Of a stretch of DNA of 55,537 nt, positions 1 through 55,537 are shown in pieces. Source of the stretch: Fidelibacterota bacterium (GTDB taxonomy: Bacteria; Fidelibacterota; Marinisomatia; Marinisomatales; TCS55); the NCBI GenBank assembly GCA_029936965.1, contig JAPYRG010000016.1, positions 1-55,537 of the forward strand, written 5' to 3'. Positions within the stretch are counted from its first letter, which is position 1. Every line of letters begins with the position of its first letter. The translations under genes were made by a program, and so were the position numbers. Under the pieces are notes generated by a model. It had not been told where the DNA came from. It saw only the letters and a list, made by a program, of their open reading frames with translations, and did not search any database.

Positions 1-92
1 CCAAATAAAGAATTAAGGAAACGAATAATAAAAGTATGATTAATAAGAATCCCATCTCCAAATCTACGCTTAATCCTTTCCCTTTGGGTGGG

Positions 93-155
93 TTATTTCA
101 ACAGTACCATCTTCTTAGTCTGACATATGCAGACAAGGATGTCTGTAGTACCTTT
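93..155 (-). pseudogene. Relic of a type IX-type C-terminal sorting tail
   Basis: Directly after the TAA stop of the small lipoprotein gene, and in the same frame, about 20 codons end in QTKKMVLLK followed by a TAA at 93-95. This ending is typical of secreted proteins with C-terminal sorting domains in Marinimicrobia, and the partial gene at the other edge of the window ends STKKMVLLK. There is no start codon or domain body attached. A neighbouring frame shows VLQT-like residues where the usual LQT of such tails is expected, which suggests a decayed, frameshifted end of a lost gene. Stop-codon readthrough of the lipoprotein is a less likely alternative. Confidence 0.5.
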
Positions 156-473
156 TTATCTGTTTTCTATAGAATGCAGTTTAATGCCGTCTAATTCCGA
201 AGGCATCATAACACAATGTTCAATAGTTTCATTTAATAATTCATATTTAATAAATACATCTACAACACCATTAACTTTAAAACTGTCATCAATAGCCCCT
301 TCATCTTCAGGTTTATACTCGTTTTCTGATGTGACTATAAAAAATCCGCAACCATCCACAGGATAATCACCTGTCCAATGCAGTAATGCATTTGCTTCAA
401 GTATTTTATCTTCCTTTTTATCCCCACAACCGAGGATAAGAAATAATATTAAAAATGGAATTAGCTTTTTCAT
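156..473 (-). CDS. Small hypothetical lipoprotein
   Basis: This 105-residue protein begins with MKKLIPFLILFLILGCG, a signal peptide ending in a lipobox with Cys16, so it should be lipid-anchored in the envelope. The rest is short and acidic (KKEDK, DEGAIDD) with no domain I recognise. It lies downstream of the SDR unit but is separated from it by a hairpin terminator, so it is probably transcribed on its own. The stop codon is followed in frame by a relic sorting tail. Function unknown; confidence is for the gene being real. Confidence 0.65.
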   Translation of the reverse strand: MKKLIPFLILFLILGCGDKKEDKILEANALLHWTGDYPVDGCGFFIVTSENEYKPEDEGAIDDSFKVNGVVDVFIKYELLNETIEHCVMMPSELDGIKLHSIENR

Positions 474-522
474 TTTATCCTTAAGACAATATTACAAAGT
501 AGTAGTCCTAATGTCTATAAAC

Positions 523-547
523 AAAAAGCCCCACATAATGTGGGGCT
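523..547 (-). terminator. Rho-independent terminator after the SDR gene
   Basis: A 9-bp perfect stem (arms 527-535 and 539-547, 3-nt loop) is GC-rich at its core (GCCCC/GGGGC) in very AT-rich surroundings. On the minus strand it is followed by a short T run (523-527 on the complement). It closes the three-gene unit 672-4074. The rest of the roughly 200-base gap 474-671 shows nothing else recognisable. Confidence 0.85.
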
Positions 548-671
548 TGATGTTATTCATAAAATCTCACTTAAGTTATTATTTATATTGAAAATTTGAT
601 CTAAGAATAAGTTCAAAACTTATTGTTTAAAAAAGTATAAAAATATAAAAAGAATTTATAAGTAGAAAAAA

Positions 672-1547
672 TTATTTTGCTATACCCATCATTATCTTTA
701 AAATAATTTTACTAAACCAACTAAATGGTAATATTGATCGCAACCCAACTCTGATTTTTGCTTGTGTGCCAGCCAGATACCGTAATTTATTTTTCTTCCT
801 TTTAATTATTTTTTCAATAATTATAGCAACATTTTCTGGGTCTCCAACACCTCTCTGAGTATCTAAAATTTTACGATGTAAACTCTTCAGCTTTTTAGTG
901 TATTCAATGTAGGGGCTTTCTGATTTTAACCCAGCATATGCTTCCTTACTATTTTGATCAAGAGCTTTTGTAGAGTACGTTCCTGGTTCCAGTAATACGA
1001 CTTCCACCCCAAAAGGTTGGAGTTCAAAATATAATCCTTCACTAAAGCCTTCAAGTGCAAATTTTGAGGATCCATATGCTCCTAGACCCGGCAAAGCAGA
1101 TCGTCCCTGAGCACTAGATATATTAATAATTTTGGTTGAAAATAATTCTTTTGATTCCTTTGCCGTTTTACGCATTAAAGGCAATGCAATTCTCGTAACT
1201 TTTTGTACTCCAAAAAAATTTGTTTCGAATTGATCTCGGACTTCCTGCTCTGATAAATCCTCAAAAAAACCACCAATCCCATAACCAGCATTATTTATCA
1301 AAATATCTAATTTCCCTTCCTGCTTAGTAATCGTATTGATCGTATTCTGGATAGAAACGTCATCGCGAACATCAAGTTCAATCATAAGACAATTTGTATC
1401 TCTTCGATCCAATTCTACTTTTAGATCATTATTTTTTGATAGATCACGCATACTAGCATAAACAGTATACCCTAAAGATGACAGTCTTGCAGCTGAGATC
1501 ATTCCAAAACCGCTCGAGCATCCAGTGATTAATATAATTTTATTCAC
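672..1547 (-). CDS. Short-chain dehydrogenase/reductase (SDR)
   Basis: A classical SDR of 291 residues, a cytosolic NAD(P)-dependent alcohol/ketone oxidoreductase. Visible motifs are the cofactor-binding TGCSSGFG (residues 8-15), NNAG (85-88), a catalytic serine in ISSAQ (144/145) and Tyr158-x3-Lys162 (YGSSK). The overall style resembles 17-beta-hydroxysteroid/retinol dehydrogenase-like SDRs. Its ATG overlaps the TGA of the upstream linalool dehydratase/isomerase-like gene by four bases (ATGA), so the two are translationally coupled. Context suggests it oxidises an alcohol made or used by that enzyme or by the hydroxylase further upstream; this is inference, and the substrate cannot be read from the sequence. 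The basic C-terminus may touch the membrane. Confidence 0.93.
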   Translation of the reverse strand: MNKIILITGCSSGFGMISAARLSSLGYTVYASMRDLSKNNDLKVELDRRDTNCLMIELDVRDDVSIQNTINTITKQEGKLDILINNAGYGIGGFFEDLSEQEVRDQFETNFFGVQKVTRIALPLMRKTAKESKELFSTKIINISSAQGRSALPGLGAYGSSKFALEGFSEGLYFELQPFGVEVVLLEPGTYSTKALDQNSKEAYAGLKSESPYIEYTKKLKSLHRKILDTQRGVGDPENVAIIIEKIIKRKKNKLRYLAGTQAKIRVGLRSILPFSWFSKIILKIMMGIAK

Positions 1548-2767
1548 AAATCCATCAACAATAATTTTGTATCTAGAACATCAGTCCATTGCATACTATC
1601 AGTATTAGGAATCTTAAAATCTTTAGTATAACCCCAATTATGTTCTAATACTTTATTCCAGCCAACATGAACTTTAGTCCATAGGATAGGTCCATTATAA
1701 ATAGGGTTATTTATATTACTATAAATGTAGTGATTAACATCTTCTTTTTGATATAATTCTCTATCAATTGAATTTCTCAACTTCCTAAATAAATTAATAT
1801 CTCCAAATTCTTTTGCCGCCAATAAGCCCGTTAAATGTGCTAAAGGAGACGCTCCAGCTTCTAGATCTTCTTTTACATAGGCAAAAGGGCCTAGTTCCTT
1901 TGTAAAATTTTCTTTCCAAACATAATACAAATCTTCATTATATTTTTGTTCATACACTCTTAAAAAGGTCATCGTCCATGCATTAGTATATCCTGACAGC
2001 TGGGGATTGCAGAATTGATGCTTCGTATTGTACATCTTTAAATAGAATCCATTCTTTTCATCAGTCATTTTTTGCTTAATAAAATTAATTGTCCAACTAG
2101 CTTCAATCTCAGAATAGTTTGTTCCATATAATTTGTCATATATTTTAAGACTTAATAAAGAAATAGAATTGCATTGAGCAAAATATCTACCGGGTTCACA
2201 ATCTGCGCCTTCATGTTTTCCTTCAATATGATGTCTTCGCATCTCATCAATTATTCTATTAGTAAGCCAGGTATATTCATGACTGAATTCTTCATCACCA
2301 GTCATTAACTGATAAAGACCATACATTAAGTTTAAATGTCCCTTATACATTACATTGCCTTCGGATATGGGATCATCTCCCATTCCATAAGAAATCCAAT
2401 CCCCCCATACTTTTGGTGATTTCATCTTCTTTATCATCAAAAACATTGCATGCTTTGCTCTATCTGCATGTTCTTGACTAATCATCGCAATGGATGGCAT
2501 TCCATATGATGAAAAAGCAATTCCATAACGCCAACGTAAATGTTCCGAAGTATCCCAACCGATGAATTCATCTCCAGTTATATCCATTATTTCATATGTG
2601 TTGTATACATAATTGAATTGTCCAATTTCATCTTGTTGAAGTGTGCGTTGACCTATTGGATCAAAGTACCTTTTCGCATTAGGTAGCCCAAAAGGATAAA
2701 AAGAGTACATTGCTAATAAGAGAATTATTCCTGTTAAGAAAAACGATATTTTTCTTCGTTTATTCAT
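1544..2767 (-). CDS. Linalool dehydratase/isomerase-family protein
   Basis: A 407-residue protein with an N-terminal hydrophobic segment (about 7-26), either signal peptide or anchor. The central part closely resembles, from memory, linalool dehydratase/isomerase of Castellaniella defragrans: KVWGDW (119-124), MYKGHLNLMYGLYQL (140-154) and CEPGRYFAQCNS (190-201). His144, Cys190 and Cys199 correspond to His129, Cys171 and Cys180 of that enzyme, with identical Cys-Cys spacing. The first-shell Asp/Tyr near the N-terminus cannot be aligned with confidence. The reference enzyme interconverts geraniol, linalool and myrcene in the periplasm without cofactors. Here the gene is coupled to an SDR and preceded by a di-iron hydroxylase, so it probably acts on an unsaturated (isoprenoid-like) alcohol. 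Family call is firm; substrate is unknown. Confidence 0.85.
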   Translation of the reverse strand: MNKRRKISFFLTGIILLLAMYSFYPFGLPNAKRYFDPIGQRTLQQDEIGQFNYVYNTYEIMDITGDEFIGWDTSEHLRWRYGIAFSSYGMPSIAMISQEHADRAKHAMFLMIKKMKSPKVWGDWISYGMGDDPISEGNVMYKGHLNLMYGLYQLMTGDEEFSHEYTWLTNRIIDEMRRHHIEGKHEGADCEPGRYFAQCNSISLLSLKIYDKLYGTNYSEIEASWTINFIKQKMTDEKNGFYLKMYNTKHQFCNPQLSGYTNAWTMTFLRVYEQKYNEDLYYVWKENFTKELGPFAYVKEDLEAGASPLAHLTGLLAAKEFGDINLFRKLRNSIDRELYQKEDVNHYIYSNINNPIYNGPILWTKVHVGWNKVLEHNWGYTKDFKIPNTDSMQWTDVLDTKLLLMDL

Positions 2768-2808
2768 AAATGTTATTTGTTATAAATGAAAATATTGAAT
2801 TTATATAA

Positions 2809-4074
2809 TTAAACTGGACTAGGATTAACAATCCTATCATCCTTTTCATTTCTTTGAAAATAAAATGTTAATACTAAGGAAAATATGATATACGTTATGA
2901 ATAAATAAACAGGAATACCCTGCAATCCATACCAACTTAAATCCTGGATAGATAAAAGCGCAAAAACTAAGCCGGCTTTTAATAATTCGGCAAAAAATGC
3001 ATAATTATTATTATCTAACATTGATGTAAATGAAAAGACACTTAAAAGTAAAACTACTGCATATAAATAATTCATTGTATTACTATGATTAGAAAAGATT
3101 ATAAGTAAATGGAATAACAATAAATGAGTTATAACTAATTGAGTCCATGAATAAGCAAATAACCAACGGGAATTATTAGTATTATATTTTAATTGTTTGG
3201 CTGGATTGGTGACTTCTAATAAAGGAAATTTTTCTTTGACATCAGCCGGCCTCCATCCTGTTGGCATGAACCAAATACGAATTTTGTCAAAATATCTTTC
3301 CGCATGCCATGCATCCTTTAATAATTGCCAAAGATGTTTAAAGTTAATAATCACTGGATTCCAAGTGCGAACTGGTTTTAATGTGCCATACACTGGTTTA
3401 ACATTATCGATTTCAGCTTGGAAGGATCCAAATAGCTTATCCCAAATAATAAGAATTTGACCATAGTTTTTATCAATATATTCAGAATTTATGGAATGGT
3501 GAACTCTATGATGGGAAGGAGTAACTAAAAAATATTCTAAGATACCCATTTTACCAATTAATTGTGTATGGTACCAAAATTGGAAAAAGAAATGTATAGG
3601 GCCAAGAATAACAAATATCTTTACAGGTACGCCTAATAAAGCTGCAGGAATCATAAAAATCGTTGAGAAGTTTATGGCATTTGAAATTGACTGCCGCAAT
3701 GCACACGCTAAATTAAAATCCTCACTACTGTGATGAATAATATGTCTATTCCATAGAATATTTACTCTATGTTTTAAACGATGAGTACAATATCCAGTAA
3801 AATCTTGAACTAAAAATGCAATAATTACTGCAAGCCAAATATTTTCAATATGAAAGACAGTTAAATTATTAACTAACCAGGAATATCCTATAATTGCAAA
3901 ACCATACTTTACCCCATCTCGAATTATTTTAGTTAATCCTGAGCTAAGACTTGCAATAACGTCTGCTTGACGATTGACTCTAACACCTCTTCTCTTTGCG
4001 ACTAGAGCCTCTAATGCAATTAGAAACATAAAAATGGGGACTGCTACAAATAAAGATTTGATATAAAAGCTCAT
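2809..4074 (-). CDS. Membrane di-iron hydroxylase, sterol desaturase / fatty acid hydroxylase family
   Basis: A 421-residue polytopic membrane protein. The three His boxes of the family are present: HRLKH, HIIHHSS and HHRVHH, which bind two irons for O2-dependent hydroxylation or desaturation of a lipid. The layout, with a catalytic domain over about 100-260 and three or four further hydrophobic segments after residue 310, resembles alkylglycerol monooxygenase-like bacterial members. It is the first gene of a minus-strand unit with the linalool dehydratase/isomerase-like gene (41 bases downstream) and the SDR. The substrate is unknown; its position suggests it introduces oxygen into a lipid or isoprenoid that the next two enzymes process (inference). 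Confidence 0.9.
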   Translation of the reverse strand: MSFYIKSLFVAVPIFMFLIALEALVAKRRGVRVNRQADVIASLSSGLTKIIRDGVKYGFAIIGYSWLVNNLTVFHIENIWLAVIIAFLVQDFTGYCTHRLKHRVNILWNRHIIHHSSEDFNLACALRQSISNAINFSTIFMIPAALLGVPVKIFVILGPIHFFFQFWYHTQLIGKMGILEYFLVTPSHHRVHHSINSEYIDKNYGQILIIWDKLFGSFQAEIDNVKPVYGTLKPVRTWNPVIINFKHLWQLLKDAWHAERYFDKIRIWFMPTGWRPADVKEKFPLLEVTNPAKQLKYNTNNSRWLFAYSWTQLVITHLLLFHLLIIFSNHSNTMNYLYAVVLLLSVFSFTSMLDNNNYAFFAELLKAGLVFALLSIQDLSWYGLQGIPVYLFITYIIFSLVLTFYFQRNEKDDRIVNPSPV

Positions 4075-4203
4075 AAATTATCTATAATAATATGGTGTTC
4101 ATTAATAGTTAATGTTATCATTTTATAAATTAAAATTTATCATATTATATTAAATATAAAATTAATAGTAATTTATCGCAGTGATTTTAATTATTTATAA
4201 TTC
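4075..4203. promoter_or_regulatory. Divergent intergenic region
   Basis: 129 bases of very AT-rich sequence lie between the divergently transcribed hydroxylase unit and the NagB-like/PIG-L gene. It must contain the starts of both transcripts. No clear operator, riboswitch or hairpin is visible, and I cannot assign -10/-35 boxes with confidence in such AT-rich DNA. Confidence 0.4.
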
Positions 4204-6522
4204 ATGAAAGCAAAATTTACTAATGTTGAAAAAGCCTTTTTCAGCAAATCACATTTAAACAATCCTGGAACTAAAATTCCTTACATTCAAGTTGATAATA
4301 TTCCTAATCTAGGTTTGTTGACTTCGTTAAGATTTCTAGAATGGACATTAGAAAACCCTCGAGGTGTAATAAGTCTTCCAACAGGAAAAACTCCTGAGTA
4401 TTTTATCAAGTGGACTCAATATATTCTTTCAAATTGGGATAAACCTGAAGTAGAGCAATTATGTAAGGATAATGGATTAAATACTAATAAACAACCAAAA
4501 TTGAATCATTTGAAATTTGTACAAATTGATGAGTTCTATCCAATTAATCCATTACAACATAATAGTTTTTATTATTTTGTTCAAAAATTCTACATAGAAG
4601 GTTTTGGCTTAAATCCAAAAAATAGTTTATTAATCAATAGCTCCGTAATTCCAAATTCGATTGATGAATCAATTGAAGATATTTTCCCCAATTATAAGAT
4701 AGATTTATCTCTTCGATATCGAGATACCAACTCTGATATTGAAGAGAAACAAAAACAAACTATTTTTGCAATTGATCAATGGTGCAGTGAATATGAAAAT
4801 AAAATTGCAGATTTAGGAGGTATTGGTTTCTTCCTCGGAGGGATTGGACCAGATGGTCATATCGCTTTTAATGTTCGTGGCTCAGATCATAATTCTACAA
4901 CAAGAATACTAGAAACCAATTTTGAAACACAAGCTACATCAGCATCTGATCTAGGAGGAATTGAAATTTCACGTAACCGATTAGTTATTACTATTGGCCT
5001 TTCTACAATAACAAAGAATTCTGATGTAATAGTGATTATTTTTGCAGCTGGTAGATCAAAAGCAAAAATTGTAAAAGATTCTCTTGAGATAAAGAAAGAT
5101 ATCAACTTCCCAGCAACGGCACTTAGCGATTCAATAGGGAGTCGCTTCTACCTTACTAAAGGTGCTGCCTATTTGCTAAATAAAATAAATATTAATACAA
5201 AGGATTGGAGTACAGAAGAAATCAATCGAGAATTGATAAAGTTATGCAAAAATCTAAACAAATTTGGAAGTCGCTTAACGCCAAAAGATATCATGGATAA
5301 TCAAATCACATCATCTATACCAAACATAAATAACAATACTTCTACTCTATTTTTGGATCAAATGAAACAGAAGATCCAAAAAAGCAGTGATCTACCTATG
5401 AATAATACCATATTACATACAGGTCCGCACCATGATGATATATTATTAGGTTATTCACCAGTAATCAATCATCTAGTTCGGTCAGCAGAAAATACAAATT
5501 ACTTTGCAGTAATGACTTCTGGATTTACCTCAGTTACAAACAAATATATTTCTAATCTGTTATCAAAAACATTAGAACTAATCAAATCAGAGAAAATCCA
5601 GATGATAAAATACCCTGACTTTTTTGATAACGGATTTAATTTAAAAAAAGCCAAGGACGTCTATCATTACTTAGATAAAGTTGCCTCTCAAAATACTTTT
5701 GGCCAAACACGAGGTCTTTGTCATCGGATGGTACGATCTTTAGTAGATATCTATAGTCTCAAATCTATAGATGAATTAGTAGTTAAGATAAATGATATTA
5801 TACAATATTTCTCCAGTTGTTATGATGGAGAAAAGAATCTTCCTGATATTCAAAAATTAAAAGGTATGTTACGAGAATTTGAGGAAGAACTAACATGGGC
5901 GCATTATGGTGTTGATATCAAGAATATTTATCATTTACGCCTTGGTTTTTATAAAGGAGATATATTCACCGAAACACCAGATCGTGAACGGGATATAAAG
6001 CCAATTATTAAATTAATAAATAAAACAAATCCAGATATTATTACGTTAGCACTTGACCCTGAAGGCAGTGGTCCAGACACTCATTATAAAGTACTACAAT
6101 CAATTGCTGAGGCATTACGTATTTTGAGTAAAGAAAAAGATATGTCCAAAGTAAAAATATGGGGATACCGAAATGTATGGTACCGTTTCGACTCGGCAGA
6201 AGCTGATATTATGTTTCCTGTTTCCCTTAATTCAATGGCAGTTCTAAGAGATTCATTTTTGAATTGTTACCTCAGTCAGAAAGATGCATCTTTTCCAAGC
6301 TATGAATTAGATGGCCCTTTCTGTGATCTAACTCAGAAGATATGGGTCGATCAACATAGAACAATGGAATTAATACTGGGGAAAGATTTTTGGTATCAAA
6401 ATAATGATCCTCACTTTCGGGCCACGCATGGCTTAGTTTACTTGAAAGAACTAACCGTAAAAGAGTTCTTAAATACTGCTCGAACTCTTGAAGAAAGCAT
6501 AGAAGGGTCCCTTATTAAATAA
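4204..6522 (+). CDS. Glucosamine-6-phosphate deaminase-like / PIG-L deacetylase-like fusion
   Basis: A two-domain protein of 772 residues. The N-terminal half (about 30-330) is NagB-like sugar-phosphate isomerase/deaminase: PTGKTP (59-64), QIDEFY (107-112) and GIGPDGHIAFN (213-223). The C-terminal half (about 400-760) is PIG-L/LmbE-like with the zinc-binding signature GPHHDDILLGY near 414-424. Such fusions are known in Bacteroidetes as NagB-like proteins of uncertain activity; this one is somewhat longer. The likely role is in amino-sugar phosphate metabolism, combining deacetylation with deamination/isomerisation (inference). It is the only plus-strand gene in its neighbourhood and is convergent with the aldo-keto reductase only 8 bases away. 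Confidence 0.88.
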   Translation: MKAKFTNVEKAFFSKSHLNNPGTKIPYIQVDNIPNLGLLTSLRFLEWTLENPRGVISLPTGKTPEYFIKWTQYILSNWDKPEVEQLCKDNGLNTNKQPKLNHLKFVQIDEFYPINPLQHNSFYYFVQKFYIEGFGLNPKNSLLINSSVIPNSIDESIEDIFPNYKIDLSLRYRDTNSDIEEKQKQTIFAIDQWCSEYENKIADLGGIGFFLGGIGPDGHIAFNVRGSDHNSTTRILETNFETQATSASDLGGIEISRNRLVITIGLSTITKNSDVIVIIFAAGRSKAKIVKDSLEIKKDINFPATALSDSIGSRFYLTKGAAYLLNKININTKDWSTEEINRELIKLCKNLNKFGSRLTPKDIMDNQITSSIPNINNNTSTLFLDQMKQKIQKSSDLPMNNTILHTGPHHDDILLGYSPVINHLVRSAENTNYFAVMTSGFTSVTNKYISNLLSKTLELIKSEKIQMIKYPDFFDNGFNLKKAKDVYHYLDKVASQNTFGQTRGLCHRMVRSLVDIYSLKSIDELVVKINDIIQYFSSCYDGEKNLPDIQKLKGMLREFEEELTWAHYGVDIKNIYHLRLGFYKGDIFTETPDRERDIKPIIKLINKTNPDIITLALDPEGSGPDTHYKVLQSIAEALRILSKEKDMSKVKIWGYRNVWYRFDSAEADIMFPVSLNSMAVLRDSFLNCYLSQKDASFPSYELDGPFCDLTQKIWVDQHRTMELILGKDFWYQNNDPHFRATHGLVYLKELTVKEFLNTARTLEESIEGSLIK

Positions 6523-6530
6523 ATTATTTT

Positions 6531-7493
6531 TTATGAAATAATATCATTTATCTTTTTCATAAGTGATTCATCAAACTGTTCTAAATAATCAACCGTTCTT
6601 AAGTTTTGTTTAAGTTGATCAGGGTTAGATGCTCCAAGAATAACTGTGCTGACATTTTTATTTTGTAGACACCAACCTAAAGCAAGATTAACCAAAGGCA
6701 TACCAATGCTATTAGCAACTTCTTCAAGTTCATTTGTTATCTTTAACATAGTTTCGCCTTTATCGCTATTCAACCTATCTTTCAGAAACTCATAACCATT
6801 TAAATTCATTCTCGTACCCTTAGGAATTCCATTTTTGTATTTTCCACTTAAGATACCTGAAGATAGCGGGGAAAAAATAGTTGTGCCAAGCCCTCTATTT
6901 TTAAATAAATCAAGATATTCATTTTCCATTTTTGATCTATTAAAAATATTATACTCAGGCTGTTCCATTATTGGAGGTGTAAGTTGCTTTTCTTCAGAGA
7001 TCTTGTATGCCATTTCGATCTGATCTGCACTCCACTCTGATGTTCCCCAATAAATAATTTTTCCTTGAAGTATTAATGAATGCATTGCTCGTACGGTTTC
7101 CTCAATTGGGGTTTCTGGATCCGGTCGATGACAGAAGAATAAATCAAGATAATCTACTTGCATACGCTGAAGTGCAGCATTGCACGCATCATGAATATGC
7201 TTAGCACTTAGTCCCCGCTGCGTAGGAAGTTCACCACCCCAAAAAACTTTACTAGATAAACAATACGTGTCTCTGGGAAAAGCAAGTTTATTTAATGCTT
7301 GACCCATTATTTCTTCAGATTTACCATTTGCATATGCCTCTGCATTATCAAAAAAATTAACTCCTTTATCATAAGCAATTTTCATCATCTCTGCTGCCAT
7401 AGATGTATCTATTTGAAAGGAAAATGTTACCCATGATCCATATGATAATTCACTTATTTTTAATCCAGACTTACCAAGATTTCGATATTTCAT
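6531..7493 (-). CDS. Aldo-keto reductase, KCNAB/YghZ-like (AKR6 type)
   Basis: A 320-residue TIM-barrel NADPH-dependent oxidoreductase. The catalytic tetrad is visible as Asp49 and Tyr54 (DNAEAY), Lys82 (SSKVFWG) and His123 (FFCHRPD). The C-terminal cofactor-binding stretch ILGASNPDQLKQNL is typical of the voltage-gated-channel beta-subunit / YghZ branch. Such enzymes reduce carbonyl compounds, often methylglyoxal-like aldehydes; the substrate here is unknown. It is convergent with the NagB-like gene and lies 32 bases downstream of the phosphatase-like gene. Confidence 0.93.
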   Translation of the reverse strand: MKYRNLGKSGLKISELSYGSWVTFSFQIDTSMAAEMMKIAYDKGVNFFDNAEAYANGKSEEIMGQALNKLAFPRDTYCLSSKVFWGGELPTQRGLSAKHIHDACNAALQRMQVDYLDLFFCHRPDPETPIEETVRAMHSLILQGKIIYWGTSEWSADQIEMAYKISEEKQLTPPIMEQPEYNIFNRSKMENEYLDLFKNRGLGTTIFSPLSSGILSGKYKNGIPKGTRMNLNGYEFLKDRLNSDKGETMLKITNELEEVANSIGMPLVNLALGWCLQNKNVSTVILGASNPDQLKQNLRTVDYLEQFDESLMKKINDIIS

Positions 7494-7525
7494 TATATTT
7501 CTTTCTTACTTAATTATTAATAATA

Positions 7526-8614
7526 TCAATCATAAAACATAGTTTTTATCATTGGTGCAACAGTTCTTTCATTTTGATATTCTATTCCAAGAAAAGAAGC
7601 TATTGTTGAAGCAATTTGACTGCTATAAATTTTTTCATGATTGGCCATTTCTCCTTTCGGAGGAGTGTCTGGTCCGATAACAGCCATCCATACATGTTCA
7701 GCTCCGTTTACTGAACTCCCATGGTTCCTCCAAGAATCGATATCTTTATTTCCCCTTCCATGGTCCGTTGTGATAAGTATCGTTGTCTTATTTTTATAAT
7801 AATAGTTACTTTGAACCCAATTCCACAAATCGGAAACATACTGATCTAATTGATTGGCAGCATTTAGATATTTATCATACTTACCTTCATGTGCATATTC
7901 ATCAGTTTCATCATAAGCTATATATAATAATTTTGGTCTCATTTCTTCAAGATAAGTTTTTGCAAAATTGTGTGTTATTGCATCATATCGAACACTTCTC
8001 CAAGGAACAGGTATCTGCAGCATTATTTCATTTAATAAGCCAATCTTTGGATTGTTACGGCCACGATCATACGACTCCATACCTGCGCTAACATATATTC
8101 CTGAACGTTCTTCATTAATAATAAAGTTAAAAACATCCCATGAACAAAATGCAGCTACCTTATTTTTATATCCTGGTTGATTATGAATATATTCGAGCAC
8201 TGTAATATTTGGATTGTTTTCCTTATTATTACTATTTCTTGATAAATCTACATAGCCAACCAACATTTCACTATACCCTGGGTAAGAAAAACGATAAGGG
8301 TTTTCAAGAGATGCTATACTACCACTTCGTATATTACCATATAATTGGCCTTGATTAATAATTGTATTCCAAAAAAAAGGCATCAATTGTTCTCTGCGAA
8401 TCTGATCTGACGAATGCCAATACTCTTTTAACATCTGCTTTTGATTTTTTGTATAATCATCTGAATGAATTAATATACTATCAGCTCCATAAAATACTTC
8501 TTCCCATCGCAAACCATCAAAAGTAATAAATATGATATTGTTGGTTTTACCCTTAGCAAATAATATACAAGTAAGTATATTGAAAATAATTAATGATGTG
8601 TGGATTCTTTTCAT
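7526..8614 (-). CDS. Alkaline phosphatase/sulfatase superfamily hydrolase, exported
   Basis: The frame opens at a TTG at 8626, but the ATG at 8614 gives a normal signal peptide (MKRIHTSLIIFNILTCILFAKG) and is preferred. Metal and active-site features of the superfamily are visible, numbered from the TTG: FDGLRW with Asp37, a probable nucleophile Ser114 in FSYPGYSE, DETDEYAHEG (Asp239/Asp242, His246), TTDHGRG (Asp288, His289) and NHG (His302). The product is therefore a metal-dependent phospho- or sulfo-ester hydrolase acting in the periplasm or at the surface. It resembles the nucleotide pyrophosphatase/phosphodiesterase branch more than Cys-type sulfatases, since there is no CxPxR motif. Substrate unknown. 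Confidence 0.85.
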   Translation of the reverse strand: MKRIHTSLIIFNILTCILFAKGKTNNIIFITFDGLRWEEVFYGADSILIHSDDYTKNQKQMLKEYWHSSDQIRREQLMPFFWNTIINQGQLYGNIRSGSIASLENPYRFSYPGYSEMLVGYVDLSRNSNNKENNPNITVLEYIHNQPGYKNKVAAFCSWDVFNFIINEERSGIYVSAGMESYDRGRNNPKIGLLNEIMLQIPVPWRSVRYDAITHNFAKTYLEEMRPKLLYIAYDETDEYAHEGKYDKYLNAANQLDQYVSDLWNWVQSNYYYKNKTTILITTDHGRGNKDIDSWRNHGSSVNGAEHVWMAVIGPDTPPKGEMANHEKIYSSQIASTIASFLGIEYQNERTVAPMIKTMFYD

Positions 8615-8709
8615 TATTCTTTCCAAAGATATGTGCCAATTGATTTTGGAGGTATACTAGTTGAAGATCTATAAAATAAAACAGTCATTAATAATTTTTT
8701 ATTTATCAT
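8614..8709 (-). CDS. Possible small ORF between the MBL-fold and phosphatase-like genes
   Basis: An ATG at 8709 opens 31 codons (MINKKLLMTVLFYRSS..., ending IGTYLWKE) and stops in a TAATG that overlaps the preferred ATG of the phosphatase-like gene at 8614. It starts just 5 bases after the stop of the MBL-fold gene. The overlap is compatible with a coupled leader peptide, but no Shine-Dalgarno sequence is visible and I recognise no family. It may be chance or a gene remnant. Confidence 0.2.
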   Translation of the reverse strand: MINKKLLMTVLFYRSSTSIPPKSIGTYLWKE

Positions 8710-8714
8710 AATAA

Positions 8715-9686
8715 TTATAGTTTTATAATCTGTCCTTGCTTAGCTAGACTAAAACCTTCTTTAATAAATATATTTGATTCAATACTTGTAGGAAAATTAA
8801 GAGGATTAGTATGATTAAAATGAATAAAATAAATCTTATTCTTTTCTGCTAACGATAGATCTTTAAATAATTCCATACTTTCATTTACAAAAGGATGTGG
8901 TATTTGACTCATATCTCTTCCTGGCAATTCATTCCCATCAAAAAAAGTACCATCTAAAAATAAATAATCATTTGAGTTCACTTCGGAAATAATATTTTTA
9001 TCCCACATATTCCATTTATCAATATCAGGAATAAACATTATTGAATTATTAGGCCCTTTAATCTTATAGCCAACGGTTTCAGAAAATTCATCACGATGAG
9101 GAACTAGAAACGGAACAACTGAAATTTGATCATTAATTTTAATTCTTGATTCATGAAGAATAGTTTCAATTTGTATATTTTTTTTAGTAATCAACTGACT
9201 CCAGGGTCCATTATTATTAAGAAAATTTTTCATTCTTGGCATAGCATATACAGGAATATTATTCGCGCCCATAACTTCATGCCCTAAATGAATCAAACCT
9301 GTATAATGACCAATATGTGCATGGGTTAAGAATACACCAGCAATTGTTACTGGATTACTTGAATTCGTGATCTCATTAATCAAATGTAATTGTTTTGGAA
9401 AATCTGGTGTTACATCAATAATCCAACATTCATTTTCCACATTATCTACAATTGCAATCGAAGTTACCATCTGTTGAAGATCAGGTTTATTTTTAACTTT
9501 GATACAGCATTTTTTTGAACACCCAGCCTGCGGGTACCCTCCATCTTGAGCGACACCAAGAACATAGATAAATATATCGTCATCAATTAATTGATTATTT
9601 GAAGAGGTATTGCATGAGAAAGCAAATAAGACTACAATAGTTGATATTATTTTTATATAAATGGTTCTCATATCTTGTTTATACAA
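8715..9686 (-). CDS. PqqB-like metallo-beta-lactamase-fold lipoprotein
   Basis: A 323-residue protein with a lipoprotein signal (VVLFAFSC, Cys25; the true start may be Met6). It carries the PqqB-type N-terminal motif LGVAQDGGYPQAGCSKKC (43-60), with several cysteines, and the metal-binding FLTHAHIGHYTGL (His122, His124, His127), where Gly replaces the Asp of canonical HxHxDH. Downstream His/Asp ligands are suggested by PHRDEF, PDIDKW and HFNHTNP. The family includes PqqB of pyrroloquinoline quinone synthesis, but no other pqq gene is nearby and export is unusual for PqqB. It is better called a PqqB-like exported hydrolase or oxygenase of unknown substrate. Confidence 0.82.
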   Translation of the reverse strand: MYKQDMRTIYIKIISTIVVLFAFSCNTSSNNQLIDDDIFIYVLGVAQDGGYPQAGCSKKCCIKVKNKPDLQQMVTSIAIVDNVENECWIIDVTPDFPKQLHLINEITNSSNPVTIAGVFLTHAHIGHYTGLIHLGHEVMGANNIPVYAMPRMKNFLNNNGPWSQLITKKNIQIETILHESRIKINDQISVVPFLVPHRDEFSETVGYKIKGPNNSIMFIPDIDKWNMWDKNIISEVNSNDYLFLDGTFFDGNELPGRDMSQIPHPFVNESMELFKDLSLAEKNKIYFIHFNHTNPLNFPTSIESNIFIKEGFSLAKQGQIIKL

Positions 9687-9772
9687 TCATAAAGAATTTA
9701 ATTTTTTGAAAGAGTGAACTTACATAAATATCAATAAATTAGACTATGTACAGATTATAGGTACAATTAATT

Positions 9773-10171
9773 TTGACCATCTTCTTTTCTTGGCATTTTT
9801 CCATTGCAAATAATCTTACATTACATAATAGATACAGCCCTCAAAATAGAGAGCTTCTTGATGAAGAAGAAGTTAGCATTATAAATGAAATTAAATCTAT
9901 TGATCAACATCTTGAATTAGTGAAAGCATATCCAAATCCTTTTAATGCATCTATTAATATTACTTATACAATCAATCATCGTTCAAACATACATCTGAAT
10001 ATTTTTGATCTAAACGGAAGATTAATTACAAATCATAATCTTGGAATGAAACAATCTGGAGACCAATACCTGTATTGGTCTCCAGATTGTTTCATTAGTT
10101 CAGGAACTTATTTATATAGTATAGAAAGCGAAAAAAATATTATTAATGGGAAAATATTATATCTTAAATAG
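9773..10171 (+). CDS. Small protein with type IX-type C-terminal sorting domain
   Basis: Read from a TTG at 9773 this is 132 residues: a hydrophobic export segment, about 35 acidic residues, and then a sorting domain starting AYPNPFN, with IFDLNGRLI, an SSGTYLYSI strand and the ending GKILYLK. Almost nothing besides the sorting domain is present, so there is no obvious cargo. The natural start appears to be the ATG at 9746, which gives MYRL, then TAG (9758-9760), then VQLILTIFFSWHFSIAN; with the TAG read through this would be a normal signal peptide. The gene may therefore be a recent pseudogene, use the weak TTG, or carry a sequence error. A perfect inverted repeat sits in the domain. It is convergent with the redoxin gene. 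Confidence 0.6.
   Translation: MTIFFSWHFSIANNLTLHNRYSPQNRELLDEEEVSIINEIKSIDQHLELVKAYPNPFNASINITYTINHRSNIHLNIFDLNGRLITNHNLGMKQSGDQYLYWSPDCFISSGTYLYSIESEKNIINGKILYLK
10045..10096. repeat. Perfect 25-bp inverted repeat within a coding region
   Basis: The arms 10045-10069 and 10072-10096 are exact reverse complements separated by 2 bases. They lie inside the sorting-domain gene, and the reading frame stays open and domain-like through both arms (KQSGDQYLYWSPDCFISSG). No T run follows, so it does not look like a terminator. It could fold as a 25-bp RNA hairpin or a DNA cruciform. Confidence 0.95.
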
Positions 10172-10177
10172 TGTAGA

Positions 10178-10771
10178 TTAGTTTTTGAATTTAATCCCAC
10201 AACCAAGTGCTTTAGTTGATGCATATTTAATATCATCTCCAGTAAGCATAGCATCAATTGCATTGGCAACGTATGGTTTTTTTACTTTCCTTGCTTTAGA
10301 CGCATTATCATCCACTGCCCCACGATAAACAAGTTCATCATTTTTATCAAATAAATATATATGAGGTGTCCTAGATGCTCCGAATTCTCGAGCAAGTTTC
10401 GATCCTTCATCCATCGTATAGAAAAAGTTGTAGTTATTATTTTCAGCATGTTTCTTCATTTCATCCATACTATCTGATGATCCAAAGTTCATTTCATTTG
10501 AATTTATAGCAATTACACCTATTCCTTTTGGTTTGTATTTTTTTGCTAATTCAACATATCTGTCTTCCCATTTGATCACCCATGGACAAGTATTGCATGA
10601 AAAAATAACCAATAAACCATTTTCCCCTTTTACATCACCTAAAGAAATATTCTTACCGCTAATATCTAGCATTTTTATATCTTCTAATGGTATCTTGGAC
10701 CCTAGATTTATCTCTTTCGCTTGCACATTAAAACTAATAAGTAATGTAGCTAAAGTAATTAAACGCATCAT
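10178..10771 (-). CDS. Exported thioredoxin/peroxiredoxin-like protein (CxxC)
   Basis: A 197-residue redoxin-fold protein with a signal peptide (about 1-18, ending NVQAKE). The active site FSCNTCPW gives Cys59 and Cys62, the CxxC of the thioredoxin-family group that usually reads CNHCPY. The SRTPHIYLF stretch supplies the cis-Pro loop. It is expected to act as a thiol-disulfide or peroxide reductase in the periplasm. The Shine-Dalgarno AGGAG (10777-10781 on the complement) overlaps the stop of the upstream TGA-containing TlpA-like gene 8 bases away, so the two are coupled and may work as a redox pair. The gene has a double ATG (10771 and 10768). Confidence 0.9.
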   Translation of the reverse strand: MMRLITLATLLISFNVQAKEINLGSKIPLEDIKMLDISGKNISLGDVKGENGLLVIFSCNTCPWVIKWEDRYVELAKKYKPKGIGVIAINSNEMNFGSSDSMDEMKKHAENNNYNFFYTMDEGSKLAREFGASRTPHIYLFDKNDELVYRGAVDDNASKARKVKKPYVANAIDAMLTGDDIKYASTKALGCGIKFKN

Positions 10772-10779
10772 ATTAACTC

Positions 10780-11268
10780 CTACGAATTTATTGCTTTTTT
10801 AACCGCTTCAATGAATCTCTGTTCATGATGCGAATTCTCCCAAAAATCTACGATAGAACCTGACAATTTTCCAAATACAATAGTAAATGGAAGAGTACCT
10901 GTCCAATCTCCATATAAACTATTAATAAACTCTTCATCAGGTTGATCTTTTATATATGCTTCTCCTTTAAAATTCATCTTTTTTAAATAATTGATAACAT
11001 CTTTTTCCTGCTCAAGCCAATCCGCGCTTACAAAAATTACCTTAAGATCTTGATGGTATTTTTCTCCTAAATCATATATAAACGGAAACTCCGCTATACA
11101 CGGTCCTCACCATGTTGCCCATACATTAATTAAAACTGCTCTCTTCCCTTTTTCTAATGCTGCAGCATCAAGCACATCTTGAGCAGTTACTCGAACAAGA
11201 TACCCTCTATCACAACCAATAAGGATAAATATAAAACTTATAAATAGTATCTTATATAGCTTGAACAC
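10780..11268 (-). CDS. Candidate selenoprotein: TlpA/thioredoxin-like lipoprotein with UGPC active site
   Basis: Reading through one in-frame TGA (11107-11109, codon 54) gives a complete 162-residue thioredoxin-fold lipoprotein from a GTG at 11268: signal peptide with lipobox ILIGC, then INVWATW-TGA-GPCIAEFP, VIFVSADW, and the cis-Pro segment TGTLPFTIVF. The TGA sits exactly where TlpA/ResA proteins have the first Cys of WCGPC. No other stop or frameshift occurs, and the downstream half keeps normal family features. TGA is an ordinary stop elsewhere here, for example in the gene ending at 1544. The best reading is selenocysteine, giving a U-x-x-C thioredoxin; a TGT/TGC to TGA nonsense mutation or a sequence error is the alternative. 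Standard gene callers would report only 10780-10977, starting at an internal Met. Confidence 0.72.
11074..11101 (-). promoter_or_regulatory. Candidate bacterial SECIS element after the in-frame TGA
   Basis: On the minus strand, 5 bases after the TGA, a hairpin forms with a 12-nt arm (11101-11090), a 3-nt loop GTT (11089-11087) and a 13-nt arm (11086-11074). It makes 12 pairs (three G-U) with one bulged U. The apical loop begins with G, 17 nt after the TGA. A short loop, a G among the first two loop bases and this spacing are features described for bacterial SECIS elements bound by SelB. AT-rich DNA makes chance hairpins common, but the four loop-closing pairs are CGGA/TCCG. Confidence 0.55.
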
Positions 11269-11289
11269 TATAATTAATTATTCTGACAA

Positions 11290-12288
11290 TTACGGATTAT
11301 CTATTAGTCCTGTTCGATCTTCTATCGATAAACGTCCTGAACTTGAACAAACAGGCGAGAAATTGGGAATAATATCAGGTATATTATCAAAATCATCATT
11401 GATTTTATCATATACTTCAGTTTTTGAAGGAAAAGAATAAACAGGAGGAATAAAGTATTGAATTGTTAAAACATTTGGGTTGTAAGTAAAATGATCAAGT
11501 TCCTGAACACCCAAAGCCAAAGTAAAATATACAAACAAAGAATCATTATCTTCCGTTAAGAAATAATAGGAAAACTTACCATCTGAATTAAGATCTAAAT
11601 CAAAAGTATGAGTAAAAAAACATGAACTTTGTTCATTATCACAATTTCCTTGCCAATCTCCATACGTAAAATAAGCACCTGTATCAGGAAAAAAGATTAA
11701 TAAGGAATCATGATCTTCAGTTGATTCTGTCTCCCAGGTAGTATCACCAGAGTTACTTACATTAAAACCAATAGTATCCAATCCTTCACATATATCTCGC
11801 AATTCCCATAGTCCCTTAAAAAGATCAAGATCCTCTAGATTATTGACAGTTCCATCCAGTGTGTCAACGCAAAGTAAACAGCTATTGTAACAAACAATAT
11901 CTAAAATAAGAGAATCCGTATCTGGTACTTCCAACCAACGGTTGCCAGTACCAGAAAGAACACATGATAAACTATCTAATGATTCTGCATTGCCACCAAG
12001 TACATTACTATTCAAATACATATATTCAACTGTATCGCCAATTGTACATGACAATGTTACTTCATATACACCGTTATTATTTGAATCAAGCATTCCTTCA
12101 ATAGATCCATTTGCTGATTCCATTGTACCTGCAATATGTACTCCATTAGCAGATACAGTTTCATTACCCATATCGACTCGGAATGTAACCCAAGCTTCTG
12201 GAGAAGAATCCCCTGAAACGCTACATGAATAATTAGCTAATACTGAAAGAAAAAGGATCGAAAATAAATAAATTTTAGTCCGAGGCAT
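11290..12288 (-). CDS. Hypothetical lipoprotein with N-terminal carbohydrate-binding-like domain
   Basis: A 332-residue protein with a lipoprotein signal (lipobox around ANYSC, Cys22). Residues about 33-110 (WVTFRVDMGNETVSANGVHIAG...) match a beta-sandwich motif, VTFxVDMSNETVSxxGVHIAG, that is common in secreted Bacteroidetes/Marinimicrobia proteins and resembles starch-binding folds. The C-terminal part (about 150-310) is rich in aspartate, tyrosine and phenylalanine and resembles surface lipoproteins of unknown function. It lies 21 bases upstream of the TGA-containing TlpA-like gene and may share its transcript. Confidence 0.75.
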   Translation of the reverse strand: MPRTKIYLFSILFLSVLANYSCSVSGDSSPEAWVTFRVDMGNETVSANGVHIAGTMESANGSIEGMLDSNNNGVYEVTLSCTIGDTVEYMYLNSNVLGGNAESLDSLSCVLSGTGNRWLEVPDTDSLILDIVCYNSCLLCVDTLDGTVNNLEDLDLFKGLWELRDICEGLDTIGFNVSNSGDTTWETESTEDHDSLLIFFPDTGAYFTYGDWQGNCDNEQSSCFFTHTFDLDLNSDGKFSYYFLTEDNDSLFVYFTLALGVQELDHFTYNPNVLTIQYFIPPVYSFPSKTEVYDKINDDFDNIPDIIPNFSPVCSSSGRLSIEDRTGLIDNP

Positions 12289-12342
12289 ATATAGAATTTA
12301 ATCAAATAATTACTGAGAATGTATACTGGAAAAGAATAACCA

Positions 12343-13212
12343 TTATTTTGTTTTTAGATTAATTAAGTCTCTCATAGCTTTTATGTAAGATGGATTTGAT
12401 CCGCAGCAAGCTCCAATTACAGAAGCGCCTGCATCAATATAACTGTTAACATGTTTCATAAACACATCAACACTCAATTTACTTTCTATTATACCTTCCT
12501 TTGAAGGCATCGATAGACCAACATTTGGATATACGCCCCATGATTTAGTCCAATTTTCTAAAAATAATTCAATTGCCTCATTTGTAGTATTGTATGGATT
12601 GCAATTAAGAAGAATCATTTCAATTTCAAAGTCTAATAAATTATATAATACCTTAGTTAAATCCGTTCCATCCAACAGTTCATTTCCATCCTTTAAAACT
12701 AAACTTATCCATCTTGGAATTTTTAAATCATTTGTGGACAAAATAGCTGATTTGATTTCAAACCAACAACCCATAGTCTCAAATAGTATCATATTCACAC
12801 CTGCCTCCTGTAACCATCTTGCAAGTTCTCTGAATTCCTCATTTGCGCATTCGTCTCCTGGATATAAGTTCGGCTCATAACAATCTTCAAGTGGAGCTAT
12901 TGATCCAGCAATAATCGTATTTCTATTTGCAACTTTACGAGCCAATTCAACTGCCCTATCTAAACTTTTATGTGATCTCAATATGGCATTATCTTTAGAA
13001 AAACCATTTTTAGAGTATGCTCTTGGTGTTGTGCGAAATGTGTTGGTAGTTAAAATATCTGCACCAGCATCTAAATACGATTTATGAATTTTTTCTATAT
13101 AGTTCGGATGGGTAAGATTTATATCAGCCGACCAAATTGGCAAAGGCAATTCCAATCCAGAGTCTAAAAGCTGAGTCCCCATTGCACCATCTAAGAGCTT
13201 TATTTGATTCAT
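12343..13212 (-). CDS. Homocysteine S-methyltransferase family protein
   Basis: A 289-residue member of the zinc-dependent homocysteine methyltransferase (MmuM/BHMT) family. It begins with the LLDGAMGTQLL motif, followed by DILTTNTFRTTP. The three zinc-ligand cysteines are Cys204 (LLNCNPY) and Cys269/Cys270 (IGACCGSNP). It should transfer a methyl group from a donor such as S-methylmethionine to homocysteine to make methionine, in the cytosol. MetK and AhcY of the same methyl cycle lie about 31 kb away in the window. It lies 30 bases downstream of the penicillin-acylase-family gene, in the same direction. Confidence 0.93.
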   Translation of the reverse strand: MNQIKLLDGAMGTQLLDSGLELPLPIWSADINLTHPNYIEKIHKSYLDAGADILTTNTFRTTPRAYSKNGFSKDNAILRSHKSLDRAVELARKVANRNTIIAGSIAPLEDCYEPNLYPGDECANEEFRELARWLQEAGVNMILFETMGCWFEIKSAILSTNDLKIPRWISLVLKDGNELLDGTDLTKVLYNLLDFEIEMILLNCNPYNTTNEAIELFLENWTKSWGVYPNVGLSMPSKEGIIESKLSVDVFMKHVNSYIDAGASVIGACCGSNPSYIKAMRDLINLKTK

Positions 13213-13242
13213 TACTTATATGCAATAGACATAGATAAATTA

Positions 13243-15342
13243 TTATTTACGAATTGGCTTCATAAGCTCTTTTGAAAACAGTTTCGTTTGATCATCATAG
13301 TGTTTTGAATCAACAACAGAAGTTCTAGCACCAAATTGATGGATACTTTCAGAACGAATATTTCCTTCCGTATCCCATTCGATAAATTGGATGTAACAGT
13401 CTCCTGCTACACCTTTCATAATATTTCCATCATTTCTTGTATAAATTGCCCGCAGCATATCTGGCCCTCCACCAAGCGGTAAATTTACAGTACCATGTTT
13501 TAGTCTTTGAACAGTTCCAAGTGGAATATCAATTTTTCCATAGTTTTTTGTTAAGAATTCTATCCCTTCTTTCATTTTATTAATTATTTTATCATAATTA
13601 TAAGTGTATTCTTCTTGGTTAAACCCGATATGCCGGAATGTTAAAAAAGCCAATGCTGCTGCCTTATTTTGCTGTTCACCAGATAAATTCCAATTTTTTA
13701 ACAAGTCAATCGCTGGCTTCAAATCACTTGAGATATCCTCTGAATCCATAAGGAATTTTTCGAATACTTTTGCAACGTGAGAGTTTTTCGAATATTGTTT
13801 GTCATATTTGTATGCTAAGAATTCTTCGCGAGAAATATTTTTATCCTTCCCAAATAACTCTAACGCTCTTAATGCTCTATTGGTTTGGTGAGTATCGATG
13901 CCTGTATTTTCAGGTAATCGATCAGGAAAATCTTTTGGATTATCTGTACAAAGATATGGTGTATTATTACAACTATATATAAAGCCTCCTGGGGGGTTTT
14001 CAATTTGAGGTAAGTCCTCATATGGTATGTAATCATTCCATAAATAAATTGATTTATCTCCCGGAACAACCTCTCTCCAATCTAAGTCAGGATGCCTTTT
14101 TGGTATTCTGGCATTATATACATAGTAAATATTTCCAGATTTATCTGCATATCCAGTGTTAAACATAGGAATAGCATGTATAGACATTGCTTCTTTGAAT
14201 TCAGATAAATTTCGTGAACGATTCATTCGATACCATTGCTCTACTAATCGTACATCTCCCATTGATGCATATCGTATAGCGTATGTTCCATGATCAGTTT
14301 TTAATACTGGTCCATGTATTGAATTATATAGTACTCTTTTAACTTTCCAAGAAAAGAGCCCAAGTATTTTTACCTTAATTTTAATTTTCTTTAATGAAAG
14401 ATCAAGCCATTCACCATCAAATAAATATTGATTTTCATTATTTGGATTAACCGTAAGTCGAAACACATCAATAAGATCTGGGTTATTTACTGTATGGCTC
14501 CAACCTAAGTCTGGATTATGACCTACAAGTCCCACTGGAGATCCAGGAAATAATCCAGTAATTATATCCCAGCCGTCATCGCTAGAGATATGCGCTTCAT
14601 ACCAAGCTACTGGACCGGACCAAGGTTGATGGCTATTAACCATTAAACGAGTATAGCCATCCGTACTTCTATTTGGACTAACTGCAAAAACATTGCTACC
14701 ATGCATCTGCATTATACCTTTTTCATCATTTGCGTTATGTCCAATCAGTGTAGGTAGCTCTGGTTGTAATAATTTTTTTAAAACACCACCCATTCCATAA
14801 AATAGAGGAGTCCTATGCATAAAACCTGCTATAATATCTACACCTTTCAGTGGATATAATTTTTTAAATATAGATCTTGGATTATCCTTCACATATTGAT
14901 TTATCCCCGCAGCATAACCATCACAAACATTTCTAACATCTAATGGTACTTCATTAAGATATCTTTTATCTAAGTCATCCCATATTCCAATTACATTAAC
15001 ATAATAATCATTCGCAACATTTTGTATTCCCTGTAAACCAGATATGTCACCTTTTAATAAATTAAACAATCCTTTTATAGACTTTAGTTTTACACCATAG
15101 AACTCAGAAAGTTTCCCTCTTGAAGCTATTAGAACATCCTGAATCGTTTTAAAGTCATCCTGTGCATGAGCATATGCCAGACCAAATGCTGCGTCTGCAT
15201 CAGTTGTACCATGAACATGTGGCATACCCCATTCATCTCTAGTAATTACTGAGTTATATTTTCCATCATTTACCGTTATTGATTCTTGTCCTATTATCAT
15301 ACACTGAAATAATAATAGTATTATTCTTTTTCTATTCATCAT
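13243..15342 (-). CDS. Penicillin acylase family Ntn-hydrolase
   Basis: A 699-residue exported amidase precursor. After a signal peptide (about 1-19) comes the alpha-chain region with the family motif RDEWGMPHVHG (35-45) and DAAFGLAYAHAQDD. The autocatalytic cleavage site lies before Ser216 in HGSNVFAVSPNRS, which would become the N-terminal nucleophile of the beta chain. Family members cleave amides such as penicillins, N-acyl homoserine lactones or acylated amino acids; the substrate is not predictable here. Its ATG overlaps the TGA of the upstream ThDP-enzyme gene (ATGA), so the two are coupled, although the ThDP enzyme has no export signal. Confidence 0.9.
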   Translation of the reverse strand: MMNRKRIILLLFQCMIIGQESITVNDGKYNSVITRDEWGMPHVHGTTDADAAFGLAYAHAQDDFKTIQDVLIASRGKLSEFYGVKLKSIKGLFNLLKGDISGLQGIQNVANDYYVNVIGIWDDLDKRYLNEVPLDVRNVCDGYAAGINQYVKDNPRSIFKKLYPLKGVDIIAGFMHRTPLFYGMGGVLKKLLQPELPTLIGHNANDEKGIMQMHGSNVFAVSPNRSTDGYTRLMVNSHQPWSGPVAWYEAHISSDDGWDIITGLFPGSPVGLVGHNPDLGWSHTVNNPDLIDVFRLTVNPNNENQYLFDGEWLDLSLKKIKIKVKILGLFSWKVKRVLYNSIHGPVLKTDHGTYAIRYASMGDVRLVEQWYRMNRSRNLSEFKEAMSIHAIPMFNTGYADKSGNIYYVYNARIPKRHPDLDWREVVPGDKSIYLWNDYIPYEDLPQIENPPGGFIYSCNNTPYLCTDNPKDFPDRLPENTGIDTHQTNRALRALELFGKDKNISREEFLAYKYDKQYSKNSHVAKVFEKFLMDSEDISSDLKPAIDLLKNWNLSGEQQNKAAALAFLTFRHIGFNQEEYTYNYDKIINKMKEGIEFLTKNYGKIDIPLGTVQRLKHGTVNLPLGGGPDMLRAIYTRNDGNIMKGVAGDCYIQFIEWDTEGNIRSESIHQFGARTSVVDSKHYDDQTKLFSKELMKPIRK

Positions 15343-17063
15343 ACCGATATGGAACCCTTTCTGAAATCAGTTTTTCCAATTTTAACATTTATAAGAATAC
15401 TTTTTCCTAATTTCGCTTTTTCTTTGGCTTCAATAATGACACCATTAATATCATCGTTTTCTGAAATTTCATAACCTATACCACCCAATTTATCTATCAC
15501 TTCATGATAATTCGTATACCCTAATTCAGTTGCGACTGGATCTTTAAAAATCTCAACTTGATCTCTAGCTATTTGAGTCCACCCTGCATCATTACCAATA
15601 ATTGCAATAACAGGAATCTTATGACGAGAAAATGTATCAAACTCTACCATACTGTATCCAAATGCTCCATCTCCATATATACCCCAAATAATTGAATCAG
15701 GATATGCAAGCTTGCTACCAAGGATAAAACCTGCACCTACACCTAAGGTTCCAAATGGTCCTGGATCAAGCCAGCCTAACTTAAATCTAGGTCGTAAAAT
15801 ATAAGATGCAGTTGCTACAAAATCTCCCCCATCTGCAACTATGATATCATTTTTTTCTATATGATTATTAATAGTTTTAAACAATTGAATTGGATTAACA
15901 TAATCTGTTTTGATTTTAGACTGTTCTTCTATTTCATTTTCACGATCTTTTTCTCTAATCCTTAAGTTTTCAAGCCAAATAGACATATCTAATTTTTTCT
16001 TACTTAATTTTTCTGACATTTTATAAATAAAATCCCCAGGATCTGATTGAATTGCTAAGGTCGGTTTAATATTTAAGTATAAATCTTTACGATCTCGATT
16101 AATGGCTATGATTTGTGCATCTTTATTAATTTGTTTACCATATCCCAATCGAAAATCACATGGAACACCAGCCAGTATAACTAAATCAGATTCATTTAGA
16201 GCTAATGTCCTTTTATGTCTAAAAATTTTAATATGTTTATTAGATAACAATCCACGAGCCATTCCAGATACAAAGATAGGTATATCAATTGAAGCTAATT
16301 GTTTTGATATTTTTTCAATGTTTAATACATTAATCATTGTTTGACTACCAATTAATAATAATGGTTTTCTTGCTTTCCTTATCATATCTAAACAATTAAA
16401 TAATTTATTAGAAGAAATATGTGGGAACGTGATTTTAGGAATAGGTAAAGGTTTTTTATCAAAATCATCAAATATTCTATTAAAATTTCTTTGTAAATAT
16501 TTTTTTACAAACCATGGCATCTTATGATTTTTCTTATTTAGCCCATATAGATCATACACCATATCTTTAGGGTATAATAAATCAAGGGGTAATTCAATGA
16601 ATACTGGCCCTGGCACATCTGATTGGGCAATAATGATTGCTTTATTAATTTCATCAGCAATATGCTTCCCTTTATTAATTACAGCTTGATATTTTGTTAA
16701 TGATCTCATAAGTCCTATTTGATCAATGTCCTGTAGACTGCCTCTGTTTTTTAATATAGTTGCAGTTGCTCCGCAAATTAATAATACTGGAACTTGAGCC
16801 ATTTGAAGATTTTTCACAGCAGTTAATGTATTAGTCAATCCTGGTCCTGCTGTTACAGCAGCTACTCCAATAGCAGGAGATAAACGTGATATTGCATCAG
16901 CAGCAAAAACTGCAGTAGCCTCATGACGAACATCAATAACTTTTATATTATTTTGTACACAAGCAACCAATATTGGTGAAATATGTCCTCCACAAAGAGT
17001 GAACATATATTTTATATTGTGTTCCTTTAAAGTGGACGCAACAATATCCCCGCCATGTTTCAT
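15339..17063 (-). CDS. ThDP-dependent enzyme, acetolactate synthase-like / 2-hydroxyacyl-CoA lyase-like
   Basis: A 574-residue three-domain ThDP enzyme: N-terminal PYR domain with Glu48 ([12 protein letters not shown]) and the GPGLTNTL loop, a central Rossmann-like domain, and the PP domain with the metal/ThDP motif GDGAFG...NDAG in the C-terminal third. The stretch [17 protein letters not shown] resembles the ILVBL/HACL branch rather than true anabolic acetolactate synthase, and no small regulatory subunit is adjacent. It may cleave or condense 2-hydroxyacyl-CoA or 2-oxoacid substrates. It is coupled by ATGA to the acylase gene. Confidence 0.85.
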
Positions 17064-17129
17064 TTAAATAATATTTTAGAAAACAAAAAGGGGTTTATCT
17101 TCGATGTCATAAGAATTATAATTAATAGA

Positions 17130-18422
17130 CTAACTTACATTAATAGGAGTTTTTAATTCTAATTTTCTTTTAACACTATCAAATAAATCTATTTCAAAGT
17201 CATCATTTGATTCATAACATTTTCCAAATACATGATTCCATAGTTCTCGATCTTCCATACAAAGATAGAAGAATACTTTATCATGCCATGGCGTAAATGA
17301 ACCCCAAACTTCTGAAAAGATTTTTTTCTTTGTTTGCATTGGATATGAAATTTTACCCGCAGCTTCAGCAAATGGAATTTGTAGTATTTTACTCTTTGTT
17401 CCTACTTCCCTAAGAGATTTAATTGCAGGTTTAATAAATGTTAACGTTCCAAATGAAATGAGACCAATCTCACTTGGAGAAAACATAGCCATTAAGTTAT
17501 TTATTAATTCTTTATAATCTTTCTCCCATCCTTCATAATGCACTATAGGATGGAAATGAAACCCGATTAATATTCCTTTATCTGATAACTTACGCGCAGA
17601 TTTTAAACGTTGCATTAATGATGCTGTCCGAGCTTCTTCATTATCAATAAATAGTTGTGGGTTCAATGACCAACTAACAAAGATATTATTTGGCATATTT
17701 ACATCTAAAAAATGATTTACATTTTTTGACTTAGTTTTAAACTCAAGAATAATATTTGGATTATTAGATGCAAATTCTAATTGAGAATCTAATATGCCAT
17801 TTTTATTACCAAGCGCAAGTGAATCTGAAGATTGACCTGATCCAATATGATAATTTTTATTTGGATCTAATTCTATTGCTGCCAGCTTGTCCTTTAAATT
17901 TTTCTCTACAGCGATTGACCCATTTTCATAAAACGTTTGAATACTACAATAACTACAGCCCAAACCACAACCTTGCGCCACATCTATAGTCCTTAGATTA
18001 CAACATACAGTTTTTTCGGATGCCACAGGACACATGCCAAATACATCATTATCTCCATTAATTTCTTTTAATTTTCTAACAGAGCTACTGTAGTTACGTT
18101 TATTCTTTGGATTATATTTGGTTTCATTCTCTTTTAGTAATTGCCAGTTGTTTTTTATGGATTTCAGAACTGTTTTGTTATATATCTTATTTGATTGATT
18201 AAATGATTTTGAATATTGTTTCCATTGAATACCAATGCCAGGTTCTTCCCACATTTGAAAATCTACAGCCATATCTGTTAATTGTTTCAATTCTTGAAAG
18301 GTGAGCTTGTATTCTATGCCAATATCTTTTATTTCATTCTTAGATTTATTATCTAAACTTTGATACAAACTATATTTTTGAAATGAATCAAATCGTGTGT
18401 TAATATTAATTTTAGTTTTCAT
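17130..18422 (-). CDS. Spore photoproduct lyase-like radical SAM protein
   Basis: A 430-residue protein with a radical SAM cluster motif CGLGCSYC (Cys152, Cys156, Cys159; CX3CX2C). The surroundings are of the SPL family: YCSIQTFYENGSIAV after the cluster, and IEFGFHFHP-like and GLISFGTLTF strands further on. Spore photoproduct lyase repairs thymine dimers in spores; homologues in non-sporulating bacteria are of uncertain function, possibly DNA repair. Two further cysteines lie just upstream (VCCNLRT, 140-141). It is the last gene before the terminator of the MORN lipoprotein and is separately transcribed. Confidence 0.8.
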   Translation of the reverse strand: MKTKININTRFDSFQKYSLYQSLDNKSKNEIKDIGIEYKLTFQELKQLTDMAVDFQMWEEPGIGIQWKQYSKSFNQSNKIYNKTVLKSIKNNWQLLKENETKYNPKNKRNYSSSVRKLKEINGDNDVFGMCPVASEKTVCCNLRTIDVAQGCGLGCSYCSIQTFYENGSIAVEKNLKDKLAAIELDPNKNYHIGSGQSSDSLALGNKNGILDSQLEFASNNPNIILEFKTKSKNVNHFLDVNMPNNIFVSWSLNPQLFIDNEEARTASLMQRLKSARKLSDKGILIGFHFHPIVHYEGWEKDYKELINNLMAMFSPSEIGLISFGTLTFIKPAIKSLREVGTKSKILQIPFAEAAGKISYPMQTKKKIFSEVWGSFTPWHDKVFFYLCMEDRELWNHVFGKCYESNDDFEIDLFDSVKRKLELKTPINVS

Positions 18423-18470
18423 AATTAATAATTAAAGCAAATAATATAATTGTTACAAATTTAATTAAAA

Positions 18471-18495
18471 AAAAACCCCGCAAAGCGGGGTTTTT
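18471..18495. terminator. Bidirectional Rho-independent terminator
   Basis: The stem is CCCCGC/GCGGGG with an AAA loop (18476-18490), extended by A5/T5 pairs, with A/T runs on both sides. On the minus strand it ends transcription of the large MORN lipoprotein gene (stop at 18511) before the SPL-like gene starts. Confidence 0.9.
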
Positions 18496-18510
18496 ATATT
18501 TATAATAAAA

Positions 18511-21084
18511 TTAATTATTCACTAATTCACCTGCAGCATAAACTACTTCGGAAACTTTTTCTCCAGTTTTATTATATGAAACCCATCGCCCATCTTTCTT
18601 ATCATCTACATAAGAACCTTGAGATTCTATTTGTCCATTACTATACCACGTTAGCCACTTTCCTATTTTTTTATCATATTCCCAATAATTCTCTGATCTC
18701 TTTTGACCATTATCATACCAAGTAGTAAATGGACCATCTTTTATACCTCTAAGAAATCTTTTGGAAGACATAAGTTCGTTATTTGGATGAAATTCATATT
18801 CATAGTTCCATTCTTTTTCTAACAATCCATCTTTATATAGTTTTTTCCATACTTCTAAACCTTTTGTATTTCTACCAACCCAACTTCCATTCCCATCTGT
18901 TACAAGTTTAGATCCTCCTTTTGACCGCCGATTCATCATAAAATATATACCATCTTTGTATTCACCCTGTTCTTTTAAATTGCCATTATCGAACCACTCC
19001 GCATATCTGTCATGATCTTTCCCTAACTGATACTTACCTTGTGTTTTTTGTTGTCCATTCTCATACCATGTCTTATATAAGCCATGTGTCTTTCCTTCAA
19101 AATAACCTATCTCCGATTTTAATTGACCATTACTATAAAATTCATGTTCATTTTCTTGATCAAATGCTAATCTTCCATCAATATATTCCTTTTTCCATAC
19201 AACTAATCCATCCTGATTTTTACCTTGGATCATACCAGCACCATCATTGATTATTGCAGTGCCATTTTTATTCCATCGATTTTTAATAATATAATCACTT
19301 TCAATAGTCCATGTACCTTCTTCACGTTTTTGACCACCTTCTAACCATAATTCATAAAATCCAAAAGGTTTTCCATCCTGATATTTTCCTCTTTCATTTA
19401 AATTGCCATCTTCGAACCATACTGAGTATCTTCCGTGTTTTAACCCTTTAGAATAACCAGTCTCAGACTTTTTGATACCATTATCATAGTATTCATATTT
19501 ATAATCCCATTCCATCTCTAATTTTCCATCGACAAATTCCTTTTCATAGAGAACAAGTCCTTCTTTATTTTTACCTTTAATTCTTCCTTTACCATCTTTA
19601 ATAATTAAACCACCTTTTGAACTCCAACGATTTGAAATAAGATATTCTCCTTCCACCCATTTTCCTTCTTCTTTTATTTTTCCATTTTCAAAAAAAGTCT
19701 TGGACTCATCCTCTTTGCCATCTTGAAAAGTAATTTCCTTTTCAATTTTACCATTATCATGATATACGTATTCATACTCCCAATCAGAAACTAAACGTCC
19801 CTCTTTATATTCTTTTGCCCATTTTTTTTCACCTTTGGAATTTTTGGCCTCCCATTTACCATTTCCGTCTTTTATAAGTACACCACCCTCTTTATTCCAG
19901 CGTGTAGATAAGAAAAACTCATCATCTTCATACTTTCCTTCTTGACGCATTTGGCCATTTTCAAACCAATCTGAAAACACGCCATTCCTTATTCCATTTT
20001 CAAAATTTGTCACAGTTTCTTTATTACCATTTTCATGCCATGTATTTGATTCTCCAGATAAGACACCTTTTACAAAGGTTTTATTTGAAGTTAATTGTCC
20101 ATTTTCATGCCATACTTCAAAATCACCATCTTCTAATCCTTGACTATAATTTCCATTAGATTTAATCTGTCCATTTTCATGCCAAACCGATTGATCACCA
20201 TCTAACTTGTTATTACGGGTACTTTTAAGCGATTTTTCGTTACCATTGCTGTAAAACGCATATTTAAAGGCCCACTTATCAATAACTTTATTATTTTCGT
20301 ACAAATACTTTGATGAAATTAATTCCTTTTCATTCCAAGTTGTCCAAACTCCATCTTTCTTCCCATTTACATACGTTCCTTCTTTTTTCTTATTTCCATT
20401 CTTTAAATTCTGAACCCACAAACCATCTCGTTTATCATTTTTCCAAGAACCTTCTTCTTTTTTTGATCCATCTTGAAAATAAAACGCATAGTCACTATCT
20501 TTTTTTCCATTATTATAAGATATAATCCTTGCAACATTACTATTTTCATACCAAAAAGTCCATTTGCCACTACGTTTACTATTTTTAAAGATTTTATGAG
20601 ACTTTATTTTCGTTCTTGATTTATCATACCATACTAAAAATTGACCATCTGATTTATCTACTTCTTTAACATTAATCAGTTGGTCTGCTTTGATTTTATC
20701 GTTTGAGTTTTTATCCAGATCTTCATTTAATTGATATAATTGATTTATATCAACTTCAAATTTATCAGCAATCTTTTGTAAAGTTTCGCCACTTTTAATT
20801 TGATGAAAAACATATCTAGAAACAGAACCGGTATATTCTACTCCATTGCGGTCCCAAAATTCCCATGCACCATTTGGAACTCCATCAACATATTGACCCT
20901 TTGTTTTGAGTTTGCCATTACTATATTTAGATGAATGTGGTCCACTATATGGTTTTTGAGCACCCTGTTCATACGAAACACCATCTCGTTCAATTAATAC
21001 AACTTCCTTCTCTTTTTTTCCACAACCGATAATTATAAGAAAAATGAGTGTGCTTATGGAACGAATATTGAAAATATTATACAT
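18511..21084 (-). CDS. Large MORN-repeat lipoprotein with LysM domain
   Basis: An 857-residue lipoprotein (lipobox LIIIGCG, Cys21). After a first MORN-type unit comes a LysM domain (about 94-140, VFHQIKSGETLQKIADKF), which usually binds peptidoglycan. The rest is a long series of MORN_2/YwqK-type repeats (YxNGxxKxxGxYxxGxxxGxWxxWxxNG). From about residue 395 the short repeats are grouped in four composite units of about 110 residues, each with an inserted block starting RWxxxGG.x.I.DG.G. A Shine-Dalgarno AGGAG lies at 21091-21095. Such proteins are surface or periplasmic; those beside toxins can act as antitoxins, but no toxin is adjacent. Precise function unknown. Confidence 0.9.
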   Translation of the reverse strand: MYNIFNIRSISTLIFLIIIGCGKKEKEVVLIERDGVSYEQGAQKPYSGPHSSKYSNGKLKTKGQYVDGVPNGAWEFWDRNGVEYTGSVSRYVFHQIKSGETLQKIADKFEVDINQLYQLNEDLDKNSNDKIKADQLINVKEVDKSDGQFLVWYDKSRTKIKSHKIFKNSKRSGKWTFWYENSNVARIISYNNGKKDSDYAFYFQDGSKKEEGSWKNDKRDGLWVQNLKNGNKKKEGTYVNGKKDGVWTTWNEKELISSKYLYENNKVIDKWAFKYAFYSNGNEKSLKSTRNNKLDGDQSVWHENGQIKSNGNYSQGLEDGDFEVWHENGQLTSNKTFVKGVLSGESNTWHENGNKETVTNFENGIRNGVFSDWFENGQMRQEGKYEDDEFFLSTRWNKEGGVLIKDGNGKWEAKNSKGEKKWAKEYKEGRLVSDWEYEYVYHDNGKIEKEITFQDGKEDESKTFFENGKIKEEGKWVEGEYLISNRWSSKGGLIIKDGKGRIKGKNKEGLVLYEKEFVDGKLEMEWDYKYEYYDNGIKKSETGYSKGLKHGRYSVWFEDGNLNERGKYQDGKPFGFYELWLEGGQKREEGTWTIESDYIIKNRWNKNGTAIINDGAGMIQGKNQDGLVVWKKEYIDGRLAFDQENEHEFYSNGQLKSEIGYFEGKTHGLYKTWYENGQQKTQGKYQLGKDHDRYAEWFDNGNLKEQGEYKDGIYFMMNRRSKGGSKLVTDGNGSWVGRNTKGLEVWKKLYKDGLLEKEWNYEYEFHPNNELMSSKRFLRGIKDGPFTTWYDNGQKRSENYWEYDKKIGKWLTWYSNGQIESQGSYVDDKKDGRWVSYNKTGEKVSEVVYAAGELVNN

Positions 21085-21278
21085 TGTTTTCTCCTAAAAA
21101 TAATTGCATTTATATAATCTGTTTATATAAGAATAATTGGTCACAAAATTAACTAAAACTTAATTAAGTTATATCATAATAATATATCATATATCAATTT
21201 ACTATTTATTTTCAAAATATTAGATCCAATGTATATTACATTAATAAGTAGGATTACTTTACAGATGTAGCAATTAAA
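21085..21278. promoter_or_regulatory. Intergenic region between symporter operon and MORN gene
   Basis: 194 bases that carry the Shine-Dalgarno (AGGAG at 21091-21095) and presumably the promoter of the MORN lipoprotein gene. They also hold the end of the long operon, but no convincing GC-rich terminator hairpin is seen there. Several short AT-rich direct and inverted tracts (TATATCATA-like) occur; none is clearly a binding site. Confidence 0.4.
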
Positions 21279-23156
21279 TCAATTGCTTTTGGAAGAGATA
21301 GCATTTTTTATTCTATCTTCTTCAATTGGATCAGAAAGCCCCATATAAAATGCAAGGAACCACATTACAAATATTCCATAAACCAAAAATACTAATTGCC
21401 ATACCCAAAGAGAGGGCATATTAAAGGGAACCCATAAGGCTGGATTATTAGGGTCAGAGAAAAACGTATTTCCAATGCTAGCAAAAGGGCCAAATCCTAC
21501 AAGGAACCAAAATAAGGTAAGCATCCACGCCAATTTCACTTTCTTTTTTCTTTCGGGACTTAAACCTGAAACTAATTGCAATAGTTGGTGTTTTTTTTCT
21601 TTAATTGCTTTATCACTATCAGATTCAGTATAGCTTTTAGATACTATGAATGTTGTGAGTAAATTAAAAAATATGCCCCAACCAGCACTATGGATTGTTA
21701 ATGGATATGCTCCCCATGGAACACCAAACCACGCTGAAGTTTTATCAGTTAATGTTACTGCAATTAGCCCAACAATAAGACCAGAGACCACACCTTTAGT
21801 AGTAAATCCTTTATAATAACATATTCCGATCAAGGCCGGATACATTTGGAACCCATATGCCACAGCAAGTCCACCAAGCATTACAATTGCTTGACTTGAA
21901 TTCCCTGCGACTATCAAGGCAACTCCAGCAATAAGAACTACAAAAATTCGCCCTATATTCTTTTGATTTTTATCAGACGCATTTGGTGAAATATATTTTG
22001 CATAAATATCACGTGTTACCATTGCACTAAACGTAGCCATGTATGCAGAACCAGTACTTTGCATAGCAGCTAGTGCGCATACGGCTAATAGTCCAACTAA
22101 CCATGGAGCAGATGCAGAAAGAAGATTGATTAATTCAGGAACAAGGTTTTTATCAGAAATGTTTTCTAACAAACCATTATTGACTAAAATTTGGGCACCT
22201 AACCCTTGAAATATTGTAAAGGTAAATAATAAAATTCCTACGATAAGAGAAGAAGCAACAACTTGCTGCCAGCGGAAAGCTTGAGATGTTTTATTTGCAA
22301 AAGCCCACATAGAAAAAGCAGGTGAAGATTGAATTCCCATTAGAGCAAACATATAAGTCATGCACATGATTCCAGTCCAAGCTCCTCCAATTGCTTTTGA
22401 TCCAGCAGAAACCATCTGAATACTACCCGGTATAGCAACCTTCATAGAATATCCATCTGGTGTAAGATTTTGACCTGAAGAAACATCTTCGCTAACTATC
22501 TTTGCTAGTCCTGAAGTAAAACCACTCCATCCCCCAGAGTAATAAAGAGCGACTCCCCCAAGAATTGTAATTCCAACAGCTAATAGTATAGCCTGAGCAC
22601 AGTCGACATACGCCACTGATCTTAATCCTCCAGACGCAACATATATAACTACAACAGCTGTAAGAGCAAACATACCAAAATTCACACTGATAAAACCATC
22701 TGAAAGGACATTAAATAAACTACCAGAAGCTCGAAGCTGAACTCCTAAATAAGGAACGCTAAAAAGAAATGCAACCAACACTGTTAATAAGCTCATTGCA
22801 TTCCCTCCATAATAATCACTATACATTTCACCAGGAGTAATATATTTGTATGCTTTTCCAAGGACCCATTGCCTTCTAAGGAATAGTACTCCTGTAAAAG
22901 GAATAGTTAAAGCGTAAAAAGAAGCGAATGCATAGGGTAATCCATCTGTAAAAATTTTACCAGGGTGACCTACAAATGTCCATCCACTAAAGCTTGTTGC
23001 CGTTGCAGCTAGAACAAATACCCAAACACCAATAGATCTACCCGCAAGAAAATAGTCAGTGGAAGTTTTGGCCGTTCGAGCACCTTTAAACCCCCAAAAT
23101 AGACAATAAGCCCAATACAATCCTACAAAACCAGATAACCAATAAAATTTTGTCAT
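21279..23156 (-). CDS. Sodium:solute symporter (SSS family)
   Basis: A 625-residue integral membrane protein with about 13-14 transmembrane segments and SSS-family signatures such as TATSFSGWTFVGHPG (51-65), a GGLRSVAYVD motif and a SAYMATFSAMVTRDIY helix. It imports a small solute, probably a sugar or related compound, using sodium. Its ATG overlaps the TGA of the following nucleotidyltransferase gene (ATGA). It is the first of the three SSS genes along the window and the last gene of the long operon transcribed from 37.6 kb, apart from the uncertain operon end. The solute cannot be predicted. Confidence 0.92.
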   Translation of the reverse strand: MTKFYWLSGFVGLYWAYCLFWGFKGARTAKTSTDYFLAGRSIGVWVFVLAATATSFSGWTFVGHPGKIFTDGLPYAFASFYALTIPFTGVLFLRRQWVLGKAYKYITPGEMYSDYYGGNAMSLLTVLVAFLFSVPYLGVQLRASGSLFNVLSDGFISVNFGMFALTAVVVIYVASGGLRSVAYVDCAQAILLAVGITILGGVALYYSGGWSGFTSGLAKIVSEDVSSGQNLTPDGYSMKVAIPGSIQMVSAGSKAIGGAWTGIMCMTYMFALMGIQSSPAFSMWAFANKTSQAFRWQQVVASSLIVGILLFTFTIFQGLGAQILVNNGLLENISDKNLVPELINLLSASAPWLVGLLAVCALAAMQSTGSAYMATFSAMVTRDIYAKYISPNASDKNQKNIGRIFVVLIAGVALIVAGNSSQAIVMLGGLAVAYGFQMYPALIGICYYKGFTTKGVVSGLIVGLIAVTLTDKTSAWFGVPWGAYPLTIHSAGWGIFFNLLTTFIVSKSYTESDSDKAIKEKKHQLLQLVSGLSPERKKKVKLAWMLTLFWFLVGFGPFASIGNTFFSDPNNPALWVPFNMPSLWVWQLVFLVYGIFVMWFLAFYMGLSDPIEEDRIKNAISSKSN

Positions 23157-24043
23157 TTTAAAGGGAATAATTTGTGAGGATAAAAACCGCTATTTACAAG
23201 GTTTTGTATTTGTTGAACGACATAAGATTTATCTTGTTTGTATGTTACACCAAACCATGAAGATTTACTATACAAAACTCGCACAACTTCATCGCCTGAA
23301 TTGATTAAATCATTAATTACACTTGGAATCAAAAATTCACTTTTTAAATCATGAATATTTTTTGACAAAAACACTTCAAACATTTCATTTAAATAATCAA
23401 ATATGTCAGGTGTAAAACCCCACATATTCATTGACACTGGATCATTTCCATTTAAATCTAAATCACTATTTGATGTAATCCCTGATTCTGATATTACTAA
23501 ATTTTCTGTCTCAACAATATTAATTAGTTTATCATTATTTACTGTACATAATCCTCTTGTAACAGAACCAAAATCAGATAAAGTTTTCTCTAATTGAAAG
23601 GCTACCATACTAAACGAATCATTCCCATTATTATAATAATCAGCAATAGTTTTAAATGATTCTCTACCATAATAATCATCAGCATTAATTGCATTAAATG
23701 GGCCATCTATAAAATTAGATGCGCATAAAATTGCATGTCCAGTTCCCCAAGGTTTTATTCTGTCTTCTGGCGCAGAAAATCCTATGGGAAGCTGATGAAT
23801 ATCTTGAAAAACAAATTCAACCTGAATATCATTAGAAAATTTATTAGATATCTTTATTTTGAACTCATCTTCAAAATCCTTACGTATAATAAATACAATT
23901 TTTGAAAACCCTGCTTTTATAGCATCAAAAACTGAATAATCAATAATGGTTTCCCCACTGGGTCCTACTTCGTCTAATTGTTTGAGGCCACCATATCTGG
24001 AACCCATACCAGCTGCCATTACCAATAATGTTATATCATTCAT
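23153..24043 (-). CDS. Sugar-phosphate nucleotidyltransferase-like protein
   Basis: A 296-residue Rossmann-like NTP-transferase. It has the N-terminal nucleotide-binding motif MAAGMGSRYGGLKQ (9-22) and a metal-binding NADDYYG around residue 118. The protein should activate a sugar-1-phosphate to an NDP-sugar. It follows the GHMP kinase gene by 21 bases, so kinase then nucleotidyltransferase forms a sugar-salvage pair. The C-terminal part (WFGVTYKQDKSYVVQQIQNL) matches the family's usual end. The exact sugar is unknown. Confidence 0.85.
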   Translation of the reverse strand: MNDITLLVMAAGMGSRYGGLKQLDEVGPSGETIIDYSVFDAIKAGFSKIVFIIRKDFEDEFKIKISNKFSNDIQVEFVFQDIHQLPIGFSAPEDRIKPWGTGHAILCASNFIDGPFNAINADDYYGRESFKTIADYYNNGNDSFSMVAFQLEKTLSDFGSVTRGLCTVNNDKLINIVETENLVISESGITSNSDLDLNGNDPVSMNMWGFTPDIFDYLNEMFEVFLSKNIHDLKSEFLIPSVINDLINSGDEVVRVLYSKSSWFGVTYKQDKSYVVQQIQNLVNSGFYPHKLFPLK

Positions 24044-24064
24044 AAGATTATTATATGTTATTTT

Positions 24065-25111
24065 TTATCCAACTGAAGTACCAATGTCAGAATTAATAAT
24101 AAATGATCTTCCTCCAGTTTTTTCAATAGCTTCAGCAACAATTTCCGGATTATTTGGGGCATATGCAAACATACATCCACCTCCTCCTGAACCTGTAATT
24201 TTTCCACCTAAAGCACCTGCGTCTAAAGCAGCATCAAGCATATTGTCAATCTTTATTGTGCTCACATCCAACACATCTCTTAAAATTTCATGGTGTTCTA
24301 ATAGGCATTTACCAATAAAGGAATAGTCAGGATTATCTTTATTCAACTCAGGCAATGCTTTTGATAAAATGTCTCTGTTATTAATTGTTGCTTTAAAAAT
24401 ATTTTGCTCATCTTTACTTAAAAAAGAAGTATCTACTTGATCTTGACTATGTAGGTCAAAGTTCGGGTCTCTTTTTGTTAGTTTTTGTACAATATTAAGT
24501 CGCATGTCTCTACATCGTTTCAATATAGGTATTGTATCTTTCGGATCACAAGAATCACCTAAAACAAAATATCCTAAATTAGGATTAAGTTTCTCAATAG
24601 TTATCTTTGGTTCGGACTGTAAATAAATAAAATTTCCAAATGCAGAAGAATATTGATCCATCATTCCGCCTGGTAAATTAAATTCAAGCACTTCTGATTT
24701 ATATGCTAATTGACCAATTTTTTCACTATTCCAAAGCATGGGATTATCAGCTATTTGGGATAAAAAATTTATCCATGTAACGATCAATGCAGATGAACTA
24801 CCAGCGCCTGCTTGAATTGGTATTTTGCTAAGAATTTCAACTTCAAATCCCCTAGAAAAATTTAGACCCTCTTCTAAGCATACTTTTACCCCACTTCTAA
24901 AAATATTCTCAGGTTTAGTGTTTATTGAATCGTTAATGAAAAATGATACCGACTTCCCAATATCAGAAAGGTGAATAATTATTTTTTTATCATTTCTTTT
25001 TTGACCGTTGATTCGTAGCCGAAGATTCATTGCCATAGCAATGACTGGCAATCCTAAATAGTCTTGGTGTTCACCAAATAGACATATCCGTCCAGGGGAG
25101 CTTACTTCCAC
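24065..25111 (-). CDS. GHMP-superfamily sugar kinase
   Basis: A 348-residue kinase with the three GHMP motifs: SPGRICLFGEHQDYLG (5-20, galactokinase-signature-like), IQAGAGSSSALIV for ATP binding (about 106-118), and GGKITGSGGGGCMFAY near the C-terminus. It is likely to phosphorylate a hexose or amino sugar at C1. The adjacent nucleotidyltransferase and the beta-galactosidase and GH109-type genes of the same operon suggest galactose or an N-acetylhexosamine as substrate (inference). Its start overlaps the end of the preceding symporter gene by 10 bases. Confidence 0.88.
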   Translation of the reverse strand: MEVSSPGRICLFGEHQDYLGLPVIAMAMNLRLRINGQKRNDKKIIIHLSDIGKSVSFFINDSINTKPENIFRSGVKVCLEEGLNFSRGFEVEILSKIPIQAGAGSSSALIVTWINFLSQIADNPMLWNSEKIGQLAYKSEVLEFNLPGGMMDQYSSAFGNFIYLQSEPKITIEKLNPNLGYFVLGDSCDPKDTIPILKRCRDMRLNIVQKLTKRDPNFDLHSQDQVDTSFLSKDEQNIFKATINNRDILSKALPELNKDNPDYSFIGKCLLEHHEILRDVLDVSTIKIDNMLDAALDAGALGGKITGSGGGGCMFAYAPNNPEIVAEAIEKTGGRSFIINSDIGTSVG

Positions 25112-26832
25112 AAGCGCATTAAGCCAAATGCTGAAGCTAGAGAAAGTCCAATTAAACCAAAGCCAATATTATGTCCATAAATCAATTGGCCAACACCTAA
25201 TAAGACGCTATAGACAGATATACACCCCAAAATCATACATAAAATCCCTATTGGAACGGGCCACGGTTCATTTGCTTTTGGATCTGAAAACTTTGCCCAA
25301 CCAGGTCCACCAGGATTTACTTTATTAACAAAATTACGAAGGGTTTCATCATTGTCAGGCGGAGTGAAGTAAGTTGCAGCAATCCAAACTATTGTAGTTA
25401 ATAATGAACCAAATACTATTTTCTCCCAGCTTTCATAGGTCTGATTAATAAAATTAAAATAGAAAGCAATTATTAATGAGCTTATCATTGCTACTATCTC
25501 AGTATACGCATTAATTCTCCACCAAAACCAACGAAGTATATATATCATACCAGTTCCTGCACCAATCATCAATAAAAGATTAAATGCCTGTCCTGCACTT
25601 GTGAGCAATAAACCTAATCCAGAGCCAAGTATTATAGATATCACGGTAAATAATCTTCCCATACTTACCAGTTTTTTTTCAGTTGCATTTGGCGAAATAA
25701 ATCGATGGTAAAAATCATTTACAAGATAACTGGCGCCCAAATTCAATTGGGTTGACATGGTGCTCATAAATGCTGCAATTAAAGATGCAGCTACTAAACC
25801 AAGTAATCCATTTGGTAGTAGAGTAAGCATTGCCGGATATGCTACATCATGACCCAATTTATCTGAAGGTAGATTTGGAAATGCAGTTTGCAAATCAGAT
25901 AATTCTGGATATACAACTAGCGATGATAATGCAATCAAAATCCATGGCCATGGTCTTATTGCATAATGAGCAACATTAAAAAATAATGTTGCATTTACCG
26001 CATTTTGCTCATCTTTAGCGGAAAACATACGTTGAGCAATGTATCCTCCTCCTCCAGGTTCTGATCCAGGATAATAACTTGCCCACCATTGAACTGCCAA
26101 CGGAACCAATAATACGGGTACCCATACATCAGGATTCGATAAATCAGGAATCAATGCAAGCTTATCTACTACATTATTATGAATTAGCAACTCTGAAAGG
26201 CCGCCTATTTGATCTAAACTAAGGATATAAAGCATCGCCCAAATTGATCCGATCATTGCTAGTATAAACTGAACAAAATCTGTAATGATAACCGCTTTTA
26301 AACCTCCTAATGTGCTATATGATAAAGTGATTGAGCAAGCGATAGTAAGCGTTAACCAACCTGGCCATCCTAAAACAATTTCACCAAATTTTATTGCAGC
26401 TAAGCTTACTGTACCCATAACTAATACATTAAAAACTAACCCAAGATATAAAGCTCTAAAACCTCTTAAAAAAGCTGCTGCCTTTCCACTATAACGCAAC
26501 TCATAGAATTCTATATCAGTTAACACTCCTGAACGGTGCCATAATTTTGCATATACAAAAACGGTAAGCATTCCTGTAAGCAAAAATGCCCACCATCCCC
26601 AATTACCAGAAACGCCATTTTGTCGAACAAGGTCAGTAACTAAGTTTGGTGTGTCAGTTGAAAAAGTAGTAGCCACCATACTGACACCAAGTAACCACCA
26701 AGGCATATTCCTACCAGCCAGAAAAAAAGATTTTGTATCACGGCCTGCCTGTTTTGAAGCCCATACACCAACGAATAAAGAAAGTATAAAATATGTAAAT
26801 ACTATAATCCAATCCAATGTAGATAATGTCAT
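25102..26832 (-). CDS. Sodium:solute symporter (SSS family)
   Basis: A 576-residue transporter with about 13 membrane helices. SSS motifs include the N-terminal SKQAGRDTKSFFLAGRNMPWW (with 20 or fewer residues matching the usual loop) followed by VATTFSTDTPNLVTDLVR, then TLGGLKAVIITDF and FMSTMSTQLNLGASYLVNDF. It is likely to import a sugar with sodium. It lies 3 bases after the GH109-type gene and overlaps the GHMP kinase gene by 10 bases, so transport and phosphorylation are probably linked. Confidence 0.92.
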   Translation of the reverse strand: MTLSTLDWIIVFTYFILSLFVGVWASKQAGRDTKSFFLAGRNMPWWLLGVSMVATTFSTDTPNLVTDLVRQNGVSGNWGWWAFLLTGMLTVFVYAKLWHRSGVLTDIEFYELRYSGKAAAFLRGFRALYLGLVFNVLVMGTVSLAAIKFGEIVLGWPGWLTLTIACSITLSYSTLGGLKAVIITDFVQFILAMIGSIWAMLYILSLDQIGGLSELLIHNNVVDKLALIPDLSNPDVWVPVLLVPLAVQWWASYYPGSEPGGGGYIAQRMFSAKDEQNAVNATLFFNVAHYAIRPWPWILIALSSLVVYPELSDLQTAFPNLPSDKLGHDVAYPAMLTLLPNGLLGLVAASLIAAFMSTMSTQLNLGASYLVNDFYHRFISPNATEKKLVSMGRLFTVISIILGSGLGLLLTSAGQAFNLLLMIGAGTGMIYILRWFWWRINAYTEIVAMISSLIIAFYFNFINQTYESWEKIVFGSLLTTIVWIAATYFTPPDNDETLRNFVNKVNPGGPGWAKFSDPKANEPWPVPIGILCMILGCISVYSVLLGVGQLIYGHNIGFGLIGLSLASAFGLMRLWK

Positions 26833-26835
26833 AAT

Positions 26836-28191
26836 CTAATATATATCATTTATTGCAAATTTAGGCTCAGAAATTTTCCATTTACCACGTGTAAAATCAG
26901 GGATTTTTATTGAAGTGCTATTTTTCCTTATTGATTTCTCTGAAAGTGGACTTATTACACTCCAGCTAGCAGCATCATAAACATCTAGAGGTGGATCTAT
27001 ATCTCGCTTCATTGATTCTATGAAAGCGCGAAAAACAAAATAATCCATACCACCATGTCCGGATCCTTTTGCTTCATTTTCAAATCTTTTCCATAATGGA
27101 TGGTCATATTTTTCCAAATATTTTTCATCACTTTCCCAACGATGATCATTAGGACTAATACCTTCAATATATATAGAATTACTATCCTTCATCCATAAGC
27201 CTTTTGTACCTTGTATTCTAAAATTTAAACTATAAGGCCGTGGAGAATTCGTATCGTGACTTAGCATTATGGTCTGACCATTAGCGCATTTTATGACAGT
27301 AGTTACAATATCACCTAATTTAAAATCTATTGAAGTATTCGGATGATTAGGACCTCCATGTTGAACAATATAATTATGTAATCCACGAGATTGTGTTGCG
27401 GTAGATGTCAAATAAACCATCCGATTCCCATGATTTATATTAAGCATTGTACTTACAGGTCCTAGTCCATGAGTAGGGTATAAATCTCCGTTACGATTTA
27501 CACTATGATTAGTACGCCATTTAGATTCGCTATACCCTTTATCTCCAAATTCAACTCCTCTACCATAGGGTTGCAAACCATTGTTAAACTTTACACCTCG
27601 AAGATCATGCTGATATCCGCCTTGGCAATGTAGTAACTCGCCAAACAAACCTGATCGAACCATATTTAACACGGCCAATACGTCTCTACGATAACAAACG
27701 TTTTCCATTATCATACAGAATTTTCCAGTTTTTTCTGACGTATTTACTAGATCCCAACAATCAGCTACTGTTAAAGCTGCGGGGACTTCCGTACCAACAT
27801 GTTTTCCTGCTTTCATTGCAGCTACAGACATTGGATGATGCCATTCCCATGGTGTAGCAATAAAAACACCATCTAAATCTTCATTATATAACATATTTCG
27901 AAAATCTTCATTTCCATTTTTATATACTTTAGGAATAGGACGACCTGCATTTTTTAGTACTTTTAATGCTTTACTTATCATTCCATCATCAATATCACAA
28001 ATAACTGGAATATCCACATCATTACGATACGTTGCTAGGCGCATCATTCCTTGACCTCTTAATCCAGTGCCAATAAATCCTAATTTTAGTTTTGATCTTT
28101 TTATTGGATTTGATAATAAAAAACTGGGGGATAAATACGAAGATACCCCTATAAGAGTACTTATACTTAAAAATTTTCTACGCTTCATCAA
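26836..28191 (-). CDS. GH109-type NAD-dependent glycosidase (Gfo/Idh/MocA fold), Tat-exported
   Basis: A 451-residue protein starting MMKRRKFLSIS, a twin-arginine signal. The Rossmann motif GFIGTGLRGQG (38-48) is followed by the family's ATPWEWHHPM, KHVGTEVPAALTVADCWDL and YPTHGLGPV. These match glycoside hydrolase family 109, whose characterised members are alpha-N-acetylgalactosaminidases using tightly bound NAD. It is probably folded with NAD in the cytoplasm and exported by Tat. Together with the beta-galactosidase three genes away in the operon, this suggests attack on galactose/GalNAc-containing glycans (inference). Other activities are known in the family, so the substrate is tentative. 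Confidence 0.87.
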   Translation of the reverse strand: MMKRRKFLSISTLIGVSSYLSPSFLLSNPIKRSKLKLGFIGTGLRGQGMMRLATYRNDVDIPVICDIDDGMISKALKVLKNAGRPIPKVYKNGNEDFRNMLYNEDLDGVFIATPWEWHHPMSVAAMKAGKHVGTEVPAALTVADCWDLVNTSEKTGKFCMIMENVCYRRDVLAVLNMVRSGLFGELLHCQGGYQHDLRGVKFNNGLQPYGRGVEFGDKGYSESKWRTNHSVNRNGDLYPTHGLGPVSTMLNINHGNRMVYLTSTATQSRGLHNYIVQHGGPNHPNTSIDFKLGDIVTTVIKCANGQTIMLSHDTNSPRPYSLNFRIQGTKGLWMKDSNSIYIEGISPNDHRWESDEKYLEKYDHPLWKRFENEAKGSGHGGMDYFVFRAFIESMKRDIDPPLDVYDAASWSVISPLSEKSIRKNSTSIKIPDFTRGKWKISEPKFAINDIY

Positions 28192-28202
28192 CTTAATGTT
28201 TT

Positions 28203-29798
28203 TTAATTCGACAATGCTGTAAGAAGTAAATAAATTGCAATTGTGGCGCCAAATATTCCAGCTGAAACCTTTTTAGCTAATGGCCATGGCGTCATATCTA
28301 CTGGAGCTGGTGTCTTCTCATCACTTAAAGCAATCTCTTGATCACTTTTTGGTTTGAAATAACCAATTAATAACATAATAATGATAGACCAAGTAAAACT
28401 AATAAAGTACGTATGTAACCAATGAAGATTATCAATTGGGAAAAAAGTAAAAAACCCGTACATGACAATTCCTACTATCATACCAATTTTAGCAGCGAGA
28501 GCAGGTATATGTTTTGTAGTTATTCCTAATAGAAATATTGATATTATTGGCACACTATAAAGACCGTTTACTTTTTGTAAAAATTGAAAAATAGAATCCA
28601 TTTGTGCAAGTAATGGAGCAATAATTATTGAGGCTAAGGCAAGAAGAATTCCAAAATATTTTCCAATAACTACAGTTTGTTCTTCGCTAGCGGATGGATT
28701 GATATAACCTTTGTAAAATTGTAAAGAAAAAAGTGTCGATGCGCTATTTAATGCACTATTAAATGAACTCAATATAGATCCAACTAAAACTGCAGCAAAA
28801 AGACCCAACGACCAATCAGGTAATACATGACGAACAACAGCTCCATACACTTGATCTTGCCTTTCAATTTTTAATTCAGGCATATGCAAAGCAATTAAGG
28901 CTGGAAGGCACAACATTAAGGGGCCAATTAATTTCATTCCTGAAGCAAATAAAACACCTTTCTGCCCTTCAGCCAAGCTTCTTGCTGCCATTGCCCTCTG
29001 TACAATTACTTGATTTGTAGACCAATAAAATACTTGAATAAACATCATACCTGTTAATAAAGTTGGCCAAGGTACAGAAACACTTTTTCCCTCAAGATTT
29101 GATTGTGTAAATACTGTCAGATATTCTGGATTCTGGTTTACTAGTTTTGATAATCCTTCAAAAAATGAACCATCCCCTAATGCAGCTAAAGCAAGAAATG
29201 GTATTGTCAATCCACCAATAAGAAGACCTATTCCATTTAATGTATCACTAACAGCAACAGATTTTAATCCCCCAAAAATTGCATATGAACTTCCTACTAT
29301 TCCGATAATAGCAACTACCAATGATAGGGTAAGCTTTAAATCAAACATAGTGATTAACGCTAAAGATCCAGTATAAAGAACCACCGGCAGCAATACAGTT
29401 ACATAACCAAAAAGAAAAAGACCAGACACCATAGAGCGTGTCATCTTATCGAAACGCTTTTCTAAAAATGCTGGTGTTGTAGTATAACCACTTGCAAGAT
29501 AAATTGGTAAAAATACTAGAGCAGTAGCAATCATTGCAAAAGCTGCTAATGATTCCCATGCAATACCAACCAATGCTTTATCTCCAAAAACATCTCCATT
29601 TAACCCTACTAATTGCTCTGTTGATAAATTAGTAAGTAATAATGATCCAGCAACCATGTACCAAGACAGAGCCCTACCTCCTGTAAAATATTCCTCAGTT
29701 GCGCTATCGCTTTTTTTCATATTCCTTACAATCATATATGTAAATACTGCAACTGCAGTAGTCGCGACAATAAATGATATAATTGAGATTGTATTCAA
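28203..29798 (-). CDS. Sodium:solute symporter (SSS family)
   Basis: A 531-residue transporter of the SGLT-like SSS type: TGGRALSWYMVAGSLLLTNLS near the N-terminus, IFGGLKSVAVSDTLNG, and VQRAMAARSLAEGQKG, a stretch typical of sugar-transporting members. About 14 helices are expected. It lies between the GH109-type and beta-galactosidase genes and probably takes up the released monosaccharide with sodium. It is the closest of the three to known glucose/galactose symporters by appearance. Confidence 0.92.
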   Translation of the reverse strand: MNTISIISFIVATTAVAVFTYMIVRNMKKSDSATEEYFTGGRALSWYMVAGSLLLTNLSTEQLVGLNGDVFGDKALVGIAWESLAAFAMIATALVFLPIYLASGYTTTPAFLEKRFDKMTRSMVSGLFLFGYVTVLLPVVLYTGSLALITMFDLKLTLSLVVAIIGIVGSSYAIFGGLKSVAVSDTLNGIGLLIGGLTIPFLALAALGDGSFFEGLSKLVNQNPEYLTVFTQSNLEGKSVSVPWPTLLTGMMFIQVFYWSTNQVIVQRAMAARSLAEGQKGVLFASGMKLIGPLMLCLPALIALHMPELKIERQDQVYGAVVRHVLPDWSLGLFAAVLVGSILSSFNSALNSASTLFSLQFYKGYINPSASEEQTVVIGKYFGILLALASIIIAPLLAQMDSIFQFLQKVNGLYSVPIISIFLLGITTKHIPALAAKIGMIVGIVMYGFFTFFPIDNLHWLHTYFISFTWSIIIMLLIGYFKPKSDQEIALSDEKTPAPVDMTPWPLAKKVSAGIFGATIAIYLLLTALSN

Positions 29799-29818
29799 AA
29801 TATTTTCTCCAATCTATT

Positions 29819-32992
<3,174 letters not shown>

Positions 32993-32997
32993 CTAAA

Positions 32998-34299
32998 TTA
33001 ATTATATTTCTTTTTAATTAATAACTGATCTAAAGTATCAATCAATTGATCAGCATTGTCCTTAGTAAATACCATAGGAGGTTTTATCTTTATTACATTA
33101 CGGTCTGTCCCATCCGTGCTAATTAGAATTCCACGTTCCTTCATATCATTTACTATTTGATCCGCTTCAGAGCACGCAGGTGCCATTCTTTCATGATCTC
33201 GAATCAATTCTAACCCTAAAAATAATCCACGACCTCGAACATCGCCAATTAAATTATGTCTCTTCTTTATATCATTTAATCCTTTAATTAAATATTTGCC
33301 TATAAGGTATGCATTTTCTTGCAACTTTTCCTTCTCAATTATTTCCAGCACAGTTCTTCCCACAGCACATGAGACTGGATTTCCTCCAAAAGAATTAAAA
33401 TACTCCATACCATTATTAAATTTTTGAGCAATCTCTTTTGTTGTCACTACAGCTGATAATGGATGACCATTACCCATAGCTTTACCCATAGTGATAATAT
33501 CAGGAACAGTATTTTCTGATTCAAACCCCCAAAAGTGTGACCCAACTCTTCCAAAACCAATTTGAACCTCATCAGCAATACATATGCCACCAGCTTTTTT
33601 TATTGTCTTATTAGCTAAAGCTAAAAACCCTTCCGGTAAAATTATTTGTCCTCCACAACCAAGTATCGATTCTGAAATAAATACAGAAATCTGTTCATCT
33701 TTTTTCTTTAATGAATCAAGGATACTTTCTACATGTTTTATATAGTATTCTGTAATATCAGCACTATTTTCCCTGTATCTTCCTCTGTATGCATCAGGCA
33801 TAGGAATTTGGTGGATATATTTTGCAGCACTATTCCCTCCCTGACCATTATATTTGTAGGGACTTGCTTCCATTGTTGCAGCTGTATGTCCATGGTATGC
33901 TCCTTCAATAACTATTGTGTGCTTGCTATTCGTATAATTTCGAGCTAAACGAAGTGCTAAATCATTACTTTCACTACCCGAATTAGTAAAAAAACAAGTC
34001 TGCAAATGTGATGGTAGCGTACGAAGTAATTCTTGCGCATAAATAACAATATTTTCATGAAGATACCTTGTATTAGTATTAAGAGTTTTACTCTGTTCAT
34101 GTAAGGATTTGGTTACTTCAGGATGGCAATGACCAACATGGCTAATATTGTTTATTGCATCAAGGTATTTTTTTCCATTACTATTATAAAGATATTGTCC
34201 TTCTCCTTTCACTATATATAAAGGATCTTTATAAGCAACACTTAATGATGGACTGATGAATTGATCTCTTAATTCTTTAATTTTTTTTAAACTTAACAA
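32998..34299 (-). CDS. PLP-dependent phospholyase, AGXT2L type (5-phosphohydroxylysine / ethanolamine-phosphate phospholyase-like)
   Basis: A 433-residue class III aminotransferase-fold protein. The stretches HVGHCHPEV (54-62), LNTNTRYLHENIV (73-85) and NSGSESNDLALRLAR (106-120) are those of the AGXT2L/PHYKPL/ETNPPL branch, which cleaves amino-alcohol phosphates rather than transaminating. PLP contacts are Asp243 (IADEVQ) and Schiff-base Lys273 (MGKAMGNG). The next gene upstream is a hydroxylysine-kinase-like phosphotransferase, and the two together would degrade hydroxylysine (kinase, then phospholyase giving aminoadipate semialdehyde). Ethanolamine phosphate is the alternative substrate. 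Confidence 0.85.
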   Translation of the reverse strand: MLSLKKIKELRDQFISPSLSVAYKDPLYIVKGEGQYLYNSNGKKYLDAINNISHVGHCHPEVTKSLHEQSKTLNTNTRYLHENIVIYAQELLRTLPSHLQTCFFTNSGSESNDLALRLARNYTNSKHTIVIEGAYHGHTAATMEASPYKYNGQGGNSAAKYIHQIPMPDAYRGRYRENSADITEYYIKHVESILDSLKKKDEQISVFISESILGCGGQIILPEGFLALANKTIKKAGGICIADEVQIGFGRVGSHFWGFESENTVPDIITMGKAMGNGHPLSAVVTTKEIAQKFNNGMEYFNSFGGNPVSCAVGRTVLEIIEKEKLQENAYLIGKYLIKGLNDIKKRHNLIGDVRGRGLFLGLELIRDHERMAPACSEADQIVNDMKERGILISTDGTDRNVIKIKPPMVFTKDNADQLIDTLDQLLIKKKYN

Positions 34300-34305
34300 A
34301 TGTAC

Positions 34306-35331
34306 TTATCTCAAAACTGTATTCATTATTTGATCTGAACAATATTCCAAATCAACCTGTTGTATTTTTCCTAAAAAATCCCAAGCTTGATTCTCAGTGA
34401 CTCGAATATATTTATTATCTGGAAATATTTTTTTTCGATATGCAGCCATAGTAACTGATACACATAGTCGCAGGCAAATAAAATAAATTATCACATTTAT
34501 TTCCAATTTTGTTAATGGATATATGCTTTGATAAGCATTCAAAAATTCAGCAATAATCTGAATTGAATCATCTCTATTCAACAATAAATACGCAATACAA
34601 ATTGCAGGTTCACATATTCTGAAAGTTTTAATTATATCTCCAAAATCAATTATACCATAAGGTACATTATCATTATTAACGATGATATTATGATCGTTTG
34701 CATCATTATGTATTATTGCTACAGGTAAATCATCTTTAATTCCATTAATTTTATTTTCATATTTATTAAGGATTTGTTCAATAATAATTTGCTTATCCCT
34801 AGCATCTATACTGCAGATATTATTATATAAGAAATCAGTCTGAGATATATCCCAAGGGAATCTCCGAACCGAATCCTCGTATTCAAAACCTTGCAATGCA
34901 GAGCTTATTCGCCCTAAAAAAATTCCGAGCATATTTATAAACGATTTATCATGATTTGATAAATCTTTCATCAAATTTCCTGGAATATATTCAACTAACC
35001 TAATGAAGTATTTTACTTCACGGTATTTGTATGAACTTATATAATCACCATCTATATTTTTTACTTCTTTAGGTAGTTGTATTTTATCATCCTTTAAATA
35101 AATATGCTGTATTGCTTTATGTTGCATATCTAAAACATTAAATGTTTCAGCTGGATGAGAAATCTTTAATATGAAAACTGGTTTATCGTCTTGATATAAT
35201 AAAAAATTTTGATCTCTATCACTTGGGAGCGCATTAATAACTGATACATTCAAATTATACAAATTTTTTGTAATAGTAATTGCATGTCCATCTGAAAAAT
35301 TGGGACCAGGGGTATTAAATATAGTATACAT
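34306..35331 (-). CDS. APH-family kinase, hydroxylysine kinase-like
   Basis: A 341-residue aminoglycoside-phosphotransferase-fold kinase. The N-terminal NLNVSVINALPSDRDQNFLL (26-45) resembles hydroxylysine kinase (HYKK/AGPHD1), where a LPSYxDQNF motif occurs. The catalytic loop is HNDANDHN (Asp210, Asn215) with metal Asp229 in IDFGD. The gene lies 6 bases before the phospholyase-like gene and 7 after murQ. The linkage with an AGXT2L-type phospholyase supports an amino-alcohol such as hydroxylysine as substrate. A MurNAc/GlcNAc kinase (AmgK-type) is a possible alternative because of neighbouring murQ. Confidence 0.8.
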   Translation of the reverse strand: MYTIFNTPGPNFSDGHAITITKNLYNLNVSVINALPSDRDQNFLLYQDDKPVFILKISHPAETFNVLDMQHKAIQHIYLKDDKIQLPKEVKNIDGDYISSYKYREVKYFIRLVEYIPGNLMKDLSNHDKSFINMLGIFLGRISSALQGFEYEDSVRRFPWDISQTDFLYNNICSIDARDKQIIIEQILNKYENKINGIKDDLPVAIIHNDANDHNIIVNNDNVPYGIIDFGDIIKTFRICEPAICIAYLLLNRDDSIQIIAEFLNAYQSIYPLTKLEINVIIYFICLRLCVSVTMAAYRKKIFPDNKYIRVTENQAWDFLGKIQQVDLEYCSDQIMNTVLR

Positions 35332-35338
35332 AAAAATA

Positions 35339-36229
35339 TTAATTGATGATATCTCTCAATATTCCATTATTTCTTTCTAATATCTTTCTTGCTTCATCCA
35401 AATTACATTTTTTATTAATCATAACAAGAGCTGTTTTTACGGACATCTCTGCGGAAAGTAACATTGCATTACTATCTTCATAGTTAAGATCAGTTAAATT
35501 TTGTATAATTCTAATTCCTCTATCTACCAATTTTTCATTGACGGCCATTAAATCAACCATAAGATTTCCATAAATCTTTCCTAACCTAACCATCGTAGCA
35601 GTTGAAATCATATTTAGAGCAAGTTTTGTTGCTGTACCTGCTTTCATTCGTGTTGATCCAGCAATAATCTCAGGACCTACTTCAATCGAAATAATTAAAT
35701 CCACGTTGGCACGATAAAAAGGTTCTTTATTGCATATCAAATAAATAGTTTTACAGCCTATCTCCTTTCCATGGTTTAATGCAGTTTGAACATATTTTGC
35801 AGCCCCACTTGTACTAATCCCAATAATTACATCATCATTTTGAATATTATGTTCATTTAAATCGTTAATTGCTAATTCAATTTTATCCTCAGCGCCCTCA
35901 ATAGATTTTCTTAAAGCTATATCTCCTCCAGCAATAATCCCTTGAAACCAATCTTCAGGCACAGAGTATGTGGGCGGCATTTCTGATGCATCTAGAACTC
36001 CTAAACGACCACTTGTTCCAGCTCCAATGAAAAACACATGTTTACCAAGTTTTATTGCATCAACACATAATTCAACGGCTTTTTCTATTTGAGGAATTGA
36101 AGTTCTTACCGCAACGGGTATTTTAGCATCTTCATTATTTATTTCCTCTAATATCTCTCTTATGGACATAGAATCAATACTAGAAGAATTAGGATTAGGT
36201 TTTTCTGTTATAAGGTCTCGTCTATCCAT
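35339..36229 (-). CDS. murQ: N-acetylmuramic acid 6-phosphate etherase
   Basis: A 296-residue SIS-domain protein matching MurQ over its full length. Motifs are IGAGTSGRLGVLDASEMPPT (with Glu83) and Glu114 in SIEGAED, both at the positions of the E. coli catalytic residues, and TRMKAGTATKLALNMIST. It removes D-lactate from MurNAc-6-phosphate to give GlcNAc-6-phosphate during peptidoglycan recycling or uptake. In this operon it could feed amino sugars toward a NagB-type deaminase; the NagB-like fusion at 4.2 kb is a candidate partner (inference). No MurK/AnmK gene is visible in the window. Confidence 0.94.
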   Translation of the reverse strand: MDRRDLITEKPNPNSSSIDSMSIREILEEINNEDAKIPVAVRTSIPQIEKAVELCVDAIKLGKHVFFIGAGTSGRLGVLDASEMPPTYSVPEDWFQGIIAGGDIALRKSIEGAEDKIELAINDLNEHNIQNDDVIIGISTSGAAKYVQTALNHGKEIGCKTIYLICNKEPFYRANVDLIISIEVGPEIIAGSTRMKAGTATKLALNMISTATMVRLGKIYGNLMVDLMAVNEKLVDRGIRIIQNLTDLNYEDSNAMLLSAEMSVKTALVMINKKCNLDEARKILERNNGILRDIIN

Positions 36230-36253
36230 TTATAATAATAATTTTCTTATTAA

Positions 36254-37624
36254 TTATAAATCCACTTTTGAAAAATACTCTTTCGAAGCGATAATTACTT
36301 TAGGAGATAATAAGATTGTTCCTAACATAGTAGGAATAACCATAAGAGCATAACAACTATCAACAAAATTAATTGCAATATCAATTGTTGATACGGATGC
36401 AATCACAATTACTAATATATAAATGTAATTATAAAATGGTTTAATACGACTTCCATATAAATAGCTTGCGCATTTTCTTCCATAATATGAATAACCAAAC
36501 ATTGTGGATAAACTAAATGTAATTACTGCAATAAATATTAATAAACGGCCGAATATGCCTAACTCTTGTTCAAAGGCCCTTACTGTCAATGTAACACCAT
36601 TACTGTCACTTGTGTAAAGACCTGATATTAGTATCACTAATGCTGTTGTAGTACATACTATAATTGTATCAATAAATGGTCCCAGCATTGCAACCAGTCC
36701 CTCACGAACTGGTTCGCTCGTTTTTGCAGCTCCATGTGCCAAAGCTTCTGTTCCAGCACCTGCTTCATTTGAGAACAGTCCTCTTCTAACTCCCATAATA
36801 ATCATGGAACCAATTGCTCCGCCAGCAACAGCATCGGCAGTAAATGCATCATAAAGAATACTAGCAAATATTTTAGGTATTAAGGAAATATTTATGATTA
36901 AGATTATTAATGCTGCGAAAAGATAAATACCCACCATTATTGGGACTAATTTAGAGGCAACTTTTGCAATTCTTTGAATACCTCCAAAAATAACTGACGC
37001 TACAATCAATGCAATAATTGTACCAGTTATAGCATTCCCTAACAAAGAATTATTTATAAATATGCCTCCCGGTATATATACAAAATCTCTAATAATTTGA
37101 ACTAATTGATTCGCTTGAAAAAACGTAAAACTAGCAAACATACCTGCAAAACTAAAAAAGACTGCTAATGGCTTAAACCGTTGACCCAAACCTTGTTCAA
37201 TAAAATACATGGGACCACCCTGTATATCTCCATTATCATCTTTTCCTCGGAATAAAACAGCAAGTGTGCAAGTAAAAAACTTTGTGCTCATACCAATAAT
37301 AGCTGTAACCCACATCCAAAATATAGCACCAGGTCCTCCCGCATGAATTGCTATTGCTACTCCTGAAATATTACCCATGCCAACTGTACTAGCTAAAGCA
37401 CTTGATAAAGCTTCAAAATGAGAAATTTGGCCAGGATCGTCATCCTTATCATACTTTCCAGTTAATATTTCTAATGCATGTCGAAAATAGCGAAAAGGAG
37501 TAAAACGACAATACGCAGTAAAAAATAGTCCACCTCCTAATAATAAGACAACTAATGGTGGTCCCCATAAAAAGCCAGCTAATTCTGACATTATTTTATC
37601 TAGTATATTTACAAATTCACTCAA
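36254..37624 (-). CDS. agcS: Sodium:alanine/glycine symporter (AGCS family)
   Basis: A 456-residue membrane protein with about 11 helices. The AGCS signatures are SALASTVGMGNISGVAIAI, GGPGAIFWMWVTAIIGM, QGGPMYFIEQGLG and RRGLFSNEAGAGTEALAHGAA. It imports small neutral amino acids with sodium. As the first gene of the long minus-strand unit, next to the amino-alcohol kinase/phospholyase pair, it could supply the amino acid substrate (inference). The divergent region upstream holds a dyad. Confidence 0.92.
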   Translation of the reverse strand: MSEFVNILDKIMSELAGFLWGPPLVVLLLGGGLFFTAYCRFTPFRYFRHALEILTGKYDKDDDPGQISHFEALSSALASTVGMGNISGVAIAIHAGGPGAIFWMWVTAIIGMSTKFFTCTLAVLFRGKDDNGDIQGGPMYFIEQGLGQRFKPLAVFFSFAGMFASFTFFQANQLVQIIRDFVYIPGGIFINNSLLGNAITGTIIALIVASVIFGGIQRIAKVASKLVPIMVGIYLFAALIILIINISLIPKIFASILYDAFTADAVAGGAIGSMIIMGVRRGLFSNEAGAGTEALAHGAAKTSEPVREGLVAMLGPFIDTIIVCTTTALVILISGLYTSDSNGVTLTVRAFEQELGIFGRLLIFIAVITFSLSTMFGYSYYGRKCASYLYGSRIKPFYNYIYILVIVIASVSTIDIAINFVDSCYALMVIPTMLGTILLSPKVIIASKEYFSKVDL

Positions 37625-37650
37625 ACCTATGTATCATTGATAGTTATATA

Positions 37651-37678
37651 ATATTTCGGGTTATATATTCCGAAATAT
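37651..37678. promoter_or_regulatory. Dyad in the divergent agcS / lptG promoter region
   Basis: Arms of 9 bp (37651-37659 and 37670-37678, ATATTTCGG / CCGAAATAT) are exact reverse complements around a 10-base AT spacer. It lies in the 99-base gap between divergent genes, and the shape fits an operator for a dimeric repressor. No regulator gene is adjacent, and in AT-rich DNA part of the symmetry could be chance. Confidence 0.4.
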
Positions 37679-37723
37679 ACATATTTTACAGAAATTCAAC
37701 TGGATAAAAATAATATTCTAATA

Positions 37724-38815
37724 ATGAAGCGACTTGATCTATATCTTATTCAGCAATTTATCGCCATTCTATTAATATCTATTCTTGGATTCACAAGTGT
37801 GTTTCTAGTAGTAGACTTAATTGAAAATTTAGACCGATTCATAGATAATTCAGTTCCATGGAAAATAGTATTCAAATATTATTTATTCACTATCCCATGG
37901 TTTTTGAATATTGCGTTACCGATGGCCATGTTAATCGCTACCGTATTTAGTGTAGGTTTGTTGGTAAAACGGAATGAATGGACAGCTATGAAATCAAGTG
38001 GTATAAGTCTTTATCGAATCGCAATACCGCTCATAATAATTGGTATAATAGTGAGTTATGCATCTTTTGAATTTGAAAATAATATAGTTAGCAGTGGAAA
38101 CGAGATACGCTCTCAAATTGAACAACAGTATATTAAGAGAAAATCTAAAAGAAAATTAAAACATGTATACAATGATCTTTTCTTACAGAAAAAAGAAAAA
38201 ACTCATATATCTTTAGGAAAATATAAGGTACGGCAAAAAACTGCGGAGCGTGTAACAATTATTTCTATGAATGATGGTGTAATATTAGAACGTATAGATG
38301 CAAAAAATATCGCATGGATTGATTCGTTAGAACAATGGGTTGCCTCAGGATATTCAATTAGAAAATTTGATCAGAATGGATTTGAAAAAAATGTAATTAT
38401 TCCTAAATCAGATTCGCTGATTCAAATAGACTTCACACCTGAAGATATATTAAAACAAGGGAAATTGCCTGATGAGCTTAATTATAGTGAGCTTAGTGAG
38501 CGAATACTTCAATTAAAAGAAAATGGTGTAAATACTACTAGATGGGAAGTGAGCAGATACTTTAAAGTTTCTTTTGCATTCACAAATCTAATTGTAGTTC
38601 TATTTGGCTTACCTCTTGTTGTGATAAAACCTCGTGGAGGTCTAACGTTTGCAGCGGGGATGAGCTTTTTAGTAATTTTTTTCTATTATACTTTTATTAA
38701 GTTCGGACAATCTCTTGGCTTCAAAGGTATTCTTGAACCATTAACTTCTGCATGGATAGGCAATATAGTATTTTCTATTGGAGGGTTAATCTTGCTTCTT
38801 TTATCCAGAAAGTGA
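37724..38815 (+). CDS. LptG/LptF (YjgP/YjgQ) family permease
   Basis: A 363-residue inner-membrane protein with N-terminal helices at about 10-40 and 55-85, a periplasmic beta-rich domain (about 130-270) and three C-terminal helices. The sequence MKRLDLYLIQQFI and the ENLDRFID loop are typical of YjgP/YjgQ. It should be one of the two permeases of the lipopolysaccharide export ABC complex LptB2FG, which places an outer membrane in this organism. It is the only plus-strand gene in 10-55 kb and overlaps the end of the convergent barrel gene by 15 bases. Confidence 0.9.
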   Translation: MKRLDLYLIQQFIAILLISILGFTSVFLVVDLIENLDRFIDNSVPWKIVFKYYLFTIPWFLNIALPMAMLIATVFSVGLLVKRNEWTAMKSSGISLYRIAIPLIIIGIIVSYASFEFENNIVSSGNEIRSQIEQQYIKRKSKRKLKHVYNDLFLQKKEKTHISLGKYKVRQKTAERVTIISMNDGVILERIDAKNIAWIDSLEQWVASGYSIRKFDQNGFEKNVIIPKSDSLIQIDFTPEDILKQGKLPDELNYSELSERILQLKENGVNTTRWEVSRYFKVSFAFTNLIVVLFGLPLVVIKPRGGLTFAAGMSFLVIFFYYTFIKFGQSLGFKGILEPLTSAWIGNIVFSIGGLILLLLSRK

Positions 38816-40339
38816 TTCATCAGAAGTTTCATTAATTTCCAGATCATTAGTATTATCTAATTCCTCATTATTATTATCTTCTATTGGTAATGGAGCAGGA
38901 CCCTCTGTTGAAGATTCAGGCTTCTTTGTACTATCACGTCCTTTAAAACTTGTAATTGTTAATTGTAATGACAGGTTTAGACCTTGCATCGAATGAATCC
39001 ATACTCCATTTTTAAAACCAAAACCAAAATCAAATATCATAGGACCAGTATGATAACCAAATCCTAGCCCAAGTTCTTTAAAAGTAGGCCCACCATAAGC
39101 AAAACCTAATCGAAGAGGTATATTTGGAAACTTTAAAAATTCGAATCCAGCTGACCATCTCCAACCAGCATGAGCATATAATTGATTTCTAAATCCTGTC
39201 CATAAATCTGAGCTAAGAATAAATAATTCAGTAGTATATGAAACTCCAGCTCTAAATATTGCAGGATAACGAGTTTTAAATTCTTTTGGATTTCCATCTG
39301 GATCAGTATTGCTAACTGCTTTAAATGGTTCACTATTAAAAATATTTGGACTAGATAAACCAGTAGCATTAACACTATCAATCGTGTATTCATATGCAAT
39401 AGCCTGTGATTCATTAATTGCAGGAAACCCCAAAAATGCGGCTGGATTAAACAAATCATCATCTGTACCTATAACTGCATCAGGTCCTGCAACTAAATCC
39501 TTCATCATTCCTTGTTTATTCCATTCAATCGTACCCAATGCATTAATCAAAGATACACCTGCTCTAAAACCGTTATACTCTTTGGTAACAAGCCCTAGAT
39601 CAAGACCAAAACCAGATCCTCCAACACCAAATCTCAATAAATATTTTCCTGACCCATAGAAGTAATAATCACTTGTAACCAAATTTGCAATACTGGAATC
39701 TGGATCAACTCCAAAATAAAATAATCCTTGTAAATACTTTGCAGTAATTCCCAAAGCAAAACTATTATATGGTACAGCAAAAGTAAACCCAACTTCATTA
39801 ATTCCAAAAACCTCAACATCTAATGTCATATCCATTGTTGGACGTTTCCCATTACCATAAAAGAGCAATTCTAATATACCTATAGGAAAAACTAAATTAC
39901 TCATCCAAACCAGGTTGCTCGTAAAGGCCATATTGCCAGATGAATAATTGATTATTGGGAGTGGAAAATGCAGATCTTGACTGAACGCTAGACCACCAGC
40001 ATCTTCAAACTGTCGAAATAGTTTATCTTTACTATCATCATTTGGATTTTTTGGATTTTCACCCAAAGCATATAAAGTATCACCGCTTAAAGAGTTAAGA
40101 TTCTGTAATGAAAGAAAATTTCCTGCAAAACCCAAGTCAAATCCAATAACTTGTAACATAAATGGTTTGTCTTGTTGATAAGCAATCATTGCTGGATTAT
40201 ACCCAACAGCAAAAAATCCATCCGCAATCGTTGTGTATGCATTCGCCATTGCTATAGATCGCGGATCTCTTTTAATTTGGCCCATTATAGAATTATGATA
40301 GACAAAGAAGACTAATAATAAATAAAGAACTTTTTTCAT
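38801..40339 (-). CDS. PorV/UPF0164-like outer-membrane beta-barrel protein
   Basis: A 512-residue exported protein with a signal peptide (about 1-20). Its mature start, KRDPRSIAMANAYTTIADGFFAVGYNPAMIAY, is split over the family motif of PorV/FadL-like barrels (SAMANA...YNPA). Alternating strands and many glycine/aromatic turns (GFGFKNGVWIHS) run through most of the length. The last 40 residues are acidic and disordered (DNNNEELDNTND). PorV-like proteins act in type IX secretion in Bacteroidetes, but the match here is only at family level. It is coupled to the upstream giant lipoprotein gene by a 4-base overlap. Confidence 0.75.
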   Translation of the reverse strand: MKKVLYLLLVFFVYHNSIMGQIKRDPRSIAMANAYTTIADGFFAVGYNPAMIAYQQDKPFMLQVIGFDLGFAGNFLSLQNLNSLSGDTLYALGENPKNPNDDSKDKLFRQFEDAGGLAFSQDLHFPLPIINYSSGNMAFTSNLVWMSNLVFPIGILELLFYGNGKRPTMDMTLDVEVFGINEVGFTFAVPYNSFALGITAKYLQGLFYFGVDPDSSIANLVTSDYYFYGSGKYLLRFGVGGSGFGLDLGLVTKEYNGFRAGVSLINALGTIEWNKQGMMKDLVAGPDAVIGTDDDLFNPAAFLGFPAINESQAIAYEYTIDSVNATGLSSPNIFNSEPFKAVSNTDPDGNPKEFKTRYPAIFRAGVSYTTELFILSSDLWTGFRNQLYAHAGWRWSAGFEFLKFPNIPLRLGFAYGGPTFKELGLGFGYHTGPMIFDFGFGFKNGVWIHSMQGLNLSLQLTITSFKGRDSTKKPESSTEGPAPLPIEDNNNEELDNTNDLEINETSDESLSG

Positions 40340-43300
40340 TTACGTGAGTTTTCAGTGTTATCTATTTTTGTATCATTGATCAATAAATTAATTGGCGCTG
40401 AATTTCCAAAAAACTGACCACTAGATATTGAAAAATACCAACCACTAATATCATCTAACTTTGAATTAGTATCTTGAATTCTTATACGAATACTATCAGC
40501 AATGATACTTGGAGTCCAAGCCATAGAATCAATATTGGTAACATTTGATCCTATCTCTTGCCACTGATCCTCATTTAAATTTGATCCTATAGCATAATGA
40601 ATATTTATATTACTTACCTCTCCATAGGTTTTCCATCGAATCGTATAACCTGTTCCAGCTAACAATGTCTCGCCCCCATTTGGATAAAGTAAAACAATAT
40701 CATTTTCTGTCTTCCCAAGTACCCCAGTACTTGCAACTCGAAATATTATAAATGACTTTATATCTATCTCATCAAACTTTGAAAAGAAGACTGATTGATC
40801 CCCTGTTTGATTAAATGAAAATCTTGGGACTGTATAATGACTACCATAATCAGTAAGAAGAAAAATTCTGCTAGTATCAATTACGCTTGTATACGAACTA
40901 ATACCGGGTACAGAAACTTGTCCTGGGTGGCCAATAGTTGAACTATCTGAATAATATTCTTGAGGACTAGGCAGAAGAAATCGGAACAGTGTATCAACAT
41001 ACGATATAACGGTATCTACTGATGTGCCAACCGATTTCTTAACTAGATATTTCATTCCATTGACACATTGACTGGAGTCACTCATAACATTAAATGAATA
41101 AATATCTCCCTTTGCAGGACTCAAACTATCACAATTATCAATAATGTATAACACATCCGTAGAGTCCCAATTATATTTTGTAATCATCGTATCACGAAAA
41201 GCATTTAACGCATCGATAGTTATATCCTTAGGAAAATATGGTTGATCGGAAAGAAGAATTGCAAAGTCACCTCCTACAGGCAAACTATTTTCAACAGTAG
41301 TTGTTATTTCTGAGTGAATTAAAGAGTGACGTATCTTGTTTCTATTATCATGGCTAAACTCATCTAATTTTGATATTCCACTAGGTGGAATAAAGGGAGG
41401 TGCATTCATTGTTACTTCAAATGGCATGGTTATGGTAAATGATCCACCTATTTTTTTAGCGCTTGCTGAAATACCTCCTGTACCATCAAGTCTTACATTT
41501 GTTTGTGCAAGTGCCGATAAAGGCATTGCTGCAAAAAAATCAATAATTGAAAATTCGCCAGGATTGGGAGGTATGCTTGCACTATCAACAACTGTCCAAT
41601 TATTAGGAGAATCATACTTATAAATAGTAGTTCCAGATTTATCCCAACGGATAACTGTTTTGACAGAATCTGTAGAAATACTATGATTTTGCGCAAAATA
41701 ATCTGGAGTAGCAATTTCTGCCTGTAGTTTGGTAATTATTGATTCACCGGAAGGTTTTGTTCCTATCATATTTATATCTATGATTAAAGGAATATTTATT
41801 TCATTAATTAATTCAAACTCAAATTTTAAACCAGGAAAACCAATGCCAGACATTTCCGATGGGTACCCAGCTATATCCATCGTATCTGCAGTTAATTCTT
41901 TGAATATAAACGCTCTTAACTCATTAAAATAAAGTGAACCAAAGCGAATTGTGACACCAAAGCCGCCTAAAGATGAATTATCGAGCGGAATTGTAGCTTT
42001 TTGCGTAGGAATAATAACTTGTAAATCCAACTCTAATGAGCCAATTGCAGAGTCTGGGTTGGTTGATTGCAAGGTATGCCCTCTTAAGCTAATCTCTTTA
42101 TCATATGGATCATCTGTATTTTTTAGTATACGATCAATTAGAACTGGTTCCCCATCTGCTGGAGGGACAAAATTAGGAATATTTAAATAAAATTTCATAT
42201 TCCAAGGAAAAGTACTTTGGAGATTGGAAACTGTAAATTTATTTGCAGTTAATGGTATGCCTGATGTTTCCATGATAGCACTTTTGATTTCTAAAGTAGT
42301 TCCCTCTACTTCTGGTAAATTTCCCCCAAAACTTAATTGACTTTTTATAGATTCCATCTGTTCAGACAAATCCAGATTCACAGAATCAATCGTAACCTTA
42401 GCGCTATCAATGCCAGTAATGTTAAAGACCAAATTAGATTTAATATACATGGAATCACTAACCTCAGGATATAGAGTAACAAAACTGTCAGGATGCACTG
42501 TCTCTAGTTGAAAATTTGTAGTAATCTTCAAATTTTCTGTTAATCCCTCCCCTAATAAATCGCTATACGTTTGAAAAATATGGTTTGCTGGTACTGCAGT
42601 AGTATCATGATTAACTATCGTATCGTTCAAAGATTCATTACCTCCAATGAACCTTGCAAAGGGATTTATTAGATCAGTGGGATATCCCCTATTTTTAAAA
42701 TAAGATGAAAAATAACTTGGGCTTGCATCACTGCCAGATATGATAAGAGAATCAACACTCGAAATAATTTGAGGTTCTATTCCAGATATTAATGTTGATA
42801 ACCCAAGAGAGATTGGTTCCAATGCATTTATAGAATCTAATATTGCAGATAGAACTGTATTCACAGGATTAATAAAATATCTATTATATGCACTTCCAAA
42901 CATTACAACAGTATCTTGTAATGGGAGTTGAAAACGATTTGTATCAGTTACTCCCGCAAAAGTAATTATCTGAGTATCAGGATATACAGATTGATTATAT
43001 AAAACTAATGAACTCAGATCAATCGGTAAAGTAACTGGAGGAATAGGAATCGCACTTCCATCAATACCGGCAATAGAATCAGGGGGAATAGCCTGCTCTA
43101 TATATCCTCCTTCAAAAGGAACAAACAAATCTTGATCTTCTGTACCTACTGGGGGATCAATGTTTCCTTTAAATATTAGCTGAAATCCAACTGAATCATC
43201 AGTGGGATATATAAAGTTAGTAGTATCAACAAGATTACCCATTGGAAAGGTTTTTGATACTAAAGGAAGTTTTATATCAATAAACCATGTTGGGATAACA

Positions 43301-43419
43301 AAATTGCTTGGACTATCAAAATCACAAGACGAAAAAACAAAGATAAGCAAACCAACGAAAATCTTAATTGTTCGTTTGCGAAAGAGATTCAGTAAACTGC
43401 TGAGGTAATCTCGTTCCAT
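40336..43419 (-). CDS. Large repetitive beta-rich lipoprotein with C-terminal Ig-like domain
   Basis: A 1027-residue protein with an N-terminal signal and lipobox (LIFVFSSC, about Cys33, after an unusually long basic N-region; Met at a later position is possible). Most of the length is a beta-rich region I do not recognise, rich in Ser, Thr and Asp. Near residue 920 a YPNGGETLLAGTGYTIRW motif starts a domain of the Ser-Thr-rich Kre9/KNH-like Ig fold common in FCB-group secreted proteins. It overlaps the barrel gene by 4 bases (ATGA), suggesting a lipoprotein/barrel pair at the outer membrane. Function unknown. Confidence 0.8.
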   Translation of the reverse strand: MERDYLSSLLNLFRKRTIKIFVGLLIFVFSSCDFDSPSNFVIPTWFIDIKLPLVSKTFPMGNLVDTTNFIYPTDDSVGFQLIFKGNIDPPVGTEDQDLFVPFEGGYIEQAIPPDSIAGIDGSAIPIPPVTLPIDLSSLVLYNQSVYPDTQIITFAGVTDTNRFQLPLQDTVVMFGSAYNRYFINPVNTVLSAILDSINALEPISLGLSTLISGIEPQIISSVDSLIISGSDASPSYFSSYFKNRGYPTDLINPFARFIGGNESLNDTIVNHDTTAVPANHIFQTYSDLLGEGLTENLKITTNFQLETVHPDSFVTLYPEVSDSMYIKSNLVFNITGIDSAKVTIDSVNLDLSEQMESIKSQLSFGGNLPEVEGTTLEIKSAIMETSGIPLTANKFTVSNLQSTFPWNMKFYLNIPNFVPPADGEPVLIDRILKNTDDPYDKEISLRGHTLQSTNPDSAIGSLELDLQVIIPTQKATIPLDNSSLGGFGVTIRFGSLYFNELRAFIFKELTADTMDIAGYPSEMSGIGFPGLKFEFELINEINIPLIIDINMIGTKPSGESIITKLQAEIATPDYFAQNHSISTDSVKTVIRWDKSGTTIYKYDSPNNWTVVDSASIPPNPGEFSIIDFFAAMPLSALAQTNVRLDGTGGISASAKKIGGSFTITMPFEVTMNAPPFIPPSGISKLDEFSHDNRNKIRHSLIHSEITTTVENSLPVGGDFAILLSDQPYFPKDITIDALNAFRDTMITKYNWDSTDVLYIIDNCDSLSPAKGDIYSFNVMSDSSQCVNGMKYLVKKSVGTSVDTVISYVDTLFRFLLPSPQEYYSDSSTIGHPGQVSVPGISSYTSVIDTSRIFLLTDYGSHYTVPRFSFNQTGDQSVFFSKFDEIDIKSFIIFRVASTGVLGKTENDIVLLYPNGGETLLAGTGYTIRWKTYGEVSNINIHYAIGSNLNEDQWQEIGSNVTNIDSMAWTPSIIADSIRIRIQDTNSKLDDISGWYFSISSGQFFGNSAPINLLINDTKIDNTENSRK

Positions 43420-43472
43420 TTATACGCGGATAAATCCACTAGAAATTCTCTAATTTTCATGAGCTTTACCAC

Positions 43473-43496
43473 AAAAAAAACCTGGCTATAACCAGA
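43473..43496 (-). terminator. Probable terminator after ahcY
   Basis: On the minus strand a short stem (CTGG/CCAG, extendable by a G-U pair, 6-nt loop) is followed by eight T residues. It lies 17 bases after the ahcY stop and before the 1027-residue lipoprotein gene. The stem is short, so moderate confidence. Confidence 0.5.
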
Positions 43497-43512
43497 GCTA
43501 TATAACTAATGA

Positions 43513-44958
43513 TTAATACCTATAATGATCAGGCTTATATGGACCTAATTTTGATACACCAATGTAATCTGCTTGTTCATCAGATAACTCGGTAAGTGTC
43601 ACACCAAGATGATCAAGGTGTAATCGTGCAACCTCCTCATCTAGCTCCTTAGGAAGCATATATACACCAAGCTCAGGTTTTTCTTTTACCAAAGCTATTT
43701 GAGCTAGTACCTGATTAGTAAAAGAATTTGACATGACAAAGCTTGGATGACCAGTCGCACAACCAAGATTCATCAATCGTCCTTCAGCAAGTAGATATAT
43801 TGAATGACCATCATCAAAAGTGTATCGATCTACTTGTGGCTTAATGGTGTCTCTTTGAACATTGGATGCTTCATTCAATCTATCAACTTGTATTTCATTA
43901 TCAAAGTGACCAATATTGCACACAATTGCTTGATCATTCATTTTTTTAATGTGATCTAAAGTAATTACATCGCGATTTCCAGTAGTAGTAATAAAAATAT
44001 TTGTTTCTGGAATAGCTTGATCCATTGTAACAACCTCATACCCTTCCATAGCAGCTTGCAAAGCACATATAGGATCAATTTCAGTAACTAGAACTCTTGC
44101 GCCATATCCTCTCATAGATTGAGCACATCCTTTTCCCACATCACCATAGCCACATACCAAAACAGTTTTTCCTGCTACCATAACATCCATTGAACGTTTT
44201 AAACCATCTGCTAAAGATTCTCGGCAACCATAAATATTGTCAAACTTCGATTTTGTAACTGAATCATTTACATTATAAGCAGGAAATAATAATGTTTGAT
44301 CTTTGGACATTTGTTCTAGACGATGAACCCCAGTAGTTGTTTCTTCAGAAACTCCAATAATATTTTTGGCTACTTTATGCCAATGCATTGGATCTTTATC
44401 TAACAACTCACGAAGTAAGTTCTCAATGATCTGTTCTTCTTTTACAGTTGTAGTAATTTCAGGTGTGCTATTATTCTTCGCAAAATATTCTTCTAATTCA
44501 TATCCTTTATGGATTAATAATGTTGCATCTCCTCCATCATCTACGATGAGATCAGGTCCTTCATTTCCTTTAAAAGTCAATGCTTGCAAAGTACACCACC
44601 AATATTCTTCTAAGCTTTCCCCTTTCCACGCATAAATAGGTGTTCCAGATTCAGCTATACAGGCAGCCGCATGATCCTGTGTTGAAAAAATATTACAACT
44701 TGCCCATCGTACATCAGCACCCAACTCAACTAAAGTTTCAATTAATACTGCTGTTTCAACAGTCATATGGAGAGATCCTGTAAGTTTTTTACCTGATAAA
44801 GGTTTCTCTGATCCATATTTTTTTCTAGTAGACATAAGCCCTGGCATCTCTTTTTCCGCAATATCTAGCGCTTTACGCCCATCTTTTGCAAGACTCAAAT
44901 CCGCAACTTTATAATCTATATCGTCAACAATACTTTTAACATTTGTTAAAGTTTCCAT
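43513..44958 (-). CDS. ahcY: S-adenosylhomocysteine hydrolase
   Basis: A 481-residue NAD-dependent enzyme that splits S-adenosylhomocysteine into adenosine and homocysteine. It has the SRCKSxN-like early region ([14 protein letters not shown]), the [20 protein letters not shown] Rossmann loop, and the C-terminal PDHYRY that reaches the neighbouring subunit's NAD. The roughly 40-residue insertion around 170-220 is usual for long bacterial forms. ATG and the metK stop overlap as TAATG, and a Shine-Dalgarno AAGGA lies about 8 bases upstream within metK. The pair recycles the methyl cycle, with the homocysteine methyltransferase at 12.3 kb a likely partner. Confidence 0.97.
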
Positions 44959-46154
44959 TAAACATTCCTTTCATTGTAGGCAGACTTTAGTTTATCTACC
45001 ATGTCAACTCTTTCCCATGTAAATAAATCATCTTCTCTACCAAAATGACCATAAGCGGCCGTTTGTCTGTACCGTGGAAACTTAAGTTCTAAATGAGAAA
45101 TTATATCACCAGGTCTTAATGGGAAAATCTCTTTTGCCAGATTTGTTAATTCTTCATCAGATATCTTTCCCGTATTAAAAGATTTAACATAAAAAGAAGT
45201 TGGTTCAGCAACACCAATACTATATGAAAATTGTACTTCACAAGTATCTGCTAAATTAGAAGCAACAATATTTTTTGCTATATAACGTGCCATATAAGCA
45301 GCTGATCGATCAACTTTTGAAGGATCTTTACCGGAAAAGGCACCTCCACCATGTGGTGCATATCCACCATAAGTATCAACAATAATTTTTCTTCCAGTTA
45401 ATCCTGTATCCGCATCTGGCCCTCCAAAAACGAATCGTCCGGTTCCATTAACTATAAAGACACCTGAACTCTCTAAACCAGATTTTTCTAGAACAGGTTT
45501 TATTATCTTTTCAATTACTTCTTCTTCAACAAATTTGTGTTCCATTTCTTCAGTATCAAACTTATCAAGCATATCATCATGTTGAGTTGCAATAACTATT
45601 TTAGAAATAGATGCAGGTTTTCCATTTATATAATCAACAGAAACTTGAGATTTACCATCAGGGCCAAGCCAAGGCAGAGTTCCATTCTTCCTTAATTTTG
45701 ATAAACGCTCAGTTAGCCTATGAGCCAAGTGAATTGGCATAGGCATTAATTCTGGTGTTTCTTTACAAGCATATCCAAACATTAACCCCTGATCACCAGC
45801 GCCTTGTTCATGATCTTCTAATTGATCAACTCCTTGTGCAATTTCCGTACTCTGATCTTGAACTTTTATCATTATATCAACAGATTTATTATCCATACCT
45901 CGATTAATATCTGTGTATCCTATTTCTTCAAGTGTATTCCTTACGATATTTTCAATATCAACAATACCTTTAGAACGGACTTCACCAGAAACAACTATCA
46001 AATTCTTTGTTGCCAAAGTTTCACAAGCAATGTGAGATTCTCTATCCTCTGATAAGAGACTATCAACTATAGCATCCGATATTGCATCACAGACTTTATC
46101 TGGATGACCCTCAGTAACTGATTCAGAAGTAAATGTAAACTTACTCAAAACCAT
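44958..46154 (-). CDS. metK: S-adenosylmethionine synthetase
   Basis: A 398-residue enzyme making S-adenosylmethionine from methionine and ATP. Conserved motifs include [21 protein letters not shown] (read over residues 8-28), [12 protein letters not shown], and [16 protein letters not shown]. It is upstream of and overlaps ahcY by one base (TAATG). The 60-base upstream gap is too short for a SAM riboswitch and none is seen. Start at 46154 is supported by the family N-terminus; a purine-rich AAAGGA abuts it closely. Confidence 0.97.
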
Positions 46155-46214
46155 TCCTTTATATTTATTTGAGCGGCGAATGTAATAGTAAAACTTAAAA
46201 TGTTAAACATATAA

Positions 46215-47804
46215 CTAAATATATTTAGGTTCAGCATTTTTTACACTTTCATCATTAATATCATATTGAGAGAAATTATTTTGAAATTTTTCAATTAATT
46301 CTTTAGCTGCAACAAAATAATCTTTTTCATCCTTCCACATATTTTTTGGTATTAACAGATTGGTATCGATATCATCGAGATTTGTAGGAATCTGAAAGCC
46401 AAATAAAGGATCCATCTCAAATTTACATGACTGAATAGTACCATCTAAGATTTTATGAATAATCTTTCTAGTCAAAGGGAGTGAAATTCTTGAAGATCCT
46501 GAACTAGCATTACATCCAACCCAACCCGTATTAACTAAATAGACAGGAACATTATATTTGTTCATTTTTTCTTTTAATAACTCAGCATATACTAATGGAT
46601 GCAATGTTAGAAAAGGGCCACCAAAGCATGGAGAAAAAGTGGCAATAGGTTCTGATACACCTCTTTCTGTACCAGCGACTTTTGCTGTATAGCCACTGAT
46701 AAAATGATACATTGCTTGCTCAGTTGTTAATTTTGAAACTGCAGGTAAGACACCATAGGCATCACAAGCAAGAAAAATAATGTTTTTTGGATGACTAGCA
46801 GTACTATTCTTTCCCTGCGATAAAAGAGAATTTTCTATATGTTCAAGAGGATACGATACTCGAGTATTTTGTGTTTTTGAATCATCTGAAAAATTAATTT
46901 GACCAGAGGCTTCATCATAAACCACATTTTCTAGTAGAGCGCCTTCACAAATTGCATTATAAATATCAGGTTCATGTTCCGGGTTAAGATTAATTACTTT
47001 AGCATAACATCCACCTTCAAAATTAAATATTCCATCATCAGACCAACCATGCTCATCATCTCCAATAAGGGGTCGATCAGGGTCCGTTGATAAAGTTGTT
47101 TTTCCCGTACCACTTAGACCAAAAAATATAGCAGAATTACCTCCATTTATATCCGTATTAGCAGAACAATGCATCGATAATACTCCCTGCTGTGGAAGAA
47201 GATAATGTAATACTGAAAAAATACCTTTTTTCATCTCGCCACCATATTCTGTGCCTCCAATTATTGCAATACGGCGACCAATATGAAACAAGACAAATGT
47301 TTTTGAATTTAATCCATGTTTTTGAAAATCTTCATTTTGAATATCAGAAGCATTTATTATTGTAAAATCAGGATCAAATGCTTTTAATTCATCCTGATCA
47401 GGCCTAATAAACATATTGTGCGCAAAGTGTGCCTGCCATGCCTTTTTAGCTATAATCCTAACATTTATACGATACGTTTTATCTGCTCCTGCAAATCCAT
47501 CAAAAATATATGAATTACTCACACTATTGTTATAATAATCAATAACTTTATTAAATAAATCATCGAAAATATCTTCATCAACTTTTCTATTTACTGGACC
47601 CCACCAAATTTTATCTCTAGAAGTAGGTTCATCCACAAAATATTTATCATTAGGTGAACGACCAGTATAAATGCCAGTATCAACCATTGCTGCTCCACGT
47701 AAACCAGTACGTCCTTCCTTATTTTGAACAATATGATTTACTAATTCCTTAACAGGTAGGTTTCGATGGAAATTATCCAATTTTTTTATACCTATTTTTT
47801 GCAT
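46215..47804 (-). CDS. pckA: Phosphoenolpyruvate carboxykinase (ATP)
   Basis: A 529-residue gluconeogenic enzyme converting oxaloacetate and ATP into phosphoenolpyruvate. The kinase-1a motif GLSGTGKTTLSTDPDR and the preceding IGGTEYGGEMKKGIF are clear, as is the RGAAMVDTGIYTGRSPNDKY N-terminus of the ATP-type family. It lies 8 bases downstream of the Xer recombinase gene, at the end of the ileS unit. The presence of pckA suits growth on amino acids and peptides. Confidence 0.96.
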   Translation of the reverse strand: MQKIGIKKLDNFHRNLPVKELVNHIVQNKEGRTGLRGAAMVDTGIYTGRSPNDKYFVDEPTSRDKIWWGPVNRKVDEDIFDDLFNKVIDYYNNSVSNSYIFDGFAGADKTYRINVRIIAKKAWQAHFAHNMFIRPDQDELKAFDPDFTIINASDIQNEDFQKHGLNSKTFVLFHIGRRIAIIGGTEYGGEMKKGIFSVLHYLLPQQGVLSMHCSANTDINGGNSAIFFGLSGTGKTTLSTDPDRPLIGDDEHGWSDDGIFNFEGGCYAKVINLNPEHEPDIYNAICEGALLENVVYDEASGQINFSDDSKTQNTRVSYPLEHIENSLLSQGKNSTASHPKNIIFLACDAYGVLPAVSKLTTEQAMYHFISGYTAKVAGTERGVSEPIATFSPCFGGPFLTLHPLVYAELLKEKMNKYNVPVYLVNTGWVGCNASSGSSRISLPLTRKIIHKILDGTIQSCKFEMDPLFGFQIPTNLDDIDTNLLIPKNMWKDEKDYFVAAKELIEKFQNNFSQYDINDESVKNAEPKYI

Positions 47805-47812
47805 ATTAAAAA

Positions 47813-48724
47813 TTACCCATGTGGATGCGCTTGAGTATAATCTTTCTTTAACTTATCAATAGAAACATGCGTATAAATTTGAGTTGAACTTAAACTGCTA
47901 TGTCCAAGAAGATCTTTCACTGCTCTAATATCAGCTCCATTATCTAATAAGTGAGTTGCAAATGTATGTCTAAGTAAGTGTGGGCCAACACTCTTTCCAT
48001 CAGCAACAAGTTTAATATAATTATTCATTCTTCTTTGGATAGTTCGTTTTGAAATACGTTTTTCACTACTATTAACAAATAAAGGAGATCTTGCAAAAAC
48101 AGGTTTAAATGAAAGATTCCGCATTTTCAAATAATTTTCTATAGAACTTTCAGCAGTTTTACCATAAGGGATCATACGTTCTTTGTTGCCCTTACCAATA
48201 ACTTGAACAAGTTTTTTATCTATATGAAAATCGCCAATATTTATATTTACAAGTTCACTTAAACGAACTCCCGTACTATAAAATAACTCTAATACAGCTC
48301 TGTCTCGTACTCCAATCAGAGTATCTAGTGGTGGAGATGTCATTAGTACATCCATTAAGTTTTTATCAATAAAGTTTGGCAAATTTTTTGGTACTTTAGG
48401 ACTATGGATATGTATTGATACATTGTTTTCTATTAATTCTACTTTTACTAAATACTTAAAAAAAGATTTTATTGTTGCTAATCGACGAGCAACCGTCTTA
48501 CTTATATATTCATTTTCATATTCATCTGCCAAAAATCTTCGAATATCATTTCGATTAATTTCCTTAAATTTAATTCTACTTTTTCCTTGGTTTAAAAATA
48601 GATTAAAACGGGTTAAATCATTTTTATAAGCTTTTATGGTATGTAATGAAAAATTACGTTCTTTTTCAAGAGTAATTAAAAATGAATCTATAATATCTAT
48701 AAAAGAATCAGCCATATTTTTCAC
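47813..48724 (-). CDS. Tyrosine recombinase XerC/XerD-like
   Basis: A 303-residue site-specific recombinase with an N-terminal SAM-like DNA-binding domain (about 1-100) and the catalytic domain. The active-site set is complete: Arg154 (STGVRLSELV), Lys178 (GKGNKERM), His249 and Arg252 (HLLRHTFATHLL), His275 (GHSS) and nucleophile Tyr284 (TQIYTHVS). It most likely resolves chromosome dimers at dif. Its start overlaps rluD by 17 bases. No phage or integron features are nearby, so it is a housekeeping Xer, though C versus D cannot be told here. Confidence 0.93.
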   Translation of the reverse strand: MKNMADSFIDIIDSFLITLEKERNFSLHTIKAYKNDLTRFNLFLNQGKSRIKFKEINRNDIRRFLADEYENEYISKTVARRLATIKSFFKYLVKVELIENNVSIHIHSPKVPKNLPNFIDKNLMDVLMTSPPLDTLIGVRDRAVLELFYSTGVRLSELVNINIGDFHIDKKLVQVIGKGNKERMIPYGKTAESSIENYLKMRNLSFKPVFARSPLFVNSSEKRISKRTIQRRMNNYIKLVADGKSVGPHLLRHTFATHLLDNGADIRAVKDLLGHSSLSSTQIYTHVSIDKLKKDYTQAHPHG

Positions 48725-49670
48725 TTAATATATGAATTGCATCTGAAAAATCATTTGGAAGCGTTGAAATATATTTGACATTGTCCATTGTTTTTGGATG
48801 AATAAACTCAATACTATAAGCATGCAGTGCTTGGCGATTAAATATTTTTAATATACTATTTAATTCCTTTGATACTTCAGGTAAAAATCCTTTAACTCTA
48901 TTTTCACCACCACCATATTTCTTATCCGATATTATAGGGTGCCCCATAAATGAAGAATGTACTCTAATTTGATGCGTACGTCCAGTCTTTGGTTTAAACT
49001 GTACTTTCGAGATATATCTCCATGAATTCTCAACTTTGTAACTCGTAAAGGCGCTGCGTCCCATTGTATCAACCGTAAAAACAGTTGGGTCAGATCGTTT
49101 TCTTCTTATAGGCTTATCAATATTACCCTCAATTAATTCCCATATTCCCCATGTAAGACTTACATATGTTTTTATAACATTTCTTTTTTCAAACTGGTCA
49201 GCAATATATTTATGTGCAGAATTTGTTTTTGCTATAACCATAATACCAGACGTGTCTTTATCAAGTCGATGAACAATTCCTAACCTAGATAGTCCATTAA
49301 CATCTGATAATGATGAAGTATAATACATTAAACCATTCAATAACGTATTATCATTCGTTCCTTTACCCGGGTGCACGACTAGTCCAGCTTGTTTATCAAT
49401 TATTAATATATCATCATCTTCATGAATTATTGTGAGTGGAATTTCCTGCGCAACATGATTATTAGTCGATTTATCATCTGCATCTACATAAACCACTATG
49501 GATTCATTTCCATTTAATCTGTAACTAGATTTTTCCTTTTCACCATTAATAGTAACCTTTCCATCATTAATTAAATTTTGGATTTTAGATCGAGAAAGAT
49601 GGTCTAAGTTTTCAGATAAATATTTGTCCAACCGCATATTGATGCTATTTGGAACAATTAATGTAAACAT
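48708..49670 (-). CDS. rluD: Ribosomal large-subunit pseudouridine synthase, RluD type
   Basis: A 320-residue RluA-family enzyme with an N-terminal S4 domain (about 12-70, MRLDKYLSENLDHLSRSKI) and the catalytic Asp137 in GIVHRLDKDTSG. KPKTGRTHQIRVH is present. It converts specific uridines in 23S rRNA helix 69 to pseudouridine. It is 3 bases after lspA and 17 bases overlapping with the recombinase gene, within the ileS-traR-lspA-rluD unit. Confidence 0.93.
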   Translation of the reverse strand: MFTLIVPNSINMRLDKYLSENLDHLSRSKIQNLINDGKVTINGEKEKSSYRLNGNESIVVYVDADDKSTNNHVAQEIPLTIIHEDDDILIIDKQAGLVVHPGKGTNDNTLLNGLMYYTSSLSDVNGLSRLGIVHRLDKDTSGIMVIAKTNSAHKYIADQFEKRNVIKTYVSLTWGIWELIEGNIDKPIRRKRSDPTVFTVDTMGRSAFTSYKVENSWRYISKVQFKPKTGRTHQIRVHSSFMGHPIISDKKYGGGENRVKGFLPEVSKELNSILKIFNRQALHAYSIEFIHPKTMDNVKYISTLPNDFSDAIHILSEKYG

Positions 49671-49673
49671 TTT

Positions 49674-50150
49674 CTATTCAGTATTTATTATAGGTTTTGA
49701 TTTAGATTGATATTTAACTGAGAATAAAATATATAAACACATACCAACTGTTACTGAGGAATCTGCAATATTAAATACATACCAATGGTATCCGCCTATC
49801 ATAAAATCAAGAAAGTCTACCACTGTACCGAAAAAAATTCTATCTATGAGATTACCAATTGCTCCTGCAAGGATACATAATAATGATATTCGAAGCAAAA
49901 TATTGCTATTTCTTTCCTGCCAATAATACCAAGCTAAAAAGATAGTCAATGATATAGAAACAAAATTAAATAAGAAGTTTCCTCCTGGAAAATCTAATCC
50001 AAAAGCCATTCCATCATTTGTTATATATGTTAGATGAAAGAAATTATTGATGATTGGTTTGGACTCACCAATAAACATGTTGTTGCGAACAACTGCTTTT
50101 GTTAGCTGATCAATAGCTACAATTACAGCATTCACTATTAATAGCTTCAA
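49674..50150 (-). CDS. lspA: Lipoprotein signal peptidase (signal peptidase II)
   Basis: A 158-residue inner-membrane aspartyl protease with four helices. Catalytic Asp112 (TVVDFLDF) and Asp130 (FNIADSSVTVG) are in place, and AIDQLTK (12-18) and NDGMAFGL match the family with NDG instead of the more usual NxGAA. It cleaves lipoprotein signals, which are abundant in this window. It overlaps the traR/dksA gene by 4 bases. Confidence 0.95.
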   Translation of the reverse strand: MKLLIVNAVIVAIDQLTKAVVRNNMFIGESKPIINNFFHLTYITNDGMAFGLDFPGGNFLFNFVSISLTIFLAWYYWQERNSNILLRISLLCILAGAIGNLIDRIFFGTVVDFLDFMIGGYHWYVFNIADSSVTVGMCLYILFSVKYQSKSKPIINTE

Positions 50151-50539
50151 ATTAACCCAAGTTTATCTTTTTCTTTACACTTAACGCATTTCGTTGCATT
50201 AGGAACTTCCATCATTCGTTCTTCAGGAATCAAATCTTCACAAATATTACACATTCCAAAAGATCCATCATCAATTCTTTCAAGTGCTATTTCAAGATTT
50301 TTATAATAATCACTTTCTCGACTCATCAAGTTATAATTTTTTTCTTGTTCAAATGAATCTGTACCTGCATCGGCCATGTGCACACTATATACGGACTCTT
50401 GAGATAACGCTCCGCTAGAAGAACCATTGTCTAGGATTTCATCATGTAAATCATCCATATCATTTGCTATTTCTTCCATTCTTTTCTCTATGGAATCCTT
50501 GAAAACATTTAGTTTTGTTTTAGAATACTTTTTTGCCAT
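50147..50539 (-). CDS. TraR/DksA-type zinc-finger protein
   Basis: A 130-residue protein with an N-terminal coiled-coil (about 10-95, acidic) and a C4 zinc finger: Cys97 and Cys100 (CNIC), Cys118 and Cys121 (CVKC). Such proteins bind the RNA polymerase secondary channel and can modulate transcription with ppGpp. It is smaller than E. coli DksA (151 residues). It lies between ileS and lspA as in many Bacteroidetes relatives, and overlaps lspA by 4 bases (ATGA). Confidence 0.9.
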   Translation of the reverse strand: MAKKYSKTKLNVFKDSIEKRMEEIANDMDDLHDEILDNGSSSGALSQESVYSVHMADAGTDSFEQEKNYNLMSRESDYYKNLEIALERIDDGSFGMCNICEDLIPEERMMEVPNATKCVKCKEKDKLGLI

Positions 50540-50559
50540 ACAATACCTTTATTTCTTAA

Positions 50560-53500
50560 TTATATACGATTTATACCAATCTTTATATTAGTACCTTTAA
50601 TTTCAAAAGATTCTTCATATTCACCAGATTGAAATTTATCTATCATATTTATAGTTAATGTCTCATTCTTAAAATAATCTTCATATGCTTTGATTGCATC
50701 TCCAACTTGTCCATCAAAAGATCCATAAATATTAATGCGATCTTCAACGGCGAAATTAGCATTTTTCCTCATAATTTGCACGTGTCGAATTACATCTCTT
50801 GCAATTCCTTCTTGAATCAATTTTTCCGATAATTCAGTTGTAAGACCAACTGTAATATTTCCATCGGATTCTGAGGTATATCCTTTTTTAGATTTTTTAT
50901 TAATTAAAAATGCATCTCTTTTAAGAATAATACTATTTGAAGATAACAGAATTTTTATATCACCATCTTGATTAAGATCTGATACTATTTTATCTGAATC
51001 CATTTTTAATATTGCATCTTTAATTTTTGGTAATTCCTTCCCATGGTCTTGACCAATAAATGGAAGGTTAGGTTTTATTTCATATCCAATAAGTTTATCA
51101 GTGGATTTAACAAACTTTATTCTTTTAACATTTAATTCTTCCAGAATGATATTCTGATTTTCTATAACAAATTCTTCAATACTATTATCACTCAGATGAA
51201 AACATAGTTCTTTTAATGGCTGTCTTATTTTTAACTCAGCTTTATTTCTAGCTGAGCGGCCCAATTCCACTATTTTTCTAATAGTATCTACTTGTTCGAT
51301 CATCTTTTGATCTATCTTTTTATGATCAATTACTGGATAATCACATAAATGAACACTTTCAGGTAATTTATCATCAATATTACAAACCAAATTCTGATAG
51401 ATTTTTTCTGACATAAATGGAAGTATTGGTGCAATAATTTTCACACTTGTTAATAAAACATGATATAAAGTATGATAGGCTGCTTTTTTATCCCTATCAT
51501 TCTCTGATTTCCAAAATCTTCTTCTATTGCGTCTAATATACCAATTTGATAGATCATCTAAAAATCTTTCAAATTTTTGTACAAACTTATCTACTCGATA
51601 ACTATCAAAAGCATTTACAGCTTCTTTTACAAGTAAATTTGATTTTGCTAGTATCCACTGATCAAGTAAGGTTAGGTCACTATTTTCAATATTTGTCTCA
51701 AGTGGAGAAAATTTATCTACGGCAGCGTACGTAGCAAAAAATGAATATACATTCCATAAAGTTAATAGTTTCCTCCTTGCCTCATTAGCTGGACCATAAC
51801 CAAAAAGTAAATTATGTTCAATATTTTGATTTGCATACATCCATCGCATAACATCTACACCAATTTCTTCAGCAGCATCATCAAACCATATAGCATTACC
51901 CCATGACTTATGCATATCTCTTCCTGTCTCATCTTTAACTAATGCATGCCCTAATAAGGTTTTAAAAGGCGCTTTGTTTTCCATTACAGTGGATAATGCA
52001 AGTAAGGAATAAAACCAATTTCTAAATTGACCAGGAAAACTCTCAACAACAAAATCTCCAGGGAACCATTTTTCCCAATAAGCCTTATCATCATTATAAT
52101 TAAGTGTAGAATAAGGAACAATACCTGCATCGAGCCATGGATTACCAACATCCAAGATCCTCTTACCTATTAATCCCGATTCCGGATGTTTAATCTTTAC
52201 CTTATCAATCCAAGGCCTATGAGGACTTTGTCCATCAAATTCGTCCCAGCCTTCAATAGCAAGATTTTTGAGCTCCTCCTTTGATCCTACGACCATAAAA
52301 GAACCATCTTCAAATTCCCATATAGGTAAAGCAAGTCCCCAGAACCTTTTTTTTGAAATCATCCAGTCACCCATATTATCAAGCCATTCATGTTCTCTAT
52401 CTTTTCCCCAATCAGGTATCCAGTTTATTTGATCAACTACTTTTTTTATTCTTCCACGCCAATCCATATTTATGTACCACTCATCAACCATACGAAAAAC
52501 TAATTCATCACCAGATCGCCAGCAATGAGGATATACATGTGGATACTGCTCTGAATAGATAAGAAAACCTCTCTCTTTTAAGTCAACAATGATTTTATTA
52601 ATTGTTTCTTTTTCTGTAGCAACTAGACCTGACAACCAACCAAATTTATCCATGAATTTTGCCTCAGCATCCAATGGCGCAATATTGATAAACCCCAATT
52701 TTTTTCCAATTTTATAATCAATATCTCCACAACCCGGGGCCATATGAACAATACCTGTCCCTTCGCCTGCAACAACAATATCATTTCCAATGCTGTCTTT
52801 TCCTGCATCTATAACCTGATGCATATTCACTCCATTAATTCCTTTTGATTTTAATTTATCATCTGTAAACGGATAGCCACCTAGTTCATTCTGAGCTTCC
52901 AAATCATCAAACGGTCCAGAATATTTTAAACCTACAAGCTCAGATCCTTTAACTGTTCCCTCTAATTCATAGCCACCACGCTCTTTAAAAATTTGTGAAA
53001 TAGTTTTAAGTTTAGGTACGTCATCGATCCATTGCTTTTTATCTGAAAACTGTTTTTCTAAGCGTTGATATTCAAGATTCTCTTTAGCCAAATAGTATAA
53101 TGAACCATCAGCAGCACGCAGCTTAATATATTCAAGATTTACATTTACCGCAGTTATGACATTTGATGTTAATGTCCATGGAGTAGTTGTCCATACAAGT
53201 AAATATTCATTTTCTCTATCTAAAATAGGGAATCGAACAAATACTGATTCATGTGCGACAAGTTTTCGTCCTTCAATAATTTCCATTTGGGAATAAGATG
53301 TTCCTGACTTACCAGACCATGGAACAACATCCATCCCTCTATAAATTTTATCATCTTCAAATAACTTTTTAAGCATAGACCAAATTGTATAATTATTTTC
53401 ATCAGACATTGTATAATAGGAATTATTCCAATCCATCCAATATCCTAAACGTTTTGATTGTTCTGTTTGAATCGCAGAATATTTTTTTACTCTATCCTTA

Positions 53501-53859
53501 CAAAGATTTACAAATTTTTCTATGCCATATTCTTCTACATCTCGTTTAGATTTAAATCCTAGTTCCTTTTCAACTTCAACTTCAACCCATAGACCCTGAC
53601 AGTCAAATCCATTTTGATAACGTAGATCAAAACCGTTCATAGCCTTATACCGGTTCATCATATCTTTAATTGTGCGTCCCCATGCATGATGAACCCCCAT
53701 AGGGTTATTTGCAGTTATGGGACCATCGATAAAGCTCCAGGGCGGCTTACCTTTATTTAAAGCAATTCTTTTATTGAAAATATCATTCTTTTCCCAAAAG
53801 TCAAGAACGGAATGCTCTAACTTTATGAAATCAACTTGAGGATCAATCTTTTTAATCAT
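50560..53859 (-). CDS. ileS: Isoleucyl-tRNA synthetase with GXHH signature
   Basis: A 1099-residue class I synthetase with the Rossmann catalytic domain, CP1 editing domain (about 190-400; TTTPWTLTSN, GTGIVHMAPGCGD) and anticodon-binding C-terminal region, of the long IleRS2 type. The usual HXGH signature reads GVHH at residues 55-58 (PMGVHHAWGR), with first and third positions swapped. KMSKS reads DMHKS (648-652, TGRDMHKSWGN). The swapped GXHH form has been reported for naturally mupirocin-hyper-resistant IleRS2, so this enzyme is predicted to resist that drug; this is inference from one motif. It heads the ileS-traR-lspA-rluD-xer-pckA gene run, with 20 bases to traR. Confidence 0.95.
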   Translation of the reverse strand: MIKKIDPQVDFIKLEHSVLDFWEKNDIFNKRIALNKGKPPWSFIDGPITANNPMGVHHAWGRTIKDMMNRYKAMNGFDLRYQNGFDCQGLWVEVEVEKELGFKSKRDVEEYGIEKFVNLCKDRVKKYSAIQTEQSKRLGYWMDWNNSYYTMSDENNYTIWSMLKKLFEDDKIYRGMDVVPWSGKSGTSYSQMEIIEGRKLVAHESVFVRFPILDRENEYLLVWTTTPWTLTSNVITAVNVNLEYIKLRAADGSLYYLAKENLEYQRLEKQFSDKKQWIDDVPKLKTISQIFKERGGYELEGTVKGSELVGLKYSGPFDDLEAQNELGGYPFTDDKLKSKGINGVNMHQVIDAGKDSIGNDIVVAGEGTGIVHMAPGCGDIDYKIGKKLGFINIAPLDAEAKFMDKFGWLSGLVATEKETINKIIVDLKERGFLIYSEQYPHVYPHCWRSGDELVFRMVDEWYINMDWRGRIKKVVDQINWIPDWGKDREHEWLDNMGDWMISKKRFWGLALPIWEFEDGSFMVVGSKEELKNLAIEGWDEFDGQSPHRPWIDKVKIKHPESGLIGKRILDVGNPWLDAGIVPYSTLNYNDDKAYWEKWFPGDFVVESFPGQFRNWFYSLLALSTVMENKAPFKTLLGHALVKDETGRDMHKSWGNAIWFDDAAEEIGVDVMRWMYANQNIEHNLLFGYGPANEARRKLLTLWNVYSFFATYAAVDKFSPLETNIENSDLTLLDQWILAKSNLLVKEAVNAFDSYRVDKFVQKFERFLDDLSNWYIRRNRRRFWKSENDRDKKAAYHTLYHVLLTSVKIIAPILPFMSEKIYQNLVCNIDDKLPESVHLCDYPVIDHKKIDQKMIEQVDTIRKIVELGRSARNKAELKIRQPLKELCFHLSDNSIEEFVIENQNIILEELNVKRIKFVKSTDKLIGYEIKPNLPFIGQDHGKELPKIKDAILKMDSDKIVSDLNQDGDIKILLSSNSIILKRDAFLINKKSKKGYTSESDGNITVGLTTELSEKLIQEGIARDVIRHVQIMRKNANFAVEDRINIYGSFDGQVGDAIKAYEDYFKNETLTINMIDKFQSGEYEESFEIKGTNIKIGINRI

Positions 53860-53971
53860 ATTCTATATATCTAATTATTCAATATATAATCGGCTGGGAA
53901 TTTATATGCGTTACTCTTCGGTCGCAATTAGTTAGAAGAAGAAAATTTTAAATATGAGGATTAAATTCTGA

Positions 53972-55366
53972 CTAATTATCAATGTCAAGTGCGTAAAATC
54001 TTGAGACATCGTTCCTCTTTACAAGTAATAATACTGTGTTTTTTCTACTGCTTGTTCTTATTAAATCTTTAAAATCATTTGAATTACGAACATTGTTTGT
54101 TCCCACTCTTATTATTATATCTCCTTCGCGAATACCAGACCTATATGCCTCGCTATCCTTAGCCATTTCGGTGACTACAACTCCATCATCATTAGGTGAT
54201 AAATTATAATGTTTCCGTAATGCACTACTAAGATCTTGTACCGTGATACCTAATGTGCTGGATTTATCTGTGGACATAAAGGCCATCTGCGGTTCATTTG
54301 GCAACTCTCCTAATTTTACGTAAATGGATTTTCTTCTTCCATCTCGGATAATGTCTATTTTATATCGTTTTCCTGGATCGGAGGATGAAACAACATTCTT
54401 TAAATGGCTTGAATTATTAATTGATACATCATTGAATTCTAAGATTACATCACCTGTTATTAAGCCAGCATTATCTGCAGGGCTAGAATTGGCTACATTA
54501 CTAATTAAAGCACCATCTCGAGTATCTAATGCTAATGCTTTCGCATATGAATCATCTATTTCTTGAATAGCAACTCCAAGCCATCCTCTTACGACATATC
54601 CTTTATCAATAAGATCATTCATTACTTTATATACCATATTTGTTGGTATAGCAAATCCAACTCCACGATTTGAACGTTCATATCCACCGGTAGCTATTGC
54701 TGTGTTTATTCCTATCAGTTCTCCATTCAAATTCACTAACGCTCCTCCACTATTTCCAGGATTGATTGCTGCATCAATCTGTATAAAATCTTCATAGTTT
54801 TCTCTAGATATTATATCACTACGACCCATGGCGCTAATAATGCCCGCTGTCACAGTATGACTTAGATTATCAGTAAAAGGACTCCCAATCGCGATCACCC
54901 ACTCACCAACACGTAAGTTATCTGAATTTCCTATATCAACTTGAGTTAAATCATCCGCTTCTATTTGTAAAACCGCTAAGTCAGATTTAGGATCTGAACC
55001 AACTATAGTCGCTTCAAATATTCTCTTATCCATTAATTTGATAGATATTTTATCCATATCTGCAACAACGTGATTATTTGTTATAATATATCCTTTAGAT
55101 GCATCGACAATCACGCCCGATCCAAGGGCTTTTGTCCTATACTCCTGTTGTTGATCCGGACTTCTATCCCGCCCAAAGAATTGATTAAATGGATACTGAT
55201 TGAATCTATCCATCTTGATTACCTTATCTGTAGAAATAGTAACTACTCCAGGATTTACTTTTTCCGCAACATCAGCAAATGTCTTACTAAATTGCTGGAC
55301 AATTGATTTTTGCGAAAAACCAATTGATAAAATTATTGAAAATATAATTATTATATTTTTTCTCAT
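53972..55366 (-). CDS. HtrA/DegP-type periplasmic serine protease
   Basis: A 464-residue exported protease-chaperone: signal peptide (about 1-18), trypsin-like domain with triad His99 (ITNNHVV), Asp129 (SDLAVLQ) and Ser206 (NPGNSGGAL), then two PDZ domains (about 255-345, GWLGVAIQEI..., and about 365-455). It degrades or refolds damaged envelope proteins. A Shine-Dalgarno AGGAG lies about 10 bases before the ATG. It is transcribed separately from ileS, 112 bases upstream of it, where nothing else recognisable is seen. Confidence 0.95.
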   Translation of the reverse strand: MRKNIIIIFSIILSIGFSQKSIVQQFSKTFADVAEKVNPGVVTISTDKVIKMDRFNQYPFNQFFGRDRSPDQQQEYRTKALGSGVIVDASKGYIITNNHVVADMDKISIKLMDKRIFEATIVGSDPKSDLAVLQIEADDLTQVDIGNSDNLRVGEWVIAIGSPFTDNLSHTVTAGIISAMGRSDIISRENYEDFIQIDAAINPGNSGGALVNLNGELIGINTAIATGGYERSNRGVGFAIPTNMVYKVMNDLIDKGYVVRGWLGVAIQEIDDSYAKALALDTRDGALISNVANSSPADNAGLITGDVILEFNDVSINNSSHLKNVVSSSDPGKRYKIDIIRDGRRKSIYVKLGELPNEPQMAFMSTDKSSTLGITVQDLSSALRKHYNLSPNDDGVVVTEMAKDSEAYRSGIREGDIIIRVGTNNVRNSNDFKDLIRTSSRKNTVLLLVKRNDVSRFYALDIDN

Positions 55367-55435
55367 TAACTAATCTCCTTACATAATATTATTCAATAAT
55401 TAGAATGATATAAAAACAAAAAAGTTTCAAATAAA

Positions 55436-55457
55436 AACGGCCTTTTTCAAGGCCGTT
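55436..55457 (-). terminator. Terminator after the partial secreted-protein gene
   Basis: A 9-bp stem (55436-55444 with 55449-55457, AACGGCCTT/AAGGCCGTT) with a 4-nt loop is followed by a T run on the minus strand. It ends the transcript of the partial gene 55488-55537 ahead of the HtrA gene. Confidence 0.85.
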
Positions 55458-55487
55458 ACAAATTATTAATTTAATTAGAGCTAATCG

Positions 55488-55537
55488 TTACTTTAAGAGC
55501 ACCATTTTTTTAGTACTATGAAAACTAGGTGATGTAA
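55488..55537 (-). CDS. Partial: C-terminus of a type IX-type secreted protein
   Basis: The window ends within a minus-strand gene whose last 16 codons read TSPSFHSTKKMVLLK then TAA (55488-55490), with one further partial codon. The ending is the same type as the relic at the other edge (QTKKMVLLK) and the GKILYLK of the sorting-domain protein at 10.17 kb. The body of the protein lies outside the window, so function is unknown. It is followed by a hairpin terminator. Confidence 0.7.
   Translation of the reverse strand, partial: TSPSFHSTKKMVLLK

Follow-up and report, generated by a model that had tools for sequence, protein, structure and literature searches.

A 25-bp perfect inverted repeat in a decaying gene of a Fidelibacterota bacterium, probably perfected by template switching

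A stretch of 55,537 nucleotides from a Fidelibacterota bacterium (contig JAPYRG010000016.1 of assembly GCA_029936965.1; hereafter the window) contains a perfect 25-bp inverted repeat that is best explained, with a probability that we put at roughly 0.8, as an older quasipalindrome homogenized by polymerase template switching and tolerated in a decaying gene. The left arm (AATGAAACAATCTGGAGACCAATAC, positions 10045 to 10069, forward strand) and the right arm (GTATTGGTCTCCAGATTGTTTCATT, positions 10072 to 10096, forward strand) are exactly complementary at 25 of 25 pairs and are separated by the dinucleotide CT (10070 to 10071). The initial annotation had described this repeat as far beyond chance, and the calculation bears it out: from base composition, about 1e-8 such repeats are expected per window and about 4e-7 per genome (2.14 Mb). 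Against a background of 378 kb of other stretches from the same genome (G000, a draft assembly of 50 contigs) together with the window, 434 kb in all, it has no equal: every other exact short-spacer inverted repeat, in the window and in the entire set, is shorter. The runners-up have arms of 14–18 bp and are mostly terminator-like, with T runs. A search for further copies, proposed in the initial annotation, found the arm sequence to be single-copy in G000 at up to three mismatches, and no exact match was present in a viral contig collection; a dispersed repeat or mobile-element end is thereby dismissed. Neither is the palindrome a general trait of sorting-domain DNA, given that among 54 homologous domain regions the longest inverted repeat with a short spacer has a mean length of 5.8 bp and a maximum of 11 bp.

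The palindrome lies within a TTG-initiated frame (9773 to 10171) that stays open across both arms and in which the type IX sorting domain is recognized by PF18962 (E = 1.5e-8) and TIGR04183 (E = 5.7e-10). The continuity of frame and domain pattern through the arms is thus as originally described, but the statement that the repeat sits inside a coding sequence needs correction. Comparison with intact orthologs in two genomes of the same genus (G002 and G005) shows that the frame belongs to an internally deleted remnant (9745 to 10171, forward strand) of a gene for an ancestral protein of ∼686 residues, which in its intact form contains LVIVD-like repeats, a choice-of-anchor-D-like domain, a redoxin domain, and the sorting tail. 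From 5′ to 3′, the remnant retains the original ATG, a TAG at codon 5, a signal peptide-like stretch, the deletion junction, the type IX sorting tail, and a TAG stop; the start region reads ATGTACAGATTATAG, in which codon 5 is the stop. The junction (9853 to 9863, forward strand) joins NRELLD to EEEVS at a CTTGATG direct repeat, the matching copies of which are 1626 bp apart in G002, and the ∼1.63 kb missing from the ancestral gene was removed in frame. The deleted part was absent from both G000 and the third same-genus genome with the locus (G004), and no intact copy of the gene was found elsewhere in G000. In G004, the ortholog has been deleted further, with the start joined directly to HLNxFDLNG. 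An intact type IX sorted protein is not encoded here, as the tail is present but codon 5 is TAG and the cargo domains are gone. In a small sample, dN/dS between G000 and G004 is ∼0.41 for the remnant (0.27 with the arms removed) and 0.12–0.19 for neighboring genes (n = 2). The stop at codon 5, the deleted cargo part, and the further loss in G004 identify the host frame as the leftover of a decaying gene, even though the tail frame is still open.

The remnant is flanked by the same genes in all four genomes that cover the locus. Upstream is a gene for an MBL-fold protein (8715 to 9686, minus strand), which partially matches PqqB (TIGR02108) at 116 bits, short of the cutoff of 245, and downstream is a redoxin gene (10178 to 10771, minus strand); the orthologs in G002, G004, and G005 adjoin this same pair. 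The next gene (10780 to 11277, minus strand) is TlpA/thioredoxin-like and has an in-frame TGA at its active site (WATW-TGA-GPC) that probably encodes selenocysteine, an arrangement that ORF callers would miss or split. The 50 nt that begin at this TGA fold into a hairpin that has GGAGU near its tip and resembles a bacterial SECIS element, and G000 carries a tRNA-Sec that scores above cutoff. The intact orthologs of the remnant (L017, 3688 to 5748, and L016, 1378 to 3426) likewise have an in-frame TGA in the redoxin active site (FFSPG-TGA-PVC), which is probably selenocysteine. With its type IX sorting tail, the intact ortholog is a candidate secreted selenoprotein that has been lost in G000 and G004.

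The history of the palindrome was reconstructed from a codon alignment of the locus in the four genomes. At the syntenic position, G004 contains a homologous but imperfect palindrome, with a 15-bp perfect core (10053 to 10088 in the window) around a 6-nt loop and with the same CT spacer. The palindrome is absent from G002, G005, and all other genomes of the family that were searched. The arms pair at 25/25 positions in G000, 20/25 in G004 (where one pair is unreadable owing to an N), 11/25 in G002, and 7/25 in G005, an increase that follows the order of relatedness suggested by the identity of the neighboring MBL gene to that of G000 (90% in G004, 76% in G002, and 64% in G005). Between G000 and G002, the arms differ at 25/48 sites and the flanks at 10/100 (Fisher p = 5e-8); between G002 and G005, arms and flanks diverge about equally. 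Both arms align in frame with the orthologous codons, and the flanks run on without duplication.

Comparison of these homologous domains, which the initial annotation had recommended for dating the right arm, reveals that this arm was rewritten toward the left. G000 and G004 differ at four sites in the right arm and at one in the left. At three of the right-arm sites, G004 agrees with G002 and G000 is derived (CAT to TAT, TAT to TGT, and the second base of TCT to TTC), a polarization that leans mainly on one outgroup, with N bases present in both the G004 and G002 sequences. All three derived bases pair with the left arm, as does the fourth, unpolarized one. In the left arm, polarization by G004 and G002 shows no change specific to G000; the lone difference there (ATG in G000, ATA in G002, TTG in G004, and TTA in G005) has no firm polarity and costs G004 a pair. 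On the G000 branch, the right arm changed at 3/25 sites and the flanks at ∼3/101, a modest excess if taken alone. The locus thus displays the features by which template switching is recognized, namely an imperfect form in a relative and clustered derived changes that are complementary to the other arm.

These observations are consistent with the following sequence of events. In the common ancestor of G000 and G004, the sorting-tail DNA would have come to form an imperfect inverted repeat with the 15-bp perfect core, perhaps after the gene had begun to decay. Later, in the lineage of the window, the polymerase probably switched template inside this pre-existing quasipalindrome, such that the left arm served as donor in the latest switch and was copied over the right arm. 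A single such event would account jointly for the right-arm changes (CAT to TAT, TAT to TGT, TCT to TTC) and would render the repeat perfect over 25 bp; the alignment points to copying from left to right and is compatible with either an intra- or an inter-strand switch. Toleration of the rewritten arm would follow from the state of the gene, a remnant that has lost its catalytic and repeat domains to deletion and whose start is interrupted by a stop. A template switch tolerated by the protein was among the origins first suggested for the palindrome; the switch remains the best-supported origin, but "tolerated" is misleading because the host frame is what a degraded gene has left behind.

How the core first arose is less simply explained. 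Inner left-arm sites (17, 19, and 23) seem matched to the older right arm, and outer right-arm sites to the older left arm. A simple single switch does not yield this pattern because changes are needed in both arms, which suggests either repeated switching or the extension of a hairpin with subsequent mismatch repair. In addition, the core is identical in G000 and G004 while the flanks differ at 9/101 sites, leaving room for weak constraint or for mutual correction of the arms. By the latter account, which we consider unlikely, the arms continue to correct each other, and repeated switches in both directions push a dying gene toward an ever longer perfect hairpin. If so, gene remnants could supply new RNA hairpins in bacteria.

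A functional RNA hairpin or protein-binding palindrome, the other possibilities raised in the initial annotation, found no positive support. A hairpin under selection might act as a 3′-end structure or attenuator, either on the minus-strand transcript that runs out of the redoxin gene, the stop of which is 82 bp from the palindrome, or on the transcript of the remnant itself. Such a role would fit the very stable fold (−42.6 kcal/mol as single-stranded RNA, z = −8.7; −27 kcal/mol as DNA) and the unchanged core. However, a T-tract is absent beside the stem on either strand, and the palindrome is not listed by a terminator scan; it is therefore not an intrinsic terminator. Rfam matches to the palindrome are all below threshold (29 bits at best, against a cutoff of 77) and involve unrelated microRNA and sRNA models of the kind that any long hairpin yields, so a known RNA family is likewise rejected. 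Moreover, the structure is conserved in only two of the family genomes searched, four or five unpaired positions are tolerated in G004, and the changes between G000 and G004 run one way, with no double-sided compensation. We therefore regard a selected hairpin as unlikely.

The older quasipalindrome could also have been perfected by chance, through point substitutions that arose independently in a gene under relaxed constraint. All four right-arm differences between G000 and G004 are transitions, which makes serial point mutation less improbable than random changes would be, and the elevated dN/dS of the remnant (∼0.4) relative to its neighbors indicates relaxed constraint. Nonetheless, the probability that four random arm substitutions would all restore pairing is only ∼1e-6 to 2.5e-5, depending on the transition bias, and we judge this explanation to be rather improbable.

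Long, perfect dyad symmetry might alternatively mark a DNA site for a dimeric protein such as a regulator, recombinase, or origin protein. Perfect arms of 25 bp are unnecessary for most protein sites, and this one is single-copy in G000, has changed in sequence between sister genomes, and lies inside a gene remnant, all of which render such a function very unlikely. Fold-back chimeras yield perfect inverted repeats, and an artefact of assembly or amplification had been named as a potential refutation, the window being part of a 50-contig draft. It is highly improbable because the imperfect homologue occurs at the syntenic place in an independent assembly (G004), and chimera formation is also at odds with arms that align with orthologous codons between unduplicated flanks.

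Template switching between the arms of a quasipalindrome thus remains the preferred reading. The mechanism is already known, and the palindrome adds a new and well-resolved natural example from bacteria: related genomes preserve one inverted repeat at both its imperfect and its perfect stage, and the direction of copying is visible. It also cautions that long perfect palindromes in genes need not be functional elements, and that several amino-acid changes at a locus such as this would be counted as independent in a standard substitution test.

In E. coli, quasipalindrome-associated template-switch mutation is well established from the thyA hotspot and lacZ reporters (PMC7202029 and references therein). 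There, as in the window, an imperfect repeat is made more perfect with the other arm as template; the change described here differs in being a natural, fixed, multi-base one in an uncultured marine bacterium, recognized by comparison of genomes. Template switching has also been put forward as the origin of perfect stems in RNA, creating and maintaining hairpins (Monttinen and Loytynoja 2022, PMC8794818). In both settings perfect stems arise or are repaired through a single mutational mechanism, with no need for compensation step by step, although a functional RNA is not indicated for the palindrome of the window. The mitochondria of Nematomorpha harbor numerous palindromes of up to 284 bp in protein-coding genes (PMC6649704), which share with our case a long perfect inverted repeat within an open coding frame, whereas the window has a single instance, in a remnant. 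In coding genes of wild yeast, template switching takes place between inverted-repeat arms and has, for example, extended 5-bp arms in REG2 to 16 bp (Abraham and Hazkani-Covo 2021, PMC8604942). The palindrome of the window differs from the yeast cases in its 25-bp arms, bacterial host, eroding gene, and spacer that is not inverted, but shares with them a homogenization of arms in coding DNA that produces clustered non-synonymous changes and keeps the reading frame (PMC8604942).

Follow-up and report, generated by a model that had tools for sequence, protein, structure and literature searches.

UxxC selenoproteins of the thioredoxin (Trx)-, TlpA- and peroxiredoxin (Prx)-like types occur in large numbers in metagenomes from the sea (PMC1088965, PMC2398784; tabulated in PMC9312934 and PMC13188914), and the gene described here therefore adds one well-supported example to a known class. 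The rarity implied by an earlier note on this DNA was overstated, Trx/TlpA-like proteins of the UxxC type having already been catalogued. Two such groups are the thiol-disulfide isomerase-like selenoprotein of the Sargasso Sea, described in 2005 (cd02966 TlpA-like/PF13905, UxxC; PMC1088965, with entries also in PMC9312934 and PMC13188914), and the GOS "Trx-like 1" group (COG0526, UxxC, 321 sequences; PMC2398784). Our target has in common with both a TlpA-class TRX fold, selenocysteine (Sec) as the first residue of UxxC, a bacterial SECIS and a marine bacterial host; this likeness is one of class features, and what is resolved here relative to those groups is the genus, the Cys orthologues, the gene pair and the SECIS core. 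The Prx-like thiol:disulfide oxidoreductase selenoprotein (PF00578, UxxC) likewise shares an AhpC/TSA-related fold and the UxxC motif, although the target scores slightly higher as Thioredoxin, Thioredoxin_8 or Redoxin. ResA, TlpA and CcmG/DsbE, for which structures are solved, resemble the predicted fold of the target, but identity to them is only about 20–26%, the target lies far under the corresponding NCBIfam cut-offs, and they use Cys where it would use Sec. A literature search on Marinimicrobia/SAR406 returned no Marinimicrobia selenoprotein paper by title; SAR406 cells with an "orphan" SelD are listed in one paper.

The gene was found in a 55,537-nt stretch of DNA (referred to hereafter as the window). 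Placed by the earlier note at 10780–11268 with no strand given, it lies at these coordinates on the minus strand (GTG start at 11268, TAG stop at 10780, 162 aa); the same interval read on the plus strand contains many stops. In the minus-strand reading from 11268 to 10780, the single internal stop is a TGA (11107..11109) at residue 54, the first position of a U-G-P-C redox motif (VLINVWATW-TGA-GPCIAEFP), and the resolving Cys of this motif (C57, TGT at 11098..11100, minus strand) is invariant among 17 homologues. The N-terminus presents a hydrophobic stretch followed by the lipobox ILIGC (both read by eye) and then the TRX domain, which continues past the TGA into a cis-Pro region (TLPF) whose P127 is again invariant in the 17 homologues, such that the TRX fold, WCxxC-type motif and cis-Pro of the TlpA-like family are all present. 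The earlier description of a putative lipoprotein frame interrupted only at the first redox Cys, with the fold resuming normally beyond it, thus holds on the correct strand. Thioredoxin, Thioredoxin_8, Redoxin and AhpC-TSA are the Pfam families scoring above cut-off (PF00578 barely so, at 26.5 vs 26 bits), and the NCBIfam TlpA, ResA and DsbE models fall short of theirs (44.3 vs 230, 39.9 vs 170 and 38.5 vs 123 bits). An AlphaFold model built from 17 aligned sequences has a pLDDT of 88.9, and its best PDB matches are ResA, TlpA and DsbE/CcmG (Foldseek probability 1.00, best E 2.7e-10, TM about 0.6–0.7). A scan of the window for open stretches interrupted by TGA yielded 19, among which the tlpA-like gene has the lowest folding energy; at its TGA alone is there a recognisable redox motif, and none of the others has one.

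We consider it very probable (about 96%) that this gene encodes a TlpA/ResA-type thiol-disulfide reductase, presumably exported and membrane-anchored, in which the nucleophilic Cys has been replaced by Sec (UxxC). The conserved TGA, the conserved hairpin that follows it, the complete Sec machinery of the genome and the predicted Trx fold support this reading, and the first three of these support the earlier proposal of a candidate selenoprotein.

The hairpin lies within the coding region (11073..11102, minus strand) and comprises a 13-bp stem with one bulged U and a GUU loop (AGCGGA-GUU-UCCGUU). Between the UGA and the loop lie 17 nt, and the 3-nt, G-initial loop is as originally noted. Published constraints on bacterial SECIS elements (a 3–9 nt loop, 4–16 bp upper stem, G in the first two loop bases, 16–37 nt spacing, MFE <= −7.5; PMC13188914, Fig 2), on which together with the fold the assignment is based, agree with the loop GUU, an upper stem of at least 4–5 bp and the spacing of 17. 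The UGA and the 47 nt beyond it fold at −11.9 kcal/mol against a shuffle mean of −6.6 (z = −2.3); taken alone this z-score is modest, and the observation rises above chance because both the TGA and the hairpin are conserved in four other genomes. Across the five genomes the MFE values are −11.9, −12.3, −8.8, −9.8 and −7.6 (the last borderline), with the lower-stem fold differing in three of the five, whose energies of −7.6 to −9.8 come close to the published limit. The apical core itself (GCGGAG-UU-UCCG, 11083..11094, minus strand) is invariant, and sits inside a 15-nt run, GCGGAGTTTCCGTTT, that is identical in all five TGA genes and is the longest invariant nucleotide run of the CDS alignment. 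Invariance extends to synonymous sites (5/5 core codons vs 25/65 elsewhere, Fisher P = 0.012, a small test of 5 codons). Four core pairs with G first in the loop are seen in every TGA gene and in none of 34 Cys genes; conservation of the hairpin in relatives, a check proposed at the outset, is therefore found for its core. A search of the 2.1 Mb genome for TGA-N12-GCGGAG-NN-TCCG, with one mismatch allowed, returned three exact matches, each of them at the UxxC site of a thioredoxin-fold gene, and a reversed-pattern control across the genome returned none. Rfam gave no match on the window.

Searching 40 genomes of the family at the protein level recovered five full-length TGA genes, all from the genus of the window (G000, G001, G002, G003 and G005), and Cys at this codon in the remaining family homologues (in one Cys genome the codon contains an N). 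Every genus genome having the gene retains the TGA (5/5), at protein identities down to about 67%; in one further genus genome (72% complete) the gene was not found. A profile search of 245 phylum genomes gave 75 matches in 74 genomes at E <= 1e-25, with a stop in the same five only, and all 34 other homologues read codon by codon, which include Balneolota, Acidobacteriota, KSB1 and Calditrichota, have Cys (TGT/TGC). Values of dN/dS are 0.04–0.20 upstream of the TGA and 0.09–0.28 downstream, below 1 in every computable pair, a pattern in the aligned codons indicating that purifying selection acts on both sides of the TGA; decay in relatives, which the earlier note named as evidence against its reading, was looked for and no decay or frame loss was seen. 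A quick tree needs one Cys/Sec state change, in the genus of the window, placing the Sec clade (support 100) closest to Cys genes that belong to a different family within the order (support 87). One TGA genome additionally contains a second, partial match (G002:C43:27907-28062), 77% identical, which spans query residues 2–54, stops at the TGA and may reflect a contig edge, a duplicate or a strain variant.

The genome (2.14 Mb, 96.7% complete) encodes the full apparatus that the earlier note had proposed to look for: adjacent selA and selB genes (SelA 493 bits, SelB 330 bits), SelD (390 bits) and a tRNA-Sec with anticodon UCA (65.5 bits); the window itself contains no tRNAs. Two further loci of 398 aa each (G000:C4:27047-27913 and C4:42488-43354) score equally, at 194.7 bits, on the SelB profile and are probably duplicate EF-Tu genes. 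Sec machinery is common across the family (SelB in 32/40 genomes, tRNA-Sec in 31/40), and selenocysteine use therefore probably predates the TGA of the tlpA-like gene. One genus genome (67% complete) has the TGA gene without detectable selB and tRNA-Sec, and incompleteness plausibly accounts both for this and for the gene missing from the 72%-complete genome.

Further in-frame TGA genes occur in the same genome. Two encode TlpA-like lipoproteins with the TGA at UxxC: L166 (G000:C6:5610-5888, GW-U-NSC) and L167 (G000:C44:50881-51213, SY-U-GLC). Both share with the target the SECIS core GCGGAGGCTCCG, equally spaced from the TGA; over a longer stretch the minimum-energy fold favours other pairings, and the core there is therefore assigned by sequence and position, not by predicted energy. 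Three UxxC genes of this genome thus have one core at one spacing, as if its SelB favoured a single fixed SECIS for them. In-frame TGAs are also seen in a peroxiredoxin gene (L158, G000:C2:64440-64823, STPG-U), a gene for a SelW-like Rdx protein (L169, G000:C47:10796-11008, CNS-U) and selD itself (L017, G000:C35:56690-57616, GSG-U-ACK, with a plausible SECIS, GGUC-CGGAU-GACC), each at a known Sec position. An AhpD/CMD-type selenoprotein was searched for and none was found.

Were the TGA a real stop, the gene would be a decaying pseudogene or yield a short truncated protein, and gene finders would indeed call just a 65-aa 3′ portion starting at ATG 10977, as the earlier note had anticipated in predicting truncation. 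Against this, the frame is intact in five genomes under the constraint described above, with the TGA unchanged throughout and the hairpin conserved, leaving this explanation hardly any probability. A sequencing or assembly error concealing TGT or TGC deserves a thought given that the named relatives are metagenome assemblies, yet it is very unlikely, to the point of being negligible, because four other assemblies carry the same TGA: the codon is identical across 7 to 33% protein divergence (the four others being 67–93% identical), and it recurs in records NAT422 and MED-G176, possibly two of the same five genomes. NAT422, a relative with 92% identity, places the organism in Candidatus Neomarinimicrobiota. 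Decoding of UGA as Trp under an altered genetic code, or as Cys with the help of a suppressor tRNA, is highly improbable: TGA ends 8 of the 35 long ORFs in the window and is therefore a working stop there, homologues have Cys rather than Trp at the position, the SECIS-like core is confined to TGA genes, and a suppressor tRNA-Cys(UCA) would leave the hairpin unexplained.

It could also be that Sec is inserted while the hairpin core is no SECIS and merely follows from conservation of the AEFPF peptide. That peptide motif is indeed conserved, and in the sister Cys genes three of the four core pairs can already form; however, the Cys genes L024, L025 and L154 encode the same AEFP peptide with other codons and form no stem, and in the two additional UxxC genes, where the peptide is AEAP, the core and its spacing are unchanged, rendering a by-product very unlikely.

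With Sec insertion at this hairpin as the preferred reading, the near-pairing of the sister genes bears on how the element arose. In the closest Cys clade, three of the four members read GAG GAG TTT CCC where the TGA genes read GCG GAG TTT CCG; both halves of the missing core pair have changed (A-C to C-G), one of the two changes costing a Glu to Ala substitution in the protein. Judging from these codons, we lean somewhat towards a history in which one Marinimicrobiota genus adopted Sec in a two-gene redox unit that was already old, its SECIS arising from codons already nearly able to pair.

The second gene of this unit lies directly downstream (10178..10771, minus strand) and encodes a Redoxin/AhpC-TSA family protein with a CNTC motif; an 8-nt gap separates the two genes and a GGAG overlaps the tlpA stop, and the redoxin is probably co-transcribed with the tlpA-like gene. 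Upstream, a putative lipoprotein (11290..12288, minus strand, 21-nt gap), matched as a neighbour in 4/5 genus genomes, is possibly part of the same operon. The tlpA-like/redoxin pair (10178–11268) is present in all five genus genomes, in two Balneolota and in Cys genomes from several further families of the order, and this breadth suggests a functional unit; for most other members of the family to which the window belongs, the redoxin was not found beside the gene.

From the evidence above we infer Sec insertion itself, export, the direction of redox flow, the electron donor and the partner, as follows. SelB, loaded with Sec-tRNA(UCA), would bind the hairpin whose loop starts 17 nt past the UGA, delivering Sec there in place of chain termination. 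The selenolate would then attack substrate disulfides, with the Cys three residues downstream resolving the selenosulfide. Reducing power would probably cross the membrane via a DsbD/CcdA-type protein (a DsbD_TM protein is present in the genome and is a possible electron donor), and the co-encoded redoxin is a candidate partner.

The analysis corrects how a conserved gene that gene finders would truncate is annotated, and indicates that at least six proteins of this genome, with roles in redox or selenium metabolism, contain selenocysteine. The locus also offers a compact comparative case, in which a single Cys-to-Sec conversion, its SECIS and the Cys sister genes can be viewed side by side.

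Follow-up and report, generated by a model that had tools for sequence, protein, structure and literature searches.

We report a hairpin that is almost certainly a bacterial SECIS element, and that would have an adjacent UGA read as selenocysteine (Sec) in a membrane-anchored, TlpA/ResA-like thioredoxin; SelB binding, Sec insertion and redox activity of the product are predicted from sequence. The hairpin lies in a stretch of 55,537 nucleotides from an uncultured marine bacterium of the phylum Neomarinimicrobiota (contig JAPYRG010000016.1, hereafter the window). A sequence-only reading had called it SECIS-like. This reading gains support since the genome encodes the Sec machinery, the core of the hairpin and its loop G are conserved in Sec but not in Cys orthologues, and a core at the same offset shows compensatory changes in homologous Sec genes. 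The features are as follows.

10780..11268, minus strand: predicted selenoprotein gene, thioredoxin-like lipoprotein with a WATW-U-GPC active site; 162 aa with UGA as Sec, listed start GTG
11107..11109, minus strand: predicted Sec codon, an in-frame UGA replacing the first Cys of CxxC
11074..11101, minus strand: predicted hairpin in full, with 12 bp, a single U bulge and GUU as its loop
11082..11094, minus strand: conserved core of the putative SECIS, GCGGA-GUU-UCCGU, 5 bp and a triloop, invariant in 5/5 Sec orthologues
11087..11089, minus strand: apical loop GUU, with its G at the third position of a GAG codon
10178..10771, minus strand: secreted redoxin-like gene with SCNTCPW, 8 nt downstream of the Sec thioredoxin gene

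The minus-strand gene (11268-10780) has a frame that stays open for 162 codons once the UGA is taken as an amino acid. Its product begins MFKLYKILFISFIFILIGCD, a leader that is lipoprotein-like by eye, and continues into a thioredoxin-like domain with UGPC where CGPC is usual. The Pfam models Thioredoxin, Thioredoxin_8 and Redoxin all score above cut-off, and the NCBIfam TlpA/ResA models give matches, all of them under the curated cut-offs; membership in the TlpA/ResA-like group is judged by a thioredoxin-like domain with CxxC or UxxC, which the protein has. Automatic annotation that treats UGA as a stop will truncate or miss this gene.

The genome (assembly of 2.14 Mb, 96.65% complete) appears equipped to decode Sec. 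A tRNA-Sec with a UCA anticodon scores 65.5 bits against a cut-off of 47 and lies on a different contig from the window; selA and selB are adjacent, and the SelB match spans positions 1-578 of the 581 in the model. The genome also has selD, with one in-frame TGA of its own (a Sec-containing SelD), and RF2, so TGA is not generally reassigned as a sense codon. Within the window, Rfam gave no match and ARAGORN no tRNA. Elsewhere in the phylum, a selD homologue (L155, G058:C50:17724-18650) lacks a TGA in its 748-aa open frame and is perhaps a fusion; the same genome has a second selD with a TGA.

Read on the minus strand, 11101-11074 is GUGUAUAGCGGAGUUUCCGUUUAUAUAU, which starts after 5 bases past the UGA (11109-11107) and folds as ((((((((((((...)))).)))))))) at -8.5 kcal/mol, with 3 of the 12 pairs being G-U. 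The sequence and geometry described earlier are thus confirmed: 12 pairs, one bulged U and a GUU loop (11089-11087) separated from the UGA by 17 nt. The coordinates were right as well; the strand, which had been omitted, is minus. A comparison with shuffled sequences had been proposed as a check, and the hairpin passes it at short range: 2/200 dinucleotide shuffles are as stable as the hairpin alone (z -3.2), and 1/200 as stable as the hairpin with UGA and flank (-11.9 kcal/mol), but wider stretches of 63 and 101 nt are unremarkable (z -1.0 and -0.8), as longer folding windows dilute the signal. Since the hairpin lies within coding sequence, a fair null must preserve the protein. For this null, each codon was redrawn among its synonyms at the frequencies seen in 17 long genes of the window, and as stable a fold arose in 1.5e-4 of 20,000 draws. 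The structure and the codon had been offered as independent evidence; they are not fully so, because one coding sequence supplies both.

The published bSECIS rules specify a loop of 3-9 nt, an upper stem of 4-16 bp, a G at loop position 1 or 2 or both, a UGA-to-loop distance of 16-37 nt, and a minimum free energy of -7.5 kcal/mol or lower (PMC13188914, Fig. 2). The claim that loop size, loop G and spacing agree with these rules was correct: the loop has 3 nt on a stem of 12 bp with one bulge (5 bp conserved), it reads GUU in 5/5 Sec thioredoxins, and it lies 17 nt from the UGA. Both energies of the window's gene (-8.5 alone, -11.9 with flank) are within the limit; some relatives in the genus fall short on energy only. 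The UGA is in frame at the position of the homologues' Cys, in a Sec-decoding genome, and compensatory changes occur at the same offset in the redoxin family. The loop has G first and U second, as in the model, and the conserved stem is short at 5 bp. In the SECIS of E. coli fdhF, a small apical loop with G-U follows the UGA at roughly 17-18 nt; the thioredoxin element resembles it in the apical G-U, the small loop and the similar distance. It differs in the bulge: the fdhF type has a conserved bulged U in the 5' arm of the upper stem, whereas the thioredoxin bulge is on the 3' side and is not conserved.

Among 245 genomes of the phylum Neomarinimicrobiota, 70 carry a clear homologue of the thioredoxin gene. 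A single in-frame TGA is present in 5/5 genus genomes with the orthologue, and orthologues of other genera have none. All five Sec genes, which belong to one genus, share the identical codons GCG GAG UUU CCG UUU; the string GCG GAG TTT CCG TTT is absent from all 38 Cys orthologues, a count that leaves out a spurious regular-expression match (L132). Protein identity to the window's gene falls as low as 68% among the five, and identical residues elsewhere use the same codon in 53/95 cases against the most distant Sec orthologue. The core holds three synonymous codons that are rare by the usage of the window (GCG, 12% of Ala; GAG, 21% of Glu; CCG, 7% of Pro), all of them frozen in the Sec orthologues.

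Conservation of the stem and loop G, a further check proposed earlier, holds for the loop G and for the five pairs nearest the loop, and fails for the lower seven pairs. The terminal pair of the conserved stem is G-U. Covariation of the core among thioredoxin orthologues is nil, as the core never varies. We rejected the full 12-bp hairpin as a conserved unit: its lower stem is paired in 74% of cells and has no double changes, and this AU-rich part is largely particular to the window's species and its nearest relative. The hairpins of three of the four genus relatives are weak, at -6.0 to -7.9 kcal/mol in 39 nt, around the published threshold of -7.5. In one genome, a second copy of the start of the Sec thioredoxin (L182, G002:C43 end) is cut off by the contig edge just past the UGA.

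A scan of AhpC/TSA-family genes in the window's genome revealed three more genes with an in-frame TGA. The UxxC redoxins L193 (G000:C6:5376-5954) and L194 (G000:C44:50815-51414) of this genome carry GCGGA-GGC-UCCGU/C at an identical offset from the UGA; its Cys paralogues have no such core. The same genome also has a peroxiredoxin-like gene with TPGU and one in-frame TGA (L185, G000:C2:64440-64823), another kind of selenoprotein; the hairpin that follows in this gene is weak (-6.9) and does not resemble the GCGGA core. Across the 245 genomes, the pattern TGA-N6-TGY-N3-GCGGAG-NN-TCCG gave 29 matches in 26 genomes, three of them in the window's genome and all 29 within open UxxCxAExP frames; a reversed control pattern gave 0 matches.

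As this pattern fixes the stem, we searched by protein with the redoxin, which left the stem free. The resulting set has 53 Sec redoxins; 18 (loci L204-L221) entered through the fixed pattern, and the varied stems all come from the unbiased protein search. Stem pairs covary in the set: GCG..CCG, TCG..CCG, GTG..CCA and GGG..CCC. The Pro codon is nearly always CCG if Ala, Ser or Thr (NCG) precedes Glu, CCA if Val (GUG) does, and CCC if Gly (GGG) does. Stem cells are paired in 94.6% of cases versus 84.4% when shuffled, with 0/2000 shuffles as high and slid stems at 28-55%; kinship alone can beat such shuffles, so the weight lies on the distinct pair types and not on the count. In 52/53 Sec redoxins the Glu codon is GAG, which supplies the loop G, and 8/9 Cys homologues use GAA there. 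The sole exception (L232, G110:C23:23086-23532) has GCCGA-AGC-UCCCG with GAA, and may rely on a different hairpin or reflect an error. One redoxin (L239, G021:C8:21043-21501) has two adjacent in-frame TGA codons (WUUPC) followed by a UCGGA-GGC-UCCGG hairpin, a possible double Sec or an assembly quirk.

SelD genes of the same order carry a covarying hairpin, CYCAR-GUN-YUGRG, with double changes and loop GU in 30/30. The first SelD hairpin (GGUC..GACC), at the UGA distance seen in the thioredoxin, was considered as the SECIS and set aside: double changes, and a loop that always begins with GU, are confined to the second hairpin. The compensatory changes in homologues that the sequence-only reading had named as a check are found, but in sister genes (redoxins and SelD) and not in the thioredoxin itself.

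These data bear on three other accounts of the hairpin. It could be a chance fold in AU-rich coding DNA, with the UGA a true stop, the mark of a pseudogene or a sequencing error; the 7-bp AU lower stem is not conserved, and long stretches fold no better than shuffles, as such an account would expect. Yet the same UGA and core recur in five genus genomes, the core keeps rare codons at its synonymous sites, and the reading frame is conserved and uninterrupted to either side of the UGA; frame and core in effect refute this account, and we give it almost no credence. It is comparably far-fetched that the UGA is read as another amino acid (e.g., Trp) or by leaky suppression with no SECIS involved. 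UGA is inherently leaky as a stop, which speaks for suppression, but the genome has RF2 alongside tRNA-Sec and SelA/B/D, and the in-frame UGAs found sit at redox Cys positions.

The core might instead act in some other way, for example by pausing translation or affecting mRNA stability, with Sec inserted through a different downstream structure. The loop of the covarying SelD hairpin is 33 nt from the UGA, versus 17 nt in the thioredoxin; the spacing between UGA and loop is thus flexible, which is a point for this account. It is nonetheless very unlikely, given that the core agrees with every rule of the bSECIS model and that, in two protein families, it occurs with UGA and is missing with UGU/UGC.

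On the SECIS reading, the element in the mRNA of the minus-strand gene would recruit SelB with GTP and Sec-tRNA(Sec), with the C-terminal winged-helix part of SelB contacting the apical loop. Sec would then be delivered at the UGA 17 nt before the loop, out-competing termination by RF2. Read-through would yield a thiol oxidoreductase anchored in the membrane, in which the Sec of UxxC acts as nucleophile. SelB binding, Sec delivery and competition with RF2 are established features of bacterial Sec biology.

The predicted protein has counterparts in earlier surveys. Sec is known to take the place of redox Cys as a general trend (PMC1794560). Trx-like 1 (UxxC) is among the commonest selenoproteins in marine GOS data, with 321 sequences (PMC2398784); that family (COG0526), likened here by description, shares with ours a thioredoxin-like fold, UxxC, a marine bacterial source and many Cys homologues. 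Redoxin or Prx-like thiol:disulfide oxidoreductase selenoproteins (PF08534/PF00578, UxxC) are also listed (PMC13188914). UxxC sits at the same position in these proteins, and in Sec redoxins from this phylum the SECIS core and its offset match those of the thioredoxin gene; in the tree, the family is separate from that gene. A table in an earlier survey of how bacteria use selenium names SAR406 single-cell genomes (PMC5029168), and our literature search found no paper on selenoproteins of Marinimicrobia as such. The element is a further example of a well-known kind; what it adds is a putative phylum-wide SECIS module and a genus-limited Sec/Cys switch.

The redoxin-like gene 8 nt downstream probably encodes a partner of the Sec thioredoxin, since the pair is kept in several Cys relatives too. 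It is also conserved in Fodinibius-type genomes (L028, L029). At 9773-10171 on the plus strand of the window, opposite to its neighbours, a short ORF whose C terminus has a sorting-like stretch of the YPNPFN type is conserved in the genus.

The Sec form of the thioredoxin is confined to one genus, and a single Sec/Cys change suffices on the tree (100% of bootstraps). The root is unsure, with the Sec genes drawn at the base, so a Cys-to-Sec direction rests only on the distribution among genera. The module is shared by two protein families of one genome, which raises the question of whether it arose twice or was copied. We tentatively propose, as a possibility short of an even chance, that a 13-nt module, NNGGA-GNN-UCCNN (N paired; mostly GCGGA-GNN-UCCGC; within UxxC-x-[A/S/V/G]-E-x-P), is phylum-wide, and that the thioredoxin gained Sec in one genus by building it at the homologous position or copying it from a redoxin paralogue in the same genome. 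If true, this would be a recent SECIS birth with Cys sister genes surviving for comparison. Bacterial SECIS elements overlap coding sequence and differ from one another, which makes them hard to recognise; this lineage offers a clean case, with Sec and Cys versions side by side, in which the amino acids and codons chosen at four adjacent residues are tied to RNA pairing.
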